Source: an uncultured Lachnospiraceae bacterium
GTDB lineage: Bacteria > Bacillota > Clostridia > Lachnospirales > Lachnospiraceae
Assembly (NCBI GenBank): GCA_947175035.1
Contig: CAMWLG010000003.1
Span: forward strand, 1 to 64,000
DNA length: 64,000 bases
Direction of reading: 5' to 3'
The notes under the pieces are model-generated. The model was not told the DNA's origin, made no database searches, and saw nothing but the letters and a program-made list of their open reading frames with translations. Shown here piece after piece: positions 1 through 64,000 of the stretch (position 1 is its first letter; every line of letters starts with the position of its first letter). Position numbers and translations under genes: made by a program.

Positions 1-56
1 GCATGAGGTGAGTGAGCAGTGAGGAGCGTTCACGCCGTGCTCGCACGGGCGGGGAA
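1..56. other. Intergenic edge with small hairpin downstream of the minus-strand SGNH gene
   Basis: This short stretch follows the stop of the minus-strand hydrolase. It holds a GC-rich inverted repeat (GCCGTGC then GCACGGGC, loop TC) but no run of T on either strand, so I do not call it a terminator with confidence. No gene is visible here. Confidence 0.3.
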
Positions 57-1493
57 TTAATCTTCTGCAATTTGTTTCTTTATTAATTCAGCCAATCCCT
101 GTGCCATGATATACCGCGTGTCCTCATTGGGATGCGTGCCATCCATAAGGTGCTCTATGTGATTGGAGTTGTCAATGCCGAGCTCCGTGTAACTGTTGTA
201 GAACAAAAGATCTTTTTCTTCGCAGATGGTTGTCATTGCCGCCACATAATCCAACAGGATACCGCCCTCCTCCGACTGGGGTTCCAGTCCACAGCCAAAA
301 TAGGAGGTGAAGTTCGGGGCCATCATCACAATGACGGAGTCCGGATAAGCGGCTTGCAATTTATCCACTGCCGTGCGCAACGCACCGGAATAGGTGTAAA
401 TATCGTTTGGGTCGTCACTATATACTGAAGTGCCGATGTAATAGTCATTCATTCCATAGTCAATCACAAAGCATTTTTGTCTCTTTTTCTTGGCATGTTC
501 AAAATAGTCGGACATACCTGCATAAGTCGAGGAGGTTTGAGAAAATCGGCTCAAATCTTCGGATAAAAAGGCGTCCACAACCGCGGGGATTCCCAGGGAG
601 CGAGATGATGTCATGGTGGCGGTGCTCCCTCCGATTCCCAAATTGTAGGTATGTGCGCCAGTCAGTCCGGAGAATGCCCCAGGGATGGAGGATGTCTCCG
701 TGAAAGCGATAATGCTGTCACCAAAGAAAACCACGTCCCATTTGGAAAGGTCGGGATATTCTTCAGGGTCTTGTGAGCGGTATTCGCTCACAAGGGTTTC
801 AAAATCTTCCACTTTCTCCTCGTAATTCTCCAGCGTCAGCTGATATCCATGGTTGTCATCCATATACATGGAGAGCGCGTGGGAAATCTCCTCGTTTACA
901 TTAAATTCCTTTTCATAATTGGCCGTGTTGCCCACCAGCCATTCCGTAGAACCATAGAAATACAGCGATAGATGTCCCTGTATCCATTCGTTATCTTCAT
1001 AGAGCGGCATCAGCGTGTTGATGAATTCCGTGTAGGCGGACAGCTGTGCGGGATATTCCTCCTCATCGAGAGCCTTCCAGTATGAAAGGGAGGGGTAAGC
1101 AATCAATATCTCAAAACGTTTGTCGCTCCAAGTATCCATCAGTGTCAGTAAATCCTCCGCGGATATGATGTCCGGGCGCACGCCAAGATACACGTTCTCC
1201 ACCTCGTTCCAGCTCTCCGACACTTTCGTGAAATACATATTTAGAGTGTCCAGATCCGGGATACAGTAGGAGGCTTTCAGGGGATAGATTTCACGATAGT
1301 ATATGAAATCATCCTCCGTGAAATAGTCAATGGGAAAAGTGGAAAAAAACACGCTGGTGTAATCTTCCGTGGCAATGCGCTCCATGTCGTTTCTAAGAGG
1401 GGCGTATTTTTGATATTCCATGTAGCGATAGACGCCAACGCCAATCAGGGCGATCAACACCAATACAAACAGGATGTGTATCAATTTTTTCAT
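57..1493 (-). CDS. Membrane-anchored SGNH/GDSL-family hydrolase or acyltransferase
   Basis: A 478-residue protein with one N-terminal membrane anchor (about residues 4-24) and a long extracellular part. The C-terminal half carries the SGNH blocks: GDSII (block I serine), GIGGST (block II glycine), GMNDYY (block III asparagine) and DGTHPN (block V Asp/His). The N-terminal half, about residues 30-250, is not recognised. Known SGNH proteins at the surface remove or transfer acyl groups on glycans; the substrate here is unknown. The start is supported by GGAG about 7 nt upstream. It diverges from a GtrII-like glycosyltransferase operon and is a paralogue of the SGNH protein at 18590-19444, which also neighbours a GtrII-like gene, so modification of the same class of glycan is a reasonable inference. 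Confidence 0.8.
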   Translation of the reverse strand: MKKLIHILFVLVLIALIGVGVYRYMEYQKYAPLRNDMERIATEDYTSVFFSTFPIDYFTEDDFIYYREIYPLKASYCIPDLDTLNMYFTKVSESWNEVENVYLGVRPDIISAEDLLTLMDTWSDKRFEILIAYPSLSYWKALDEEEYPAQLSAYTEFINTLMPLYEDNEWIQGHLSLYFYGSTEWLVGNTANYEKEFNVNEEISHALSMYMDDNHGYQLTLENYEEKVEDFETLVSEYRSQDPEEYPDLSKWDVVFFGDSIIAFTETSSIPGAFSGLTGAHTYNLGIGGSTATMTSSRSLGIPAVVDAFLSEDLSRFSQTSSTYAGMSDYFEHAKKKRQKCFVIDYGMNDYYIGTSVYSDDPNDIYTYSGALRTAVDKLQAAYPDSVIVMMAPNFTSYFGCGLEPQSEEGGILLDYVAAMTTICEEKDLLFYNSYTELGIDNSNHIEHLMDGTHPNEDTRYIMAQGLAELIKKQIAED

Positions 1494-1546
1494 AAATATG
1501 GCTCCATTCTATAGATTGTTCCATAAATTGCGGTTTGAATAATGCC

Positions 1547-1575
1547 ATTTTACCATAAGCGCTCTCAAAAGTAAA
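1547..1575 (-). promoter_or_regulatory. Promoter of the minus-strand SGNH gene
   Basis: On the minus strand, TTTACT (1570-1575) and TAAAAT (1547-1552) are separated by 17 nt, with TGG directly before the -10 (extended -10). It lies about 55 nt upstream of the hydrolase start. Confidence 0.6.
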
Positions 1576-1583
1576 TTGTTGTG

Positions 1584-1670
1584 GTAACAGTTCAGCCCCC
1601 TCACATTCGTAAAAGCGTCTGCTTCGCATCCGTCGCCGCTTTGCGGCTCACCTTTTACTTCATATGAGGG
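1584..1670. repeat. Dispersed inverted-repeat element, copy 1 (one outer arm plus inner hairpin)
   Basis: Starts with an exact GTAACAGTTCAG (1584-1595), then an imperfect hairpin (CCCTCACATTCGTAAAAG pairing with the segment 1652-1670). The matching outer arm CTGAACTGTTAC is not present on the right. Other copies in this window are at 45149-45241, 46959-47038 and 57936-57977, with single arms elsewhere. Confidence 0.5.
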
Positions 1671-1687
1671 CGCTCCGCAAAATATAT

Positions 1688-1716
1688 TTGCCTGATACAC
1701 AAATAGAGGGTATAAT
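1688..1716 (+). promoter_or_regulatory. Promoter of the 1.7-11 kb glycan operon
   Basis: TTGCCT (1688-1693) and TATAAT (1711-1716) with a 17-nt spacer. The -10 ends only 9 nt before the ATG at 1726, so transcription would begin at or just before the start codon, and no Shine-Dalgarno sequence is visible. Confidence 0.6.
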
Positions 1717-1725
1717 AAAAATGAT

Positions 1726-3411
1726 ATGGAAAAATCTGTGAGAACATGTAAGAAAGTCTATAACAAGGCATATGTTCTGCTCTTGGCGCTTGTGGCGGCG
1801 GGAGGGTATGGTTTTAAGATAGCCCATCCCACCATAGGAATCGATGACACGCCGTATGCCTATTATTTTGAGGAAGGTCTGGCTGCCGTGGTGGGACGCT
1901 GGGTCTTGTTTGTGATGAATAAATTGGTCTCGCTGTCGGACTTTGCCCCGTTTCTGACGGATTTTGGGGCGGTGTTGATAATGATGCTCGCCGTGACCGT
2001 GTGGGGTGTGTTGTTTTATGAAGTGTTCGGGGAGAGGATTCCGAGGTATGGTTATTGGCTGTTCTCCTGTATCTTTCTCTCTTGTCCTTTGATCGCGGAG
2101 GTATTTACTTATTATCTGCACAATGGGATTGCCATAGGATACCTAAGCAGCGGAGTCAGCCTTTATCTTTTGTGGAGGGGATTGAACCGTTCAGTGACCA
2201 AGCGCTGGGGGCAGGTATTTGGGAACTTAGGCGTGTCTGTTGTGACCATGGTAATTGCTATGGGTTGTTATGAATCCATGATGATCGTATGGCTGACAGG
2301 GGCGTTGCTATTGCTTTTGTCAGAGCGGATCGCGGGCATCCGCCGGGGAGTGATAAAGAGCTTGTGCGAGGTGGCGGCAGTGGCAGTCTGTGGTATGATA
2401 TTGCGCTCTGTTGTGATCAAGCTGGTGATTGGCGTGTTCCACTTGGGAGTACTGCAGGACGAGGCTCCACAGCGGTCGGTGATGGAGATGTTGGGCTGGA
2501 TGTTTGCGCCGGGTGCCAGAGCGGAATTTGCTATGGTGTGTAAGCGGATTTTTGTAATGTATGGGGTATTTGCTTATGCCTATTATCCTATCCGGATTTT
2601 CCTGTTGTCGGCACTGGTGATTCTGTGCTTTTGCCTGTGGAGATGCGTCAAACAGCGCGACCCATGGATTGTGTTGTTGATGGCTGGGAGCTTTATCGCG
2701 GCATTTTTGCTGGCGGTGGTGGAGGGCAAGGCGACTTTGTACCGCTCCGCGCAATTCCTGCCCCTGATATGCGGGTATGGAGTTTTAATCGCCTTCTGTG
2801 CAGTGACGGGGTTTGGAGTGAAGCTGCGCTCCGGCGGCAGCAGGGGAGGGCTGCAGGATGTTCTTGTGAAAGGCAGCAGGGTTCTTTGTGTGTTCCTGTG
2901 CGCGGTAGTGTTGTGGAACCAATGTGTGGATTTGAACAAATGGTTTTATGTGGATTACCGGAAATACGAGTATAGCAAGGATTATATGCTGCGTGTTGCG
3001 GGGGAATTGGAGCGCAATTTTGATATTTCCAAGCCCGTTATTTTCACGGGGAATTGGGAGAATCCCAGAACGCTTGTGGAGGACGCCTATGTCGATTATT
3101 CTTCGGAGACCTTCTACAAAATGAAGCGTATTACGGATCCGATAGATGAACATTTGTTGGAAAAATTCTACCGTGATTATGGCGTGTGGGTGGCGCAGAC
3201 TCCCACGCTCTCCGTGATCAGCTGGGGGAAATACGCTTTTGACACGGATGAGGAATTGATACGATTCCTGCGGCTTCACGGGCATGAGTTTCAACCGCTT
3301 CTGGACACTTCGCTCTATGAGGCGGCGGAGCAGTATGCCTTAGAACTCCCCTCCTTCCCTCAGGAGGGAGCCATTGTGGACATGGGGGAGTACATTATCG
3401 TACACTTCTGA
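1726..3411 (+). CDS. GtrII-like polytopic membrane glycosyltransferase
   Basis: A 561-residue integral membrane protein with about ten hydrophobic segments and a soluble C-terminal part (about residues 410-561). The N-terminal arrangement, a short loop with IDDTPYAYY after the first membrane helix followed by a GRW motif, resembles the GtrII glucosyltransferase family (Pfam Glucos_trans_II), whose members add a hexose from a polyprenyl-phosphate donor to an extracytoplasmic glycan. Assignment is by pattern, not by a search. It is the first gene of a tightly packed operon running to about 11 kb. The start lacks a Shine-Dalgarno site and sits just behind a -10 box, so the mRNA may be leaderless. 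A second family member is at 19447-21000. Confidence 0.65.
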   Translation: MEKSVRTCKKVYNKAYVLLLALVAAGGYGFKIAHPTIGIDDTPYAYYFEEGLAAVVGRWVLFVMNKLVSLSDFAPFLTDFGAVLIMMLAVTVWGVLFYEVFGERIPRYGYWLFSCIFLSCPLIAEVFTYYLHNGIAIGYLSSGVSLYLLWRGLNRSVTKRWGQVFGNLGVSVVTMVIAMGCYESMMIVWLTGALLLLLSERIAGIRRGVIKSLCEVAAVAVCGMILRSVVIKLVIGVFHLGVLQDEAPQRSVMEMLGWMFAPGARAEFAMVCKRIFVMYGVFAYAYYPIRIFLLSALVILCFCLWRCVKQRDPWIVLLMAGSFIAAFLLAVVEGKATLYRSAQFLPLICGYGVLIAFCAVTGFGVKLRSGGSRGGLQDVLVKGSRVLCVFLCAVVLWNQCVDLNKWFYVDYRKYEYSKDYMLRVAGELERNFDISKPVIFTGNWENPRTLVEDAYVDYSSETFYKMKRITDPIDEHLLEKFYRDYGVWVAQTPTLSVISWGKYAFDTDEELIRFLRLHGHEFQPLLDTSLYEAAEQYALELPSFPQEGAIVDMGEYIIVHF

Positions 3412-3443
3412 ATAGTTATGCACATTAAAGCAAGAGGATTGTC

Positions 3444-4649
3444 ATGTTGATATTTGAGGAAAAAACAATTGATTATTTGAAAAAGCATTCACTCCCCATT
3501 TTCATAGGGGTGGTCACCCTATTGGCGATGTGGGTCAGATTCAAGGCAAGGGGATTTATTTCTGCGGATATGACAGGATATCTGCTGCCATGGTATGAGG
3601 AGATCAAACAGGGCGGACTCTCGTCACTGGGGACTCAGGTAGGCACCTACAATATTCCCTATCAGACATTGATTGCATTGATGACTTATGTAAATGTCAA
3701 ACCGGTTTATCTTTATAAGGGATTTTCTATTTTATTTGATTTTCTGTTGGCGGCGGCGACAGCATTGTGCGTCCGCAAGATGGGAGGGCAACGGTCAGGG
3801 ATGCAGGCTGCCATTGCATATGCGTTAGTGCTCTTTCTCCCAACCGTGGTATTGAATTCCTCTTTTTGGGGACAGTGCGATGGTATTTATACTTTTTTTG
3901 TGCTGGTCTGTCTCTATATGCTGTTATGTGAAAGGGAGAAGGCGGCCTATGTGTTCTTGGGTATTGCGCTCGCATTTAAGCTTCAGGCGATTTTGATCCT
4001 GCCCTTTTTGCTGATATACTATGTGGTGGAGAAGAGGCATAGTATCTTAAATCTTCTGATTTCCGTGGCAGTGTTCTATGCTTTTTGTCTGCCTGGGGTG
4101 ATCGCCAGACGTTCGATATGGGAGCCCTTTCAGCTATATATGGACCAAGGCGAGGCTTGGGCGGAGTTATATAAGAATTTTCCCAGTTTTCTCGTTTTTT
4201 TTGGAAACAGCTGGGAAGCATACCAGGCGATTTCCGGGGTGATGTCCGCCGTCATTGCGGCGGCGTTGGGGATGGAGCTTCTGTATGTATTGCACTCGAA
4301 AATCGCATTATACAGGACAAGATATTTTTTCCCAGTAGCAGCGTGGACGGTATGGACTTGTGTGTTATTGCTGCCCATGATGCATGAGCGATATGCGTAT
4401 CTGTTGGATATTTTGCTGATTGTCTCGGTGCTGTCATATAGAAGGTATCTGTGGGCGGCTGTACCGGCATTCTTAAGCGGGGTGGTGACATATTCCTGTT
4501 ATCTCTTCCGTGTGGATTATGATTTGTCGGCATTGTCGGTGGTGTATACGGCTGCATGGGTTATTTTTCATTATCTGATCATTCAACAGATCAGGACAGG
4601 GCACAGTTCGGAGGATTATGAAAAAGGCGGCGACAAACTTAGTGTATAG
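3444..4649 (+). CDS. GT-C fold mannosyltransferase-like membrane protein
   Basis: A 401-residue polytopic protein. The loop SFWGQCDGIYT (about residues 148-158) and the later MMHERYAY motif are hallmarks of the Gpi18/COG5542-type GT-C transferases, which use lipid-linked sugars on the outer membrane face. An acidic pair near residue 38 (ISADMTGY) fits the usual catalytic loop after the first helix. It starts 32 nt after the GtrII-like gene and overlaps the next gene by 32 nt, so it is part of the same operon. Acceptor and sugar cannot be told from sequence. Confidence 0.75.
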   Translation: MLIFEEKTIDYLKKHSLPIFIGVVTLLAMWVRFKARGFISADMTGYLLPWYEEIKQGGLSSLGTQVGTYNIPYQTLIALMTYVNVKPVYLYKGFSILFDFLLAAATALCVRKMGGQRSGMQAAIAYALVLFLPTVVLNSSFWGQCDGIYTFFVLVCLYMLLCEREKAAYVFLGIALAFKLQAILILPFLLIYYVVEKRHSILNLLISVAVFYAFCLPGVIARRSIWEPFQLYMDQGEAWAELYKNFPSFLVFFGNSWEAYQAISGVMSAVIAAALGMELLYVLHSKIALYRTRYFFPVAAWTVWTCVLLLPMMHERYAYLLDILLIVSVLSYRRYLWAAVPAFLSGVVTYSCYLFRVDYDLSALSVVYTAAWVIFHYLIIQQIRTGHSSEDYEKGGDKLSV

Positions 4650-6375
4650 AATCAATCATATACTCAATAAGATGGACGGGCTGCCCTTGTGGTGGCTGGG
4701 GATATTGTTGACCGCAATTGTGTTGGCGCCCAATATAAGCTTGGGCGAGGGCAGCGTGTTCACCGTTCACGACCAGTTGGACGAGTCCATGATGAATTAC
4801 GTGCTCACGGCGAGACACCCGGGGGAGGGTGTGATCCCTGAGATGTTGGGAGGCGTCAACGCCAGTGGGCTTGCGCCTTCTGCGGTACTTTTTGTACTGT
4901 TGTATCGCTGTCTGTCTCCTTTTTATGCGTTCCTGTGTACCTATGGAATTCTGGTGGCGGGGGGATTTCTGGGGATGTATCTGGCGGTGCGTGAACTCAC
5001 TGACAGCAGTATCCTCGCGGTGGCGGCCGCTGGTGTTTTTTGTATGCTGCCATTGTATCCTGTCTATGGATTTTCCCAGATGGGGATACCGCTGATTCTC
5101 TATGCGTTTTTGTGCTTATATCGGGAAAAGCATATTCCGGCGGCATTGGGGTTAACGCTCTTGTTTGGGTTGACCAGCCATTTGGTCTATACGGGTTATG
5201 TGGTGCTGGGACTTTGGCTTTTGGCGGTTTGTGTCATAGGGCTTCGCAAATCATTTCGCAAGTGGTGTGGTGTGGGATTCGGGCTTTTGCTTGCCATCTA
5301 TGTCCTGACCAATTTAAGTCTGTTTGCGGAGATTATATTTGGGACGTCCCTCTACGGACAGGTGAGCTATGTGAGCCATAGGGAAGAGATGGTGAACAGC
5401 GCGATGCCTTTTTGGAAGACTGTTTGGGAAGTGTTCACGAGCAGTGCGCAGCATGCTTTCACTTATCATGAAAAGCTGATTTTGCCGATTGTGGTTCTGC
5501 TGGTTCTGGGAGGGCTGCTTTATAAGAAATTGGATGCACGGGCAAAGAAACAGTATCAGTTGGCGCTGGGAGGAATGTTGGTGTTAGTGCTGATTGCAGT
5601 GTTTTATGGAATCTGCAAATCAGCGCCCGTGGTGGCATGGAAGAACAGCGTCACGGGATTTTTGCACTATTTTCAGATAGAGAGGGTGTATTGGCTCTAT
5701 CCTGCGGGATGGTATCTGGAGCTTGCGCTGGTGTTCGCCTTCTGGTGGCGGCGGAGTCCATTGCTCCAGTGTATCATCTTGGCGGTGGTGCTTTTGCCCA
5801 CGGCGGACACGGTGCTGCACAACTCTTATTTTTACATGAATGTGAATCAGAGGAACAATGGTTCTGGTGTTACGGGCTATATTTCTTGGGAAAGCTATTA
5901 CGCGGAGGAGTTGATGGCGCAGCTGGATGAGGCGATTGGCAGGGAGTTGTCCGAGTACCGCGTGGCACATCTGGGTGTCAGTCCGGCTCCTGCGCTGATG
6001 CATGGATTTTACACGGTGGATGGTTATTCCAACAATTATCCGCTGGATTATAAACATGATTTCCGTCGGGTGATTGCGGCGGAGCTTGACAAAAGCCCGG
6101 AGACGGCGGTGTATTTTGACAAATGGGGTAACCGATGCTATCTTTTTAATTCCCAGACAGGGAATTATTGGATGTTGGAGAGAGGCAGCGGTGTGGTGTA
6201 TGAAGGATTGGAGTTTGATATGGAAGCGCTGGCTGAGTTGGGGTGTGAGTATCTATTCTCAGGCGGAGAGATTGTGGACGCGGCGCGGATGGGTTTGGAA
6301 CCCATGGGATACTTTGAGACAGATAGTTCGTACTGGGGGATCTGGTTGTACAATCTGACGGGAAACGAGGATTAA
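4618..6375 (+). CDS. DUF6044-like (YkoS-type) polytopic membrane protein
   Basis: A 585-residue protein with about a dozen membrane helices and a soluble C-terminal region. The start is supported by GGAGG 6 nt upstream, inside the preceding gene. Features shared with its paralogue at 24273-25982 are an N-terminal VHDQLDE motif after the first helix and a C-terminal segment with HGFYTVDGYSNNYPL and DKWGNRCYLF. This pattern matches the uncharacterised DUF6044/YkoS family as I remember it. The layout (acidic motif in the first external loop, many helices) is that of a GT-C transferase, but no activity is established. Adjacent to the GT52 gene with a 1-nt gap. Confidence 0.65.
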   Translation: MKKAATNLVYRINHILNKMDGLPLWWLGILLTAIVLAPNISLGEGSVFTVHDQLDESMMNYVLTARHPGEGVIPEMLGGVNASGLAPSAVLFVLLYRCLSPFYAFLCTYGILVAGGFLGMYLAVRELTDSSILAVAAAGVFCMLPLYPVYGFSQMGIPLILYAFLCLYREKHIPAALGLTLLFGLTSHLVYTGYVVLGLWLLAVCVIGLRKSFRKWCGVGFGLLLAIYVLTNLSLFAEIIFGTSLYGQVSYVSHREEMVNSAMPFWKTVWEVFTSSAQHAFTYHEKLILPIVVLLVLGGLLYKKLDARAKKQYQLALGGMLVLVLIAVFYGICKSAPVVAWKNSVTGFLHYFQIERVYWLYPAGWYLELALVFAFWWRRSPLLQCIILAVVLLPTADTVLHNSYFYMNVNQRNNGSGVTGYISWESYYAEELMAQLDEAIGRELSEYRVAHLGVSPAPALMHGFYTVDGYSNNYPLDYKHDFRRVIAAELDKSPETAVYFDKWGNRCYLFNSQTGNYWMLERGSGVVYEGLEFDMEALAELGCEYLFSGGEIVDAARMGLEPMGYFETDSSYWGIWLYNLTGNED

Positions 6376-6376
6376 T

Positions 6377-7465
6377 ATGAAAGAGAGAATCTATGTCTGC
6401 CATACTTATTATCATGTATATGTGACCTTCTTGAAAGAGTTAAAGCTCTCTGCCCAGGAGCAGGGCAAAGCAACGCTGGTGCTCTCTAAGATGTCCTGCA
6501 ATTTTGAGAGTTTAAAAGAGCGGGTGGAGAGTACGGGACTCTTTGAAGAGGTGCTGGAATTTGACGAGAAGAACGAGAGATGTTTTCCGGAGCTTGCCAA
6601 GTATCGACAGGATTCGGGAAATTTCATTGGGAATCTGTGGAATCGTATCCGTTTTACCAAGCGTCTGGCGAAGCTTCAGGAGCCGTACATTCCAGTGAAT
6701 TTCAGGGAATATGGGGACGTCTATGTCTATTGTGATTCAGACCCAATTGGGTATTATTTGAATCAGAAGCATATTTATTATCACGCTTTGGAGGACGGCT
6801 TGAACTGTTTGAAGAATTTTGACGCCGCCCGTTATGACAATAGGGGACATTTTGGATTGAAGGTGTTCCTGTCGAGGAAGTTGAACCTGATCTTTGTGCA
6901 GAACGGTTATGGCAGATATTGTTTGGACATGGAGGTCAATGATATCTCCCTGATCCAATACCCTTGCCCCCAGTACATTCAGGAGTCAAGGCAGGATTTG
7001 GTAGACCGGTTGACGGAAAAGGACAAGCAGCTGATTTTGCAGGCATTTATCCGGGACAAGGAGGGATTGGAGCGGCAGATTCAGGAGAGCGGCGAGGTGG
7101 GGGACAAGATTCTGATTCTGACTGACCCCTTGTGTACGCTGGACGTGCGGGAGCGGATTTTCAGGGATATCATACAGATGTATGAGGGGGAGGGGACGAT
7201 TTTCCTAAAGCCCCATCCCAGAGATGAGCTGGATTACAGGCGGTTATTTGGCGAATATCCCCAGTTTGACGCCACGGTTCCCATGGAGATGTTAAATTTC
7301 TTCCCGGGGCTTCGCTTTCGGAAGGTGGTGGCGGTGCTCACGGAGGTCAAGGCGATTCAGTTCGCGGACGAGGTCGTGCGTCTTGGGGAGGATTTCATGG
7401 ATAAGTACGAAGACCCGCTGATTCACAGGCAGAATGAGCAGGTGGGAATAGAGAGGAAAAACTGA
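6377..7465 (+). CDS. GT52-family (sialyltransferase-type) glycosyltransferase
   Basis: A 362-residue soluble protein. It has the N-terminal CHTYYHVYV segment, a central HALEDGLN motif (about residues 136-143) and KPHPRDELDY (from residue 278). The (A/E)EDG and KPHP pattern is that of GT52 lipooligosaccharide sialyltransferases and related CMP-nonulosonate-using enzymes. Because the window makes CMP-pseudaminic acid (PseB, C, H, G, I, F), this enzyme is the best candidate for adding pseudaminic acid; that is inference. Its stop codon overlaps the start of the ABC transporter gene by one base, which points to coupled expression with a flippase. Confidence 0.7.
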   Translation: MKERIYVCHTYYHVYVTFLKELKLSAQEQGKATLVLSKMSCNFESLKERVESTGLFEEVLEFDEKNERCFPELAKYRQDSGNFIGNLWNRIRFTKRLAKLQEPYIPVNFREYGDVYVYCDSDPIGYYLNQKHIYYHALEDGLNCLKNFDAARYDNRGHFGLKVFLSRKLNLIFVQNGYGRYCLDMEVNDISLIQYPCPQYIQESRQDLVDRLTEKDKQLILQAFIRDKEGLERQIQESGEVGDKILILTDPLCTLDVRERIFRDIIQMYEGEGTIFLKPHPRDELDYRRLFGEYPQFDATVPMEMLNFFPGLRFRKVVAVLTEVKAIQFADEVVRLGEDFMDKYEDPLIHRQNEQVGIERKN

Positions 7466-9204
7466 TGCGACAGATATTAAAGAAATTGCGTGTTCTTCTG
7501 GATAAAAAGCAAAAGCGCACCATGGTGGGGCTGATGTTTCTCATGATCATCGGCGCCGTGCTGCAGACGGCGGGGGTAGGACTTCTGGTACAGGTGGTGA
7601 ATATCGTGATTGATTCAGACGCGGTGCAGAACAGCCGGATTGCCTCATGGGTCTACGAGCTCTGCGGGAGTCCGGATTATGATACCTTTGCGGTGTCTGT
7701 GATGGCGCTTCTCATCGGGGTTTTTATATTAAAAAATGTTTTTTTGTTTATCCAGCAAAAGCTGACGTTTGCCTTTGTCTACACAAACCAGTTCCGCACC
7801 TCGGAGCGTATGATGCGTAATTACCTTCGCAGGGGCTATGAGTTTTATCTGAATGCGGACACGGCGGTGGTGCAGCGCAGCATCACCTCCGACGTGAACA
7901 ATATGTACGCGTTGATTCTGGCGCTTTTGCAGATGATGTCTGATGGGGTGGTGTCTCTGTTTATCATCACCTACTGCTTCATCACCAACGGCACCATGAC
8001 TGTGCTGCTGGCGGTGGTGCTGCTGGTGGTCATGGGCGGGGTAAAGACCGTCTTAAAGCCCATCATGTACAAGGCGGGAAAGGACAATCAGGACTACTAC
8101 AGCGGGCTGTTCAAATGGATCTCCCAGACGGTGCAGGGCATCAAGGAAGTGAAGATTGCGTGCAAGGAGCAGTATTTTGTGGGGGAATACAAAAAGTGCG
8201 GTCAGGGATATGTAAATGCTGTGCAGCGTTATAGTCTCTACAATAACATTCCGAAGCTGTTAATCGAGACGGCGTGTGTGGCGACCATGGTGGGATACAT
8301 GATCTATCTGGTAGTGTCGGGTGTGTCCACGGAGAATATGCTGACGGTGTTCTCCACGCTGGCGGCAGCAGCTTTCGTGTTGCTGCCTTGCGTCAACAGA
8401 ATCAATAACCAGATTAATTCGATTGCTTATTTTGAGCCTTTCTTTATGGGAGTCAGCGATAACCTGCAGGACGAGATTAGTGGGGAGAAGGTAGATATGA
8501 CCTTTGCCACGGACGAGGAGGAGAAGCTTCCCGTGAAGAAGGCGATAGAGTTAAAGGATATCACTTATGCGTATCCGAATACGGAGAAGCTGATTCTGGA
8601 TCATGCGAACCTGACCATACCTGCGGGCTCTTCCGTGGGTATCGTGGGCACCACGGGAGCGGGTAAGAGCACGGTGGTGGATGTCCTGTTAGGACTCTTG
8701 GAGGTCAGGGACGGTGTGGTGCTGGCGGATGGGACGGACACTAAGACGGAGTATCGCAAATGGTTGAAAAATGTGGGTTATATCCCCCAGATGTTTTTCA
8801 TGTTGGATGATACCATCCGTAAGAATGTGGCGTTCGGCGTGCCCGAGGAGAAGATTGACGAGGAGCGTCTTTGGGAGGTACTGAAAGAGGCTCAGTTGGA
8901 TGAGTTTATCAAGACATTGCCCGAAGGACTTGACACAGGTGTCGGTGAGCGGGGGATTCGTCTCTCCGGCGGGCAGAGACAGCGTATCAGCATCGCCAGA
9001 GCATTGTATAATGATCCGGAGGTTCTGATTCTGGACGAGGCGACATCCGCCTTGGACAATGACACTGAGGCGGCTATCATGGAGTCCATCAACCATCTCC
9101 ATGGCAGGAAGACCTTGGTCATCATCGCGCATAGGCTGCAGACGATCGAGAAATGTGATATGGTGTATCGGGTGGAGGACGGCAAGGTGAAGCGGGAGAA
9201 GTAG
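7465..9204 (+). CDS. ABC exporter/flippase, fused permease and ATPase (PglK/MsbA-like)
   Basis: A 579-residue half-transporter with six N-terminal membrane helices (about residues 20-320) and a C-terminal nucleotide-binding domain. Walker A GTTGAGKST is at about 395-403, the signature LSGGQRQR at about 500, Walker B LILDEATSALD at about 520 and the H-loop histidine at about 556. The size and a context full of glycosyltransferases match PglK-type lipid-linked oligosaccharide flippases. ATP hydrolysis is certain from motifs; the glycan cargo is inferred from neighbours. The gene overlaps the GT52 gene by one base and is followed 8 nt later by a GT2. Confidence 0.85.
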   Translation: MRQILKKLRVLLDKKQKRTMVGLMFLMIIGAVLQTAGVGLLVQVVNIVIDSDAVQNSRIASWVYELCGSPDYDTFAVSVMALLIGVFILKNVFLFIQQKLTFAFVYTNQFRTSERMMRNYLRRGYEFYLNADTAVVQRSITSDVNNMYALILALLQMMSDGVVSLFIITYCFITNGTMTVLLAVVLLVVMGGVKTVLKPIMYKAGKDNQDYYSGLFKWISQTVQGIKEVKIACKEQYFVGEYKKCGQGYVNAVQRYSLYNNIPKLLIETACVATMVGYMIYLVVSGVSTENMLTVFSTLAAAAFVLLPCVNRINNQINSIAYFEPFFMGVSDNLQDEISGEKVDMTFATDEEEKLPVKKAIELKDITYAYPNTEKLILDHANLTIPAGSSVGIVGTTGAGKSTVVDVLLGLLEVRDGVVLADGTDTKTEYRKWLKNVGYIPQMFFMLDDTIRKNVAFGVPEEKIDEERLWEVLKEAQLDEFIKTLPEGLDTGVGERGIRLSGGQRQRISIARALYNDPEVLILDEATSALDNDTEAAIMESINHLHGRKTLVIIAHRLQTIEKCDMVYRVEDGKVKREK

Positions 9205-9212
9205 GGTGAGAG

Positions 9213-10253
9213 ATGATGGATATCAAATTGAGTATCATTGTGCCGGTTTATAATATGGCAGCGGATGGAAAGCTGGAATACTGTTTGAATTCTTTGGTCA
9301 ATCAGACCTTGGAAGCTCCTTATGAGATTATTGCAGTGGATGATGCGTCTACGGATAATTCACTGGAGATTTTGCGGGAGTATGAAGGGAGATACCCAGA
9401 GATTATCAAAGTGATACACAATGAGCGCAACAGACGGCAGGGCGGCGCCAAGAACGAGGGACTGAGGGCGGCTGTGGGAGAGTGGATCGGTTTTATCGAC
9501 AGCGATGACTGGGTGACGAGGGATTATTATGAGAAGCTGATTGGGAAGGCGGAGGAGACCGGCGCTGACATGGTGGGTTGTGATTACAATCTGGTGCAGG
9601 AACACACCATGGAGGTGGGACGCGTTGTGCAGAACAATTCGGCGGAACAGACAGGGGTTTTGGACGAGGACAAACATCGACTGCTGTTGATGCGTCCGGG
9701 CAGCATGGTGATCAAGATTTATAAGCATGAGATTATCAAGGAGAACAGGCTCTCTTTCCCGGAGGGGATCTTCTATGAGGACAATTGTGCGGGGCCGCTG
9801 TGGTCTCTGTATTTTACTCATTTCGAGCGGGTGGAGGAGCCCATGTACTATTACTATCAGCACGATGTCTCCACGGTGCATACCATCACACAGGAGAGGT
9901 GTCTTGACCGTATGAAGGCGGCAGAGCTTCTGTATGGGGAGTGCAAGATGCGTGGCTTGTTGGATCGATACTACCCGGAGATCGAGTATCGTTTTTGCGA
10001 ACTCTATTATGTGAATACCTTGTTTTCTTATATGGCGGGAGTGAAGCATCCGAAGCTTTCCTTTGTGAAGGCACTGCGAAGAGGGGCGAAGGAGCATTTT
10101 CCAGACTTTCGTGCCAATGCGTATTATCAGAAGTATACGGGCGAGGAGGAGCAGGAGTTGATTGCCATGCAGGCAGGGTCAGATTTGAAGTTCTATTGGT
10201 ATTACAGGATGAAGCTTTGGGTGAGGAGGATGAAGGGGAGGAGGGCACGATGA
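9213..10253 (+). CDS. GT2-family glycosyltransferase
   Basis: A 346-residue GT-A enzyme. The N-terminus SIIVPVYN, the DDASTDNS turn and the metal-binding FIDSDDWV (DxD type) are typical of family 2. A C-terminal basic region (LWVRRMKGRR) probably lies against the membrane. It transfers a sugar from a nucleotide donor in the cytoplasm; donor unknown. Two consecutive ATG codons (9213 and 9216) both lie at suitable distance from AGGGTGAGAG. The stop overlaps the start of the next gene (ATGA). Confidence 0.85.
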   Translation: MMDIKLSIIVPVYNMAADGKLEYCLNSLVNQTLEAPYEIIAVDDASTDNSLEILREYEGRYPEIIKVIHNERNRRQGGAKNEGLRAAVGEWIGFIDSDDWVTRDYYEKLIGKAEETGADMVGCDYNLVQEHTMEVGRVVQNNSAEQTGVLDEDKHRLLLMRPGSMVIKIYKHEIIKENRLSFPEGIFYEDNCAGPLWSLYFTHFERVEEPMYYYYQHDVSTVHTITQERCLDRMKAAELLYGECKMRGLLDRYYPEIEYRFCELYYVNTLFSYMAGVKHPKLSFVKALRRGAKEHFPDFRANAYYQKYTGEEEQELIAMQAGSDLKFYWYYRMKLWVRRMKGRRAR

Positions 10254-11050
10254 ACTATCCGATTTTACTTGTGCACGGGATGGGGTTTCGAGACGATGGC
10301 AGGGTTGGCTATTGGGGCAGGATTCCTAAGGCGTTGGAGGATGCCGGCTACAAGGTATGCTATGGGCGACAGGACAGTAGTGCCTCCATAGAGGTGAACG
10401 CGAGACAGCTTGCGGATAGTCTCGAGGAGATATTAGAGTCCATGAACGTGGATAAAGTCAATATTATCGCGCATTCCAAGGGCGGTCTGGAGGCAAGGTA
10501 CTTGGCTTCCACTTTGGGATATGGCGACAGAATTGTTTCTATCAGTACGCTTTCCACACCGCATAACGGTTCTAAGACAGTGGATCGGCTGATGAGATTT
10601 CCAGATGGTTTGATCCGGGTGGGCTGCAAGGCGGCGGACTGGTGGTTCCGGCTGTTGGGGGATAAGAATCCCGATACATACAAGGCGATCAATGCATTTA
10701 AAACAGAAAGCGCGGAAAGGTTCAATCGGGAGAATCCTGATGTGGAAGGAATTTATTATCAGAGTTATGCCTTTGTCATGAAGCATGTGTGGTCTGATAT
10801 GCTGATGTGGTTTCCGTCTTTGGTGGTGCATCATTATGAGGGGGAAAACGATGGACTGCTGACCCCTGATAACGCAAGGTGGGGGGAGTTTGGAGGGATT
10901 GTCAGAGGCAATACCAATCGAGGGATTTCCCATTGCGATGAGGTGGATATGCGGCGTAGGCCCTTGAGTAACAAGGAAGGAGAGGGAATCAAGGATATCA
11001 CGGAGCTGTATGTGCGGATAGCGAGAGGGCTCGAGGAGAAGGGATTTTGA
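10250..11050 (+). CDS. Alpha/beta-hydrolase, lipase-like
   Basis: A 266-residue protein. It begins with the oxyanion-hole motif LVHGMGF and has a nucleophile elbow AHSKGG (about residues 75-80), as in triacylglycerol lipase/PGAP1-type hydrolases. Candidate catalytic Asp (ENDGLL) and His (GISHCDEVD) follow in the expected order. The ATG at 10250 overlaps the previous stop (ATGA) and gives a protein starting one strand before the HG motif. A longer in-frame reading upstream is just the GT2 gene in another frame. No signal peptide, so it probably acts inside the cell. Last member of the operon; a role in deacylating a lipid or glycan intermediate is speculative. Confidence 0.8.
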   Translation: MNYPILLVHGMGFRDDGRVGYWGRIPKALEDAGYKVCYGRQDSSASIEVNARQLADSLEEILESMNVDKVNIIAHSKGGLEARYLASTLGYGDRIVSISTLSTPHNGSKTVDRLMRFPDGLIRVGCKAADWWFRLLGDKNPDTYKAINAFKTESAERFNRENPDVEGIYYQSYAFVMKHVWSDMLMWFPSLVVHHYEGENDGLLTPDNARWGEFGGIVRGNTNRGISHCDEVDMRRRPLSNKEGEGIKDITELYVRIARGLEEKGF

Positions 11051-11086
11051 CAAGGATCATAGGATAAAGGTACGAGGTGTTTGAAC

Positions 11087-11803
11087 ATGAAGGGTTTGGG
11101 TACAATTATCAATGTCATTTGCATTTTGTTAGGCGGCACGGCAGGGTGTCTTGCAGGGAACCGGTTGAAGGACAACATTCGGGAGACCCTGATGACCGTG
11201 AACGGTATAGGGGTGGTTGTCATTGGCATCAGCGGCGCTTTGGCGCAAATGCTGTCTGTCACGGATGGCAGGTTGACTTCCCAGGGGACGATCATGATGG
11301 TGGTGAGCCTGGCGGTGGGCGCCGTTTTCGGGGAATTGCTGCAGATTGAGCGGCAGGTTGCCCGTTTTGGCGAGTGGCTGAAGGCAAAGAGCCATAGTGA
11401 CGGGGACAATACTTTTGTAAGCGGATTCGTCTCCACCTCCTGTACGGTTTGTATCGGTGCCATGGCGGTGATCGGCGCAGTGCAGGACGGAATCAGCGGG
11501 GATTTTTCGATATTGGCTGCCAAGGGAATCTTGGACGCTATCATTGTCTGCATCATGGCGGCTTCCCAGGGAAAGGGCTGCGTCTTTTCGGCAATTCCCG
11601 TTGGAATCGTACAGGGGGCTATCACGCTGCTTGCGGTGTTTGTCGGTGATTTTTTCCCGGAGGCGGCGTTGGGGAATCTGTCCCTGGTTGGCTCGGTGCT
11701 GATTCTTTGTGTGGGACTCAATTTGGTTCGGGACAAACAGATTCGCGTCGCAAATGCTTTGCCGGCAATTGTGGTGGCGATGGTGTGGGGGATTTTTGAA
11801 TGA
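11087..11803 (+). CDS. DUF554-family membrane protein
   Basis: A 238-residue protein with about seven hydrophobic segments. The opening (GLGTIINVICILLGGTAGC), the central TSCTVCIGAMAVIGAVQDG and the end VGLNLVRDKQIRVANALPA are the family signature of DUF554 (YdfK-like), of unknown function. The ATG at 11087 fits GAGGTG at 11074-11079; the TTG at 11081 is too close to that site. It follows the lipase-like gene by 36 nt and may be read from the same transcript, though it has no visible link with glycan synthesis. Confidence 0.85.
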   Translation: MKGLGTIINVICILLGGTAGCLAGNRLKDNIRETLMTVNGIGVVVIGISGALAQMLSVTDGRLTSQGTIMMVVSLAVGAVFGELLQIERQVARFGEWLKAKSHSDGDNTFVSGFVSTSCTVCIGAMAVIGAVQDGISGDFSILAAKGILDAIIVCIMAASQGKGCVFSAIPVGIVQGAITLLAVFVGDFFPEAALGNLSLVGSVLILCVGLNLVRDKQIRVANALPAIVVAMVWGIFE

Positions 11804-11818
11804 AGGGCATCCGCAACC

Positions 11819-11958
11819 GGATGGCATAGGTATATGTTCTAGCCGCGACACGCTTTCGCTCCGTGAAAAACGTAGCGGACACATAGCGCACCAAAGTACG
11901 GTGCGCAAGTGCCGACGTTTTTCAAGGGTCGCTTGTAGAACATTTACCTATGCCATCC
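11819..11958. repeat. 140-bp imperfect inverted repeat with nested hairpin
   Basis: The outer arms 11819-11841 and 11936-11958 match at 22 of 23 positions when one is reversed and complemented. Inside is a perfect 7-bp hairpin GCGCACC/GGTGCGC (11886-11906), and the segments GAAAAACGT near 11865 and ACGTTTTTC near 11924 also pair. The gap 11804-12100 otherwise holds only a promoter. It resembles a small palindromic (MITE/REP-like) element or a long structured 3' end. Confidence 0.55.
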
Positions 11959-11997
11959 TGTTACTATACCCATTCATCAGCGTGACTTGATGCAAGG

Positions 11998-12009
11998 CTG
12001 AACTGTTAC
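11998..12009. repeat. Single arm of the dispersed repeat family
   Basis: An exact CTGAACTGTTAC, the reverse complement of the arm at 1584-1595. No partner arm is seen within 100 nt. Confidence 0.4.
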
Positions 12010-12052
12010 ATATCTTTTCTCCGTGCCGTGAGTTTTTGTGGCAGAATTAATG

Positions 12053-12067
12053 TGATTGTGGTAGAAT
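12053..12067 (+). promoter_or_regulatory. Extended -10 promoter of the NERD gene
   Basis: TGTGGTAGAAT ending at 12067 matches the extended -10 pattern seen at many other genes in the window. The -35 region is weak. The start codon is 34 nt downstream, behind AAAGGAGAAA. Confidence 0.45.
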
Positions 12068-12100
12068 GAGTTAGCAAGTAATGCAAAGGAGAAATCTAGG

Positions 12101-13072
12101 ATGAACGAAATTGGTACCTTGACCATGGGTGTTGTACTGGTTATCGGTCTGATCGCCCTGATTTTTTCGAAGCTAGTTCCACAAAAGAAGGACAAGTGGG
12201 TTGATACACAGGAATTTGAGCAATGGAAACAGAAAATCAGCAGAGATTGTAATACACAAAATCTTCAGGAATTCCAAGATTTTTTGCGAAGATACGGCGG
12301 CGGGTATGTCAGAAGGCAGCACGGGGAAATCGTGCGGCAGGAATTTCTTGGTCGGGAAAAGGGGGATTTAAAAGGCATCTTTTATCAGCTTGTAGTGCCA
12401 TCCAAACAAATCTCCATTGCACATAAGGAGCAGTTTCGCTCGCTTTTAATGGAAATAGGCGTCACAAATGTTGATCAGCGCCCGCAATACGAGGCTCGTG
12501 ACGGTAAACTGAACAACAAGGCTCAGGATATAGAGGAAAGGAATCGCAAGCAGTCAGGGAATCGGGGAGAGAAAATTGTCCGCGATAATTTGGAAATCCT
12601 AAAGAAGGAAAACTATTTTATTGTCAGTGGAGTTGTGCTGCAATATGAGGGGGAAACAAAGGAATTTGATCACATTGTAATTGGAGAAAACGGTGTTTTC
12701 ATCTTGGAGACCAAAGCATTTGGATTGTCGGAGGATGTTCTTAAGGATAGCCATGCCCAGCTGTTGATAGAAGGCCAGGATGAGTGGACGCTGAAAAAGA
12801 ACGGTCAGTCGCGTATATTGCAGAGTCCCACGGAGCAGGTTCTGGCGCAGCGCGAATTTATGGAGCGTTTTGTGGAGGAGTTTATGACAGATGTCAACAA
12901 CGTGCTTATTCTCGCCAATCCTGACTTAAAATTAGAAAAAAGAATCAATCTGGATTATGAAGTGGTTCAGGTGCAGAACCTGTGTCAGTATATTCGGCAC
13001 ACAGAGGGAAACCTTGCCTATAATGACAGACTGGCTTTGGTTTCAAAAATAAATGAGCATCGACAGAACTAG
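12101..13072 (+). CDS. Membrane-anchored NERD-domain protein
   Basis: A 323-residue protein with one N-terminal transmembrane helix (about residues 8-27) and a cytoplasmic body. The NERD (nuclease-related) domain spans about residues 155-270: GNRGEKIVRDNL, then FDHIVIGENGVFILETKA, where the Asp and the Glu-x-Lys correspond to the nuclease-like core. The function of NERD proteins is mostly unknown; DNA or RNA handling is proposed from the fold. A clear Shine-Dalgarno (AAGGAG) supports the start. Single-gene unit between two glycan operons, with its own promoter. Confidence 0.8.
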   Translation: MNEIGTLTMGVVLVIGLIALIFSKLVPQKKDKWVDTQEFEQWKQKISRDCNTQNLQEFQDFLRRYGGGYVRRQHGEIVRQEFLGREKGDLKGIFYQLVVPSKQISIAHKEQFRSLLMEIGVTNVDQRPQYEARDGKLNNKAQDIEERNRKQSGNRGEKIVRDNLEILKKENYFIVSGVVLQYEGETKEFDHIVIGENGVFILETKAFGLSEDVLKDSHAQLLIEGQDEWTLKKNGQSRILQSPTEQVLAQREFMERFVEEFMTDVNNVLILANPDLKLEKRINLDYEVVQVQNLCQYIRHTEGNLAYNDRLALVSKINEHRQN

Positions 13073-13091
13073 CAGAAGTCTACAGAAATGA

Positions 13092-13120
13092 TGGACACTT
13101 TTAGGATACTGGTTTAAAAT
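13092..13120 (+). promoter_or_regulatory. Promoter of the pseudaminic acid operon
   Basis: TGGACA (13092-13097), 17-nt spacer, TAAAAT (13115-13120). It lies 28 nt upstream of the pseF start. Confidence 0.55.
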
Positions 13121-13148
13121 AGAATGGAAAAGCTTATGGAGGCGTGTT

Positions 13149-13856
13149 ATGGAAAAAAGAATTGCAATCATCACGGCGCGGGGCGGCAGCAAGCGGATTC
13201 CCCGGAAGAATATCAAGAAGTTTTGCGGCAAGCCGATTCTGGGGTATTCCATACAAGCGGCGTTGGAGGCGGCAATCTTTGACACGGTGATGGTTTCCAC
13301 GGATGACGAGGAGATTGCGGCGATTGCGAGGGGATGCGGCGCGGAGGTGCCTTTCTTTAGAAGCGAGGCGACGGCGAACGATTTTGCCACCACCAATGAC
13401 GTCCTGTTGGAGGTGCTGGCGGAGTACGAGAAGCGGGGGGAACATTTTGACACAGCGGTGTGCATTTATCCCACAGCCCCCTTTGTGACGGCGGATAAGA
13501 TCAGGAACGCCGTGGAGGATCTGGAAGGGAGTGACGCGGACACTCTGATTCCGGTGGTAGCTTTCTCTTATCCTCCCCAGCGGGCAATGATCATGAAAGA
13601 GGGCAGGCTTGTGTTTGAGTACCCCGAGTATTTGGACAGCCGTTCTCAGGATTTGACGCCCCATTATCATGACGTAGGTCAGTTCTATGCATTTAAGACA
13701 GAGGCTTTCAGGCAAAACAGGAAGCTGATGGTGGGAAATATTCTGCCCTTGGTGATGTCTGAGTTGGAGATACAGGATATCGACAGCGAGACGGACTGGG
13801 AGCTTGCGGAGATGAAATACCGACTGATGCAAAGCAAAGAGACGGAGATTGACTGA
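13149..13856 (+). CDS. pseF: Pseudaminic acid cytidylyltransferase (PseF)
   Basis: A 235-residue nucleotidyltransferase of the CMP-sialic acid synthetase family. The N-terminal TARGGSKRIPRKNIK is the CTP-binding signature; VSTDDEEI and IYPTAPF follow as in the family, with DIDSETDW near the end. It activates pseudaminic acid with CTP to CMP-Pse. The PseF reading rather than NeuA comes from the short length and the neighbours PseH, PseI and PseG. GGAGG lies 8 nt upstream of the ATG. First gene of the operon. Confidence 0.85.
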   Translation: MEKRIAIITARGGSKRIPRKNIKKFCGKPILGYSIQAALEAAIFDTVMVSTDDEEIAAIARGCGAEVPFFRSEATANDFATTNDVLLEVLAEYEKRGEHFDTAVCIYPTAPFVTADKIRNAVEDLEGSDADTLIPVVAFSYPPQRAMIMKEGRLVFEYPEYLDSRSQDLTPHYHDVGQFYAFKTEAFRQNRKLMVGNILPLVMSELEIQDIDSETDWELAEMKYRLMQSKETEID

Positions 13857-13889
13857 CGAAAAATCATGGAGACCGGATGGGAGAATTGC

Positions 13890-15551
13890 ATGGGTGAACA
13901 AGGCACGGGCAGGCGGATTGCGCTGCTCTCGAATGTGAATATGAATGCCGTGATCCGCACGCTGCAGAAGGACGCTGAAGTCTATGAGGCGGAAGGATAC
14001 GGAAACGAGTTGGGGATTCTCATGAACCCGGCATCCTCCTATCATGTCTTTGCGTCGGAGATTACGTTTCTTGTAATTGACTTGATGGAGCTTTTGGAAC
14101 ATGAGCTGGATGAGGAGTCTGCCAAGGTGCGTGTGGAGGACTGGTTTGCCGGCTTTGAGAATGCCATGACCCCGGACGGGATTTATTATATCAGTGACGT
14201 CTATCTGTGGGGATTGGAGGCGGAGACGGCGGATGCCTTGGTGAGCCGCACCCGGTTGGAAGGAATCTGGGAGAGTGAACTTCGTGAGCTTTGCAGGCAT
14301 CATGCCAATGTGCGGATTTTGCCATATCATCATATGGTAGCGTGCTTGGGGGAGGAAAATGCTTTTTCCCCGAAAATGTGGTATATGGGGCGCATCCTTC
14401 TAAGCGGTGAGGCGGGAAAAAGGCTGGCAGCCCTCATATTGCAAAAGGTGATATTGGAGAGCAGGACACCAAAGAAGGTGTTGGCGCTGGATTTGGACAA
14501 TACGCTCTGGGGCGGTCTGGCGGGGGAGCATGAGCATACGCCAATCGTGCTTTCGGAGGAGCATACAGGGCTGGCTTACAAGAATCTGCAGCGTGTGATA
14601 TTGCAGATGCAGCGGCAGGGAGTGCTGCTTGTCATCATCTCCAAGAATAATGCGGAGGATGCGGAAAAAATTTTGCAGGGGCACCCGCATATGGTGCTTC
14701 GTGCAGAGCATTTTGCGGCAAAGCGGATCAATTGGAACGCCAAGAACGAGAATTTGGAGGAGATTGCAAAGGAGTTGAATCTGGGTCTGGATTCCTTTGT
14801 ATTCTGGGACGATAATCCGCAGGAGCGGTTGTTGGTGCAGGAGACTCTTCCCATGGTGACAGTGCCGGAGTTTCCGGACAAGCCGGAGGAATTGGCTTCC
14901 GCCATGACAAAGATTTATGGCGAGTATTTTCAAAAGGCGGTGCTTACGGCGGAGGATTTGGACAAGACAAAGCAATATGCGGACAATGAAGCCCGGGGCA
15001 GATTACAGCGGAGCGTGGGGAGCTTCGAGGATTATTTGGAGAAGCTGCAAATTGTCATTACCAGAGTGGATGCAGCGGAGCATTTGAATCGCTTGGCGGA
15101 CATGCTGAATAAGACGAACCAGTTCAACCTGACCACCAGACGGCACGATCTCAGCGAGGTGCAGTCCATGGTGCAGGATCGGGGGAAGCGGGTGTTTCTG
15201 TATCGTGTGGAGGACTGTTTCGGGGATAACGGCGTGGTGGCGGCGGCGATTGTGGATGTGACAGGGGAGATTCCCGTCATCGAGGAGTTTGTCATGAGCT
15301 GTCGCGTCATGGGCAAGAATATCGAGCAGGGCATTGTCAGTGACGTGGAGGAGTCCTTGCGGCAGGAAGGTTTTGGGCGTGTCAGGGGAATCTATATTTC
15401 CACGGCGAAGAATAAGCCCGTGGCGGATTTGTACAGGCAGCTTGGCTACCGGGAGGTGGCGGGGCAGGCGGACTTCGGGGCAATGGGCAAGGTGTATGAG
15501 ATTTCCTTGGATAAAGTTCCGACCAGAGGGTTTCAAGGAGTCATCCGATAG
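13890..15551 (+). CDS. FkbH-like HAD-IIIC protein (putative acyl-ACP-forming enzyme)
   Basis: A 553-residue protein with three parts: an N-terminal region (about 1-190), a HAD phosphatase-type domain with LDLDNTLWGG (from about residue 200; the first Asp is the nucleophile position) and ISKNN, and a C-terminal GNAT-like region (about 365-545). This is the FkbH architecture. Characterised FkbH-type enzymes take 1,3-bisphosphoglycerate and load a glyceryl group onto a stand-alone carrier protein; an ACP gene follows 29 nt downstream. The start at 13890 is preferred because GGGAG lies 6 nt before it; an in-frame ATG at 13866 has no such site. Its place between PseF and PseH suggests it makes an acyl group for the nonulosonic acid. 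Confidence 0.8.
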   Translation: MGEQGTGRRIALLSNVNMNAVIRTLQKDAEVYEAEGYGNELGILMNPASSYHVFASEITFLVIDLMELLEHELDEESAKVRVEDWFAGFENAMTPDGIYYISDVYLWGLEAETADALVSRTRLEGIWESELRELCRHHANVRILPYHHMVACLGEENAFSPKMWYMGRILLSGEAGKRLAALILQKVILESRTPKKVLALDLDNTLWGGLAGEHEHTPIVLSEEHTGLAYKNLQRVILQMQRQGVLLVIISKNNAEDAEKILQGHPHMVLRAEHFAAKRINWNAKNENLEEIAKELNLGLDSFVFWDDNPQERLLVQETLPMVTVPEFPDKPEELASAMTKIYGEYFQKAVLTAEDLDKTKQYADNEARGRLQRSVGSFEDYLEKLQIVITRVDAAEHLNRLADMLNKTNQFNLTTRRHDLSEVQSMVQDRGKRVFLYRVEDCFGDNGVVAAAIVDVTGEIPVIEEFVMSCRVMGKNIEQGIVSDVEESLRQEGFGRVRGIYISTAKNKPVADLYRQLGYREVAGQADFGAMGKVYEISLDKVPTRGFQGVIR

Positions 15552-15580
15552 GAAGCGGAAAAGGAAAGGTGAAGGAAGAG

Positions 15581-15817
15581 ATGGCAAACATAGAATTACA
15601 GGAGAAGATTATAGCGCTGATCGAGGAGAACTTAAAGCTCCCCGCGGGAACCATTACCCCTGACACACAGATTGCGGATGTGGAGGAATGGGGTTCTCTG
15701 GAGCATGTGATGATCATCGGTGAGTTGGAGCAGCGGCTCGGGGTGTCGATTCCTCTGGATGACGCCTTCGAGCTTACGAGTATGGAGGAGCTTCTTGAGA
15801 AGGCGGGTTGTCTATGA
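15581..15817 (+). CDS. Acyl carrier protein
   Basis: A 78-residue acidic, helical protein. The phosphopantetheine attachment serine is Ser39 in EEWGSLEHVM; the residue before it is Gly rather than the usual Asp, as often seen in carrier proteins paired with FkbH-type enzymes. A GTG start at 15569 would add four residues; the ATG at 15581 follows AGGAAGAG and is preferred. Its last codons overlap the PseH-like gene (ATGA), so the two are translationally coupled. No fatty acid synthesis genes are nearby, so it is a dedicated carrier, probably for the FkbH-like product. Confidence 0.85.
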   Translation: MANIELQEKIIALIEENLKLPAGTITPDTQIADVEEWGSLEHVMIIGELEQRLGVSIPLDDAFELTSMEELLEKAGCL

Positions 15818-16359
15818 GTGTGACATTGCGTGACATCCAAGAGACGGATTTGGAAAATATCATGAATTGGCGCATGGCGGAGGACATCACCCGTTATATG
15901 AACACCAATCCCAAGCTTACCATGGAGGGGCAGCGTAAGTGGCTGGCTTCCATACGGCAGAATCCGGACGTGCGGTATTGGATGATAGAGGTGGACGGGG
16001 AGAGCGCCGGGGTGATCAATCTCACGGGCCTCGAGAAGCCTGACGGGAATCTGGGCTGGGCATATTACATGGGAGTGCAGCGACTTCGCGGCATCAAGAC
16101 TGCCCTCGCGTTGGAGATGAGTATGTATGACTATGCCTTGCTTACATTGGGTAAAAACGCGGTTTATAGTGATGTGTTTGCCTTGAATGCAGGCGTGATC
16201 CAGCTTCACAAGCTCTGTGGCTGTGAGGTGGTGGAGGAGCGTAAGAGCGCAGTGTGCAAGGAGGGCGTGTACTATGACGTGGTCTATATGCGCATGACGG
16301 CGGAGCGTTGGGTCAAGCTACGGCAGGAAAAGAAATATGAGAAGATTGTGTTCGGGTAG
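15814..16359 (+). CDS. pseH: PseH-like GNAT N-acyltransferase
   Basis: A 181-residue GNAT protein: NWRMAEDITRYM near the start, a central substrate strand YYMGVQRLRGIKTALALE where the P-loop for the pantetheine donor is expected, and FALNAGVIQLHKLCGCE, typical of amino-sugar N-acetyltransferases. In the known pathway PseH acetylates the C4 amino group of the UDP-altrosamine intermediate using acetyl-CoA. Overlap with the ACP gene raises the possibility that the donor here is an acyl-ACP instead. The ATG at 15814 overlaps the ACP stop. Confidence 0.8.
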   Translation: MSVTLRDIQETDLENIMNWRMAEDITRYMNTNPKLTMEGQRKWLASIRQNPDVRYWMIEVDGESAGVINLTGLEKPDGNLGWAYYMGVQRLRGIKTALALEMSMYDYALLTLGKNAVYSDVFALNAGVIQLHKLCGCEVVEERKSAVCKEGVYYDVVYMRMTAERWVKLRQEKKYEKIVFG

Positions 16360-16437
16360 CGGCCGATTACAACAGAGCGTTGGCAGAGTTTCGGCGGTGT
16401 GAACAATATGCCACATATACGGCAGAAATGAGGAAGT

Positions 16438-17499
16438 ATGAACAAAGAGATTAGAATTGGGAGCCATATCATCAGTGAACAGTCTCCCACCTTTATCGTG
16501 GCGGAGATGTCCGCCAATCATCTGATGGATTATGACCGGGCGGTGGCAATCCTACAGGCGGCGAAGGACGCTGGGGCGGACGCCATCAAGATTCAGACTT
16601 ATACGGCGGATACAATCACGCTGGATTGTGATGATCCTTGCTTTCAGATTACTCAGGGAACCATCTGGGACGGAACCACATTGCATAAGCTGTACCAGAC
16701 GGCGTACACCCCTTGGGAATGGCAGCCAAAGCTTCAGGAGGAGGCGCGCAGGCTGGGGTTGGAATTTTTCTCTTCCCCCTTTGATTTTACATCGATTGAT
16801 TTTCTGGAAGAGTTAAATGTGCCTGCCTATAAGGTGGCAAGCTTTGAGATCAATGATATTCCTTTTATCAGAAAGATTGCCAGGCTGGGCAAGCCGGTCA
16901 TCTTTGCCACGGGGATTGCCAGGCTGGCGGATATTGACTTGGCGGTGAGAACCTGTAAGGAGGAGGGGAACGAAGATGTGATCCTCTTGAAATGTACGTC
17001 CTCTTATCCCGCGCCTTATGAGGATATTAATTTGAAAACGATTCCCTCCATGGCGCAGACCTTTGACTGTATCGCGGGGCTTTCCGATCACAGTATGGGA
17101 CACGCGGTGGCGGACGCGGCGGTGGCTCTGGGGGCAAAGGTGGTGGAGAAGCATCTGACATTGTCCCGGGCGGACGGCGGTGCAGACGCGGCATTTTCCA
17201 TGGAGCCTGCGGAGTTTCGGATCATGGTGGAGGATATTCGCAAGATTGAGAAGGCCTTGGGCAGTGTCACTTACGATCTGACAGAGAAGCAGACCAGGGA
17301 GAGGGAGCATTCCCGTTCTCTTTTCGTGGCGGAGGATATGAAGGCGGGGGATGTGTTTACACCGCAAAACTTACGCTCCGTGCGCCCTGCCTGTGGATTG
17401 CCGACGATGTATTATGAGGAGCTCTTGGGGAAGCGAATTAAGCGGGATGCCAAGCTTGGCACGCCCATGAGTTGGGAATTGGTGGATTTCGGGGAGTAG
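16438..17499 (+). CDS. pseI: Pseudaminic acid synthase (PseI)
   Basis: A 353-residue member of the NeuB family: FIVAEMSANH, KIQTYTADTIT and FSSPFDFTS in the TIM barrel, then an antifreeze-like/SAF domain (about residues 290-350). It condenses phosphoenolpyruvate with 6-deoxy-AltdiNAc to make pseudaminic acid. The KIQTYTADTIT form favours PseI over NeuB. AGGAAGT lies just upstream of the ATG. A 78-nt gap separates it from pseH; no promoter is obvious in that gap. Confidence 0.88.
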   Translation: MNKEIRIGSHIISEQSPTFIVAEMSANHLMDYDRAVAILQAAKDAGADAIKIQTYTADTITLDCDDPCFQITQGTIWDGTTLHKLYQTAYTPWEWQPKLQEEARRLGLEFFSSPFDFTSIDFLEELNVPAYKVASFEINDIPFIRKIARLGKPVIFATGIARLADIDLAVRTCKEEGNEDVILLKCTSSYPAPYEDINLKTIPSMAQTFDCIAGLSDHSMGHAVADAAVALGAKVVEKHLTLSRADGGADAAFSMEPAEFRIMVEDIRKIEKALGSVTYDLTEKQTREREHSRSLFVAEDMKAGDVFTPQNLRSVRPACGLPTMYYEELLGKRIKRDAKLGTPMSWELVDFGE

Positions 17500-17505
17500 G
17501 AAGAG

Positions 17506-18549
17506 ATGTTTATCATTCGGGCGGACGGAAATGCCAAAATAGGAGCGGGACATTTGATGCGCTGTCTGACCATCGGGGAGGCGCTGTCTCCTCATCAGGA
17601 GGATATATTATTTTTATGCGCGGATGAGGATTCTGCGCTGCTGGCGGAACGCGGTGGTTTCCGTGTGGGGGTGCTTCACACGGACTATCGACAGATGGAG
17701 ACGGAGCTTGCCGCATGGGATTCCTGGGTGCGGGGCAGCGGGAATACCATTCTCGTGGACAGCTATCATGTGACAGACTCCTATTTGACAAGTCTTAAAA
17801 AATATGGCACCGTGTATCTGATGGATGATATGCAAAGACAAGCTTATCCTGTGGACGGGGTCATAAACTATAATCTTTTTGCAGATCCGGATGCTTATGG
17901 AAAAATATACGGGATAGACCAGAATGCTCCTCAGAACAATTGTGACAAAAGTGTCAGATTTTATCTCGGGGGCGATTATGTGCCTCTGCGGGCACAGTTT
18001 CGCGATGTGGAGTATCCGGTGCGGGAATATGTGTCGGACGTGCTGATCACCACAGGGGGCGCGGACGCGGACAATATTGCGGGCGAGATCTTAGAGACCA
18101 TTGACCGGCCGGACATTACTTATCATGTGTTGGTTGGCCGTTTTAGCCCGCATTTTGAAAGCTGGCGGGCGCGGGCGGCGGAGTCTTCGCATGTGCGAAT
18201 TTATTTTGATCTGCGGGATATGGCGGGTTTGATGCACCGCTGTGATCTGGCGGTGAGCGCAGGGGGCAGCACTTTGTATGAGCTTGCGGCGGTGGGGGTT
18301 CCGTTTATTTGTTTTTCCTATGCAGAGAATCAGGAGGCGCTGGCTGAGTATATGGGGAAGAAACATGTGGCGGGCTATGCCGGGGCATGGCATTTGGACA
18401 GGCTTGGTACTCTAAGGCGGATGGAGGCGCTTTTCTCCGAATTGTGTGGGGACAGGGCATTGCGGGAGCAATATTCTGAAAGGGAGCGCAGACTCATTGA
18501 CGGGCAGGGGGCAGACCGGCTGGCAGAGGTATTATGTGGCTTGAGGTGA
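17506..18549 (+). CDS. pseG: UDP-2,4-diacetamido-2,4,6-trideoxy-altropyranose hydrolase (PseG)
   Basis: A 347-residue GT-B-like hydrolase. RADGNAKIGAGHLMRCL near the N-terminus contains the glycine-rich loop and catalytic His of PseG, and SAGGSTLYELAAVGVP (about residues 250-265) forms the UDP-binding site. It removes UDP from the diamino sugar before PseI acts. Six nucleotides separate it from pseI and it closes the core operon. All of PseF, H, I and G are therefore here, with PseB and PseC at 47-49 kb. Confidence 0.88.
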   Translation: MFIIRADGNAKIGAGHLMRCLTIGEALSPHQEDILFLCADEDSALLAERGGFRVGVLHTDYRQMETELAAWDSWVRGSGNTILVDSYHVTDSYLTSLKKYGTVYLMDDMQRQAYPVDGVINYNLFADPDAYGKIYGIDQNAPQNNCDKSVRFYLGGDYVPLRAQFRDVEYPVREYVSDVLITTGGADADNIAGEILETIDRPDITYHVLVGRFSPHFESWRARAAESSHVRIYFDLRDMAGLMHRCDLAVSAGGSTLYELAAVGVPFICFSYAENQEALAEYMGKKHVAGYAGAWHLDRLGTLRRMEALFSELCGDRALREQYSERERRLIDGQGADRLAEVLCGLR

Positions 18550-18589
18550 GACCACATGGTGCTTCGGTGCGAGACGGGAAGATGAGGAT

Positions 18590-19444
18590 GTGAATTTGAA
18601 CAGTGCAAGTACATTCAGGAAAATAATATATATCGTGTCCGCCGCGTTGGTATTTGGGCTGCTCTTTTTGCTTACTTTTCCGGACAGGCAAAAAAGTCTG
18701 GTGCGGACAGAGTACCCTGTGGTCGTTCTGGGAGACAGCATTATGGGGCAGTGCAGGGATGAGACCGCGGTGGCGGCATTTTTGAGTGATATGCTGGATC
18801 GGCCTGTGTTTAACGGAGCATTTGGCGGCACCTGCATGGCGCTTCAGGAGGATGGGGTGCCCTCTGATTATGCCACGGAGCTTCTTAATATGGTGAGTAT
18901 CTCCAAGGCGCTTGCAGCGGATGATTTTGGCGTGCAGCAGACAGTGCGGAGCCGAAGGGAAATTTCGGATTATTATACTGATGTGGTGGACGAGCTGGAG
19001 TGTATTGACTTTCAGCAGGTGGAGATTCTGATTCTTGCTTTTGGTGTCAATGATTATCATGCGGGGGAAGCTGTGGATAATCCGTTGGATCCGTTGGATG
19101 AATCGACTTATGGCGGCGCGCTCAGAAGCGTGTTGACCACTCTGCGGCAAACCTATCCCCATATGAGAATCCTGTTGGTGACGCCCACTTACACATGGTA
19201 TCGCTCCAACGGGCTGACCTGTGAGGAGTATGACACGGGTTCGGTCTATTTGGAGGAGTATGTGGAGAAGGAGCTCGCCATCGCGGAGGAGTTTCAAGTG
19301 GAATCCATTGACTTGTATCATGATGTCTATCCCCATACCGTGTGGGAGGATTGGCAGATTTATACGGAGGACGGTATTCATCCCAATGAGAACGGGAGAA
19401 AGCTGATCGCAAAAATCATTGCAAAACAGATAGAGGAAAGATAA
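18590..19444 (+). CDS. SGNH/GDSL-family hydrolase or acyltransferase, membrane-anchored
   Basis: A 284-residue protein with an N-terminal membrane helix (about residues 8-28) and an extracellular SGNH domain: GDSIMGQ (block I), GAFGGTC (block II), GVNDYH (block III) and DGIHPN (block V). The start is GTG at 18590 or TTG at 18596, both after GATGAGGAT. It resembles the C-terminal half of the SGNH protein at 57-1493, including the GALR and HPNE segments, but lacks its long N-terminal region. It follows pseG by 40 nt and precedes a GtrII-like gene by 2 nt. A role in O-acylation or deacylation of a surface glycan is likely but unproved. Confidence 0.8.
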   Translation: MNLNSASTFRKIIYIVSAALVFGLLFLLTFPDRQKSLVRTEYPVVVLGDSIMGQCRDETAVAAFLSDMLDRPVFNGAFGGTCMALQEDGVPSDYATELLNMVSISKALAADDFGVQQTVRSRREISDYYTDVVDELECIDFQQVEILILAFGVNDYHAGEAVDNPLDPLDESTYGGALRSVLTTLRQTYPHMRILLVTPTYTWYRSNGLTCEEYDTGSVYLEEYVEKELAIAEEFQVESIDLYHDVYPHTVWEDWQIYTEDGIHPNENGRKLIAKIIAKQIEER

Positions 19445-19446
19445 GA

Positions 19447-21000
19447 ATGGCAGAGAGTAAGACACCGGCACAGATGTTGGAGCATCTGGTGCGAACGACC
19501 AAAAAAGAATATAAAACCGCGTTTTGGGCGGCGTTTATCATAGGGCTTCTTGTGCATATGCCTGTGCTTTTGTCTGATATCCCCAATCATGACGGACTCG
19601 GGAGCATGTATTTTGACCAGAATATGATCACCTCCGGCAGATGGTTTCTCACGGTTGCCTGTGGATTGTCCTCCTATTTTACCATACCATGGGTGATAGG
19701 GCTTCTGGGACTTCTCTACCTGGCGTTGACGGCGGTGGCGCTTGTGGCGCTTTTGGAGCTTAAGGATCGGGTATCTATCGGATTGGTCTGCGGGCTTCTG
19801 GTAAGTTTTCCGGCTCTTGCGTCCACTTTTGCGTATGTTTTTACGCTGGACGGATATATGCTGGCGTTGCTTCTGGCGGTGTTATCCGTGCTTTGTACCA
19901 AAAGACGCAAGAACGGATTTTGGCTGGGGGCAGTGTGTCTGGCGTTCAGTATGGGCACTTATCAGGCATATCTTCCATTTGCTGTTCTTCTGTGTGTTTA
20001 TGAGATTGTGATGATATTTATGGAGCATGGGAAAATAGGCGATAAAATCCGCATGGCTTTGCATTATTTATACATGGGCGTGGCGGGCATGGCGCTGTAT
20101 TATGTGATATTGCGGATATTGCTTTTGGTGCAGAGGAAGGAACTCGCCTCTTATCAGGGGATTGACGACATGGCTGGCGGTTTCCGGCTATCTTCCGTTG
20201 CGCAGATGTACCGCGATTTTCTAAGCTTTAGTGTCAAGGGGAATGTGATTTTCAACAATGTTTATTCCGCTCTTGCCTGCGGAATCCTGGCGGTGCTCGC
20301 GGTTTGGACGGTGTTTCGCTTATGTCTTCAAAGAAAATGGTGGAAGAATTTGGGATTTTTCGTTATAATAGCATTATTGATTCTTGCGCTGCCCTTGGCA
20401 ACCAATATTATTTTACTGATTTCGCCGAATGTGACATATCATTTGCTGATGCGGTATCAGTGGGTGTTATACTTGGTTTTGATGGTCGCGTTCGTGGACC
20501 GGTATACAGACAGGGGGGCGAAGGCGGGCTGTATGGTTCAATGGGGCTTGACGCTTGCGGCAGCAGTGTTGGTATTTAATTATGTTGTGACAGATAATAT
20601 CGGGTATTCTAATCTGCATAAGCGGTATGAGAAAACCTATGCATATTGTGCGAGGCTGCTTGACAGAATTGAGCAGACTGAAGGGTATTATCAGGGGATA
20701 CCTATCGCCATGGTGGGGGTGGTGGGTTACAATCCCTATCCGGTGACGGATATCACATTGCCCGTGACTTCTAATATGATCGGGTTAAACGGGGATACCC
20801 TTTTGTACACCGGTGAGAATTATCGGGTGTTTATACAGAATTATCTGGGGGCGACGCTGAATATCATGAGTCCCAAAGAGATGGAGGAGATTTATTTTTC
20901 TCAGGAGTATATCCAGATGGAGAGTTTTCCTGCCGAGTCTTCCGTGAAAGTGGTGGACGGAATCATGTATGTAAAAACAGAGAATGTGGGGAGAGATTGA
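19447..21000 (+). CDS. GtrII-like polytopic membrane glycosyltransferase
   Basis: A 517-residue protein with about ten membrane helices and a soluble tail. After the first helix it has SDIPNHDGLGSMYF and SGRWFL, the placement of the acidic and GRW motifs seen in the GtrII family, and FTLDGYMLAL later. The following gene is GtrB-like, the usual partner that makes the polyprenyl-phosphate-sugar donor, which supports the call. The paralogue at 1726-3411 has the same layout but a different sequence, so it probably uses another acceptor or sugar. Confidence 0.72.
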   Translation: MAESKTPAQMLEHLVRTTKKEYKTAFWAAFIIGLLVHMPVLLSDIPNHDGLGSMYFDQNMITSGRWFLTVACGLSSYFTIPWVIGLLGLLYLALTAVALVALLELKDRVSIGLVCGLLVSFPALASTFAYVFTLDGYMLALLLAVLSVLCTKRRKNGFWLGAVCLAFSMGTYQAYLPFAVLLCVYEIVMIFMEHGKIGDKIRMALHYLYMGVAGMALYYVILRILLLVQRKELASYQGIDDMAGGFRLSSVAQMYRDFLSFSVKGNVIFNNVYSALACGILAVLAVWTVFRLCLQRKWWKNLGFFVIIALLILALPLATNIILLISPNVTYHLLMRYQWVLYLVLMVAFVDRYTDRGAKAGCMVQWGLTLAAAVLVFNYVVTDNIGYSNLHKRYEKTYAYCARLLDRIEQTEGYYQGIPIAMVGVVGYNPYPVTDITLPVTSNMIGLNGDTLLYTGENYRVFIQNYLGATLNIMSPKEMEEIYFSQEYIQMESFPAESSVKVVDGIMYVKTENVGRD

Positions 21001-21003
21001 CAG

Positions 21004-21939
21004 ATGCCCTTGTTATCAATTGTTTTACCGGCTTATAATGAAGAACAGAATATCGCGAACACGACGACAGTCTTGTCCGCTCTCATGGAGGAGCAGGGGA
21101 TAGACTATGAGTTGGTGTTTATCAGTGACGGTTCCATAGACAGAACTTATGAAGAGATTGAGAAGGCGGCAAATGGCAATGTTCATGTCAGGGGCGCCCG
21201 GTTTTCCAGGAATTTCGGCAAGGAGGCGGCGATCTTTGCAGGGATGCAGTTGTCCACAGGGGATGCCGTAGTGGTGATGGATTGCGATTTGCAGCACCCG
21301 CCTCAGGTGATTCCACAGATGTGGGAAAAATGGCAGAAGGGCGCGGAGATTGTGGAGGGCATCAAGGCTGACCGGGGGAAGGAGAGCTTGGGCTATAAGC
21401 TTTCGGCGGGGCTGTTTTACAAGGTCATGAGCAAGCTGATCAAGATTGATATGAATGCTTCGTCGGATTTTAAGCTTTTGGATCGTAAGGTGGTGGACGT
21501 GTTGTTGCAGCTTCCCGAGCGCAACACGTTCTTTCGCGCGCTTACTTTCTGGGCGGGGTTTCGGACGGAGACGGTGGAGTACAAGGTGCAGGAGCGGCAG
21601 TTTGGCGTGAGCAAATGGTCCTTTTGGAGCCTGATGAAATACGCCATCACCAATGCCACGTCATTCAGTACATTGCCGTTGCAAATGGTGACCGTGATGG
21701 GCACGGTGTCCATCTTGGGAAGCGTCATTTTGTTCATACAGACATTGGTCAGGTATTTTATGGGGACGTCGGTGGAAGGGTTCACCACGGTGATTTTGCT
21801 GATCTTGATCATTGGCGGTTTTATCATGTTGAGTCTTGGTGTGATCGGTCATTATATCGCCAGAATCTATGAGGAGGTCAAAGGAAGACCCAAATATATC
21901 ATCAGCCAGACGACAGGGAAAGGAAGAGATTATGATTAA
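21004..21939 (+). CDS. GtrB/DPM1-like polyprenyl-phosphate glycosyltransferase (GT2)
   Basis: A 311-residue protein: GT2 domain (LSIVLPAYNEEQN; metal site VVMDCDLQHPP; RNFGKEAAIFAGM) and two C-terminal membrane helices (about residues 230-250 and 262-285). This is the architecture of GtrB and related bactoprenol-phosphate glucosyltransferases, which charge undecaprenyl phosphate with a hexose. It lies 4 nt after the GtrII-like gene, as expected for a donor-making partner. No GtrA-like small flippase is seen in the window. The stop overlaps the next gene by 8 nt. Confidence 0.85.
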   Translation: MPLLSIVLPAYNEEQNIANTTTVLSALMEEQGIDYELVFISDGSIDRTYEEIEKAANGNVHVRGARFSRNFGKEAAIFAGMQLSTGDAVVVMDCDLQHPPQVIPQMWEKWQKGAEIVEGIKADRGKESLGYKLSAGLFYKVMSKLIKIDMNASSDFKLLDRKVVDVLLQLPERNTFFRALTFWAGFRTETVEYKVQERQFGVSKWSFWSLMKYAITNATSFSTLPLQMVTVMGTVSILGSVILFIQTLVRYFMGTSVEGFTTVILLILIIGGFIMLSLGVIGHYIARIYEEVKGRPKYIISQTTGKGRDYD

Positions 21940-23059
21940 TTTTAATGTACCGCCTTATGTGGAGACAGCGGCGGGTTATATTCAGGAATGTGTGGCCAAT
22001 CAAAAAATATGTGGGGACGGAGTGTATACCAAGAAGTGCAATGAGTGGATTGAAGAGCGCACGGGTACGGCGAAATGCCTGCTCACCACTTCCTGTACCC
22101 ATGCCACGGAAATGGCGGCGCTTCTGACCCAGGTAGGGCCAGGGGATGAGGTGATCATGCCGGCATACACCTTTGTGTCCACGGCGGATGCTTTCGTGCT
22201 CAGGGGGGCGACGCCGGTGTTCGTGGATATCCGTCCGGACACCATGAATATCGACGAGACGAAGATTGAGGCGGCGATCACGGAGCGCACAAAGGGAATC
22301 GTGCCCGTGCATTATGCCGGGATTGCCTGCGAGATGGATACCATTATGGATATTGCCAAGAGACATCATCTCTGGGTGGTGGAGGACGCAGCTCAGGGGA
22401 TCATGGCTTCTTACAAGGGACGCCCGTTGGGCACTTTGGGGGATTACGGATGTTTTAGCTTTCATGAGACCAAGAATTACAGCATGGGAGAGGGCGGGGC
22501 GTTGTTGATCCGCGATGCGGAGAACATAGAGAACGCTGAGATCATTCGGGAAAAGGGAACGGATCGCAGTAAATATTACCGCGGACAGGTTGATAAATAT
22601 CGATGGATCAGCTTTGGTTCCTCTTATTTGCCCAGTGATATGAATGCCGCCTATCTGTATGCGCAATTGGAGATCGCGGACGAGATCAACGAGGCAAGGC
22701 TTACGGTGTGGAACCGTTATTATGAGCGGTTGGAGTGTTTGGCTTCGGCGGGAAAGCTGGCTCTTCCCACAGTGCCGAAGGGCTGTGTCCACAATGGTCA
22801 TATGTTTTACATTAAGGCGAAGGACATGGAGGAGCGGACGGCATTGATCAACCATATGAAGGAGAACGAGGTTCTTGTGGTGTTCCATTATGTTCCGCTG
22901 CACACGGCTCCGGCGGGATTGAAATTCGGACGTTTTCATGGGGAGGATGTGTATACCACGAAGGAGAGTGAACGTCTGGTGAGGCTTCCCATGTATTATG
23001 GTTTGACCTTGGAGCAGGTGGATTATATATGTGACAAGATTGTGGAATTCTATAGTTGA
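21932..23059 (+). CDS. dTDP-4-amino-4,6-dideoxygalactose transaminase (WecE/RffA-like)
   Basis: A 375-residue PLP enzyme of the DegT/DnrJ/EryC1 family. The opening FNVPPYVETAAGYIQE, GDGVYTKKC and LLTTSCTHATEMAALL match WecE/RffA. The PLP lysine is in FHETKNYSMGEGG. WecE converts dTDP-4-keto-6-deoxyglucose to dTDP-Fuc4N. AGGAAGAG precedes the ATG at 21932; a reading starting further upstream is inside the GT2 gene. No RmlA, RmlB or Fuc4N acetyltransferase is in the window, so the substrate must come from elsewhere or the enzyme acts on a different keto sugar. Confidence 0.8.
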   Translation: MINFNVPPYVETAAGYIQECVANQKICGDGVYTKKCNEWIEERTGTAKCLLTTSCTHATEMAALLTQVGPGDEVIMPAYTFVSTADAFVLRGATPVFVDIRPDTMNIDETKIEAAITERTKGIVPVHYAGIACEMDTIMDIAKRHHLWVVEDAAQGIMASYKGRPLGTLGDYGCFSFHETKNYSMGEGGALLIRDAENIENAEIIREKGTDRSKYYRGQVDKYRWISFGSSYLPSDMNAAYLYAQLEIADEINEARLTVWNRYYERLECLASAGKLALPTVPKGCVHNGHMFYIKAKDMEERTALINHMKENEVLVVFHYVPLHTAPAGLKFGRFHGEDVYTTKESERLVRLPMYYGLTLEQVDYICDKIVEFYS

Positions 23060-23068
23060 GGAGCGTTT

Positions 23069-24286
23069 ATGCAAGATTTTCTGGAGCGCTGTACCGCGGT
23101 TGTTAATCGGGTATTATTCATAGGCTTCGGCATCCAGATTGTGTTGGGAATCCTCTGGATGTGCAATGCTTTTGCCAGGTGGGACAGCCTTGGCGAAGGC
23201 ATTGTTTGCGTGATGGAAATGGCGGCATTGGGCGGGGCGGTTGTCTTTCTGTTGAAGCGGGGGCAGGGTTTGGCTTTGGGGCTCTTTGAAGTGCTTGGCG
23301 TGCTCACATTTCCCATGGTGCTGCAATGCCTGACAGAGCCGGATGTGCGGGTGCTTGCCTCGGCGCTGCTTTTGTTGCAGACGGGAGCTGTCTTGAGGGC
23401 AGTGAAGAGTCGGACAGACAGGGAATTTTGGATTACTTGGGGGATCTCGCTTTGCGCGTGGATGGCAGTAGGGCTGCTTTTGGGAGAGTATCTGTATTTT
23501 GGCATGGTTCCCATGGTGGTTGGTCTCTTTGGCATTGGGCGGTCAAAGAGGAAAAATCTATGGAATCATATGGTTTTGGTACTGGCGACAGCGGGCATGA
23601 TCTTCGGCGTCGGAAGCTTTTATCAAGAACGTACCCAGATCACGCCTTGTCTGGTGAGCCGTATCAGCTGGACCACGCTTTATGACAGCTATGATCAAAT
23701 GCCTGAGGAGAGGAATTCGCTTATTAATTATGATAAGATGATAGAGAGCACTTATGATGTCGCGGGCATAGAGGAGGTACTGATCCCATCTTTGGAACGA
23801 AAATTAAGCAAAGAAGAGCTGGAAGAACTATTGCGGGAGTTGATGGCGACATCTTGGCGGAATAATAAAAAGCGTATCCTCAAGGATATCGCGTGGGACA
23901 TGGCGGGGTATACCGCGGCACCCATAGTGCTGCCCATGCAGCTTCAGGGCAGGGCTTATGATTCCTGCTCTGGAATTAATTATAGACAAATACTTTTGCC
24001 TGCGCCGCGGTTGGGAAAGCTGTATATGGATTATGGATGTTGGTGGTTCTTGGTCGCCCTGACACTCCGCGCGGCGATGGGGCTGGTTGCAAGGAGGCAC
24101 TCCCCGGGGGCGGCGTTTATGGCGTGGACACTCACTGCCTTTATGATGGCTTTTGGGTATACCATGAGTGGCGCCGGAAAGATGGATTATAAAAATACGT
24201 TGTTTATCCTTTGTGGGTGGCTTGTGTGGGTTGTGGCCGTGATGGGGACAGGCGGGAATGGGAGGAAGTCGGATGAAGATGCGTAG
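23069..24286 (+). CDS. Polytopic membrane protein of unknown function
   Basis: A 405-residue protein I do not recognise. About nine hydrophobic segments are visible; between the sixth and seventh there is a charged soluble stretch (about residues 195-300) with a Glu/Leu-rich helix (SKEELEELLRELM). Nothing like a nucleotide-binding or metal-binding motif is seen. It lies 9 nt after the WecE-like gene and overlaps the next start by a few bases, so it is co-expressed with glycan genes. A part in glycan transfer or export would be a guess from context alone. Confidence 0.7.
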   Translation: MQDFLERCTAVVNRVLFIGFGIQIVLGILWMCNAFARWDSLGEGIVCVMEMAALGGAVVFLLKRGQGLALGLFEVLGVLTFPMVLQCLTEPDVRVLASALLLLQTGAVLRAVKSRTDREFWITWGISLCAWMAVGLLLGEYLYFGMVPMVVGLFGIGRSKRKNLWNHMVLVLATAGMIFGVGSFYQERTQITPCLVSRISWTTLYDSYDQMPEERNSLINYDKMIESTYDVAGIEEVLIPSLERKLSKEELEELLRELMATSWRNNKKRILKDIAWDMAGYTAAPIVLPMQLQGRAYDSCSGINYRQILLPAPRLGKLYMDYGCWWFLVALTLRAAMGLVARRHSPGAAFMAWTLTAFMMAFGYTMSGAGKMDYKNTLFILCGWLVWVVAVMGTGGNGRKSDEDA

Positions 24287-25982
24287 AGTCCTTTTCGCGG
24301 CAGGAATCGTGGCGGTTCTCTTATGGATGATGCCTGGCTGGATGCTGGGGGAACAGGCTGCTTTTACTTATCATGACCAGTTGGATGGGGAGATGATCGC
24401 CTATATTTTACAGGCAAAGCATCTGGGGGCAGGACAGACCATTCCGGAATTTATGAACGGGGCTCCGGGGACGGCTCTGACGCCGCCTGCCCCGGCATGT
24501 GTGTTGTTATTTCGTGTGTGTAGTCCTTTGGTGGCATTATTTATGATGCAGCTTGTGGGGAGTCTGATCGGATATATCGGCATGTATCTGTTGGCGGACG
24601 AAATCACGGGCAGCGCACCGGCATCGCTGATGGCGGGTCTATTGTATGCGTTTCTGCCCTTTTTGCCGGTGTACGGGTTGTCCCAGTTTGGATTGCCATT
24701 GCTTTTGTGGTTTGTGATTGGATTGCAGAAGGGCAGACAGAGGATTTCCGCCTTTGTATATGGTATTTTCTATGCGCTGAATTCTTCGCTGGTGTTGGTG
24801 GGATTTGCCGTGCTGCTCGTGCTTTGCGTGTGGTGTCTGTTTGCTTCCCCGCGGAAGAACAGGCTGAATATGGTCGTCCTGTGGGCAGGGATGGCATTGA
24901 CTTATCTTCTGACAAATGTGTCATTAATCAGCCAGATATTGGGCGTGGGTGGAGAAGGTGTCTCTCACAAGACAGAGTATGTGTTGACGGGGGAGGGATT
25001 TATCACAGGCTGGTGGAATGCGTTTCTCCACAACGGGCAGCACAGCGAGGATTATCATATATGGTTCCTCGGTTTGGTAATCGCGGTTTTCTGTGTCAGA
25101 CACCTGTGTGTTAGATTTTCGTGTGGACAGTCAGAACTGGTGAAGGCCATGGGGATTGGTCTTGGATGTATTCTGGGTATGACAGGTTTCAGTGCATGCT
25201 GGAACAGTGGTGTTGGCGTCATGATTCGCAGTCGGCTTGGGGCGCTGGGCGCGTTTCAGCTGGACAGGCTGTTGTGGCTCTGTCCCTGTGTATGGTATCT
25301 GCTGTTGGCGTGTTGTGTGGCATGGGTGCTTGAGATTGGAAGAACACCCAAGCGGACTGTGCGGTTGGCAGGGGGGATAGGCTGTATATTATTGGCGGCG
25401 GCAATCGGTGTCACGGGTCTGCAGATTTTGAAAAATAGTGATGTAAAATCCAATATACAAAAGCTTCGCAGCGCGGAATACCCCGCAATGAGCTATAGTG
25501 ATTATTATGCGATTGGCGTGTTGGAGCAGGTGCGGGAGTATCTGAGCACCAGCACGGGGCTTACACAGGAGGAGTACCGTGTGGTGAGTCTGGGGATTGA
25601 CCCAGCGGCGGCGTTATATCATGGTTTTTATTGCCTGGACGGGTATTCTAACAACTATTCGCTGGAATATAAACACAGCTTTCGCAGGGCGATCGCGCCA
25701 GCGCTTGACAAGAGCGATTATCTGCGGGAGTATTATGACGATTGGGGCAACCGCTGTTATCTCTTCGGCACGGAGAGTCCCGGGTATTATACCATAGAAA
25801 AGGGCGGATTTTATTTTCAACATTTGGAGATGGATGTGGGAGCTTTGCGGGAGTTGGGAGGAGACTATCTGCTCTCCGCTGCCTATATCGCCAACAGCGA
25901 GGAACTGGGGCTGACACTTCTGCGTGAGGAGCCCTTTGAGACGGAGACGAGCTACTACCGCATATACGTGTATGCTATTTAG
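24273..25982 (+). CDS. DUF6044-like (YkoS-type) polytopic membrane protein, second copy
   Basis: A 569-residue protein with about twelve helices and a soluble C-terminal domain. It shares with 4618-6375 the motif YHDQLDGEM after the first helix, HGFYCLDGYSNNYSLEYKH and DDWGNRCYLF near the C-terminus, and similar length, so the two are paralogues. GGAGG sits 7 nt before the ATG at 24273. Located in an operon with a GtrII-like and a GT39-like protein. Function unknown; a GT-C-type transferase is plausible from topology. Confidence 0.65.
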   Translation: MKMRRVLFAAGIVAVLLWMMPGWMLGEQAAFTYHDQLDGEMIAYILQAKHLGAGQTIPEFMNGAPGTALTPPAPACVLLFRVCSPLVALFMMQLVGSLIGYIGMYLLADEITGSAPASLMAGLLYAFLPFLPVYGLSQFGLPLLLWFVIGLQKGRQRISAFVYGIFYALNSSLVLVGFAVLLVLCVWCLFASPRKNRLNMVVLWAGMALTYLLTNVSLISQILGVGGEGVSHKTEYVLTGEGFITGWWNAFLHNGQHSEDYHIWFLGLVIAVFCVRHLCVRFSCGQSELVKAMGIGLGCILGMTGFSACWNSGVGVMIRSRLGALGAFQLDRLLWLCPCVWYLLLACCVAWVLEIGRTPKRTVRLAGGIGCILLAAAIGVTGLQILKNSDVKSNIQKLRSAEYPAMSYSDYYAIGVLEQVREYLSTSTGLTQEEYRVVSLGIDPAAALYHGFYCLDGYSNNYSLEYKHSFRRAIAPALDKSDYLREYYDDWGNRCYLFGTESPGYYTIEKGGFYFQHLEMDVGALRELGGDYLLSAAYIANSEELGLTLLREEPFETETSYYRIYVYAI

Positions 25983-26013
25983 TGTAATTTTAGAAACTAG
26001 GGGTTTGGTTCAC

Positions 26014-27834
26014 ATGAGAAAGCTTGGAACAAATTTAATTGCATATTTTCCAGAGATACTTGTGCTGACCTTGTGCGCGGCGCTGCTCATATTTGATATC
26101 AGCCATAAGAAAGGATATCATATGGACGAACTTTTGAGCTTTGAACTTGCAAACGCGCAGTTTAACCCGTGGATCGTGCCAACCCAGCCACAGGGAAGGC
26201 TGGCGAAATTTGTGGAGAACGAGCTGCAGGGAGAAAATCTTGGGGAGACATTTTCCAATCTGTGGGATACGGTGCAGGATGTCCTGCAGAATCGCGGTTC
26301 GAGTAAAATCTTAACCTATCAGGCAGATGTCTATGAGGAGCCGGTCTGGATTGAGAGGCAGCAGTTCATAGATTATGTCACAGTGGACGGTAGGGATGCG
26401 TTTAATTATCTGTCGGTTTATTTCAATGTGAAGGATGACAATCATCCGCCGCTGCATTTTATGGTATTGCACACGGTGTCTTCCATATTTCAGGGAAAGC
26501 TGTCACCGTTTATGGGCTGTAGTATTAATCTGGTATGTGTGATGGGGATCATGATGCTTCTCATGTGGCTTGGCAGGAGGCTGATGGCATTGCTGGGACA
26601 GGAGCGGCTGGGACGCGTGGCAGGAATCCTGGCGGCGTTGTCTTACGGCCTGTCGGGAGGGGCGCTGAACACCACATTATTGATCCGTATGTATGCCATG
26701 TTGACATTTTGGGCGATGGCGCTTTTGGCCATTCACATTAGGAAGCTGTATGATGCAGAGGATGGCTTTGGAAGGAAGAATCAATTGTTGATACTGGTGA
26801 CGCTGTTGGGATTTTGGACGCAGTATTTCTTTCTGTTTTATTGTCTGATGCTGGCGGCGGTGACTGCGGTGCTTTTGTGGAAATGGGGGCGAAAGAAGGA
26901 ACTTGTGTGCTATGTTCGTTCCATGGTGCTGGCGGCAGTGATTGGCGTGGCGTGTTTCCCCTTTGCCGTCTCTGACGTGTTTGCCAGCGGCAGGGGAGTG
27001 GAAGCATTGGATAATCTGTCGGCGGGCCTGAGCGGCTACGGGACAAGGTTGTGGGCTTTTCTGCAGATTATGGCTGCCCGTACAGGGGATGGAGCGTTCT
27101 GGGCACTGGCGGTCATCTGTGTGGGTGCGGTGGCAGTGGTCGGGGCAAAGGTTTTGCAGACTGAAAAGTCTGCAAAACCTACAAATTCCGCAAAGCCCGC
27201 GGGAATACAGCTCTGGTTGCTGTTGATCCTGCCGGTGGGAGTGTACTTTTTGCTGGCGGCACGTATGTCTCCTTACTTGGTGGACAGGTATATGATGTTG
27301 CTGTTTCCGCTGGTGACACTGGTTTTGGTGATTGCCGCGTTTTCGATCGGTGCCCGGGCGATACAGGCTTATAGGCAGGGGGAGCTTTCTCCCATAAGGA
27401 TGGGTTTGGCGGGATGCCTTGCGGTCACATTGATGATCGTCTGGGTATTGATGAGGATTCGGACACCACTTTCCCGATATCAGGACAATTATCTCTATAC
27501 CGCGTACCAGGGGCAGGAGGCGGTGTCCGAGAACTATGCGGATTTGGACTGTATCTGTGTCTGCGAGGGCGTTGGCTATTATGGGAATCTTCCAGAGTTT
27601 ATGAATTACCAAAGGACGCTCCTGGTCACAATGGAGGAGCTGGAACACAGAAAAGAAACAGCCTCCATCAACAGTTTGGACGAGGTGGTATTGTTGTCAA
27701 AGCAGGAGGATGAGGAGCGACTTTGTACGGTTTTGCGGGAAAAGTACGGTTTTGACCAAGTGGAGACACTCTGGCGCACCAGGGAGTCTGGGGCGGATGT
27801 GGTGTTGTTATTCACAAGAGAATGGAATAAATGA
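26014..27834 (+). CDS. GT39/ArnT-like polytopic glycosyltransferase
   Basis: A 606-residue protein. After the first helix comes HMDELLSFELANA, with the DE pair where GT-C enzymes hold the catalytic acid, followed by DDNHPPLHFMVLH and LIRMYAMLTF. The order DE-HPPL-RMY is typical of the dolichyl/polyprenyl-phosphate mannosyltransferase-like clan. About twelve helices and a C-terminal soluble part (about residues 515-606). The start at 26014 follows AGGGG and begins right before the first helix; any upstream extension would lie within the previous gene. Sugar and acceptor unknown. Confidence 0.7.
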   Translation: MRKLGTNLIAYFPEILVLTLCAALLIFDISHKKGYHMDELLSFELANAQFNPWIVPTQPQGRLAKFVENELQGENLGETFSNLWDTVQDVLQNRGSSKILTYQADVYEEPVWIERQQFIDYVTVDGRDAFNYLSVYFNVKDDNHPPLHFMVLHTVSSIFQGKLSPFMGCSINLVCVMGIMMLLMWLGRRLMALLGQERLGRVAGILAALSYGLSGGALNTTLLIRMYAMLTFWAMALLAIHIRKLYDAEDGFGRKNQLLILVTLLGFWTQYFFLFYCLMLAAVTAVLLWKWGRKKELVCYVRSMVLAAVIGVACFPFAVSDVFASGRGVEALDNLSAGLSGYGTRLWAFLQIMAARTGDGAFWALAVICVGAVAVVGAKVLQTEKSAKPTNSAKPAGIQLWLLLILPVGVYFLLAARMSPYLVDRYMMLLFPLVTLVLVIAAFSIGARAIQAYRQGELSPIRMGLAGCLAVTLMIVWVLMRIRTPLSRYQDNYLYTAYQGQEAVSENYADLDCICVCEGVGYYGNLPEFMNYQRTLLVTMEELEHRKETASINSLDEVVLLSKQEDEERLCTVLREKYGFDQVETLWRTRESGADVVLLFTREWNK

Positions 27835-27854
27835 TGGAATAGGCGGGATTGTAA

Positions 27855-28973
27855 ATGGAAAATTTGCCATGGGGGATTCGGATTGGAATATTGTGTATTT
27901 GGCTGTTTGTCATTCCAACGGTTGTGGGCGGCTGTCTTTGGGATGGCGGACGCAAAGGGCAGGGGCGGCACAGGAGAGCCTTCACTTTGTGGGTGAGCGG
28001 CCAGATGTTGTTGTGGGCGGGATTTCAGTTGATCTGCGTGCCCTGCGTATTGTTGGAAAAGAGTTTTCTCTATGTGGTTTACTGCTATGGTGGACTGGTG
28101 GAAATCCTGGCTTTTTGGGGAATCGTGCGATTATGCAGGGGCGGGATATTTGCGAACCTTGGACGGAAGGTTCGGGCGGTTCCTCTCCGGGACGGTCAGG
28201 AAAATCTTCCAAAGAACGACAAATCCGTATGGAGGGAGATGCTGCCGGCAGTCATCGTGGGAACGCTTCTGGTGTTTCAGCTGGCACAGGCGGCGGGCCT
28301 TGCTTATGCGGATGGCGATGACGCCTATTATGTGGCTGTTTCAAGCATCACGAACAACGCAGAGACCATGTATGAAAAATTGCCTTACACGGGGGGAACC
28401 ACGGAGGTGGACGTGCGTCATGGTCTGGCGCCCTTTCCGATTTGGATTGCTTTTCTGGCGAGGATGACGGGCCTGAAAGCAGTGGGCGTGGCGCATACGG
28501 CGATGCCCCTGATGTTGATTCCCATGACTTATGTGATCTTTTATCTGCTGGCTCAGGAGTTGTTCCCCGATAAAAGGCGGAAACAGCTTATGTTCATGAT
28601 TATGGCAGAGCTGTTGGTTGTATTTGGGGATTATTCTTTTTATACGGTGGAGCATTTTATGATTGCCAGAAGCAGGCAGGGCAAGGCGGCGCTGGGAAGC
28701 GTTATTTTGCCGATGCTGCTCTGGCTGCTGTTTGTGTTGTTTCAGCGGGTCAAGGAGGGGAAAAAATGCGGGGTGGCGTACTGGGGCCTGGTGGTGGCTG
28801 TGATGATCTCCGGATGTCTGTGCAGTACCTTGGGGGCGTTTCTGCTCTGCCTGTTTATGGGAATCGCGGGACTCTGTGCCGCAGTCACTTATCGCAAATG
28901 GCGGCTGTTGCCTCCCATGGCACTGTCCTGCCTGCCATGCATCTGCTATGCGGTGTTGTATCTGTTGGCGTAA
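27855..28973 (+). CDS. DUF6077-like membrane protein, N-terminal part
   Basis: A 372-residue protein with about nine membrane helices. The loop ADGDDAYYVAVSS (about residues 153-165) and VDVRHGLAPFPIW resemble the DUF6077 family as I remember it. The next gene (28995-29771) begins eight codons after this stop in the same reading frame and continues the same type of protein: helices followed by a soluble domain. The two together have the length and layout of one polytopic transferase-like protein. A TAA at 28971-28973 separates them. Confidence 0.55.
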   Translation: MENLPWGIRIGILCIWLFVIPTVVGGCLWDGGRKGQGRHRRAFTLWVSGQMLLWAGFQLICVPCVLLEKSFLYVVYCYGGLVEILAFWGIVRLCRGGIFANLGRKVRAVPLRDGQENLPKNDKSVWREMLPAVIVGTLLVFQLAQAAGLAYADGDDAYYVAVSSITNNAETMYEKLPYTGGTTEVDVRHGLAPFPIWIAFLARMTGLKAVGVAHTAMPLMLIPMTYVIFYLLAQELFPDKRRKQLMFMIMAELLVVFGDYSFYTVEHFMIARSRQGKAALGSVILPMLLWLLFVLFQRVKEGKKCGVAYWGLVVAVMISGCLCSTLGAFLLCLFMGIAGLCAAVTYRKWRLLPPMALSCLPCICYAVLYLLA

Positions 28974-28994
28974 ACTGATTGTTTTGGAGGTTAT

Positions 28995-29771
28995 ATGGGA
29001 ATCGAACACGCAATAGTTTTGTTTCGTGAATATATGGGCACCGGATTGGTGGTGATATGGTTTCTGGTCTGCCTGATTTATCTGTTTCTGAAGGAAGAGA
29101 GGAAAGAGATCCGTATTTTGTTGGTGTATGTGCCGATGATTTTACTGATTCTTTTCTTTAATCCGCTATTTGCGGGTATTGTGGCAGCTCATATGGGAGA
29201 CGAGATTTATTACAGGATTCTCTGGCTGCTGCCCATGACGGTGGTGATTGGCTACACCTGCGTCATGGTAGCGGGGAGGCTCGGCGGCAGGAAGAGGATT
29301 TTGTTCGCTGTGAGTGCTGTGATTATGACAATTGTGTCAGGAAAATATATCTATACTAATGCCTATTTTGGCCGGGCGCAGAATCTTTACCATGTGCCGG
29401 ACAGCGTCGTACATATTTGCGACGCCATCGAGATACCGGGACGGGAGGTGATGGCGGTGTTCCCGCTGGAGATGGTTCAGTATGTGCGGCAGTATTCCCC
29501 CGTGGTGTGCATGCCCTATGGCAGGGAAATCCTTGTGGAAGCGTGGAACGAATGGGCAGTGCAAAACAGGCTTTGTGACGTGATGGAGGCCGAGACGGTG
29601 GAGGCGGGGGAGTTGGGACGGCTCGCCAGGGAGGAAGGATGTATCTACATCGTGCTGCCGGAGAACAAAGTGGTACAAGGGGATTTGCAGGAGGCGGGAT
29701 ATGAGTATTTTGACAGGATGGACGGGTATGTGATTTATAGGGATAAGTTTTTCAAAGAATTGCGCAATTGA
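28995..29771 (+). CDS. DUF6077-like membrane protein, C-terminal part
   Basis: A 258-residue protein with three to four membrane helices followed by a soluble C-terminal domain (about residues 120-258). NPLFAGIVAAHMGDEIYYRILWLLP resembles the central region of DUF6077-type proteins. It has its own strong ribosome binding site (GGAGG, 6 nt spacing), so it is translated even though it lies in frame with the preceding gene. Either a natural two-subunit split or the result of an old nonsense mutation. Last gene of the 18.6-29.8 kb run. Confidence 0.55.
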   Translation: MGIEHAIVLFREYMGTGLVVIWFLVCLIYLFLKEERKEIRILLVYVPMILLILFFNPLFAGIVAAHMGDEIYYRILWLLPMTVVIGYTCVMVAGRLGGRKRILFAVSAVIMTIVSGKYIYTNAYFGRAQNLYHVPDSVVHICDAIEIPGREVMAVFPLEMVQYVRQYSPVVCMPYGREILVEAWNEWAVQNRLCDVMEAETVEAGELGRLAREEGCIYIVLPENKVVQGDLQEAGYEYFDRMDGYVIYRDKFFKELRN

Positions 29772-29774
29772 AGA

Positions 29775-29803
29775 TTGATAATATTGTGCAAATAGTTTAT
29801 AAT
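29775..29803 (+). promoter_or_regulatory. Promoter of the dynamin-like gene
   Basis: TTGATA (29775-29780) and TATAAT (29798-29803) with 17-nt spacing; the start codon is 60 nt downstream behind GGGAGG. Confidence 0.7.
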
Positions 29804-29862
29804 GGGAGTAGTTTCATACTGGGGCAAATAGCGAATATGCTTCAGATATATGGGAGGTAAGT

Positions 29863-32343
29863 ATGAGCGAACAGGTTTTACAGATGAAATATCATCCGGC
29901 CAAGAAGGAAGTAGAATTCCATCGTTTCCAAAATGGACAGGAAATCGCCCTTAAAAGCGACAGCAAGCTCGTGGCGTATATGAGCTTGAAGGGAAAATTT
30001 GTGCTGCAGGATCATGGAAACGCTTTTTTTGAGGATATAGCAAATGAGTTTGATGGTTTGGATGCCATTGAGATGCAGGTAGTCACAACCAAGATGGATT
30101 ACGAGGACTTTGTGCAGATGGTGGAGTATTACAATGCCGAGCCGAAAGCATGTAAGATCACGCCGTCCCTGATTGCGGAACTTCCCGATATGGCGCATAC
30201 CTTTTCCGAGGTCAAGAAATATGGTGAGCAGGCGGCTGAGATTTTGAGCAGGCATAGACAGAATCTGTTCGAGATACCGCTTGAGAATGAAAATGTCAAA
30301 AAGAGTGCGGACAGCTTTGCCGAGCAGATTGATGAAGAGCGGAGAAATGTCCGGGATAAGATTAACAGCTTGAATGACAATGCTGTCAGTTTGTGCTTTA
30401 CCGGTGTGTACAGTGCCGGTAAGTCTACTTTGATAAATGCGCTTCTTGGGTATAAGATACTTCCCGAGAAGATTACTTCCGAGACTGCTAAGATGTTCTG
30501 TATTTCCAGTCCCAGACCTGATGAAAATGTGATGATCACGTTTGAAATCAATGGTTCTTACGCGGTATTGGAATGGAATAAGGTGAAGATGCGCTTTGCA
30601 TTTACACTGGCGCCCTCTGGAAATGAGACCAAAAACGCGATTCAGTGTGAGGTGGATCGGGTGGCGGAGGAGAAGCTGGCCCAGCATGAGCAGATCCGGG
30701 CGATTTTGACCATGTTGAATGGGATGGATGATGTGTCAGCGGACATCAGGATCCGCTTTCCTGTTGCGCTGGATCGTCCCAATGTTCAGTATATTATTTA
30801 TGACACTCCCGGTACTGACAGCAATTACGCGGAGCATCAGACAGTGCTCATGGATGCATTGTCAGAGCAAAAGCAGTCCATACTGATATTTGTGGCTGCT
30901 CCCAACAAGACAGAGGGGAGCGGGAATAACGCGCTGTTAAAGTATCTGAAAGAGGCTGAGGAGAAGGACAGCAAGACCAGTATCGATATCAGCCGTTCAC
31001 TGTTTGTCATCAACTGGTCTGACTGTATCGACTCGGATGCCAGAAAGGATTTGCAGCACGAGGAGATTAAGTATAAGGATGACGATTCATTCTCTATCAG
31101 GCTTGCGGACAAAAAGCTGTTCTTCCTCTCTGCGAGGTATGGCTATGCGGCCAAGGCCATGAGAAATGGGATTGCTTCCGAGAAGGATCAGTCTGATTTT
31201 TATAAGGGTCTGAATAATATGACAGACAAGTTCGACGGGTTCTGCTATCGGGAGAATCGATGTGCTATGTCAGAGTTTGCGACCAAACGCATGCATGAGC
31301 GGTGTGAGGATGCATTGAAGGATGCCCAGGAGAAGAAGGATGACATCTCTGTCTTGGAAGTGGCTACCGGGCTGTATGCTTTGGAGAGCGAAATTTTACA
31401 GTATGGTGAAAAGTATGCCTCTGCCGTGAAGGCGTCCGCCATCATTGACAGCGTGGACAAAGCATTGTCAAAGTTGAGTAACCGCGCCGTGTCATTGAGA
31501 GAGAGTAATCGTGAAGAAATCAAGTCCATTGAGAAAAATATTGTGGAACTGCGAAGGACGATCAACGAGGCGATAGAGCGTGAGTACAGCGTGTCTTCCA
31601 TTCCGGAGAATATGCCGCTCCCAGAGGAGGTCAGCAAGACGTTGGGGCTGGACAGGGCGACCCTCTATAGTACAATTGTGGGCAGTACCAAGAATTACAT
31701 GGATAGGGAACTTCGAGGGTGGTTCTTAGGTCTTTTGGGAAGGGTGAAGGTCAAGGACAGAGACAAGGATAATGTCCGCGATATGATCAACCGCGCGATT
31801 GACGAGTACACGGATCAGTTCCTTACCCAGAGGAAGAATTTGTTGGAAAATCAGCGGGATGTATTTATGAACGCGGTGAAGCAGACGATCATGGAGAACG
31901 GTAATATCAGTAAATCCGCTAAGAAATTTTTCCTGGATGTGCCGGTTCCGCAGGTGGTGAAGCCGGGCATTACCAATTGGGGAGAATTGTACGATTCTCA
32001 TTGCCGAACCGAGAAATTCCTGATGTTCAAGGGGGAATATCTGGATAAGACGGGATTTATCCAGGATGTGGAGAAGATGCTGGTGGAGATTGCGGACAGT
32101 ATGTGCGAGGATTACAGCAACGATTACCGCAATTCCCTGGAATCTCTGTTAATGCAGATTAAGACGCAGTTCGAGGGGAATTTGGATATTTACTCTCTAT
32201 ATATGAAAGCTATGGTGGAGAGCCGTGACGCCATGCAGCAGCTTGGAGAAAAGGTGGCGGATGTGGCTACAGAGCTGTTTGACTGTCAGAAGCAGTTAAA
32301 TGACATTATTTGGAATCTAAGGTTGACATCGTTCTGGCTGTAA
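29863..32343 (+). CDS. Dynamin-like GTPase
   Basis: An 826-residue cytoplasmic protein. The GTPase domain starts at about residue 175: G1 GVYSAGKST (181-189), G3 DTPGTD (314-319) and a G4-like NWSD (384-387) in place of NKxD. An N-terminal region of about 170 residues precedes it, and the C-terminal half is long and helical (coiled-coil at about 530-570). No membrane helix. Bacterial dynamin-like proteins remodel or repair membranes or act in phage defence; nothing here decides between these. Own promoter and GGGAGG ribosome binding site; no second dynamin gene beside it. Confidence 0.85.
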   Translation: MSEQVLQMKYHPAKKEVEFHRFQNGQEIALKSDSKLVAYMSLKGKFVLQDHGNAFFEDIANEFDGLDAIEMQVVTTKMDYEDFVQMVEYYNAEPKACKITPSLIAELPDMAHTFSEVKKYGEQAAEILSRHRQNLFEIPLENENVKKSADSFAEQIDEERRNVRDKINSLNDNAVSLCFTGVYSAGKSTLINALLGYKILPEKITSETAKMFCISSPRPDENVMITFEINGSYAVLEWNKVKMRFAFTLAPSGNETKNAIQCEVDRVAEEKLAQHEQIRAILTMLNGMDDVSADIRIRFPVALDRPNVQYIIYDTPGTDSNYAEHQTVLMDALSEQKQSILIFVAAPNKTEGSGNNALLKYLKEAEEKDSKTSIDISRSLFVINWSDCIDSDARKDLQHEEIKYKDDDSFSIRLADKKLFFLSARYGYAAKAMRNGIASEKDQSDFYKGLNNMTDKFDGFCYRENRCAMSEFATKRMHERCEDALKDAQEKKDDISVLEVATGLYALESEILQYGEKYASAVKASAIIDSVDKALSKLSNRAVSLRESNREEIKSIEKNIVELRRTINEAIEREYSVSSIPENMPLPEEVSKTLGLDRATLYSTIVGSTKNYMDRELRGWFLGLLGRVKVKDRDKDNVRDMINRAIDEYTDQFLTQRKNLLENQRDVFMNAVKQTIMENGNISKSAKKFFLDVPVPQVVKPGITNWGELYDSHCRTEKFLMFKGEYLDKTGFIQDVEKMLVEIADSMCEDYSNDYRNSLESLLMQIKTQFEGNLDIYSLYMKAMVESRDAMQQLGEKVADVATELFDCQKQLNDIIWNLRLTSFWL

Positions 32344-32351
32344 GGGTTTTC

Positions 32352-33371
32352 CTACAGCAGACCGATTCCGCGGAGAAGCACGATTGAGATGAAGATCACA
32401 ACAGAGGACAGGAGGGTAGTCCAGACCACGAGTTGGCCTGCAAGCTGCCCATCACTGCCCATCTCTTCCGCCATGACGGCGCTGGCTACAGCCACCGGGG
32501 TGGCAAAGAGTGCTACGAACGCGGCAGATGTTCCGCGGTCGAAGGTCAGGATATGGTTGACGTGCAGCAATACCGCGCCGCCGATACCGAGAAGAGGCGC
32601 AAAGAGCAGTCTCCCTGTGGTGCCCAGGATAATCTGGCGTTTCAGACTTTGCACACGGCTGAACTCAAATTGTCCGCCCAATACGAGGAGGGCGACGGGC
32701 GTGGAAGCCTTGGCGAGATAGTCCAAAACGGTTTGCAGAAATTGGAATTGTGAGATAAATCCGGTGAAACCGTGGGGCAGGAGAGGGATAAAGGGCTTGA
32801 TGCACACGACAAGGATGCCGGCGAGCACCCCGATAATCAATGGATTGCGGAGAATGTCCCTCAAAATTTTTCGGATGCGTTCTGCGGGTTTGACCGCTTG
32901 TGTATCGGTTGCATAGATGGACAATGCAACCACGGCGAGAATATTGAATAAAGGGATTGTGAAGGCGGACAGGACAGCTGCCGCTTGGACGCCTTGTTCC
33001 CCGGCAATCAGTTGTGCCAGCGGCACACCGATCAATGCGAAATTAGAGCGGAAAACGCATTGCAGTAGGACGCCCTTTTGCCGTGGGTCAGGGGTGCTGG
33101 CGGAGAGGATAATGCCCACAATAAAGAGTATGGCAACTGCAATTGTCACATAAACAATTGGGCCCGGTTGAAGTTCGGCAAAGCTGTCCATCCGGGTCAG
33201 ATTGGTAAACAGCAAAACTGGTAACAATAGTTTAAAGACCGTTTTGTTGCCCACTTTCAAAAATTCTTGTGTGAACAGTCCCTTTTGTTTCAGATAATAC
33301 CCCAGCCCAATCATGATAATAATGGGCATGACAGCGTTTATGGCAAAAATAAGAATATCTATTATTTTCAT
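32352..33371 (-). CDS. AEC-family (auxin efflux carrier-like) transporter
   Basis: A 339-residue permease with about ten membrane helices. MIGLGYYLKQKGLF at the start and the second-half repeat are typical of the AEC/Mem_trans family, which exports organic anions such as malate. The start at 33371 (MKIIDILIF) follows AAAGGAAA on the minus strand; an upstream extension would be low-complexity and non-hydrophobic. It converges with the dynamin gene (8-nt gap, with a small inverted repeat CTGTAAGG/CCTACAG at the junction) and diverges from the VWA gene. Substrate unknown. Confidence 0.85.
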   Translation of the reverse strand: MKIIDILIFAINAVMPIIIMIGLGYYLKQKGLFTQEFLKVGNKTVFKLLLPVLLFTNLTRMDSFAELQPGPIVYVTIAVAILFIVGIILSASTPDPRQKGVLLQCVFRSNFALIGVPLAQLIAGEQGVQAAAVLSAFTIPLFNILAVVALSIYATDTQAVKPAERIRKILRDILRNPLIIGVLAGILVVCIKPFIPLLPHGFTGFISQFQFLQTVLDYLAKASTPVALLVLGGQFEFSRVQSLKRQIILGTTGRLLFAPLLGIGGAVLLHVNHILTFDRGTSAAFVALFATPVAVASAVMAEEMGSDGQLAGQLVVWTTLLSSVVIFISIVLLRGIGLL

Positions 33372-33455
33372 AGACTGTTTCCTTTTAATCTTTTGAAATC
33401 CAAATCCCATTCGCAAAATCGTTGTGATATGGTTCTTGATAAAACTTGCTTTGAT

Positions 33456-33461
33456 TATAAT
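33456..33461 (+). promoter_or_regulatory. -10 box of the VWA/MoxR/LRR operon
   Basis: TATAAT in an AT-rich stretch, 27 nt before the start codon. TTCTTG at 33433-33438 would give a 17-nt spacer but is a poor -35. Confidence 0.4.
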
Positions 33462-33488
33462 ATATTTTGTTTGAAAAGGGAATATTTT

Positions 33489-34790
33489 ATGGAGATATCC
33501 GTTCTTGCGAATCAAATTTTACAGCTGGTTCATGATGATTTGTTGATGCATCTGCGTTTTTTGGACACGGCTTTGGCGAAGCTCCCGTGGAAGGAGCGGG
33601 CGAAGATAGGGTGTATGGCGACGGACGGCGCGGTGTGTTATTATGATCCGGTTTATCTGCTGAAAACTTATCAGGAAGACAGTAAAATGGTGGCTCGCAT
33701 CTATCTGCATATGTTGCTGCATTGTGTGTTTGCCCATAATTTTCAATACAATAAGCTTGAGATGGATCTGTGGGATCTGGCAGTGGATATTGCGGTAGAG
33801 AATGTAATCCTGGATATGAAGCTGCCTGGGGTGACGTTGGAACAGGACGCGGACGCCGCCAGAAAGTTGAAGATTTTGCGGGAGGATATCGGGTCACTCA
33901 CGGCGGAGAGAATTTACCGTTACCTGCGGCACAATCCGATCACGCAGAGGGAGCGGGAGGAATTGCACAAACTATTCTACAAGGATGTCCATAGTCTGTG
34001 GAAGCCGGCGGATCAATTGGAAATGACGCTGGAACAGTGGAAGAAGATCAGCGAGCGCATCAAGGCGGATTTAAAGTCTTTTACCAAGGCCAAATCCGGC
34101 ACGGAGACCTTGGAGAAGAATTTGGAGGAGACGACAAGGGATCGGTATGATTACAGCGCGATTCTCAGGCGGTTTACCGTGATGGGTGAGGATATCATGG
34201 TGAATGACGAGGAGTTTGATTATATTTATTATACTTATGGACTGGAACACTATGGTAATCTGCCGCTGATAGAGCCCTTGGAATACAAGGAGGCACACAA
34301 GGTAAAGGAGTTTGTCATAGCCATTGACACTTCTGCGTCCTGCAGGGGTGCCATTGTAAAGGCTTTTTTGCAGAAAACGTATTCCATTTTGAAGGGTGCT
34401 GAGAACTTTTTTCACAAAATAAATGTGCATATTATTCAGTGTGACAATGAGGTGCAGAGTGATACGAAGATTACCTGCGATGACGATTTCGAGACCTTTA
34501 TGAAATACGGAAAGCTTACGGGGTTCGGGGCGACGGATTTCAGGCCGGTGTTCGCGTATCTTGAGGAGCTGAAGGGGCGGGGAGAGTTTGAGAACCTGAA
34601 AGGTCTGATTTATTTTACGGACGGCTATGGGATATATCCGGAGCGTATGCCGGATTACGATGTGATATTTGCTTTTTTGGACGAGGATGAAAACAGGGGG
34701 CCTGTGCCGCCCTGGAGCCTGAAAGTGATTTTGGAAAGTGATGTTTTGGAGGATGATTATGAATATCAAGCAGGCGAAGGAGTACATTAA
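33489..34790 (+). CDS. VWA-like protein with degenerate metallopeptidase region (DUF2201-type)
   Basis: A 433-residue protein. The N-terminal part has HMLLHCVFAH (His74, His78, His83), the HxxxH-type segment of DUF2201 putative metallopeptidases; the glutamate of HExxH is absent. The C-terminal VWA domain has a MIDAS-like IDTSAS (from about residue 279) and YFTDGYG. DUF2201 proteins are commonly encoded beside MoxR-type ATPases, as here. The ATG at 33489 follows AAAAGGGAA; upstream in-frame sequence is intergenic. The gene overlaps the MoxR gene by 32 nt. Confidence 0.8.
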   Translation: MEISVLANQILQLVHDDLLMHLRFLDTALAKLPWKERAKIGCMATDGAVCYYDPVYLLKTYQEDSKMVARIYLHMLLHCVFAHNFQYNKLEMDLWDLAVDIAVENVILDMKLPGVTLEQDADAARKLKILREDIGSLTAERIYRYLRHNPITQREREELHKLFYKDVHSLWKPADQLEMTLEQWKKISERIKADLKSFTKAKSGTETLEKNLEETTRDRYDYSAILRRFTVMGEDIMVNDEEFDYIYYTYGLEHYGNLPLIEPLEYKEAHKVKEFVIAIDTSASCRGAIVKAFLQKTYSILKGAENFFHKINVHIIQCDNEVQSDTKITCDDDFETFMKYGKLTGFGATDFRPVFAYLEELKGRGEFENLKGLIYFTDGYGIYPERMPDYDVIFAFLDEDENRGPVPPWSLKVILESDVLEDDYEYQAGEGVH

Positions 34791-36309
34791 GAATTCCATT
34801 AATTTGTATTTGAAAAAGAATGAATTTGGGGAGTACCGTGTGCCCGTGGTGAGACAGCGCCCCATCTTCCTGTTGGGGGCGCCCGGCATCGGCAAGACGG
34901 CGATTATGGAGCAGATTGCCCAGGAGCTTGGCGTGGCGCTGGTATCATATTCCATGACTCACCACACCAGACAGTCCGCGCTGGGGCTTCCCTTTATCAC
35001 CCAGAAAAATTTCGGCGGCAAGGAATATAATGTCTCCGAGTACACGATGAGCGAGATTATTGCCTCCATATATGACACGATGGAGGAGAGCGGGATTAAG
35101 GAGGGGATTTTGTTTTTGGACGAGATTAACTGCGTGTCCGAGACATTGGCTCCCTCCATGCTGCAATTCCTGCAATACAAGGTGTTTGGCAGACATCAGG
35201 TGCCGGAGGGGTGGGTGATTGTCACTGCGGGAAATCCGCCCGAATACAATAAATCGGTGCGGGAATTTGATGTGGTGACCATGGATCGTCTAAAGCTCTT
35301 GGAGGTGGAGCCGGACTTGCGCATCTGGAAAGAGTATGCGAGGGAGCGTAGGCTTCATCCTGCCATTGTCAATTTTTTGGATTTGAAGAAGGATTATTTT
35401 TACTGCATGGAAATGACCACGAAGGGGCGAAGCTTTGTGACGGCGAGAGGCTGGGAGGATTTGTCCCAGATGCTTTTTCTCTATGAGGAGGATCAACTTC
35501 CCGTGGAGGAGAACCTTGTGGGGCAGTATATTCGCAATGACCGCATTGTGAAGGAATTTACCGCCTATTACGATCTTTTTAATAAGTATAAGAAGGATTA
35601 TCAGATCAATGAGATTCTGGAGGGCAGGGCGCCTGAGCAGGCAATCGTGAGAGCCAGGGAGGCATCTTTTGACGAAAGGCTTTCGCTCTTGGGGATGCTG
35701 CTGGACAGGGTGCAGGTGGATATGAAGGAAGTGATGGAGCAGGCGGCCTATCTGACGGATTTGCTGGTACTGTTAAAGGCAGTGAAATCCAAGGCAGCAC
35801 AGATGAGCGTGGAGCAGGTGATCGCCCAGCTGGAGCAGATGGCAGAGGGAAGAAAAAAGCTTCTTGAGAATCTTCAAACCGCGAATTCCCTCTCTGACGC
35901 GGAGCGGAAGAAGCATCTGTTGATTCTACGCTTTCTGGAGGAACGGAGGAAGGAGCTTTACACGGGGGATATTGCAACAGGGGATGCGGCCTTTGCCTTC
36001 CTGAAAGAAAAGTATGATGCGGATGTGGCAGGGATGAGACAGGAGACAGTTAGGGTGCAGGGAGAGCTTGCTGCACTGTTTGGTTTTGTGGAGGAAGCGT
36101 TTTCCCAGGACGGGGCGGGCGGTGCTGTCAAGATCTCCGGCAACGAAATGCTGATTTTGGTGACAGAGCTTACGGTGGATAACGCCAGTGCGCAGTTTAT
36201 AGCAACCTTCGGAAGCCCCGAGTATCAGAGGCACAATCAGGAATTGATGCTCAGCGAGAGAAGCGAGGATATCAAGGCACAGATTGCAGAGTTAGATCTT
36301 ACAGTCTGA
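34759..36309 (+). CDS. MoxR-like AAA+ ATPase
   Basis: A 516-residue AAA+ protein. Walker A GAPGIGKT at about 40-47, Walker B ILFLDEIN with the DE pair at about 121-122, and a sensor-1-type TAGNPPEYN. After the ATPase core (to about residue 260) there is a long helical extension not seen in minimal MoxR proteins. MoxR ATPases act as chaperones together with VWA proteins on specific targets, and the VWA gene directly overlaps upstream. GGAGG 6 nt before the ATG supports the start. The target may be the LRR protein that follows 20 nt downstream. Confidence 0.85.
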   Translation: MNIKQAKEYIKNSINLYLKKNEFGEYRVPVVRQRPIFLLGAPGIGKTAIMEQIAQELGVALVSYSMTHHTRQSALGLPFITQKNFGGKEYNVSEYTMSEIIASIYDTMEESGIKEGILFLDEINCVSETLAPSMLQFLQYKVFGRHQVPEGWVIVTAGNPPEYNKSVREFDVVTMDRLKLLEVEPDLRIWKEYARERRLHPAIVNFLDLKKDYFYCMEMTTKGRSFVTARGWEDLSQMLFLYEEDQLPVEENLVGQYIRNDRIVKEFTAYYDLFNKYKKDYQINEILEGRAPEQAIVRAREASFDERLSLLGMLLDRVQVDMKEVMEQAAYLTDLLVLLKAVKSKAAQMSVEQVIAQLEQMAEGRKKLLENLQTANSLSDAERKKHLLILRFLEERRKELYTGDIATGDAAFAFLKEKYDADVAGMRQETVRVQGELAALFGFVEEAFSQDGAGGAVKISGNEMLILVTELTVDNASAQFIATFGSPEYQRHNQELMLSERSEDIKAQIAELDLTV

Positions 36310-36329
36310 TGGGAGAGAGGTGAGATTCG

Positions 36330-37238
36330 ATGGCTCAGGAAGCGGAATATGAGATCCCCGGAGGGAGTTTGTATTATGAGCGTCAAGAGCTTCCGGGCGG
36401 GGGGAGCGGCATTTGTATCACTCGTCTGCAAGGAACCCTGGGAGAAGTGGATATTCCGGAGTGTATCGAATCCTGCCCGGTGGTTTCTATTGCCAGGAAA
36501 GCTTTTCTCAGCAAGAAAAACCTGCGCAGGGTGACGGTTCCCGCAAGTGTGACGGAGGTGGGAGATTGGGCGTTTGCCTATTGCGACAATTTACACACGG
36601 TGATTTTTGGGGCAGCAGGGGAATTAGGCTTTGGCAAATCCGTATTCATGGATTGCGGGAGTCTGCATTTTTTGTATATGAAAAATGGGGATGAAACCAC
36701 TGCGGCATTGTTGGCGGCGGCTGTCACCACGGCGGGAGCTCCCTATCTGTTAAACCTTTCCGAGGCGGGAAGCGAGGAATGGCTGGGAAAATGGGACGCC
36801 AGGATGTTGACTGTTTTGCATGGCGCGGACAATGAGGGGTATTCCAAGCAGGTGCTTTGCGGCGAGGAGGACTATGGCAGTACAGACTTGGCTGCTTATG
36901 AGAGCGGGCAGAGGAAAATCAAAGTGCGCCTGCTTTTGCTGCGGCTTTTGTATTCCAGGGGATTACGGGAGGAGCACAGGCAGGAGATGGAGGCGTATTT
37001 GCGCCGGCTTACCAAGGGCTGTGTTCATGATGAGACGTGGCAGGTGGTGCTTGCGGAGCACGGGGAGGATTCGGAGTATTATCACTTGTTCGCAGAGCTT
37101 GGGTGTGTCAACGAGGATAATTTTGAAGCGCTGCTTTCGGACGTGGGCGGCGACTATCCGGAGTTAAAGGCGTATCTCATGCGATACAAGGAGGAGCAGC
37201 TTGGTTATACGGACTTTTTTGCGGGGCTGGATCTGTGA
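36330..37238 (+). CDS. BspA-type leucine-rich repeat protein
   Basis: A 302-residue protein without signal peptide. The first half has LRR_5-type repeats (VDIPECIESCPVVSIARKAF, then LRRVTVPASVTEVGDWAF, then LHTVIFGAAGELGFGKSVF). The second half (about 170-302) is helical and unrecognised. Absence of a secretion signal suggests a cytoplasmic role. As third gene of the VWA-MoxR operon it may be a substrate or adaptor of that pair. GAGAGGTGAG lies upstream of the ATG. Confidence 0.75.
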   Translation: MAQEAEYEIPGGSLYYERQELPGGGSGICITRLQGTLGEVDIPECIESCPVVSIARKAFLSKKNLRRVTVPASVTEVGDWAFAYCDNLHTVIFGAAGELGFGKSVFMDCGSLHFLYMKNGDETTAALLAAAVTTAGAPYLLNLSEAGSEEWLGKWDARMLTVLHGADNEGYSKQVLCGEEDYGSTDLAAYESGQRKIKVRLLLLRLLYSRGLREEHRQEMEAYLRRLTKGCVHDETWQVVLAEHGEDSEYYHLFAELGCVNEDNFEALLSDVGGDYPELKAYLMRYKEEQLGYTDFFAGLDL

Positions 37239-37249
37239 CAACGGTTCAG
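37238..37249. repeat. Divergent single arm of the dispersed repeat family
   Basis: ACAACGGTTCAG, 9 of 12 positions as in GTAACAGTTCAG, directly after the LRR gene stop. No partner arm found. Confidence 0.25.
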
Positions 37250-37273
37250 CCATAGCGGTATTTTCTTAATTGT

Positions 37274-37289
37274 TTTTGAATATTCAAAA
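37274..37289. promoter_or_regulatory. Perfect 16-bp palindrome upstream of the UDP-sugar operon
   Basis: TTTTGAATATTCAAAA is a perfect palindrome, followed at once by a second small one (ATTCG/CGAAT around 37291). Both lie 65-80 nt before the pyrophosphorylase start, where an operator could sit. An extended -10-like TGCTATGCT lies just downstream. Confidence 0.35.
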
Positions 37290-37354
37290 TAATTCGTGAC
37301 GAATGGAGATAGTTGTGCTATGCTTGAACAAATATTAAGGGAGTGTGGAAGAGT

Positions 37355-38587
37355 ATGAGTATGACGCTGGAACAGGCACAGGCGAAGCTGGAGCGTTATG
37401 GACAGCAGCATGTGCTGAAATATTATGAGGAATTGTCGGGCGAGCAGAGACAGGTTTTGCTTGCCCAGATTGAGTCTACGGATATGAGTATCCTGGAGGC
37501 TTGTCTGCACAAGGAGGAGTTGGCGAAGAAAGGGGTAATCACACCTTTGGCGGCCATGCAGCTTGACGAGATTGCAGCCAATCGGGAGAGCTACACGAGA
37601 ACGGGAACCACGGCGATCAAGGCGGGCAAGGTCGGCGCGGTACTGTTGGCGGGCGGTATGGGAACCAGACTGGGCTCTGATGACCCGAAGGGTATGTACA
37701 ATGTGGGTGTTACAAGAGAGCTTTATATCTTCCAGTGTTTGATCAATAATCTCATGGATGTGGTGAAACAGACTGACACATGGATTCATCTCTTTGTGAT
37801 GACCAGCGACAAGAATCATGACGCAACTGTCGGTTTTCTGAAAGAGAAAAATTTCTTCGGCTATCAGGCGGAGTATATTCACTTTTTTAAGCAGGAGATG
37901 GCGGCCGCCACAGATTATCAGGGGAAGATTTATTTGGAGGAAAAGGGCAGGCTTTCCACTTCTCCCAACGGAAACGGCGGGTGGTTTATCTCCCTGCAGA
38001 GGAACGGGCTGCTTGATCTGGTGCATGAGAAGGGCATTGAGTGGTTGAATGTCTTTGCGGTGGACAATGTGCTGCAACGCATTGCTGACCCTTGCTTTGT
38101 GGGGGCGGTGATTGAGAAGGACTGCGTGGTAGGCGCCAAGGTGGTGCGCAAAAACGCTCCCGATGAAAAGGTGGGCGTTATGTGTCTGGAGGATGGCAGA
38201 CCCTCTATCGTGGAATATTATGAGCTCACGGACGAGATGCGGGAGGCTCGGGATGAGAAGGGGGATTATGCCTATTATTTCGGTGTGATTTTGAATTATT
38301 TATTTAAGGTGAAGGATTTGGAACAGATGATGGCCTCCAATATGCCGCTGCATATTGTGGAGAAGCAGATTCCCTATCTGGACGAGGCGGGGGAGCTGGT
38401 GAAGCCGGAGCAGCCCAATGGCTATAAATTTGAAAATCTGGTGTTGGATATGATTCATCAATTGGATTCCTGCCTGCCCTTTGAGGTAGAGCGGGAGCGG
38501 GAGTTCGCGCCAATCAAGAATGCCACGGGGGTGGATTCCGTGGAAAGCGCAAGAGAACTTTTGAAGAAAAATGGTGTCGTGCTGTAG
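37355..38587 (+). CDS. UAP-like UDP-N-acetylhexosamine (or UDP-glucose) pyrophosphorylase
   Basis: A 410-residue nucleotidyltransferase of the UDPGP family. [22 protein letters not shown] (from about residue 97) is the UTP-binding loop in its eukaryote-like UAP form, and [18 protein letters not shown] near the end is also UAP-like. It makes a UDP-sugar from UTP and a sugar 1-phosphate, most likely UDP-GlcNAc/GalNAc, though UDP-glucose cannot be excluded. UDP-GlcNAc is the entry point of the PseB pathway in this window. ATG at 37355 or 37361, both behind AAGGGAG/GGAAGAG. In an operon with galE. Confidence 0.78.
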
Positions 38588-38607
38588 GGTGCGGGGAAGG
38601 AGAGCGT

Positions 38608-39624
38608 ATGAAGATTTTAGTGACGGGGGGTGCGGGCTTTATTGGAAGCCACACTGTGGTGGAGCTGCAGGAGGCAGGTTTCGACACAGTAGTGTTGGAT
38701 AACCTGTGCAATGCCAGCGAGAAATCCTTGAAGCGTGTGGAGGCCATCACGGGAAAGAGCGTTCCTTTTTATAAGGCTGATATTCTGGACAGGGAAGCCC
38801 TAGAGCAGATTTTTGCAAAGGAGCAGATTGACGCAGTGATTCATTTTGCCGGATTGAAGGCGGTAGGGGAGTCCGTGCAGAAGCCCTGGGAGTATTATGA
38901 GAACAATATTGCGGGGACTTTGACTCTGGTGGATGTGATGAGAAAGCATGGAGTGAAAAATATTATTTTCTCATCCAGCGCAACGGTTTATGGCAACCCC
39001 GCGTTTATCCCCATCACTGAGGAATGCCCCAAGGGACAATGCACCAACCCTTATGGCTGGACGAAGTCCATGTTGGAACAGATCCTCTCGGATATTCAGA
39101 AGGCTGACCCGGAGTGGAATGTGATTTTGCTGCGCTATTTTAATCCCATCGGTGCACATAAGAGCGGTACGATGGGGGAGAATCCCAACGGCATCCCCAA
39201 CAATCTGATGCCCTATATCACACAGGTGGCAGTGGGGAAGTTGAAGGAGCTGGGTGTGTTTGGCAATGATTACGATACGCCGGACGGCACGGGTGTGAGA
39301 GACTACATTCATGTGGTGGATTTGGCGAGAGGCCATGTGAAGGCGCTGCAAAAGATCGAGGAAAAGGCAGGGTTAAAGATCTACAACCTGGGAACCGGCG
39401 TGGGCTATAGCGTGCTGGATATTGTGAAGAATTTTGAGGAAGCCACGGGCGTGAAGATTCCCTATTCCATCAAACCCAGACGCGCGGGCGACATCGCGAC
39501 CTGCTATTCCGACGCGAGCAAGGCGAAGGAGGAGCTTGGCTGGGAGGCCGAGTACGGCATCCGGGAGATGTGTGAGGATTCCTGGCGGTGGCAGAAGAAC
39601 AATCCTAACGGGTATGAGGATTAA
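38608..39624 (+). CDS. galE: UDP-glucose 4-epimerase
   Basis: A 338-residue short-chain dehydrogenase-type epimerase: NAD-binding [17 protein letters not shown], catalytic YGWTK (YxxxK) and [12 protein letters not shown], all classical GalE motifs, at the usual length. It interconverts UDP-glucose and UDP-galactose and possibly the N-acetyl forms. It lies 20 nt after the pyrophosphorylase with GGAGAG before the ATG, so the pair forms a UDP-sugar supply operon. Converges with the hemolysin III gene. Confidence 0.93.
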
Positions 39625-39642
39625 GGATGATATAATAAACAA

Positions 39643-40293
39643 TTATGCCACATAAAGATACATGAAGATAAAGTGGCACAGGCTGCCGCCCATGACAAAG
39701 AGATGGAATACTTCATGGGAGCCAAAAGTCTTGTGCGTGGCATTAAAAAGCGGGAGTTTTAAGGCATAGATTACACCGCCTACGGTGTAAATAATGCCTC
39801 CCGCGAGAAGCCACAAAAACGCCGCAGTGGGCAGGGTATTCCACAGCTGTCCGAATACAAGCACACATACCCAGCCCATGGCGATATAAATCATTGAGGA
39901 AAACCACTTGGGGCATGTGACCCAGAATGCCTTGATCGTCATGCCTACAAGGGCGATGCCCCATACAAGAGTCAATAACGGATATCCCAGTTGACCGTCC
40001 AGAACGATAAGGCATACCGGTGTGTAAGAGCCGGCAATCAGGACAAAAATCATCATATGGTCTATTTTCTTGAAAATCTGTAAAGCTTTGCCGGACAGGT
40101 TGACACTGTGATAAGTGGCACTGGCTCCGTAAAGAAGTATCATGCTGCTGATAAAAATCGTCATAGCGGCGAAGTTAGCTCCCCCCGAAGAAAGCCCGGC
40201 CTTGACTAAAAGCGGCACAGCCGCAAAAATTGCCATGATCATAGCGATAAAATGTGTGATAGCACTTCCCGGTTCTCTAATCGTAATATTCAT
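39643..40293 (-). CDS. Hemolysin III / PAQR-family membrane protein
   Basis: A 216-residue protein with seven membrane helices. EPGSAITHFIAMIMA at the start, SATYHSVNLS (conserved Ser and His), the FKKIDHMMIF segment and SHEVFHLFVMGGSLCHF with the conserved histidines are the family signature. PAQR proteins carry a zinc site in the membrane; the bacterial function is unclear. GAGGA lies upstream on the minus strand. Two promoters are visible upstream. Confidence 0.92.
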   Translation of the reverse strand: MNITIREPGSAITHFIAMIMAIFAAVPLLVKAGLSSGGANFAAMTIFISSMILLYGASATYHSVNLSGKALQIFKKIDHMMIFVLIAGSYTPVCLIVLDGQLGYPLLTLVWGIALVGMTIKAFWVTCPKWFSSMIYIAMGWVCVLVFGQLWNTLPTAAFLWLLAGGIIYTVGGVIYALKLPLFNATHKTFGSHEVFHLFVMGGSLCHFIFMYLYVA

Positions 40294-40353
40294 AATTATC
40301 CTCCTCTACCGTCAGGACATCGGCTCATTAGGGGCTTTGTCCCGTGTGGTTAT

Positions 40354-40382
40354 ATTATATGAAAAACAATGTGAAATATTAA
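40354..40382 (-). promoter_or_regulatory. Promoter P2 of the hemolysin III gene
   Basis: On the minus strand TTAATA (40377-40382), 17 nt, TATAAT (40354-40359), about 60 nt before the start. Confidence 0.5.
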
Positions 40383-40428
40383 CCACAAACACTACAAGTA
40401 GTTTTTAAAACTATGTTCTATAATCTGA

Positions 40429-40457
40429 ATATTACTATAGATGTTAGATATTGTCAA
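40429..40457 (-). promoter_or_regulatory. Promoter P1 of the hemolysin III gene
   Basis: On the minus strand TTGACA (40452-40457), 17 nt, TAATAT (40429-40434). The -35 is a perfect consensus. It sits just past the stop of the upstream small gene. Confidence 0.55.
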
Positions 40458-40468
40458 TGGTAAATATG

Positions 40469-40732
40469 CTAATCTTCCTCAATCACCTGAAATTCTAAAT
40501 AGTCAAAATTGACAGTTTCCATGAAGCTGTCCTGGTCAAAGCGCGTTTTGGCATGGCGCTTGAATTCTGTGATATTTTTATCCAACCAGATCGGTTGTCC
40601 CAAATCAAACTGATGGCAGACCTCCTCCAATGCCCGAAAGACCTTGTGAGTGCGGGTATCCTGATCAGTGTCTTCTATGACCGTGTCACATAACATATGG
40701 TTGTCCCGAAATTCTTTTGCCCAAATGCGCAT
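40469..40732 (-). CDS. Small conserved hypothetical protein
   Basis: An 87-residue soluble protein without known motif (MRIWAKEFRDNHM, then DTRTHKVFRALEEVC, then a C-terminal FDYLEFQVIEED). I recall close relatives in many clostridial genomes but no function. It has a strong AAGGAGG site and a good promoter, which argue that it is a real gene. It is transcribed alone, upstream of the hemolysin III gene on the same strand. Confidence 0.8.
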   Translation of the reverse strand: MRIWAKEFRDNHMLCDTVIEDTDQDTRTHKVFRALEEVCHQFDLGQPIWLDKNITEFKRHAKTRFDQDSFMETVNFDYLEFQVIEED

Positions 40733-40765
40733 GTGTAACCTCCTTATTTCAAATTTTTCTTTCTT

Positions 40766-40794
40766 ATTTTATCTTGTATGATATGGAATGGCAA
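40766..40794 (-). promoter_or_regulatory. Promoter of the 87-residue protein gene
   Basis: On the minus strand TTGCCA (40789-40794), 17 nt, TAAAAT (40766-40771). The rest of 40795-40930 is AT-rich with no gene. Confidence 0.55.
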
Positions 40795-40952
40795 TGTTTT
40801 TTGCAATGCAAACTTAATCGTAAAAGACGTGAATATACCTGTGTTTTCGGCATATACATATAAAGTGGCGGATTTACAATAGTCAAAACTGCCAACAAAA
40901 TAAAAAAAAGGATTAAAATTTTGTGAAATATATACATTTTTGTTCAGAACTG

Positions 40953-40961
40953 TGGTATAAT
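40953..40961 (+). promoter_or_regulatory. Extended -10 promoter of the RelQ-like gene
   Basis: TGGTATAAT is a perfect extended -10; no good -35. The start codon is 99 nt downstream, so the mRNA has a leader of about 90 nt, with no structure I could assign. Confidence 0.5.
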
Positions 40962-41060
40962 CAATTTATTATCAGAAATAAGGTGCCGGGTGGCAACCGA
41001 TATACACGGGAACTATATAATAACTATGGAGTTAAAGAAGGAATTGGCAAAGGAGTAAGT

Positions 41061-41705
41061 ATGGATTTAAGGGAAGTAAACGGAGAGGGCATCGACAGCT
41101 GGCAGGAGGTAACATTGGTTTACAATGCGGCTCTCAGACAGATAGAGACCAAGATGGAGATACTCAATGATGAGTTCCAGCATGTGCATCAATACAATCC
41201 CATTGAGCATATCAAGGCGCGCATCAAGACACCGGAGAGTATTGTCAAGAAGCTGAAACGCCATGGACATGAGTCAACAATCGATAATATGGTCAAGCAT
41301 GTGAATGATATTGCGGGCATCCGTGTGATTTGTTCTTTTACCTCGGATATTTACCGCATTGCGGAAATGATCAGCGAGCAGAAGGACATTCGGGTGATTT
41401 GCGTCAAGGATTATATTACATATCCCAAGCCCAGCGGCTACAAGAGTTACCACATGATAGTGACGGTGCCGGTATATCTGTCGGATCGTATTGTGGATAC
41501 CAAGGTTGAAATACAGATCCGCACGGTTGCCATGGATTTTTGGGCGAGTCTGGAGCATAAGATACATTACAAATTCGAGGGGGATGCGCCGGAGCATATT
41601 CGCAACGAATTGGTGGAGTGCGCCCATATGGTGTCGGATTTGGATGCCAGAATGCTGTCATTGAACGAGGAAATATTAAACTTAAGTCAGGTCGAGGAGT
41701 GCTGA
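41061..41705 (+). CDS. relQ: Small alarmone synthetase (RelQ/YjbM-like GTP pyrophosphokinase)
   Basis: A 214-residue RelA/SpoT synthetase domain without hydrolase or regulatory domains. RIKTPESIVKKLKRHG, DIAGIRVICSF, YPKPSGYKSYHMIV and EIQIRTVAMDFWASLEHK are the substrate-binding and catalytic motifs of small (p)ppGpp synthetases. The ATG at 41061 follows AAAGGAGTAAG; an in-frame start further upstream has no ribosome binding site. Length fits RelQ (about 210). Monocistronic. Confidence 0.9.
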   Translation: MDLREVNGEGIDSWQEVTLVYNAALRQIETKMEILNDEFQHVHQYNPIEHIKARIKTPESIVKKLKRHGHESTIDNMVKHVNDIAGIRVICSFTSDIYRIAEMISEQKDIRVICVKDYITYPKPSGYKSYHMIVTVPVYLSDRIVDTKVEIQIRTVAMDFWASLEHKIHYKFEGDAPEHIRNELVECAHMVSDLDARMLSLNEEILNLSQVEEC

Positions 41706-41728
41706 TAAAAAGTGTGATGGACAGAGGA

Positions 41729-41765
41729 GTGCCCGGATACCTTTCAGCACCCGGGCTATTATGAA
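41729..41765 (+). terminator. Possible terminator hairpin after relQ
   Basis: GCCCGG and CCGGGC are separated by 14 nt, but the following sequence (TATTATG) is not a proper T-run, so the call is weak. The rest of 41766-41940 is AT-rich and I see no gene in it. Confidence 0.35.
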
Positions 41766-41942
41766 AAAATTATCTAATGTCTTATCTGTATCTGAGATAA
41801 AGTATAGCAAGTGAATATGAACAAAGTATGAACACACTGTAAATACTTGGTTAATGTTACCAAAACATATCAGGAACAGGAGAAAAAACGTGCAATATGC
41901 ACAAAAATACTGGATATATTAACATCTTTGTTCCAATATAAG

Positions 41943-41995
41943 TTGTCAGTGTGCGGAAAAAATGGTACAATGAGTCCATATTCATGACAGGAAAG
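41943..41995 (+). promoter_or_regulatory. Promoter with shared leader motif, copy A
   Basis: TTGTCA (41943-41948), 17 nt, TACAAT (41966-41971) with TGG before the -10. The transcribed start carries GTCCATATTCA and CAGGAAA, closely matched at 53944-53978 and 54902-54936. Confidence 0.65.
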
Positions 41996-42075
41996 GTATC
42001 GTGTCAACTTTTGATTCTATGTACGCTGAAGTGTACAGAATTAAGGCACAATAGCTTGATTACGGAGGGAAATTT

Positions 42076-43290
42076 ATGGATACTTTTATGGACAAGCTGG
42101 CACAAAAATTTACTGCGCAGGAAATGATCAAGGCGAACGCGGCGGCCGAAACCGAGGAGATGAACAGATTGAGAGCGCAGGTACAGGAGTATACGGAATG
42201 CCTGAATCGCATGCAGAAGATTTGTGCAGAGATAGAGCAGACAGCCGCGGAGGCAAAGGGGAAGGTGGATTCCGCCCAGTTGAACACGGATGAGCTCAGG
42301 GTGCAGCTTTTGGAAATTCAGCAAAATATGCAGACATCCGCATTGGAGAGTGACGGTATCGGCGGGAGTGTGCTGGCGGAGCAGCTGGACGTTTTACGGA
42401 CTGCGCAGGCGGAACAGTTTGACAGCCTGCGGAGCGAGCAGACATTGCAATTCAACAGTTTACGGAACGAGCAGGCGCAGCAGATCAACAGCCTTAAAAG
42501 TGAACAGGCGCAACAGCTTGACAGTTTTAAAAGTGAGCAGGCGCAGCAGTTCAGCAGTTTTAAAAGTGAGCAGGCACAACAGCTTGACAGTTTGAAGAAT
42601 GAACAGGCGGCTCAGGTAAACAGCTTGAGAACGGATCAGACAGAACAGTTTGACAGACTGAAAAGTGCCCAGGATCTTGGCTTTCTCAATATGCAGGACG
42701 CTCAGCTCGATCAAATGGAGGGGCTGCGTGGTATCCTGGATCACCAGATCAACGGCATCAAGGATGTGCAGGCACAGCAGTTGGAGGACATTCGTGGCTT
42801 ACAGGCGCAGCAGCTTGAGAGTATCCGGGGGTTGCAGCAGAATCAGCTGGATGGCTTCAAGGGGATTCAGGATGCCCAGTTTGAAACATTGAAAGGTTCC
42901 ATCGAGGATCAGCTTGACAGTGTGCGAAGTATGGTGAAGACACAGGTGAGCGGTATTAAGAGTGGGCAAGAGAGCCAGTTGGAGAGCATTCACAGTGAAT
43001 TGGAGACACAAAAGAATCTGCTGGAGACACAGCTTGGCGAGATGAAGACGAATCTGGAGTCCCAGCTGAACAACTCCAATGAGTTTATGCACAAGGAGTG
43101 TGTGAAGGTATATCGAAATGTGCAGGCTGTGGTTGGCGAGGAAAATAATAGGCAGAGTGACAGTCTGGAACTTATGATCAGACCCGTGAACGCAAAGGTG
43201 AAGAGTGTGTTTTCCGTATCTGTTGCTGCATTGGTGTTTTCTCTGCTCAGCGTGGTACTGCAGTTGTTGAGTATGTTGAAGATTTTTTAA
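42076..43290 (+). CDS. Tail-anchored coiled-coil protein built of 11-residue repeats
   Basis: A 404-residue protein. From about residue 104 to 312 it consists of about nineteen consecutive 11-residue units of the type LDSLKSEQAQQ, with a hydrophobic residue at positions 1 and 4 and Gln at 8 and 11. Such hendecads form straight or slightly right-handed coiled coils. A single transmembrane helix closes the protein (about 375-402), with almost nothing after it, so the coil projects into the cytoplasm. Units 3-7 are near-identical at DNA level. GGAGGG lies 6 nt before the ATG. Function unknown; a spacer, scaffold or membrane-organising role is possible. Confidence 0.8.
   Translation: MDTFMDKLAQKFTAQEMIKANAAAETEEMNRLRAQVQEYTECLNRMQKICAEIEQTAAEAKGKVDSAQLNTDELRVQLLEIQQNMQTSALESDGIGGSVLAEQLDVLRTAQAEQFDSLRSEQTLQFNSLRNEQAQQINSLKSEQAQQLDSFKSEQAQQFSSFKSEQAQQLDSLKNEQAAQVNSLRTDQTEQFDRLKSAQDLGFLNMQDAQLDQMEGLRGILDHQINGIKDVQAQQLEDIRGLQAQQLESIRGLQQNQLDGFKGIQDAQFETLKGSIEDQLDSVRSMVKTQVSGIKSGQESQLESIHSELETQKNLLETQLGEMKTNLESQLNNSNEFMHKECVKVYRNVQAVVGEENNRQSDSLELMIRPVNAKVKSVFSVSVAALVFSLLSVVLQLLSMLKIF
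42451..42615 (+). repeat. 33-bp in-frame tandem repeats
   Basis: Five successive 33-bp units coding for 11-residue repeats, near-identical in DNA sequence (AGTGAGCAGGCGCAGCAG core). This is a site of likely copy-number change between strains. Confidence 0.75.
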
Positions 43291-43296
43291 GAAAGT

Positions 43297-43872
43297 ATGG
43301 TTGTTGATATGGCAAAGGAGATTTGGAAGCCGGGCAATATGCTGTATCCTCTGCCCGTTGTGATGGTGAGTGTTGCGGATCTAAATGGCAAAAATAATAT
43401 TATCACTCTGGCATGGGTGGGGACAATTTGTTCCGAGCCGCCCATGGTGTCGATTTCCGTGAGGCCGGAGAGGTATTCCTATCCAATCCTGAAGGAGACC
43501 GGTGAATTTGTCATCAACCTGACCACGAAAGAGCTGGTGTTTGCCACGGACTACTGTGGTGTGAAGAGCGGACGGGACACAGACAAGTTCAGGGAGATGA
43601 ACTTGACGGCGTATCCTGCCTCAGAGGTTAGGGCACCCTTGATTGCCGAGAGTCCGGTAAATATTGAATGCAGGGTGAGAGAGGTCAAAGCTTTAGGGTC
43701 TCACGATATGTTTTTGGCTGATGTGGTGGCTGTTCACGCAGATGAACGCTATATGGATGAGAATCACAAATTCCACTTGGATCAGGCGGAACCGATTGTC
43801 TATTCCCATGGGACGTATTTCTCCTGCGGAGAACCGCTGGGTACTTTTGGTTATAGCGTACGTAAGAAGTAG
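43297..43872 (+). CDS. Flavin reductase-family protein (FMN-binding split barrel)
   Basis: A 191-residue protein. NMLYPLPVVMVSVAD, SEPPMVSISVRPERYSYPIL and GEFVINLTTKELV are typical of the flavin reductase/DIM6-NTAB family, which binds FMN and reduces it or uses it for redox reactions. Partner unknown. The first ATG (43297) follows AAGAAAG; an alternative is 43309. It lies 6 nt after the coiled-coil gene and may be co-transcribed. A terminator follows inside the 3' end of dinB. Confidence 0.88.
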   Translation: MVVDMAKEIWKPGNMLYPLPVVMVSVADLNGKNNIITLAWVGTICSEPPMVSISVRPERYSYPILKETGEFVINLTTKELVFATDYCGVKSGRDTDKFREMNLTAYPASEVRAPLIAESPVNIECRVREVKALGSHDMFLADVVAVHADERYMDENHKFHLDQAEPIVYSHGTYFSCGEPLGTFGYSVRKK

Positions 43873-43900
43873 ATGAATTATGGAAATCAGCATTTGATCG

Positions 43901-45118
43901 CTATGACGGGGTGTCTGATTTTGGGGAGTCCAGAAGGCTCCCCCTTTTTATGGCATCTTTGCCATAGCGGGATCGTATACTGTCCAGTGCGGCATCCAGC
44001 TTTTGCTGCTTCTCTGATTGGGGGGCAATATAATCAAAGAGGTTTAATTGTATAGGGGCGTCTTCCTCCACGAGCTTTGTGGCACGTATGCCAAGGAGTC
44101 GGATGGGCGTGCCGTTCCAAAGCTCGTCAAAGAGCGCGCGGGCGTGCTGATAAATGATGTCTGTGGATGCCGTAGGAGTATTTAATGGCATTTGATGGGA
44201 CACCGACTGGAAATTATTGTATTTGATTTCCGTGCATAGGGATGCTGCCATACTGTGGGCAGATCGAAGTCGTTTTCCCACAGATTCCGAGAGCTCCAAA
44301 AGCACAAGACAAGCCGCCTCCCTGTCAATCACATCTTCTGTCAGGGTGGTGGAATTGCCGATTCCCTTGGCCTTGGCATGCTGCGTCTCCACAACAGATT
44401 CATCGCGGCCGTTGGCAAAGTTCCAGAGGGTAATGCCCTGGCTTTTCAGATGCGCCTCCAAAATCTTCGGGTCTGTGGCGGCGAGTTCGCCAATCGTGAG
44501 GATGCCAAGCTTTTTCAGGGTTTCCGCGCTGGAATGACCGCAAAGAAACAATTCGCTCACAGGGAGAGGCCACAGCTTGTCAGCAATCTCGTTATGATAG
44601 AGCGTATGCACCAGATTGGGTTTCTTGAAATCGGACGCCATCTTGGCCAGCACTTTTCTGTCAGAGATGCCCACATTGACCGTAAATCCAAATTTTTCAT
44701 AGATAGAATCCTTGATTGTCGCGGCGGCGATTTCCGGCGAGGCATAGATTGACGCAATCGGGGTATAATCCATATAGCACTCATCAATGCTGACCTGCTC
44801 AATATCAGGGCAGATATCAGACAAAAAATCCATGAGGCGGTGACTGTATTCACGATAGAGACTATGGTTTGGCGCTGCGATGACCAGATTGGGACATTTG
44901 CGCAGAGCGTTCACTACGGGCTCTCCGGTTTGGATACCATAAGCCTTGGCGGGAATGGATTTGGCGAGGACAACACCATGCCGGCTGGATACGTCTCCCC
45001 CTATGATGGAGGGAATCAGGCGCAGGTCTGTCTCCTTTCCGGCGGACAGATATTCCAAGGCAGTCCAGCTTAAAAACGCGGAATTGACATCAATGTGAAA
45101 TATGATTTGGTTTTTCAT
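43901..45118 (-). CDS. dinB: DNA polymerase IV (Y-family translesion polymerase)
   Basis: A 405-residue Y-family polymerase. IIFHIDVNSAFLSW at the start (catalytic Asp), SRHGVVLAKSIPAKAYGI and the active-site SIDECYMDYT are diagnostic, followed by the little finger region. It copies damaged DNA with low fidelity. The ATG at 45118 follows CCGGAGT on the minus strand; an in-frame extension upstream has no ribosome binding site. No LexA box was recognised upstream. The 3' end overlaps a terminator of the convergent gene. Confidence 0.9.
   Translation of the reverse strand: MKNQIIFHIDVNSAFLSWTALEYLSAGKETDLRLIPSIIGGDVSSRHGVVLAKSIPAKAYGIQTGEPVVNALRKCPNLVIAAPNHSLYREYSHRLMDFLSDICPDIEQVSIDECYMDYTPIASIYASPEIAAATIKDSIYEKFGFTVNVGISDRKVLAKMASDFKKPNLVHTLYHNEIADKLWPLPVSELFLCGHSSAETLKKLGILTIGELAATDPKILEAHLKSQGITLWNFANGRDESVVETQHAKAKGIGNSTTLTEDVIDREAACLVLLELSESVGKRLRSAHSMAASLCTEIKYNNFQSVSHQMPLNTPTASTDIIYQHARALFDELWNGTPIRLLGIRATKLVEEDAPIQLNLFDYIAPQSEKQQKLDAALDSIRSRYGKDAIKRGSLLDSPKSDTPS
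43923..43949 (+). terminator. Rho-independent terminator of the flavin reductase transcript
   Basis: Stem GGGGAG (43923-43928) and CTCCCC (43938-43943), 9-nt loop, then C and TTTTT (43945-43949). It overlaps the last codons of the convergent dinB gene. Confidence 0.75.
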
Positions 45119-45148
45119 AAAAATACTCCGGATGATTACCTGTTTTGT

Positions 45149-45241
45149 GCAACAGTTCATAAGTGAAATAATTTATAATCAGTGCTTTGTGTGCAAGCAC
45201 CCATGCACAGCTTACAAATTATTTCATGGCTGAACTGTTAC
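45149..45241. repeat. Dispersed inverted-repeat element, full copy
   Basis: Left arm GCAACAGTTCAT (45149-45160) plus TGAAATAATTT pairs with AAATTATTTCA plus CTGAACTGTTAC (45230-45241); an inner hairpin GTGCTTTGTGTGCAAGCAC lies in the loop. It sits between the divergent dinB and M23 peptidase genes. Confidence 0.65.
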
Positions 45242-45271
45242 CCATTATATTTTAACTCAAATAAGAACCAC

Positions 45272-45300
45272 TTTACAAGCATTATAAATATTGGTAGAAT
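45272..45300 (+). promoter_or_regulatory. Promoter of the M23 peptidase gene
   Basis: TTTACA (45272-45277), 17 nt, TAGAAT (45295-45300) with TTGG before it. The start codon is 78 nt downstream. Confidence 0.6.
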
Positions 45301-45378
45301 GTAAACTGTTACAGTGTTGCTCAATGCCGCTGGGGTAATGAGCGTCTGGATCTGCATTCTCACAGAAGGAAAAAATTT

Positions 45379-46947
45379 ATGAATTTTCTCACGAAAAAAT
45401 TAAAACTTACATATGTTGAAATGACATTCCTGACCCTGTTTGTCTGCATGTTGTTTTTAGAGGGTTATAAGGGCTTTGAAGCTTCCGGACAAAATTATTT
45501 TCATATATTTTTGAACGGAGAGGAGATTGGCGCCGTGGCGGACGAGGACACGGCGAGGAAACTTTTGATAGAGGCCCGCAGGGAGCTTGCGTCCACGAGC
45601 GACGAACTGATTTTTATCGAGGCGGACATGACCGTGGAGGGCGAGGAGGCACTCTGGGGGGCGCTGGACAAGGAAGAGACCATACGTTCCCGCATGACGG
45701 AAGTTCTGCGAAGGAATATCAAAGAGACGATGCATCGGTCATACACGTTGAAGGTGAACGAGTACATGGTCAATCTGGGCAGTGCGAACGAGGTGCAGAG
45801 GCTGCTGCAGGCGGCAGTTGACAAATATGACAGCGAAGGTTTGTTTCATGTGGAGCTCTCCCGGGACACAAACAGGGAGCTTGGTGCCCTGACGGCAAAT
45901 GTGATGAGGAAAGAGGACGAGAGCGAAGAACAGGTTTCCGGCTATGTGGCCGCCGGGGTGGAGGCTGTCATGGCGCAGATAGGAAAGAATGTGTACGATG
46001 GCAGAGAGAAAGGTTTCGAGGACTATGACCTGGGGCTGAAATCCATGAATTTTGCGGAGGAAGTGGAGATTGTGGAGGCGTATCTGCCGGAGAGTCAGCT
46101 TTCCACCTTGGAGCAGGCGATTGATGAGGTCATCAAGGAGCGGGAGACGCCCAGCGAGTACACAATCGTGTCAGGCGACACACTTTCGGAAATCGCCATA
46201 AAGGTCAATATTCCCATAGACAAGATTGTGGAGCTCAACAGCGACAAGCTGGAAAATGAGAATTCTACGATCCGTGTGGGGGACAAGCTGATCATCACCG
46301 TGCCGGAGCCGGAGCTTTCCGTGGAGCGCATGGAAGAGAATTATTATGAAGAAAGCTATCACGCGGACATTATTTATATAGAAAATGATAATTGGTACAC
46401 CAATCAGACGGTAGTGCATCAACAGCCATCCACGGGATTTCGCAAAATTGTGGCGGATGTGTATTATCTGAACGACAAGGAGGTCTCCAGAGAGATTTTA
46501 AAGGAAGAAGTCTTGATGGAGGCGGTTCCCAAGATTGTGGAGCGCGGAACGAAGATTCCACCCACGTATATCAAACCAATCTCCGGTGGCAGACTCTCTT
46601 CGTCCTTTGGCAGACGAAATGCGCCCACCAAGGGAGCCAGCACTTACCATAAGGGCGTTGACTGGGCGGTTCCCACTGGAACGGCTGTATATGCATCCTG
46701 TGGCGGTACGGTCGCAAGAGCGGGCTGGGGAAGCGGCTACGGTTATGTGGTGTATATCAATCATGAGGACGGCAAGCAGACTCGCTATGGACATCTGTCC
46801 AAAGTGTTGGTGAAAGCGGGGCAGACAGTAAAACAAGGCGAGCGGATCGCGCTGAGCGGCAACACCGGTGTGAGCACAGGACCTCACTTGCACTTTGAGA
46901 TTCTCGTGAATGGGACTGCGGTGAATCCGCTGAATCAGCTGAATTAA
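45379..46947 (+). CDS. Cell wall endopeptidase with LysM, G5 and M23 domains
   Basis: A 522-residue envelope protein. One membrane anchor near the N-terminus (about 15-32), an unassigned region, a LysM peptidoglycan-binding domain (YTIVSGDTLSEIA, about 255-300), a G5 domain (about 325-395) and a C-terminal M23 domain with zinc ligands in HKGVDW and GPHLHFE and the catalytic-site GHLS. All metal ligands appear present, so it should be an active peptidoglycan endopeptidase. The domain set is common in clostridial cell wall turnover enzymes. Monocistronic, flanked on both sides by the dispersed repeats. Confidence 0.9.
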   Translation: MNFLTKKLKLTYVEMTFLTLFVCMLFLEGYKGFEASGQNYFHIFLNGEEIGAVADEDTARKLLIEARRELASTSDELIFIEADMTVEGEEALWGALDKEETIRSRMTEVLRRNIKETMHRSYTLKVNEYMVNLGSANEVQRLLQAAVDKYDSEGLFHVELSRDTNRELGALTANVMRKEDESEEQVSGYVAAGVEAVMAQIGKNVYDGREKGFEDYDLGLKSMNFAEEVEIVEAYLPESQLSTLEQAIDEVIKERETPSEYTIVSGDTLSEIAIKVNIPIDKIVELNSDKLENENSTIRVGDKLIITVPEPELSVERMEENYYEESYHADIIYIENDNWYTNQTVVHQQPSTGFRKIVADVYYLNDKEVSREILKEEVLMEAVPKIVERGTKIPPTYIKPISGGRLSSSFGRRNAPTKGASTYHKGVDWAVPTGTAVYASCGGTVARAGWGSGYGYVVYINHEDGKQTRYGHLSKVLVKAGQTVKQGERIALSGNTGVSTGPHLHFEILVNGTAVNPLNQLN

Positions 46948-46958
46948 GTAAAATTGCT

Positions 46959-47038
46959 GTAACTATTCAGACCCATTCGCAAAATGCTGCTACGCAGCTC
47001 CCATTTTCCTATAAATTCGCTTGGTTCTGAACGGTTAC
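46959..47038. repeat. Dispersed inverted-repeat element, full copy
   Basis: Outer arms GTAACTATTCAG (46959-46970) and CTGAACGGTTAC (47027-47038), with an inner hairpin around GCTGC-TAC-GCAGC flanked by AAAATG and CATTTT. It lies between the M23 gene and pseB and could also end transcription of the former. Confidence 0.6.
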
Positions 47039-47041
47039 AAA

Positions 47042-47070
47042 TTGCTTTTATGGGAAGAATATGGTAAAAT
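47042..47070 (+). promoter_or_regulatory. Promoter of the pseB-pseC operon
   Basis: TTGCTT (47042-47047), 17 nt, TAAAAT (47065-47070) preceded by TATGG (extended -10). It begins 3 nt after the repeat element. Confidence 0.6.
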
Positions 47071-47102
47071 ATAGCTGTTGAATTTACGAAAGCGAGGCCA
47101 TT

Positions 47103-48098
47103 ATGTTAAATAACAAAGTTGTTTTGATCACAGGCGGAACGGGGAGCTTTGGTAAGGCGTTTACCAAATATGTGCTGACCCACTATACGCCCAAGAAGAT
47201 TATTATTTATTCCAGGGACGAGTTCAAGCAGTTCCTCATGCAGAATGAATTTAAAGAGTACGCGGACAAGCTTCGTTTCTTTATCGGGGACGTGCGGGAT
47301 AAGGAGCGTCTGGTCAGGGCGTTGGAGGGTGTGGATTATGTGATACACGCCGCTGCCTTGAAGCAGGTGCCCGCCTGCGAGTACAATCCCAACGAGGCGA
47401 TCAAGACCAATATCCACGGCGCGCAGAATGTAATTGACGCTTCTCTGGATACCGGTGTGAAGAAGGTGGTGGCATTGTCCACGGACAAGGCGGTGAATCC
47501 GGTAAATCTTTACGGCGGTACGAAGCTGGTTTCGGACAAGCTGTTTATTGCGGCGAATGCCTATGCCGGGGTTAAGGATATCTGCTTTTCCATCGTGCGC
47601 TACGGCAATGTGGCAGGAAGCAGGGGCTCCGTCATCCCCAAATTTTACGATATGATTAAAAACGGCTGCACGGAGCTCACCGTGACAGATTATCGCATGA
47701 CGCGCTTCTGGATCAGTCTGCAGGAGGGTGTGGAGCTGGTGATCAAGGCGTTGGAGGAGTCCACAGGAGGAGAGACCTTTATCTCTAAGATTCCTTCTTT
47801 CAAAATCACGGATCTTGCGGAGGCGATGCTACCCGGATGCAAGACAAAGGAGATCGGCATCTATCCCGGCGAGAAGCTTCACGAGATTATGGTGACAGTG
47901 GAGGACTCCCTGACCACCTATGAATATGATAAGCATTTTATTGTTTATCCTCAGGTGAAATGGAATAGCAAGCAGAAGATCAACGAGTCCGGCAAAAAGG
48001 TTGAGGAGGGGTTCTCTTACAGCTCCGGCAATAATACGGAATGGTTGAGCGTGGAGCAGATTCGCGAACGCTTAAAAACGCTTGATTTGGAGAAATGA
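47103..48098 (+). CDS. pseB: UDP-N-acetylglucosamine 4,6-dehydratase, inverting (PseB)
   Basis: A 331-residue SDR enzyme. NADP-binding GGTGSFGKAF, HAAALKQVPACEYNP, STDKAVNPVN and YGGTKLVSDK (catalytic region) match PseB/FlaA1. It converts UDP-GlcNAc to the 4-keto-6-deoxy-L-arabino sugar, the first step to pseudaminic acid. Standard length. The stop lies 1 nt before the pseC start, so the pair is coupled; the remaining pathway genes are 30 kb away. Confidence 0.92.
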   Translation: MLNNKVVLITGGTGSFGKAFTKYVLTHYTPKKIIIYSRDEFKQFLMQNEFKEYADKLRFFIGDVRDKERLVRALEGVDYVIHAAALKQVPACEYNPNEAIKTNIHGAQNVIDASLDTGVKKVVALSTDKAVNPVNLYGGTKLVSDKLFIAANAYAGVKDICFSIVRYGNVAGSRGSVIPKFYDMIKNGCTELTVTDYRMTRFWISLQEGVELVIKALEESTGGETFISKIPSFKITDLAEAMLPGCKTKEIGIYPGEKLHEIMVTVEDSLTTYEYDKHFIVYPQVKWNSKQKINESGKKVEEGFSYSSGNNTEWLSVEQIRERLKTLDLEK

Positions 48099-48099
48099 G

Positions 48100-49293
48100 A
48101 TGAATGAATTGGCAATTTATGGTGGGGCTCCCGTGAGGGAGACCCCCCTTCATTATGGAAAACAGTATATTGATCAGGCGGATGTGGATGCGGTTGCCAA
48201 GACATTGACAAGCCCTGCACTTACCGGCGGGCCTGAGATTGCACAGCTTGAGGGTAAGCTCTGTGAGATTACCCATGCAAAATACGCGGTGGTGGTGAGC
48301 AACGGAACGGCGGCGCTCCATCTGGCGGCTCTGGCAGCGGGTTTTAAGGAAGGGGACGAGGTCATTGTCAGTCCCATCACCTTTGCCGCTTCCGCCAACT
48401 GCATCCTCTATGTGGGGGCAAAACCTGTGTTTGCGGACATTAATCCCGAGACATACAACATAGACCCTGCCTCCATAAGAAAACTGATCACGCCCCGCAC
48501 CAAGGGAATCGTGGCGGTGGATTTCACAGGACAGGCGGTGGAATTGGACGAGATACGGGCAATCTGTCAGGAACATCATTTGCTTTTGATTGAGGACGCT
48601 GCCCATGCCATCGGCACAAAGTATAAGGAGCGGCCTGTGGGCAGTATTGCCGATATGACCTGTTTTAGCTTCCATCCGGTGAAGACTGTCACCAGCGGGG
48701 AGGGCGGCGCCATCACCACCAATGATGAACAGCTCTACCGCAAGCTTTTGCGCCTTCGCAGCCATGGAATCACCCGAAACCGGGACGAGATGGTGCATCC
48801 CACGGACGCAGCGTGGTACAATGAACAGGTGGAGTTGGGGTTCAATTACCGGTTGACGGATATTCAGGCGGCGCTGCTCATCAGCCAGCTGGACAAGCTG
48901 GAGATGTTTGCGGCAAGACGCAGAGCGATCGTGACAAAATACAACGAGGCCTTTGCTCAGATGCCGGAGATACAGGTGCAGCGGGAGATTGTGGAGTCAG
49001 ATACCACGAGGCATCTCTATATTTTGCGGCTGAGACTGGAGAAATTAAAGTGTGACAGAAGACAATTCTTTGACGCCCTGTGCGCGGAGAATATTGTTCC
49101 ACAAGTACACTATCTTCCCGTTTATTGGCATTCCTATTATGAAAAGCTCGGCTACGGGAAAGGTCTTTGCCCCAACGCGGAACAGTACTACCAAGAGTCC
49201 ATGAGTCTTCCCCTGTACTATTCCCTGTCAGACACAGAGGTGGAAGATGTCATCACCGCGGTGAGAAAGCTGGTGGACTATTTCCGCATATGA
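48100..49293 (+). CDS. pseC: UDP-4-amino-4,6-dideoxy-N-acetyl-altrosamine transaminase (PseC)
   Basis: A 397-residue PLP aminotransferase of the DegT family. LAIYGGAPVRETPLHYGKQYID, SPALTGGPEIAQLE and SFHPVKTVTSGEGG (PLP lysine) are PseC-like. It aminates the PseB product at C4 with glutamate. The ATG at 48100 follows TTGGAGAA inside the 3' end of pseB. Direct PseB-PseC pairing supports the PseC call over other sugar transaminases. Confidence 0.9.
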   Translation: MNELAIYGGAPVRETPLHYGKQYIDQADVDAVAKTLTSPALTGGPEIAQLEGKLCEITHAKYAVVVSNGTAALHLAALAAGFKEGDEVIVSPITFAASANCILYVGAKPVFADINPETYNIDPASIRKLITPRTKGIVAVDFTGQAVELDEIRAICQEHHLLLIEDAAHAIGTKYKERPVGSIADMTCFSFHPVKTVTSGEGGAITTNDEQLYRKLLRLRSHGITRNRDEMVHPTDAAWYNEQVELGFNYRLTDIQAALLISQLDKLEMFAARRRAIVTKYNEAFAQMPEIQVQREIVESDTTRHLYILRLRLEKLKCDRRQFFDALCAENIVPQVHYLPVYWHSYYEKLGYGKGLCPNAEQYYQESMSLPLYYSLSDTEVEDVITAVRKLVDYFRI

Positions 49294-49294
49294 C

Positions 49295-49306
49295 ATAACA
49301 GTTCGG
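49295..49306. repeat. Divergent single arm of the dispersed repeat family
   Basis: ATAACAGTTCGG, 10 of 12 positions as in GTAACAGTTCAG, between the convergent pseC and manA genes. Confidence 0.3.
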
Positions 49307-49347
49307 TCATAGCTGCTCAGCTGGGCCAAACTGTGGCGGATTGCGAT

Positions 49348-50427
49348 TCAACAGCTTATACGAAGCAGTGTCGCCTTCCCCTGAATGCGCGTGGGAGCCG
49401 AGTCGGCAGGCAGAAAGACACAGCTTCCCTTGATAAAAGGCAATGTTTCTGTTTCCGCAGAGGGCGCATCCTCTTGGGATTCCAAGACCTCTGTCTCTGT
49501 CAAAAGTACGCCTTCTCCCTCCACGCAAAGCAGAATCTGAAAAGAATGTTCTGTGGTGGAGCAATCAGGGGCATTCGGCGGAGCGGTGTTGATCAAAAGC
49601 CTTTCCACCTGAAAATATTTGCAGAGGCACAACAGCTCGGAAGCATATCCGGGGCGGTAGCGCAGCACACGTATGGGCTGACGCGGGGCATTGCTGCTTT
49701 TATAGTTTAACACTTGCATGGCGTTCTCGATATGAAGAGGACGCTTTTGTCCGTTTTTGTCCCGTCTTTCATAGTCAAAAAGCCGGTAAGTCAGATTGGA
49801 ATTTTCCTGCACCTCCGCCAACAGCACTCCGGCACCGATGGCATGGACAGTCCCCGCTTCAATGAAAAACATATCATCCTTTTGGACAGGCACCTTTTGA
49901 AGATACTTTTCTATCGTACCATGTGCAAGGCTGTCAAGGAGGAGCTGTTCGTCCATATCCCGGTTAAATCCATAGATCAGGTGGGCATTCGGCTTCGCGT
50001 CCAGCACATACCACATCTCTGTCTTGCCAAGGGATCCGTTTTCGTGGGTTTTGGCAAAGTCGTCATCAGGGTGCACTTGCACTGACAAGCTTTGTGCCGC
50101 ATCAATCAGCTTGACCAGTACAGGCAGCTCGCAGATTTTTGCCTGTGGATCCTGTGAGCAGGAGCTCATCACTGTGACAGGGTGGCTTCCCAGATATTCC
50201 GGATGCTGCGTGATGACTTGATTTAAGGTCATGCCCTGATGCCTGCCGCTCGCCACGATGCTGGGGCCGTCCGGGTGGGTGGAGCATTCCCAGGTTTCTG
50301 CCAAGGGTGCCAGGTCAATATTTTTGTGAAAATCCGAATTTAATCGATTGCCGCCCCAGAGATAATCCTTGCCCGCAGGGGCGAGCAGGAAGGGTTTATT
50401 CTGTAAGTTCATGTTTTTGCTTGTCAT
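49348..50427 (-). CDS. manA: Mannose-6-phosphate isomerase, class I
   Basis: A 359-residue cupin-type isomerase. Zinc-site motifs VQVHPDD, GKTEMWYV and the long EAGTVHAIGAGVLLAEVQENSNLTYRL are all present. It interconverts fructose-6-phosphate and mannose-6-phosphate. Starts at 50427 or, in the same frame, at 50412; both overlap the 3' end of manC, so translation is coupled. Last gene of the minus-strand GDP-sugar operon. Confidence 0.9.
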   Translation of the reverse strand: MTSKNMNLQNKPFLLAPAGKDYLWGGNRLNSDFHKNIDLAPLAETWECSTHPDGPSIVASGRHQGMTLNQVITQHPEYLGSHPVTVMSSCSQDPQAKICELPVLVKLIDAAQSLSVQVHPDDDFAKTHENGSLGKTEMWYVLDAKPNAHLIYGFNRDMDEQLLLDSLAHGTIEKYLQKVPVQKDDMFFIEAGTVHAIGAGVLLAEVQENSNLTYRLFDYERRDKNGQKRPLHIENAMQVLNYKSSNAPRQPIRVLRYRPGYASELLCLCKYFQVERLLINTAPPNAPDCSTTEHSFQILLCVEGEGVLLTETEVLESQEDAPSAETETLPFIKGSCVFLPADSAPTRIQGKATLLRISC

Positions 50428-51712
50428 GGACGCTGATATCTTTGCCCAACTGAACCTCCATAATCTTTAATTCCGTGTCAGCGATAATCGTATGGCGGCA
50501 GCCTGCCTGCATGGTGATGACGTCTCCCGCCTGAACGGCTTGTTCCATGCCATCCACAATGGTGCGGCCTTTGCCGGAGATGATTGTCCACATCTCGTCC
50601 CGCCTCTCATGGCTGTGATAGTTCATACGGTGTCCGGGCTTTAATGTCACTTTGATGGTGAGGCTTTCCTCCTCCACATCCAGCACACGAAAGCTGCCCC
50701 AGGATTTGTCCGCAAACATGACCTGCTGGTCTATGGCGTCCACATAGGGCTTGATATAGCTGGATTGATTCTTGTCGGATACCAGAATCCCCTCAGGGCT
50801 TGCGGAGATTACCACGTCCTTCAAACCCATGCACAGGATGGGCATATCCAGATCATTCACCACATGAACGTTTTCACAGGTCTCATCCAAAATGGCATTG
50901 CCCACACAGTTCTCGTCCATGGCTTCCGTCAGGGTGTTCCATGTGCCGATATCCTTCCACTGGCCGTTAAAGCGCATGACCTGAATCTCGGGCTCTTTTT
51001 CCACCACGGCATAGTCAAAACTTATCTTGACAAGTGTGTCATATTTGTCGAACAGATCCTGATAATCTGTATAATCAATTAATTCATGGGCGCGGGAGAG
51101 TAAGTAGCCAAGTTTACATGCGAAAACACCGCCATTCCAAAGGGCTCCCTGTGCAATGTACTTCTCTGCCGTGGCAGCGTCAGGCTTTTCCTTGAAGGTC
51201 TTCACTCTGGCAACAGGAAGGTTGTCCTCGGGGATAATATAGCCATATTTTTCACTGGGATAGGTGGGCTCAATTCCCATCAGTACCAAATTGGCGGACA
51301 TGCCATCAGCCTGCATGCTTAACTTTTGCAGGGTTTCAAAATAATCCGTGTCCACATAAGGGTCCACAGGACAGATGACCACGGCTTCGTTTGGGTTAAT
51401 GCCTCTCACATCATGAAGATATGTGGCCGCCAGCGCGATGGCGGGAAAGGTGTCCCGTCTGCAGGGCTCCACACAGATGCCCACATCCTCCCCCAATTGG
51501 TTGTGGATGGCCGACACCTGGGATTTGGAGGTTGCGATTGTGACATTCGCGTCAGGATCTACGCTGCGAATCTGGCGGTAAACCCTTTGCACCATGGATT
51601 CATAGTCGCCGTCAGGAGTTTTAAACAGCTTGATAAATTGTTTGGAGCGGATGTCGTTGGAGAGCGGCCAAAGCCTCTTTCCCGACCCGCCGGAGAGTAA
51701 AATGATATTCAT
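50396..51712 (-). CDS. manC: Mannose-1-phosphate guanylyltransferase with C-terminal cupin
   Basis: A 438-residue protein. The N-terminal nucleotidyltransferase has IILLSGGSGKRLWPLSN and FKEKPDAATAEKYI; the C-terminal cupin (about 330-425) has HSHERRDEMWTIISG, the type II mannose-6-phosphate isomerase part. It makes GDP-mannose, feeding Gmd. No phosphomannomutase is encoded in this window. A 73-nt gap to fcl holds a possible own promoter. Confidence 0.92.
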   Translation of the reverse strand: MNIILLSGGSGKRLWPLSNDIRSKQFIKLFKTPDGDYESMVQRVYRQIRSVDPDANVTIATSKSQVSAIHNQLGEDVGICVEPCRRDTFPAIALAATYLHDVRGINPNEAVVICPVDPYVDTDYFETLQKLSMQADGMSANLVLMGIEPTYPSEKYGYIIPEDNLPVARVKTFKEKPDAATAEKYIAQGALWNGGVFACKLGYLLSRAHELIDYTDYQDLFDKYDTLVKISFDYAVVEKEPEIQVMRFNGQWKDIGTWNTLTEAMDENCVGNAILDETCENVHVVNDLDMPILCMGLKDVVISASPEGILVSDKNQSSYIKPYVDAIDQQVMFADKSWGSFRVLDVEEESLTIKVTLKPGHRMNYHSHERRDEMWTIISGKGRTIVDGMEQAVQAGDVITMQAGCRHTIIADTELKIMEVQLGKDISVHDKQKHELTE

Positions 51713-51764
51713 ATTGTTTTCTATCCTTCCTGATTATATTGATAGATACGGCAAATTTATTGTG

Positions 51765-51783
51765 TTGACAAATTTGTTGTCAA
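51765..51783 (-). promoter_or_regulatory. Palindrome overlapping a consensus -35 upstream of manC
   Basis: TTGACAAATTTGTTGTCAA is a 7-bp stem with 5-nt centre. On the minus strand it contains a perfect TTGACA (-35) with TAAATT 18 nt further, 50-70 nt before manC. It may be an internal promoter with an operator for manC-manA. Confidence 0.35.
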
Positions 51784-51785
51784 TA

Positions 51786-52730
51786 TTAACGTTCCGCACG
51801 CATGGGATTATTCAGGAAATCCTGATAGGTCAAGCGGATGCCCTCCTCCAGTTCCGTCTGATAATGCCATCCTAGGTTTTCCAGCTTGGACACATCCAAT
51901 AGCTTTCTGGGAGTGCCGTCGGGCTTGTCAGTATCCCATTTGATCTCGCCTTGATAACCGATCACTTTGGCGGTGAGCTCCGTCAGTTCCCGAATGGTCA
52001 GCTCTTTGCCCGTGCCCACATTCACGGTTTCATTGCCGGAATAATGGTTCATGAGAAAAACGCAGGCGTCAGCCAAGTCGTCCACATAGAGAAATTCTCG
52101 AAGAGGAGAGCCGGTGCCCCAGCAGGTAACGCTGTCAAGTCCCGCTTCCTTGGCTTCGTGGAAACGGCGGATCAGCGCGGGCAGCACATGACTGTGGGTG
52201 GGATGATAGTTGTCATTGGGACCGTAGAGATTGGTGGGCATGGCGGAAATATAGTCGGTGCCGTACTGTCTGTTTAAATATTCGCAATATTTCAAGCCAG
52301 AAATCTTCGCCAACGCATATGCCTCGTTTGTCTGCTCCAATGCCGAGGTCAAGAGACAACTCTCCGGCATGGGCTGCGGCGCCATGCGGGGGTAGATGCA
52401 GGAGGAGCCAAGAAAGAGCAGCTTCTTACATCCATTTTGCCATGCGGAGTGTATGACATTCATTTCCAAAATCATATTGTCATACATAAAATCAGCCAAT
52501 GCTTCTGAGTTTGCCACAATGCCGCCTACCTTCGCCGCCGCCAAAAAGACATAATCCGGTTTCTGAGCGGCAAAGAATTCTTCCACATCTGCCTGCCTGC
52601 ACAGATCAAGCTCGCTGTGGCTCCTGGTAATGATGTTGTGGTATCCCTGCGCCTCCAATGCGCGGACAATCGCAGAGCCCACCATGCCCCTATGCCCCGC
52701 CACATATATCTTTGCATTCTGTTCCATCAT
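51786..52730 (-). CDS. fcl: GDP-L-fucose synthase
   Basis: A 314-residue SDR epimerase/reductase: [49 protein letters not shown] (YxxxK) and [24 protein letters not shown], all characteristic of Fcl/WcaG. It converts GDP-4-keto-6-deoxymannose to GDP-L-fucose. Lies 27 nt after gmd in the same orientation. Confidence 0.95.
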
Positions 52731-52757
52731 AATTGTAATTATCCTTTCTGTAATCGC

Positions 52758-53822
52758 TTAAATTGCTGCGTCCGGCTGGGCACTGAGGAAGGCAGCCTCC
52801 CTGCGTGCCAACGCCCTGTCGTGCTCCGCCATGATGCGCACCAATTCCTTGTAAGGGGTTTTCTGTGGATTCCAGCCGAGTATCGTCTTGGCTTTCGTGG
52901 GGTCTCCCCAGAGATTGTCCACATCCGTGGGGCGGAAAAACAAAGGATTGACACACACCAGCATCTTCCCAGTGGAAGCGTCATACCCCTTTTCGTCCAA
53001 GCCCTCCCCTTCCCAGCGAAGCGTTATGCCGTTTGCTGCGAAGGCATTCTCCGTGAAGTCCCGCACGGTATGCTGTTCTCCGGTGGCTATGACAAAATCC
53101 TCCGGGGTATCATGCTGCAGCATCAGCCACATGCATTCCACGTAATCCTTGGCATAGCCCCAGTCTCTCAGGGAATTCAGATTTCCCAGCTCCAGATGCT
53201 CCTGTATCCCCTCCGCAATGCGCCCTGCGGCCAGCGTGATTTTTCTGGTGACGAAATTGTCTCCCCTGCGCTCGGACTCATGGTTGAACAAAATCCCGTT
53301 CACGGCAAACATATGGTAGGCGGTTCGATACTCCTTTACAATCCAGAAACCATACTGCTTTGCCACCGCATAAGGGCTGTAAGGGTAAAAGGGGGTCGTC
53401 TCCTTTTGTGGGGATTCCGTCACCTTGCCGTAGAGCTCGGAGGTGGATGCCTGATAGATTTTAGTTTTCTCTATCAATCCAAGGATGCGCACCGCCTCGA
53501 GAATTCGCAGGACGCCCAGAGCGTCCACGTCACAGGAATATTCCGGTACGTCAAAGGATACCTGCACATGGGATTGGGCGGCAAGATTATAGATTTCATC
53601 GGGCTGTACCAAATTGATAATGCGGATGAGCGAGGAGGAATCCGACAAGTCTCCCTCGTGCAGCGTGACAGCCTTGGCTGCGATCAGGTGATCTATGCGC
53701 GCGGTGTTGGAGAAGGAAGCGCGGCGGATGATGCCATGTACCTCATAGCCTTTTTCTAACAGGAACTCCGCCAGATAGGAGCCGTCCTGTCCCGTGATGC
53801 CGGTGATCAGTGCTTTTTTCAT
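52758..53822 (-). CDS. gmd: GDP-mannose 4,6-dehydratase
   Basis: A 354-residue SDR dehydratase. [60 protein letters not shown] and [11 protein letters not shown] (YxxxK) are diagnostic for Gmd. First step from GDP-mannose to GDP-L-fucose, with fcl next. It diverges from the AraC gene; a -10 (TATAAT at 53928-53933, minus strand) lies about 105 nt upstream. Confidence 0.95.
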
Positions 53823-53927
53823 GAAATAGCCTCATTTCTGCGTTTTTGCGCTTGTAATCATAATTCATAGGAGTATTTTATATGTCTAGAAATATGATTT
53901 TAAGGGTATATTTTGAGAATCTCTAGC

Positions 53928-53933
53928 ATTATA
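53928..53933 (-). promoter_or_regulatory. Candidate -10 of the gmd operon
   Basis: TATAAT on the minus strand, 14 nt from the plus-strand -10 at 53947-53952. The two divergent promoters overlap, and neither has a good -35. Confidence 0.4.
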
Positions 53934-53943
53934 TTGACTTTCA

Positions 53944-53978
53944 TGGTATAATACGACCATATTCAAGGCAGGAAACGG
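53944..53978 (+). promoter_or_regulatory. Promoter with shared leader motif, copy B (araC-type gene)
   Basis: TGGTATAAT (53944-53952), then ACCATATTCA and GGCAGGAAACG, matching the element upstream of 42076 and of 55012. No good -35, which would suit an activator-dependent promoter. Confidence 0.6.
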
Positions 53979-54025
53979 CCGAATGGCCATAGTAGTTACA
54001 ATTTGATGAAGAGAGGCAGATTCCT

Positions 54026-54907
54026 ATGGATCCTACATTGTTTGACGGAACGCTGGTCAAATCCAACCGCATCATATATACACCGGCGGACTTTGCAAAG
54101 GCGAATCTCATCCATTTGCAGGAGGTCGGGGAGTTGCGTGCCCAGAGACCTCACACCAGCAGGCGCAAGAATCTGGCTTCCTACCTTTTCTTCATGGTGC
54201 TCGCGGGGGAGGGCAGTTTAGAGTATGGCGGCGAAGTGTATGCCTTGCAGGAGGGGGATTGTGCGTTTGTGGACTGCCGCAGGGCATATGCACACAGTTG
54301 TTCGGAGAAGCTTTGGAGTCTCAAATGGGTTCATTTTTATGGGCCTAACATGGGCAGTATTTACAATAACTACATGGAGCGCGGAGGACGGCCTGTTTTG
54401 ACACCGCCGGATGGGGAGCGGTATGAACAACTGCTGGATGAAATATACGGTATTGCTGCTTCCGACTCTAACATCAAGGATATGCAGATTTGTGAGAAGT
54501 TAACCTCGTTGTTGACACTGCTTGCGGAGCATGGGCTGATGGCGGGGCAGGCAGGGAATCAGGACGCGTTCCGGCAGGGAGGCTCCGCCAAGAGACAGAA
54601 TCTTCAGGCGGTAAAGGAATATCTGGATGAACATTTCGACCAAAAGGTGACATTGGATTTGTTGTCGGAACTTTTTTATATCAATAAATTCTACCTGACA
54701 CGGATTTTTAAGGAGCAGTTTGGGGAGACGGTCACCGCCTATCTGCTTCAGGTGCGCATCACGCAGGCGAAGCAGCGTCTGCGCTTTACGGACAAATCCA
54801 TCGAGGAGATCGCCCACGAATGTGGTATGCATGACGCCAATTATTTCTCGAGGATGTTTAAGAAGGTGGAGAAGGTGACCCCGGGGGAATTTCGGCATAT
54901 GTGGTAG
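54026..54907 (+). CDS. AraC-family transcriptional regulator
   Basis: A 293-residue regulator. The N-terminal cupin-like sensor domain (about 10-150) has YGGEVYALQEGDCAFVDC; the C-terminal double helix-turn-helix (about 195-293) has the classical SELFYINKFYLTRIFKEQFG, SIEEIAHECGMHDANYFSRMFKK and TPGEFR. Typical AraC-type sugar or surface-signal regulator. It is divergent from gmd and upstream of a membrane glycan gene; both its own promoter and that of the next gene carry the same leader motif, so both may be targets. GAGAGG lies 9 nt before the ATG. Confidence 0.92.
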   Translation: MDPTLFDGTLVKSNRIIYTPADFAKANLIHLQEVGELRAQRPHTSRRKNLASYLFFMVLAGEGSLEYGGEVYALQEGDCAFVDCRRAYAHSCSEKLWSLKWVHFYGPNMGSIYNNYMERGGRPVLTPPDGERYEQLLDEIYGIAASDSNIKDMQICEKLTSLLTLLAEHGLMAGQAGNQDAFRQGGSAKRQNLQAVKEYLDEHFDQKVTLDLLSELFYINKFYLTRIFKEQFGETVTAYLLQVRITQAKQRLRFTDKSIEEIAHECGMHDANYFSRMFKKVEKVTPGEFRHMW

Positions 54908-54936
54908 AATAAGTCCATACTCAGGGCAGGAAACGA
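54902..54936 (+). promoter_or_regulatory. Promoter with shared leader motif, copy C
   Basis: TGGTAGAAT (54902-54910) overlaps the stop codon of the AraC gene; AGTCCATACTCA and GGCAGGAAACG follow. No good -35. The next start codon is 76 nt downstream. Confidence 0.5.
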
Positions 54937-55011
54937 TAGGCTGTCCATCAATACCATGATTGAATTTCATAGGATGAGCGAAGGGATAGGAAGAGGCGGA
55001 GAGGGATGTCT

Positions 55012-56253
55012 ATGAAGGCGGAAAAAAAGAATTTATTAATTGATTATGGGATATTTGCATTGCTACTGTTGGCAACGCTGGCAGTCACCTTTCTGTTGTT
55101 TTACCGTCAGTGTGTGGAAAGTATGCTCGCAAGCGGTCTGTACCATTCGGACATGAAGGCTTATATTCTGGAGATGCAGGGGCTGGACAGCGGCTACAGC
55201 TTTCCCTATCCCATTCTTTTTAAAACCGCGGCTTTCTTTCATTTGTTTACCGGTGCGGAGATGGCGATGGCCATTGCCACGACCCTGCTGAACGGCCTTG
55301 GGATTCTGGTGACAAAGCTTGCGCTGAACAGGCTTGTCAAGAACAGGCTTGTTCTGACAGAGCTTTCGGGGCGATTCAAGGGACGGGAGTGGATTGCGGG
55401 AATGTTGTTGAGCCTCACCGCAGTCTCGCTGTTTTTTATCTCTATGGTGTATCCTCCCGCGGGAATCTATCTGCCTGGCATTAAATACAATTATTTGGGA
55501 GTGTTTACGGCGAATCCCTTTCACAATGCCACCTATATGGCGGCACGACCCTTTGCCATTCTCGCCTTTCTGTGGTATGTAAAGCTGTTGGATACCTATG
55601 AGCAGGGCGGGGATCGGAGAGATTATCTTTTCTTTTCTATCTTTTTGCTGCTCGCCACCATGACGAAGCCCAGTTTTACGATCGTGCTGGTGGGAGCCGC
55701 GGGGCTGATCATGCTCTATCGCTTGTTTCGTTCCAGATTCAAAAATTTCAAGAATACAATGCTGCTGGGGGTCACCTTTCTCCCTACCTTTGTGGATTTG
55801 CTATATCAATTCAAGGGAGTGTTCGTGCCCGAGGAGGGCGCTGAGGGCGGAATCGGATTCTGCCTGGGGGATATCTGGCGGCTATACTGTGACAATATCC
55901 CGCTGGCGGTGGGGCTGGCGGTGGGTTTCCCCATTCTGGTGCTTTTGTTGAATTATAAGGAATTAAAAAACGATACGATGTATCGCTTCTCATGGCAGAT
56001 TTACCTCATGAGCTTTGCCATGGCGTTCCTGCTCTATGAGAAAGGATTTCGGGCGCCGGATTTTAATTTTTCATGGGGTTATATGTATGGCATTTTCTTC
56101 GCGTTTCTGGGCAGCGTCACGGTGCTGTGGCGCGCCACGGCCGCTGGAAAGAGACCGCTTCTCTTGGGTGTACAATGGCTGGCTTTTGCGTGGCATCTGG
56201 TCAGCGGGTTGTATTATTTTTACGGAATCTTTCAAGGAAGGATGTACTATTAA
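55012..56253 (+). CDS. Polytopic membrane protein, possible GT-C-type transferase
   Basis: A 413-residue protein with about ten hydrophobic helices. An acidic residue in the first external loop (YHSDMKAYI) follows the GT-C pattern, and NPFHNATYMAARPFAIL is a conserved-looking loop. I do not recognise the family with certainty. The ATG at 55012 has GAGGG 6 nt upstream; the ATG at 55006 is too close to it. It converges with the 56201-57868 gene with a 53-nt overlap. Confidence 0.65.
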   Translation: MKAEKKNLLIDYGIFALLLLATLAVTFLLFYRQCVESMLASGLYHSDMKAYILEMQGLDSGYSFPYPILFKTAAFFHLFTGAEMAMAIATTLLNGLGILVTKLALNRLVKNRLVLTELSGRFKGREWIAGMLLSLTAVSLFFISMVYPPAGIYLPGIKYNYLGVFTANPFHNATYMAARPFAILAFLWYVKLLDTYEQGGDRRDYLFFSIFLLLATMTKPSFTIVLVGAAGLIMLYRLFRSRFKNFKNTMLLGVTFLPTFVDLLYQFKGVFVPEEGAEGGIGFCLGDIWRLYCDNIPLAVGLAVGFPILVLLLNYKELKNDTMYRFSWQIYLMSFAMAFLLYEKGFRAPDFNFSWGYMYGIFFAFLGSVTVLWRATAAGKRPLLLGVQWLAFAWHLVSGLYYFYGIFQGRMYY

Positions 56254-57868
56254 TCCCTATGCCGCTTGCGGCATATATCCCGCAAGCGGTATAAGGGAGA
56301 AGCAGCAGGCTGTATAGGAAAATATAGCGTGCGTTGGCCTCCCAGATCATATGGAACAAGAAACCGCCAAACGTCCCGATGATGCCAAGCCACTCATAGA
56401 GATGACAGGGAGAATCAGGGCTTTTCTTTTGTTTTCGCAAGGTCAAAATCACGCAGAGCAGGCATCCAAAGTAGATGATATTCTGGTAGATATTGCAGTA
56501 ACCGATATAGAGCCGGCTGTGTTCTCCAGAGTACACAGACTCCACCGCGGGGAGTCTTCCGCCGAAGGTGGCGAGGGTTGCCTGGCGGCTGGCATAGGTG
56601 CCGTCCGCCCACTGGGAGAGATATTTGCCCCAATAAAAGTCCGCGGCGTCGTCGATGTGTTCACGAAAATAAGCGGTGCGCTCTGCGATATACTCGCGGC
56701 TGAGTTGTACCGTAGCAGCGGTGTCCATGCCGGTCTCCTGATAGGTGTCAAAATTAAAACCGTTATACCAGCCGTTGCCCCGGGAGGATTCCTGCATACC
56801 CATGGCAAAATAAGCCATGGAAGGCACGCCGGACTTTAACGTGTTGCCGGCCCGATATTCATAAAAACGCTCCGTGATGGGCAGAATGCTCAGGGAGCAT
56901 ATCACACAGAGCAGGGAAAACAGGAAGAGTCCATATCGCCTGCTCTCCTGATACGCAGGGGTGCGTAATGTATCTTGCTGCTTTGCAGCACGCACCCCGC
57001 GCACCCCCTCCAACAGTGTCACGAGCACCACGGCGATCATGATGACAAGGGAGTTCTTGCGAAGCATCACGGACAGGGTAAAGGCGATCAGACTGACGGT
57101 GGCAGAACTCTTTTGCTTATTTGGTGATTTTAACAATTTTATCAGATAATAGAGCCCGATGGACAGGGCGGCAAAAGAGGGAATCTCCCCATAGACAAAG
57201 GAGCTATACATGATCAGGGGCAGGTCGGCGCCCGCCAAAACCAGATAGATACAGTCAATCCGCTCATCTTCCCAGAGAAGATGTACACAAAGAGATTGAT
57301 AATATACAATGACACAGGTCAATACTACATAGAGACATTTGATAAAATGATAGGCATGTAAATCCGTGGGCAGCAGCTTCCACAGTCTGATGATCAGCTC
57401 AAAGAAGGCCATCAGTCCCACCTGTTGAGGATAATAGGAGAGATAGGAGTCCGTGGGGTGGATGACCGAGGTGTTGCCCAGAGCCATGTCTTCGGCGGCA
57501 GAGTAGACAGACCAGGCGTCCGCCGCGGGAGCAGTTCTGCCAAAGAGGATGAGGATGCCCCCAAGGAGCATGATCCACCCGAACACACAAACCTGTAGGA
57601 TTTGTTTAGAACGTTTTGGATTTTTATTCACGGGGCGAACCAACAAGAGCAGGATTGCGATTCCAAGACCCATGCCAAGAATTTGAAAGAGCGGATTGTC
57701 CACGGCGGTCAGCACTTTCTGGCTCACCATGTCATCTGCATAACATGTGAAGAAAAATCCGCTCACAAATAAAAGCCCTGTAAATAACAGCGCAAGAATC
57801 TGTATAAAGCCGCAGGCAAAGCGATAAATCCTGTTGGAGAAGGTTTTTATAAGTGTTTCTGTTTTCAT
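56201..57868 (-). CDS. GT-C/GT39-like polytopic membrane protein
   Basis: A 555-residue protein with about twelve helices. The segment SYYPQQVGLMAFFELIIRL and the external loop MGMQESSRGNGWYNGFNFDTYQETG are like a clostridial family often annotated as ArnT/GT39-type glycosyltransferases. An acidic stretch (PAADAWSVYSAAED) lies in an early external loop. Sugar and acceptor unknown. The end of the gene runs into a strong hairpin and overlaps the convergent gene, so the last about 30 residues may be recently altered. A -10 (TATAAT, minus strand) lies just upstream of the start. Confidence 0.65.
   Translation of the reverse strand: MKTETLIKTFSNRIYRFACGFIQILALLFTGLLFVSGFFFTCYADDMVSQKVLTAVDNPLFQILGMGLGIAILLLLVRPVNKNPKRSKQILQVCVFGWIMLLGGILILFGRTAPAADAWSVYSAAEDMALGNTSVIHPTDSYLSYYPQQVGLMAFFELIIRLWKLLPTDLHAYHFIKCLYVVLTCVIVYYQSLCVHLLWEDERIDCIYLVLAGADLPLIMYSSFVYGEIPSFAALSIGLYYLIKLLKSPNKQKSSATVSLIAFTLSVMLRKNSLVIMIAVVLVTLLEGVRGVRAAKQQDTLRTPAYQESRRYGLFLFSLLCVICSLSILPITERFYEYRAGNTLKSGVPSMAYFAMGMQESSRGNGWYNGFNFDTYQETGMDTAATVQLSREYIAERTAYFREHIDDAADFYWGKYLSQWADGTYASRQATLATFGGRLPAVESVYSGEHSRLYIGYCNIYQNIIYFGCLLCVILTLRKQKKSPDSPCHLYEWLGIIGTFGGFLFHMIWEANARYIFLYSLLLLPYTACGIYAASGIGINSTSFLERFRKNNTTR
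56255..56296. terminator. Hairpin at the junction of two convergent genes
   Basis: CCCTATGCCGCTTGCGG (56255-56271) pairs with CCGCAAGCGGTATAAGGG (56279-56296) with one bulge. It follows the plus-strand stop by 1 nt and lies inside the 3' coding part of the minus-strand gene. No long T-run on the plus strand. Confidence 0.4.
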
Positions 57869-57935
57869 AAGGATTATTATATCAAAAAATAGTGGCTGTA
57901 GGAAGAAAATTATGGTAAAATGTGTAAAATACTAT

Positions 57936-57977
57936 CACAGTTCAGACGCTTTTATGAATATGAGGGCTGAACTGTTG
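57936..57977. repeat. Dispersed inverted-repeat element, short full copy
   Basis: CACAGTTCAG (57936-57945) and CTGAACTGTTG (57967-57977) form a 10-bp stem with a 21-nt loop. The right arm runs directly into TATAAT (57978-57983), so the element may also place a -10 in front of the GT2 gene at 58030. Confidence 0.55.
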
Positions 57978-58029
57978 TATAATCTTGGAAGCAGAAATTT
58001 GGAAAATTAGAAGAAGAAAAGGACAGAGC

Positions 58030-58986
58030 ATGGATAAAATTGCCATATTGATACCCTGTTATAACGAAGAGAAGACCATCACCAAGGTGGTGACAGACGT
58101 TCGTCAGGCTTTGCCTGAGGCGGCGGTCTATGTATATAATAATAACTCCGTGGACAAGACCGTTGAGCTTGCGGAGCAGGCTGGCGCCATAGTGCGCAAT
58201 GAGTACAAGCAGGGCAAGGGGAACGTGATACGCAGGATGTTTCGGGAGATTGACGCCGAGTGTTACCTTATGATTGACGGAGATGACACATACCCTCTGG
58301 ACTGTGCCGGAGAGATGGTGAACCTGGTGCTGGAACGGGGGGCGGACATGGTGGTGGGGGACAGGCTTTCTTCCACGTACTTCTCCGAGAATAAGCGTCC
58401 TTTTCACAATTTTGGAAACAGCCTGATGCGCACGGGAATCAACAGTCTCTTCCACTCGGACATCAAGGATATCATGACGGGCTACAGAGCTTTCAGTTAT
58501 GAATTTGTTAAGACTTTCCCCGTGTTCTCCAAGGGTTTTGAGATTGAGACGGAGATGACGATTCACGCGGTTAATTATAATATGCAGGTGGAAAATGTGG
58601 TGGTGGAGTATCGGGACAGGCCCGAGGGCAGCGTGTCCAAGTTGAATACTTACAGCGACGGCGCAAAGGTAATCAGAAAGATGCTGCAGCTATACAAAAA
58701 TTACAAGCCCATGAGTTTCTTTGGGCTGTTTGGACTGATTCTGGTTCTGGTGGCGGCGGGTGTGTTCGTGCCCGTCGGGATAGAGTATCTGGAGACTGGT
58801 CTGGTGGAGCGCTTTCCCACTTTGATCGTGTGCGGGTTTATGGCGTTGGCGGGGATTCTGGCTTTCTTCTCCGGTATGATTCTGGAGGTGATGGCCGCCA
58901 AGGACAGGCGGGATTTCGAGTATCGGTTAACTCGTGTCCATGATGCCAAAAAGTCTAAGCTGGAAAGGGATGCCAAGAGAAATTGA
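58030..58986 (+). CDS. DPM1-like GT2 glycosyltransferase with C-terminal membrane helices
   Basis: A 318-residue protein. GT2 core: IAILIPCYNEEKTI, NNNSVDKT, metal site MIDGDDTYPL and the acceptor region MTGYRAFSYEFVK. Two hydrophobic helices follow (about 230-250 and 265-290). It resembles polyprenyl-phosphate hexose synthases that feed GT-C enzymes. The ATG at 58030 follows AAAAGGAC. The DUF6020-like gene starts 3 nt after its stop, so the two probably work in sequence. Confidence 0.85.
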   Translation: MDKIAILIPCYNEEKTITKVVTDVRQALPEAAVYVYNNNSVDKTVELAEQAGAIVRNEYKQGKGNVIRRMFREIDAECYLMIDGDDTYPLDCAGEMVNLVLERGADMVVGDRLSSTYFSENKRPFHNFGNSLMRTGINSLFHSDIKDIMTGYRAFSYEFVKTFPVFSKGFEIETEMTIHAVNYNMQVENVVVEYRDRPEGSVSKLNTYSDGAKVIRKMLQLYKNYKPMSFFGLFGLILVLVAAGVFVPVGIEYLETGLVERFPTLIVCGFMALAGILAFFSGMILEVMAAKDRRDFEYRLTRVHDAKKSKLERDAKRN

Positions 58987-58988
58987 AC

Positions 58989-60689
58989 ATGAAGAGACGA
59001 TTTTGCATCTTTGCCTGTATCGGCTTTCTGTTTGGCTTCTTTACCTTGACTGGATGGGGGCTGGCACGGCGGGGGAATATCATCTGGAATGGAACTTACA
59101 CATTGGGGCTCTTGCTTGAGAGCCTGTTGATCGGTCTGGCGCTGGGGCTGGTGTCCTGTGCTTTGCCCAAGGTGGCCGGCCGGATTCTGGACAGACTTGT
59201 TCAGAGAAAGAATTCGGGAGTCGGGGACACAAGGGATTCCAATGTCAGGAATATCCAAGTTTGGCTGGTTAGCATGGGGTTGATCGCATTGTGTTGGCTG
59301 CCAACTTATCTGGCCTATTATCCGGGAATCTGTGCCTATGATGTCACGGTGCAGACCGGGCAGATAGAGAATCATGCCTATAATGACCATCATCCCATTG
59401 CACATACCCTGTTGATTGAGGGGAGTATGAAGCTGGGAGCGGCTGTCTTTGGGGACGCCAACACGGGGTTAGCGTGTCTCGTCCTGTTACAGATGCTTTG
59501 CCTGGCAGCAGTGCTGGCATGGGGAATTGTGTTATTGTATCACAGAGGCATGGGGAAGGGCTTTTTGATCTGTCTGCAGATGCTTGGCATGTTTTATCCC
59601 TTTCATTGGTATATGAGCGTCAGTGTGAGCAAGGATGTGTTTTTTACCGTGTTTTTCCTGATACAGGCGCTTGCGCTGTGTGAGATAGTAAGGCGGGGGA
59701 AGACTGTATTTGACGGCTATGATTTGCTTTTTATAGTAAGCGGCGTGGGGATGCAGCTTTTTAGAACGAATGGCAGATATGCCATGCTTGTATTAGTGGT
59801 TCTTGCCTGCGTGGCTTTGTTGTTTGGCAAGGGAAAGAGGCGTTTTTGGGGCAAGCTTTGCATAGGCTGCGGGGCGTCCCTGCTTGTGGGGAGTCTGTCC
59901 CTGTCCGCATTGTTTCGGGTGACGGGGGCGGAGCAGGGGGATCGGCGCGAGATGTTGAGTCTTCCAATCCAGCAGTTGGCCCGCTGTATGATCTATCATG
60001 GCGGGGTGGGGGTGCTTCCCGAGGATGACGCTACCATGGAGACCCAGGATAGGGAGCTGATTGACGCGTTTCTCTTGGACGAGGCTTACCGCGAATACCG
60101 GCCCGAGATCTCCGACCCGGTAAAGCGTCATACCAACACCTATGTAGCCCGCTACCGGTCAGGGGATTTCGTCAGAACCTATCTCCATCTGTTGACACGG
60201 TATCCGGGGGACTTTATCAACGCGGGCTTGGCGGTGAACGCCGGTTATCTTTATGTAGGTGATGAAAGTCATGCCCTGATTAATCAAAACGGGATAGAAA
60301 AAGGGCTGGGGTATGTGCAGACCCGTTGGGTGGATGATGAGCTCAATCCCCGGGGACTTTATCAGGATTCAAAGTGGGAAGCCCTTCACGGATTATTGGA
60401 GCGCTGGGCGGACGAAAATGCTTATAATAAACTGCCTGTCATCAAGTATCTCTTTGTGCCTGGCACATTCCTGTGGCTCTATCTCGTGCTTGCAGGATGT
60501 CTGATAGAGAGGCGGTGTTACGCTCGCTGTATGCCCCTGACCCTCGTTCTGGGATATTATCTGACCCTTCTTCTGGGGCCGGCCGTGCAGTTGCGCTATA
60601 TTTATCCTTTGATGACTGCCTTGCCCTATATGGCGCTTATGCTGTTTGCAGGGGAGTCTAGACAGAATGGACATGGAGTATCAGTTTGA
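58989..60689 (+). CDS. DUF6020-like polytopic membrane protein
   Basis: A 566-residue protein with about twelve helices. LAYYPGICAYDVTVQ and the loop NDHHPIAHTLLIEG (about 130-150) are the hallmarks of the DUF6020 group as I recall it; the SVSVSKDVFFTVFFL segment also fits. The His/Asp-rich first loop and the preceding DPM1-like gene suggest a GT-C transferase using a polyprenyl-linked donor. No experimental function known. Its stop codon lies in the first of two hairpins (60685-60744). Confidence 0.7.
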   Translation: MKRRFCIFACIGFLFGFFTLTGWGLARRGNIIWNGTYTLGLLLESLLIGLALGLVSCALPKVAGRILDRLVQRKNSGVGDTRDSNVRNIQVWLVSMGLIALCWLPTYLAYYPGICAYDVTVQTGQIENHAYNDHHPIAHTLLIEGSMKLGAAVFGDANTGLACLVLLQMLCLAAVLAWGIVLLYHRGMGKGFLICLQMLGMFYPFHWYMSVSVSKDVFFTVFFLIQALALCEIVRRGKTVFDGYDLLFIVSGVGMQLFRTNGRYAMLVLVVLACVALLFGKGKRRFWGKLCIGCGASLLVGSLSLSALFRVTGAEQGDRREMLSLPIQQLARCMIYHGGVGVLPEDDATMETQDRELIDAFLLDEAYREYRPEISDPVKRHTNTYVARYRSGDFVRTYLHLLTRYPGDFINAGLAVNAGYLYVGDESHALINQNGIEKGLGYVQTRWVDDELNPRGLYQDSKWEALHGLLERWADENAYNKLPVIKYLFVPGTFLWLYLVLAGCLIERRCYARCMPLTLVLGYYLTLLLGPAVQLRYIYPLMTALPYMALMLFAGESRQNGHGVSV

Positions 60690-60744
60690 AAGAAAATCAC
60701 TTTCAAACTCTTTATTGGTGCAGTATCACGAGCAAGCTCGTGAT
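60685..60744. other. Two tandem hairpins before the FAD oxidoreductase gene
   Basis: TTTGAAAG/CTTTCAAA (60685-60707) and the perfect 9-bp ATCACGAGC-AA-GCTCGTGAT (60725-60744). The second ends 3 nt before a G-rich ribosome binding site (GCGGGGG). It could act on mRNA processing, termination or translation of the downstream gene. Confidence 0.5.
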
Positions 60745-60760
60745 ATGCGGGGGTATAAAA

Positions 60761-61915
60761 ATGAAAGCGAATAACCTTTCTGATAAATTGATAATTGGCG
60801 CCGGTCTCTATGGGCTTTACTCCGCGCTCTATTGTGGGCGAAGGGGGCAGAAGGTGACTGTGCTTGAGATAGAAGCCGCCCCGTTTACCAGAGCGACCTA
60901 TATTAATCAGGCGAGGGTGCATATGGGTTATCATTATCCCCGCTCCCTCTCCACGGCGATGAAATCCGCCGGTTATTTCAAGCGTTTTGTGGAGGACTAT
61001 GGCTTCTGCATCCATGACACCTTTCAGCAGATTTATGCCACGTCCAGTCATTTTTCCTGGACAGATGCCATAGAGTTCCGGAAATTCTGTAAAAATGCGG
61101 GGATTCCCTGTATGGATGTGCCTGTGGAGCAGTATTTCCAGCCGGGGCTGTGCGACGGGGCATTTTTAACCAAAGAGTACACCTATGACGCTCATATACT
61201 GCGGGATTATCTGGTGGAGGAGATTGGGAAGCTGCCCAATGTGGAACTGCGGTTTCAGCGGGAGATTCGTCAAATTGTGAAGGCGGGGAAAGAGTACGAG
61301 ATTCATGCGGCTTATGAAGAGCAGGAGGAGGTCTACAGAGCTCCATTTGTGTTGAATGCCACCTATGCTTCTGTCAACCAGGTGCTGCGGAGAGTCAGCG
61401 GGGTTGACACTCAGGATTTTGGCCTGAAATACGAGCTGTGTGAGATCATTCTCTGTGATGTGGACGAGCGCTTGAAGGGCATCGGCCTGACGGTGATGGA
61501 TGGGCCTTTTTTCTCCATCATGCCCTTTGGCAAAACGGGTTATCATTCCCTGACCTCCGTGACTTTTACACCGCACAAGACCAGCTATGACGCAGTGCCG
61601 GAATTTGAGTGCGTGAGGGATGGGATTTGCAGTGAAATGTGGCTGGGCAATTGTAATGACTGCCCGAAGAAACCGGAGAGCGCATGGGAGTATATGTCGG
61701 TGCTTGCCCGCAAGTATATGCGTGAGGAGTACGGATTTACTTATGTGAAATCGCTGTTCTCCATGAAACCGATTCTAAAGGCTTCAGAGATCGATGATTC
61801 CAGACCCACGGTGATCAAACCGTTGGAGCCGGACAAGCCCGGGGCCCCTGTTTTTATCAGTGTGTTGTCAGGCAAGATCAACACGGTGTACGATTTGGAC
61901 GAGTTTCTGGATTGA
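60761..61915 (+). CDS. FAD-dependent oxidoreductase (DAO-like)
   Basis: A 384-residue flavoprotein. N-terminal Rossmann FAD site IIGAGLYGLYSALY and VLEIEAA (ribose-binding Glu), then NQARVHMGYHYPRS, a motif I associate with FAD oxidoreductases in surface polysaccharide clusters. No membrane helix. It could oxidise a sugar or amino sugar; the substrate is unknown. The ATG at 60761 lies behind GGGGG; an upstream in-frame start would fall inside the hairpin region without a ribosome binding site. Confidence 0.78.
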   Translation: MKANNLSDKLIIGAGLYGLYSALYCGRRGQKVTVLEIEAAPFTRATYINQARVHMGYHYPRSLSTAMKSAGYFKRFVEDYGFCIHDTFQQIYATSSHFSWTDAIEFRKFCKNAGIPCMDVPVEQYFQPGLCDGAFLTKEYTYDAHILRDYLVEEIGKLPNVELRFQREIRQIVKAGKEYEIHAAYEEQEEVYRAPFVLNATYASVNQVLRRVSGVDTQDFGLKYELCEIILCDVDERLKGIGLTVMDGPFFSIMPFGKTGYHSLTSVTFTPHKTSYDAVPEFECVRDGICSEMWLGNCNDCPKKPESAWEYMSVLARKYMREEYGFTYVKSLFSMKPILKASEIDDSRPTVIKPLEPDKPGAPVFISVLSGKINTVYDLDEFLD

Positions 61916-61953
61916 TAGATATGAATGGGGAATGATTGGGGGTAGGAGGTAAG

Positions 61954-62904
61954 ATGGGACAGACAGGGAAAGAGAATAATTTTGTGTCCTGCGTGATTTA
62001 TCTGCATAATGACAGTGGTGTCGTAAAGGATTTCCTTCGGGGAGTCTGCGGCATCATGCAGGAGCATTTTGAAAAATATGAGATCGTCTGTGTCAATGAC
62101 GGTTGTACAGATGACACGGTGGAACAGATACATGCTTTTCTGGAGGAATGGGATGGCGCTAAGTCGGTAAGTCTTGTCAATCTGAGCTTTTATCAGGGGG
62201 TTGAGACGGCTATGAACGCCGGAAGCGATCTGGCAGTGGGAGATTTTCTGTTTGAGTTCGACCGGTGCAGCCTGGATTTTCCGCCGGAACTGATCATGCA
62301 GGTTTACCAGCGGGCGTTGGAGGGCTATGACGTGGTGGCTGCCGCTCCCAAGCACGGAGTGCCCATGACGTCAAGGGTATTCTATACGCTATATAATTGG
62401 AGCAGCCATTTTCGCTATAAGATTCGGCAGGAGCGTTTTCGTATCGTGTCGAGGCGGGCGGTAAATCGCGTGAACCAGATGAATATTTATGTGCCCTATC
62501 GGAAAGTCCTGTATATGAACTGCGGTTTAAAAACGGACACGATTGTCTATGATAATAAGGAGACGGTTCGCAGGAGCCGCAATCGGGAGGAGAGCTTTAA
62601 CCGCAGCGGACTGGCGGTGGACACGCTGGTTATTTTTACAGATGTGTTGGAGAAGTTCTCTCTGATGGTGAGTGTCATCCTGTTTGGATTTCTGCTGGTG
62701 ATGTTCGGATGGATCATATATTCCATATTCAGCACTGTGCGTCCGGTGGAAGGGTGGCTGTCGCTGATGGCGCTGATGAGCTTTGGATTCTTTATGCTCT
62801 CGGTGCTTTTGACATTGATTTTTAAGTATTTGTCCATTATATTAAATATGAGCTTTAAGAGACAGCGTTATGTGACAGAAGGAGTGGAAAAACTGACCAA
62901 ATGA
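61954..62904 (+). CDS. GT2 glycosyltransferase with two C-terminal membrane helices
   Basis: A 316-residue protein. SCVIYLHNDSG, CVNDGCTDDT and FLFEFDRCSLDFPPE occupy the usual GT2 positions, but the metal site is FDR rather than DxD, so catalysis may be altered. Helices at about 228-252 and 265-290. A very strong TAGGAGGT precedes the ATG at 61954. The stop overlaps the next GT2 (ATGA), so the two are coupled and may act as a pair. Confidence 0.75.
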   Translation: MGQTGKENNFVSCVIYLHNDSGVVKDFLRGVCGIMQEHFEKYEIVCVNDGCTDDTVEQIHAFLEEWDGAKSVSLVNLSFYQGVETAMNAGSDLAVGDFLFEFDRCSLDFPPELIMQVYQRALEGYDVVAAAPKHGVPMTSRVFYTLYNWSSHFRYKIRQERFRIVSRRAVNRVNQMNIYVPYRKVLYMNCGLKTDTIVYDNKETVRRSRNREESFNRSGLAVDTLVIFTDVLEKFSLMVSVILFGFLLVMFGWIIYSIFSTVRPVEGWLSLMALMSFGFFMLSVLLTLIFKYLSIILNMSFKRQRYVTEGVEKLTK

Positions 62905-63626
62905 TGCTTACGATTTTATTTCCTGTATTAAATGAACGGCTCCGCTTAGAGAGCGGTATTACCCGCACGGTGGAGTATTTGGACAAGATCGGTTTTCAGG
63001 ATTACGAGATTATCATTGTGGACAATGGCTCCGAGGATGAGACCCCTCAGATTGCAGGGATGCTTTGTGAAAAATACCCTAGGGTGCAGTATGAGCGTAT
63101 CGGTATTCGGGGCGTGGGAGCGGCTTTTCGCAGAGGTGTGGAGCTTAGTCACGGGGAGATTGTGGGATATATGGATATCGACTTATCCACCAATATCAAA
63201 CATCTGGGGGAGGCAATACATATTTTCCAGACGGTGGAGGAGATACAATATATCAATGGAAGCCGCTTTGCCAAGACCTCTGACACCAAGGGGAGAAAGT
63301 GGTATCGCAAGATTACTTCCCAGGGATTATTGATACTCCTGAAGGTGTTCCTGGGGATGAAGTCCACGGACGCCATATGCGGCTTTACCTTTGTCCGCAG
63401 GCAGACCGCGCTTTCTCTCGTGGAGGGGTGCAGTCAGGACAATGGGTGGTTTTATATGATTGAGTTCCTGCTGCGGGCGGAGAAGCGTGGTGTTAAGATT
63501 CTGGACTATCCCGTGGAGTGGCAGGAGGATTACAATACCACGGTGAAAGTCTTTAAGACGATTTGCAATTATCTGGTGCAGATTGCAAGGTTGTATAAGG
63601 AGTTTTATATAAAGAAAAATATATAG
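62901..63626 (+). CDS. DPM1-like GT2 glycosyltransferase, soluble
   Basis: A 241-residue GT2: LTILFPVLNERLRLESGI, VDNGSEDET and metal site YMDIDLSTN are complete, followed by the acceptor segment DAICGFTFVRR. No membrane helix, unlike the preceding GT2, which could provide the anchor. Possibly a polyprenyl-phosphate sugar synthase. Start overlaps the previous stop. Confidence 0.82.
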   Translation: MMLTILFPVLNERLRLESGITRTVEYLDKIGFQDYEIIIVDNGSEDETPQIAGMLCEKYPRVQYERIGIRGVGAAFRRGVELSHGEIVGYMDIDLSTNIKHLGEAIHIFQTVEEIQYINGSRFAKTSDTKGRKWYRKITSQGLLILLKVFLGMKSTDAICGFTFVRRQTALSLVEGCSQDNGWFYMIEFLLRAEKRGVKILDYPVEWQEDYNTTVKVFKTICNYLVQIARLYKEFYIKKNI

Positions 63627-63648
63627 AAAACAGCTAGGAGGATAGAAA

Positions 63649-64000
63649 ATGAAAGTTTTAATGATTAACGGAAGTCCCCGTGGAAACGGCAATACTTTTA
63701 TGGCGCTGAATGAGATGAAAAATGTTTTTGAGGCGGAAGGGATTGAGACACAGATATTACATATCGGCAATCAGGACATCAGGGGATGTATCGCTTGCGG
63801 TTCCTGTGCGACGAAAGGACAATGCTGTTTTAATGACGCGGTGAACGAGTCCGCGAAGCTGTTCGAGGAGGCGGATGGATTGGTGGTGGGCAGCCCTGTG
63901 TATTATGCCTCCGCCAATGCCACACTCATCGCATTTTTGGACAGACTGTTTTACAGCACTCATTTTGACAAGACAATGAAGGTGGGGGCTGCCGTGGCTG
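63649..64000 (+). CDS. NADPH-dependent FMN reductase / flavodoxin-like protein (partial)
   Basis: Only the first 117 codons are in the window. The opening LMINGSPRGNGNT is the FMN-phosphate loop, the segment IRGCIACGSCATKGQCCF has the cysteine pattern of iron-sulfur flavoproteins or of the CxxC-containing reductase group, and GSPVYYASANATL is the second flavin loop. AGGAGG lies 7 nt before the ATG. It follows the GT2 gene by 22 nt; functional link to glycan synthesis is not evident. Confidence 0.85.
   Translation, partial: MKVLMINGSPRGNGNTFMALNEMKNVFEAEGIETQILHIGNQDIRGCIACGSCATKGQCCFNDAVNESAKLFEEADGLVVGSPVYYASANATLIAFLDRLFYSTHFDKTMKVGAAVA

Follow-up and report, generated by a model that had tools for sequence, protein, structure and literature searches.

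A pseudaminic acid operon of an uncultured Lachnospiraceae bacterium with an embedded FkbH-like enzyme and a dedicated acyl carrier protein, candidates for N7-glyceroyl modification

The window analyzed here, a 64-kb stretch of DNA from an uncultured Lachnospiraceae bacterium of the gut, contains an operon that, on balance, is predicted to direct the synthesis of a CMP-activated pseudaminic acid (Pse) whose N7 acyl group comes from a dedicated acyl carrier protein (ACP) and is most likely glyceryl. An FkbH-like enzyme and an ACP encoded next to a putative N-acyltransferase suggest that the sugar carries glyceryl in place of acetyl, and this reading is backed by a complete set of pse genes with the FkbH and ACP genes located inside the operon. 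Altogether, the preliminary description of this DNA, in which the acyl group was glyceryl, or another acyl bound to ACP, and its donor ACP rather than CoA, is partly supported.

The order of the six genes given in that description, pseF, FkbH-like, ACP, PseH-like, pseI and pseG, is confirmed by profile scores, with all genes on the plus strand (Table 1), as is the overlap (ATGA, positions 15814-15817) between the stop codon of the ACP gene and the start codon of the gene for the PseH-like GNAT. Absent from the description were pseB and pseC, which are found in the same window and complete the pathway. PseB, PseC, PseF, PseG and PseI all score above the NCBIfam equivalog cut-offs and can be assigned to the Pse pathway. 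The GDSL gene adjoins pseG not only here but in many of the 80 related loci described below.

Table 1. Genes of the predicted pseudaminic acid pathway and associated genes in the window
Gene or product	Position	Strand	Profile match
pseF, CMP-pseudaminic acid synthetase	13149..13856	+	TIGR03584, 275.3 bits (cut-off 205.7)
FkbH-domain HAD-IIIC enzyme	13866..15551	+	TIGR01686, 282.8 bits (cut-off 146.65)
Stand-alone ACP	15569..15817	+	PF00550, 37.8 bits (cut-off 21)
PseH-like GNAT	15814..16359	+	TIGR03585, 81.4 bits (below cut-off 93.1)
pseI, pseudaminic acid synthase	16438..17499	+	TIGR03586, 479 bits (cut-off 340)
pseG, UDP-sugar hydrolase	17506..18549	+	TIGR03590, 181.3 bits (cut-off 153.55)
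GDSL/SGNH protein, possible O-acyl modifier	18590..19444	+	PF13472, 49.5 bits
pseB, UDP-GlcNAc 4,6-dehydratase (inverting)	47103..48098	+	TIGR03589, 539.7 bits
pseC, aminotransferase	48082..49293	+	TIGR03588, 467.3 bits
GT52/polysialyltransferase-like, candidate nonulosonic acid transferase	6377..7465	+	PF07922, 36.6 bits; PF07388, 32.2 bits (both above cut-offs)

The FkbH-like protein consists of an N-terminal region, a HAD domain and a C-terminal GNAT-like fold, and contains the motifs DLDNT (from residue 209) and SCRVMG (from residue 478, with Cys479). The two Asp and the Thr of DxDxT are invariant in 43 aligned homologs, and so is the Cys of SCRxMG, which we take to be the mark of the FkbH family, to which the protein belongs. 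Polyketide FkbH enzymes are shorter; unlike these, the operon enzyme has about 200 residues ahead of the HAD domain, and residues 1-199 show no match in Pfam. The AlphaFold model (pLDDT 90.5) has 3slr as the top match in the PDB, followed by GNAT folds. A later ATG, at 13893, is another possible start of this gene. In the ACP, a member of PF00550, the phosphopantetheine serine is Ser43 (counted from the GTG start), within a GSL motif; the nine FkbH-linked ACPs compared contain DSL, not GSL, which we count against the main reading. An FkbH-like enzyme and a stand-alone ACP are the likely makers of glyceryl-ACP in tetronate clusters, and the same combination is a feature of the tetronate and methoxymalonate polyketide systems, where, however, glyceryl enters a polyketide rather than an amino sugar (PMC7489565). 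We propose that the FkbH-like enzyme of the operon is a glyceryl transferase/phosphatase that loads the ACP.

The predicted pathway would start with the conversion of UDP-GlcNAc to UDP-4-amino-4,6-dideoxy-AltNAc by PseB and PseC, activities expected from their clear family assignments. The FkbH-like enzyme, judging from its family, would transfer glyceryl from 1,3-bisphosphoglycerate to the phosphopantetheine of the ACP, from which the PseH-like GNAT, a proposed acyl-ACP:UDP-4-amino-AltNAc N-acyltransferase, would move it, in place of acetyl from CoA, to the 4-amino group of the UDP-sugar, the future N7 of the nonulosonic acid. PseG, PseI and PseF would then produce CMP-Pse5Ac7Gra, and the GT52-like transferase may transfer the sugar to a surface glycan. 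The mass shift of +30 Da relative to N-acetyl Pse that was initially predicted for this product is wrong: by simple arithmetic, glyceroyl in place of acetyl adds CH2O2, that is, +46.005 Da, in agreement with the +74 (m/z 317 to 391) of the di-O-methylglyceroyl Pse of Campylobacter jejuni (PMC3068675).

N7-glyceroyl Pse as such has been described before, in Tannerella forsythia, which produces Pse5Am7Gra (PMC6120980, PMC6388019), and the presence of CMP-Pse5Am7Gra in its nucleotide-sugar pool (PMC6388019) indicates that glyceroyl is added before transfer to the glycan; the gene responsible was called elusive in a 2018 paper (PMC6120980). Strain ATCC 43037 resembles the window both in the position of the glyceroyl, on N7 of Pse as predicted here, and in the interruption of the pse genes between pseF and pseG by ORFs without an assigned function, and differs in the additional N5 acetimidoyl group of the sugar. 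In C. jejuni NCTC 11168, Pse carries a glyceroyl-derived group as well, but this group is methylated, is located on N5 and is linked to Cj1295 (PMC3068675; Logan et al. 2009 cited there), and the hypothesized route is an exchange after N5 deacetylation (PMC3068675). Thus, the notion of a little-described branch of nonulosonic acid synthesis does not hold for the sugar, given the N7-glyceroyl Pse of T. forsythia and the N5-(di-O-methylglyceroyl) Pse of C. jejuni, but for the gene set the literature searched, with subscription journals mostly outside it, yielded neither a report of pseudaminic acid together with FkbH and ACP nor one of FkbH together with glyceryl and a glycan. The genes of the FkbH-ACP-PseH block can be put forward as candidates for the synthesis of N7-glyceroyl Pse.

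The PseH-like GNAT does not reach the PseH equivalog cut-off (Table 1). We considered this cut-off as a mark of a donor switch and rejected it: the FkbH-linked PseHs of genomes G099, G198, G274 and G135 pass it, and TIGR03585 is passed both by the FkbH-linked L049 (118 bits) and by L176 of Halanaerobium (138 bits), which lacks FkbH. The loop of the window enzyme, RLRGIKTA, is devoid of G-x-G/A and has a Lys at position 4 of [Q/R]xxGx[G/A], presumably the motif of the CoA pyrophosphate loop. In Helicobacter pylori PseH, the structure of which was solved with acetyl-CoA, Gly103 makes a contact in this loop, Asn131 binds pantetheine, and Arg30 has been modeled against the uracil of the UDP-sugar (PMC4363471). 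The equivalents of Arg30 and Asn131, identified via the alignment with C. jejuni PseH, are Arg20 and Asn125, which, together with Trp19, are invariant in all 106 loci compared. The PseHs of H. pylori (4ri1) and C. jejuni (4xpk) thus share with the window enzyme the GNAT fold and the UDP-sugar arginine, but C. jejuni PseH keeps the G-x-G (LKGVG) that the window enzyme, with its sub-threshold score, lacks. The AlphaFold model (pLDDT 96.7) matches SpeG folds best, and 4ri1 with a TM score of 0.81. In the column of the general acid Tyr138, the window enzyme has His132; because His predominates both in ACP-linked (80 of 83) and in other loci (18 of 23), this column is no mark of the donor. Lys133 was also rejected as a second CoA marker, with K or R present in only 8 of the 23 PseHs without an ACP.

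A second GNAT, encoded shortly beyond the end of the window (C3:65454-65984), scores 81.4 bits with TIGR03585, as the operon enzyme does, and has a canonical loop, RGRGVG. We judge it unlikely to be the actual PseH, given that it follows another DegT aminotransferase (259 bits with the PseC model, below the cut-off of 423.5) and that similar GNATs follow WecE-like aminotransferases in L072, L073, L079 and L087, with no other pse gene in those short stretches.

Across the 106 loci (with 3 loci lacking PseH and 6 duplicates removed beforehand, and L218 left uncounted because no Pse context was seen), the G-x-G/A loop is lost in 75 of the 83 in which an ACP is encoded no more than 5 kb away and kept in 18 of the 23 without one. 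In a wider set thinned to 59, 21 loci have an ACP within 500 bp, and 18 of these have lost the loop; of the 38 others, 30 keep it. When relatedness was taken into account, the association was not significant, because there are too few independent origins: a tree thinned by identity to 77 rows, which excludes loci without pseI or two pse genes, gave 5 supported independent pairs, with a mean of 1.7 going the same way vs 0.1 the opposite way, and the wider set, similarly thinned to 59 rows, gave 1.1 vs 0.4. The loss of the loop in ACP-linked PseHs thus lends support to an ACP donor, albeit short of significance when relatedness is considered. There are exceptions in both directions. Five FkbH-linked PseHs (L106, L110, L113, L118, L122) have G-x-A; the loop is kept despite an ACP within 5 kb in L094, L213, L215, L280, L281 and L283 (within 100 bp in L283 and L094); and it is lost in L093, L147, L159, L160 and L174, where the stretch yielded no ACP. 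The genome of L159 encodes two FkbH proteins elsewhere. In a PseH that is fused to a MaoC-like domain, a potential source of a CoA thioester, the loop is retained (RGKGIA), and we count this for the main reading.

Conservation of the FkbH-ACP-PseH adjacency across genomes, a check proposed in the preliminary description, is evident. Among the 80 best PseH relatives from named genomes, 65 have an ACP within 500 bp and an FkbH within 700 bp of PseH (distances measured between stop-to-stop frames, as also for the 106 loci), and a separate census by pseI, over a taxonomic order taken to be the one of the window's family, found the block in 6 of 34 loci, some of the loci being cut by contig ends. 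The FkbH/ACP pair is accordingly not confined to this genome, whereas such confinement had been named as counting against the proposal, and its recurrence in the 65 loci indicates that the gene arrangement is not due to chance. The scan behind the 80 loci is biased toward the ACP/FkbH type, given that its two patterns, of which one borders the loop, were derived from seven FkbH-linked PseHs; the ACP profile, too, was built partly from loci that were then searched with it. Wide stretches were compared for 11 of 42, 16 of 20, 2 of 4 and 11 of 11 genomes in the respective sets of matched genomes; for PseH-model matches in 64 genomes, 30 short loci were examined and 4 new wide stretches added. In 61 of the 65 loci, pseI is found in the stretch. 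The carriers, judging from record titles, are mostly Lachnospiraceae, along with a Treponema and a Selenomonadaceae, and include the cultured Acetatifactor muris DSM 23669 (L113) and Mobilisporobacter senegalensis DSM 26537 (L170).

One alternative to the main reading is that the PseH-like enzyme is a conventional acetyl-CoA-dependent N7 acetyltransferase, and that FkbH and ACP serve to glycerylate a different site, be it N5 (the C. jejuni position) or an oxygen, via another enzyme such as the GDSL protein. The N5 position of the di-O-methylglyceroyl group in C. jejuni 11168 (PMC3068675), the recurrent position of the GDSL gene after pseG across many related loci, the five FkbH-linked PseHs with a G-x-A loop and the four genomes in which FkbH-linked PseHs pass the equivalog cut-off are all compatible with this scenario, but in the 65 loci the ACP overlaps PseH or lies within 500 bp of it, together with FkbH. 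Moreover, the N5 route of C. jejuni has been proposed to require an aminopeptidase-like protein that removes the N5 acetyl, and among the 39 distinct window proteins scanned (29 by Pfam, some of these also by NCBIfam, and the other 10 by NCBIfam, one of these 10 in both), there is no aminopeptidase or sugar deacetylase family, only an M23 endopeptidase (45379-46947). We consider modification of another position quite unlikely.

Another alternative is that the pseudaminic acid operon is an ordinary one and that the FkbH and ACP in it are mere passengers, working as a pair on a different glycan of the region. Outside Pse loci, FkbH is indeed common in the window's family, in most cases accompanied by an ACP and frequently by neighboring MBOAT-like genes, and is detectable (E<=1e-30) in 61 of 299 genomes; of these, besides G000, we compared FkbH neighborhoods in 9 close and 11 more distant stretches. 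However, the operon's FkbH falls into a distinct group of high identity (39-100 percent across almost the entire length) that is present in 10 of the 299 genomes and adjoins PseH in 7 of these 10; the remaining FkbHs are 29-37 percent identical to it, mostly over the HAD and C-terminal parts. A passenger pair thus appears very unlikely. The window's genome, which is 93 percent complete, has a single FkbH match, a point in favor of the main reading.

The identity of the acyl group is a separate issue. FkbH might load a different short acid onto the ACP, or glyceryl might be subsequently epimerized, oxidized or methylated, with the PseH-like enzyme transferring the product. Some related loci encode, beside PseH or fused to it, a VOC protein similar to methylmalonyl-CoA epimerase, although the four such proteins scored reach 51-76 bits with TIGR03081, all below the cut-off of 115, and other ACP-linked Pse loci contain, by visual inspection, FabG, AMP-ligase, LuxE and LuxC lookalikes in place of FkbH. 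Nevertheless, the window operon has no such extra enzyme between pseF and pseG, where FkbH is the sole candidate for acid activation, so that a different acyl group seems unlikely in this case.

The group II flagellar glycosylation islands of Aeromonas share with the window the presence of an ACP and acyl-handling genes in a Pse locus, there downstream of pseH, and the separation of pseBC from the other pse genes, but their ACP is accompanied by 3-oxoacyl-ACP reductase, AMP-dependent synthetase, LuxE and LuxC, with no FkbH named, and the authors interpreted these genes as fatty acid synthesis (PMC7874193). ACPs are likewise present in enterobacterial islands (PMC4875605). A broader scenario, which we offer tentatively, as a real possibility short of an even chance, is that one class of PseHs has come to draw the acyl group from a dedicated ACP instead of CoA. 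This ACP would be served by interchangeable feeder modules, FkbH for glyceryl here and FabG, AMP-ligase, LuxE and LuxC-like proteins in other loci, in some cases joined by a VOC epimerase-like protein that could determine the acyl configuration. The FkbH version would then fill the genetic gap behind N7-glyceroyl Pse, in Tannerella as well, and FkbH-ACP would act more generally as a source of glyceryl for the surface glycans of bacteria.

Acyl groups on nonulosonic acids shape the perception of a bacterium by hosts and phages and, to our knowledge, the enzymes that add non-acetyl groups to these sugars are poorly characterized. Knowledge of nonulosonic acid-modifying enzymes was described as "scarce" in a 2019 review (PMC6388019). 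The glyceroyl group of T. forsythia is one named open case, and the operon offers candidate genes for such a modification. Many Lachnospiraceae, cultured strains among them, share the three conserved genes, so that the question can be addressed with recombinant proteins. A GNAT of nucleotide-sugar metabolism that uses acyl-ACP, if this prediction is true, would limit the trust that can be placed in PseH annotations.

Family profile matches identified six genes in the operon (pseF, FkbH-like HAD enzyme, ACP, PseH-like GNAT, pseI and pseG), in the order given in the preliminary description and with the ATGA overlap of the ACP and GNAT genes. PseF, PseI and PseG each exceed the curated cut-off, and the FkbH-like protein lies far above that of the FkbH domain; the PseH-like GNAT (81.4 bits) does not reach the PseH equivalog cut-off of 93.1 bits. 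PseB and PseC are encoded in the same window, 29 kb downstream, and therefore the whole pseudaminic acid (Pse) pathway is present; pseBC are likewise apart from the other pse genes in Aeromonas (PMC7874193). The source genome (93 percent complete) contains a single FkbH match, four PP-binding matches and six flagellin matches. A GT52/polysialyltransferase-like gene is a candidate for the transferase that would attach the finished sugar to a surface glycan. Downstream of the glycan genes lies a dynamin-like GTPase, with weak NCBIfam matches under the cut-off.

The FkbH-like enzyme contains the HAD motif DLDNT, starting at residue 209, and Cys479 within SCRVMG; the Asp, Asp, Thr and Cys of these motifs are invariant across 43 aligned proteins. 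Its predicted structure (pLDDT 90.5) matches Bacteroides BF1531 (3slr, a part with a phosphatase domain), with GNAT folds as weaker matches. For tetronate clusters, an FkbH-like enzyme and a stand-alone ACP are described as likely producers of glyceryl-ACP (PMC7489565).

The adjacency of FkbH, ACP and PseH is conserved across genomes. FkbH was detected at E<=1e-30 in 61 of the 299 genomes of the same family, only 10 of which, including the source genome, have near-full-length matches (39-100 percent); the remaining matches (29-37 percent) run mostly across the HAD and C-terminal part. The gene order is kept in seven of these 10 genomes, and in the other three (L043, L045, L050) FkbH and ACP lie together, with no PseH match. 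The PseH alignment was also used to search named genomes, a search that is not neutral, its two patterns having been derived from seven FkbH-linked PseHs. Of the best 80 among 121 relatives, 65 have an ACP at <=500 bp and FkbH at <=700 bp from PseH; both genes are present farther off in 3, an ACP without FkbH in the stretch in 6, and neither in 6. These 80 come mostly from records labelled Lachnospiraceae, many Acetatifactor; pseI is in the stretch for 61 of the 65 block-bearing loci, and the block also occurs in one record labelled Treponema and one labelled Selenomonadaceae. A census by pseI, independent of PseH, covered 256 genomes of the sampled order: pseI is present in 34, and six of these loci, counting that of the centre genome, contain the block. 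A profile search found no PseH of the window type in the other 28, some of which end at a contig edge. Among the five of these with genes listed, three (L333, L338, L360) have an ATP-grasp ligase-like gene near pseI, a possible amino-acyl route, and one (L349) encodes a different type of GNAT, containing RGKGFG. The FkbH route is thus one of several branches.

The PseH-like GNAT of the operon (ACYLTRANSFERASE) is predicted to adopt a complete GNAT fold (pLDDT 96.7), with SpeG spermidine acetyltransferases as the best PDB matches and a TM of 0.81 to H. pylori PseH (4ri1), the residues of which were mapped by aligning the window enzyme with its C. jejuni counterpart. In H. pylori PseH, Arg30 was modelled against the uracil of the UDP-sugar, and Asn131 binds pantetheine (PMC4363471). 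All 106 loci have the residues equivalent to these two; in ACP-linked and other loci alike, the position of the general acid Tyr138 is occupied by His, and that of Lys133 is poorly conserved. The CoA-pyrophosphate loop was scored as G-x-G/A in the stretch following strand beta-4. Among loci with an ACP at <=5 kb, 75 have lost it and 8 retain it; among those without such an ACP, 5 have lost it and 18 retain it (Fisher p 3e-10, relatedness ignored). Outside the FkbH group, the loop is lost in L210, where the ACP overlaps PseH, and beside an ACP in L244, from the same class as a gammaproteobacterial record; three more GNATs, which abut an ACP gene and whose stretches contain no pse gene (L291, L294, L296), also lack it. 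In contrast, PseHs of plain ACP-free loci, for example, L176 from Halanaerobium and L177 from Erysipelotrichaceae, keep RGKG[LI]A. A PseH relative fused to a MaoC-like domain (genome G276) keeps RGKGIA, a canonical CoA loop, and no pse genes were detected in the 17 kb of sequence read; the MaoC-like domain might supply hydroxyacyl-CoA, and the fusion is a candidate for hydroxyacyl-CoA donors. On trees built without the loop columns, independent pairs (5 supported) gave a mean of 1.7 in the same direction and 0.1 in the opposite one, and 1.1 and 0.4 in the larger sample of 59 rows, neither significant. The exceptions are G-x-A in five FkbH-linked PseHs, a loop kept with an ACP at <=5 kb in six loci (L094, L213, L215, L280, L281, L283), and five PseHs with a lost loop and no ACP found nearby, one of them (L159) from a genome with two FkbH genes elsewhere. 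Given these pair counts and exceptions, loop loss is suggestive, not proof. Just beyond the window end, the contig encodes a DegT aminotransferase and a GNAT with a PseH model score equal to that of the operon PseH, but with a canonical CoA loop.

Coordinates of features in the window and in loci from other genomes
Feature	Locus	Coordinates	Remark
GT52/polysialyltransferase-like gene	window	6377-7465	
Dynamin-like GTPase	window	29863-32343	
DegT aminotransferase and GNAT	C3 (window's contig)	64310-65984	L005 2311-3435 and 3455-3982
PseH-MaoC-like fusion	L091	7173-8138	
VOC protein	L044	7889-8290	scored; fused
VOC protein	L047	7188-7598	scored
VOC protein	L092	4803-5213	scored
VOC protein	L050	10487-10894	scored
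VOC protein	L052	6138-6515	by eye
VOC protein	L059	5843-6238	by eye
ATP-grasp ligase-like gene	L338	5934-7151	by eye
ATP-grasp ligase-like gene	L333	9875-11077	by eye
ATP-grasp ligase-like gene	L360	10015-10959	by eye

A VOC protein resembling methylmalonyl-CoA epimerase repeatedly adjoins FkbH-ACP, both at Pse loci and at loci for other glycans; in the FkbH-type loci L044, L047, L049 (one locus with L170), L092, L163 and L165, it flanks PseH, is fused to it, or neighbours the ACP. The four scored proteins reach 51-76 bits, all below the cut-off of 115. One idea is that this partner, absent from the window operon, might serve to epimerise acyl-ACP at its alpha carbon. In 7 of the 11 FkbH stretches outside Pse loci (L051, L052, L053, L054, L056, L059, L061), an MBOAT-like gene was seen nearby by eye, in some together with an SGNH/DltD-like gene. 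This arrangement is reminiscent of D-alanylation (Dlt), with FkbH where DltA would be, and possibly serves glycerylation of surface polymers. The Pse loci L094, L171, L209 and L244, with an ACP and, by eye, at least two of FabG, AMP-ligase, LuxE- and LuxC-like genes, resemble Aeromonas group II islands. In L157/L248, from a MAG labelled Gammaproteobacteria with no FkbH match in the genome, an ACP-PseH pair lies one gene past a flagellin-like gene.

Flagellar glycosylation islands with ACPs have been described in Aeromonas (PMC7874193) and Enterobacteriaceae (PMC4875605), and, in C. jejuni 11168, N5 bears di-O-methylglyceroyl (PMC3068675). Tannerella forsythia ATCC 43037 carries Pse5Am7Gra (Gra, glyceroyl), with CMP-Pse5Am7Gra in its cell pool (PMC6388019); the glyceroyl gene has been termed elusive, and ORFs among the pse genes were set aside (PMC6120980). 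The term 'acyl carrier' is absent from the main text of a survey of Pse clusters in Clostridium published in 2026 (PMC13317340), and among the matches listed in our literature searches, no publication ties FkbH to Pse. The gene arrangement of the preliminary description is confirmed. That description proposed glyceryl-ACP, or another ACP-bound acyl, as the donor for the C7 N-acyl group; this reading is plausible and, with the conserved block and the loop pattern, has more support than could be known at that stage. Judging from sequence, the PseH-like enzyme plausibly uses an ACP-borne acyl group, putatively glyceryl. If so, the operon would offer candidates for a question already named in the literature, that of the glyceroyl gene of T. 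forsythia.
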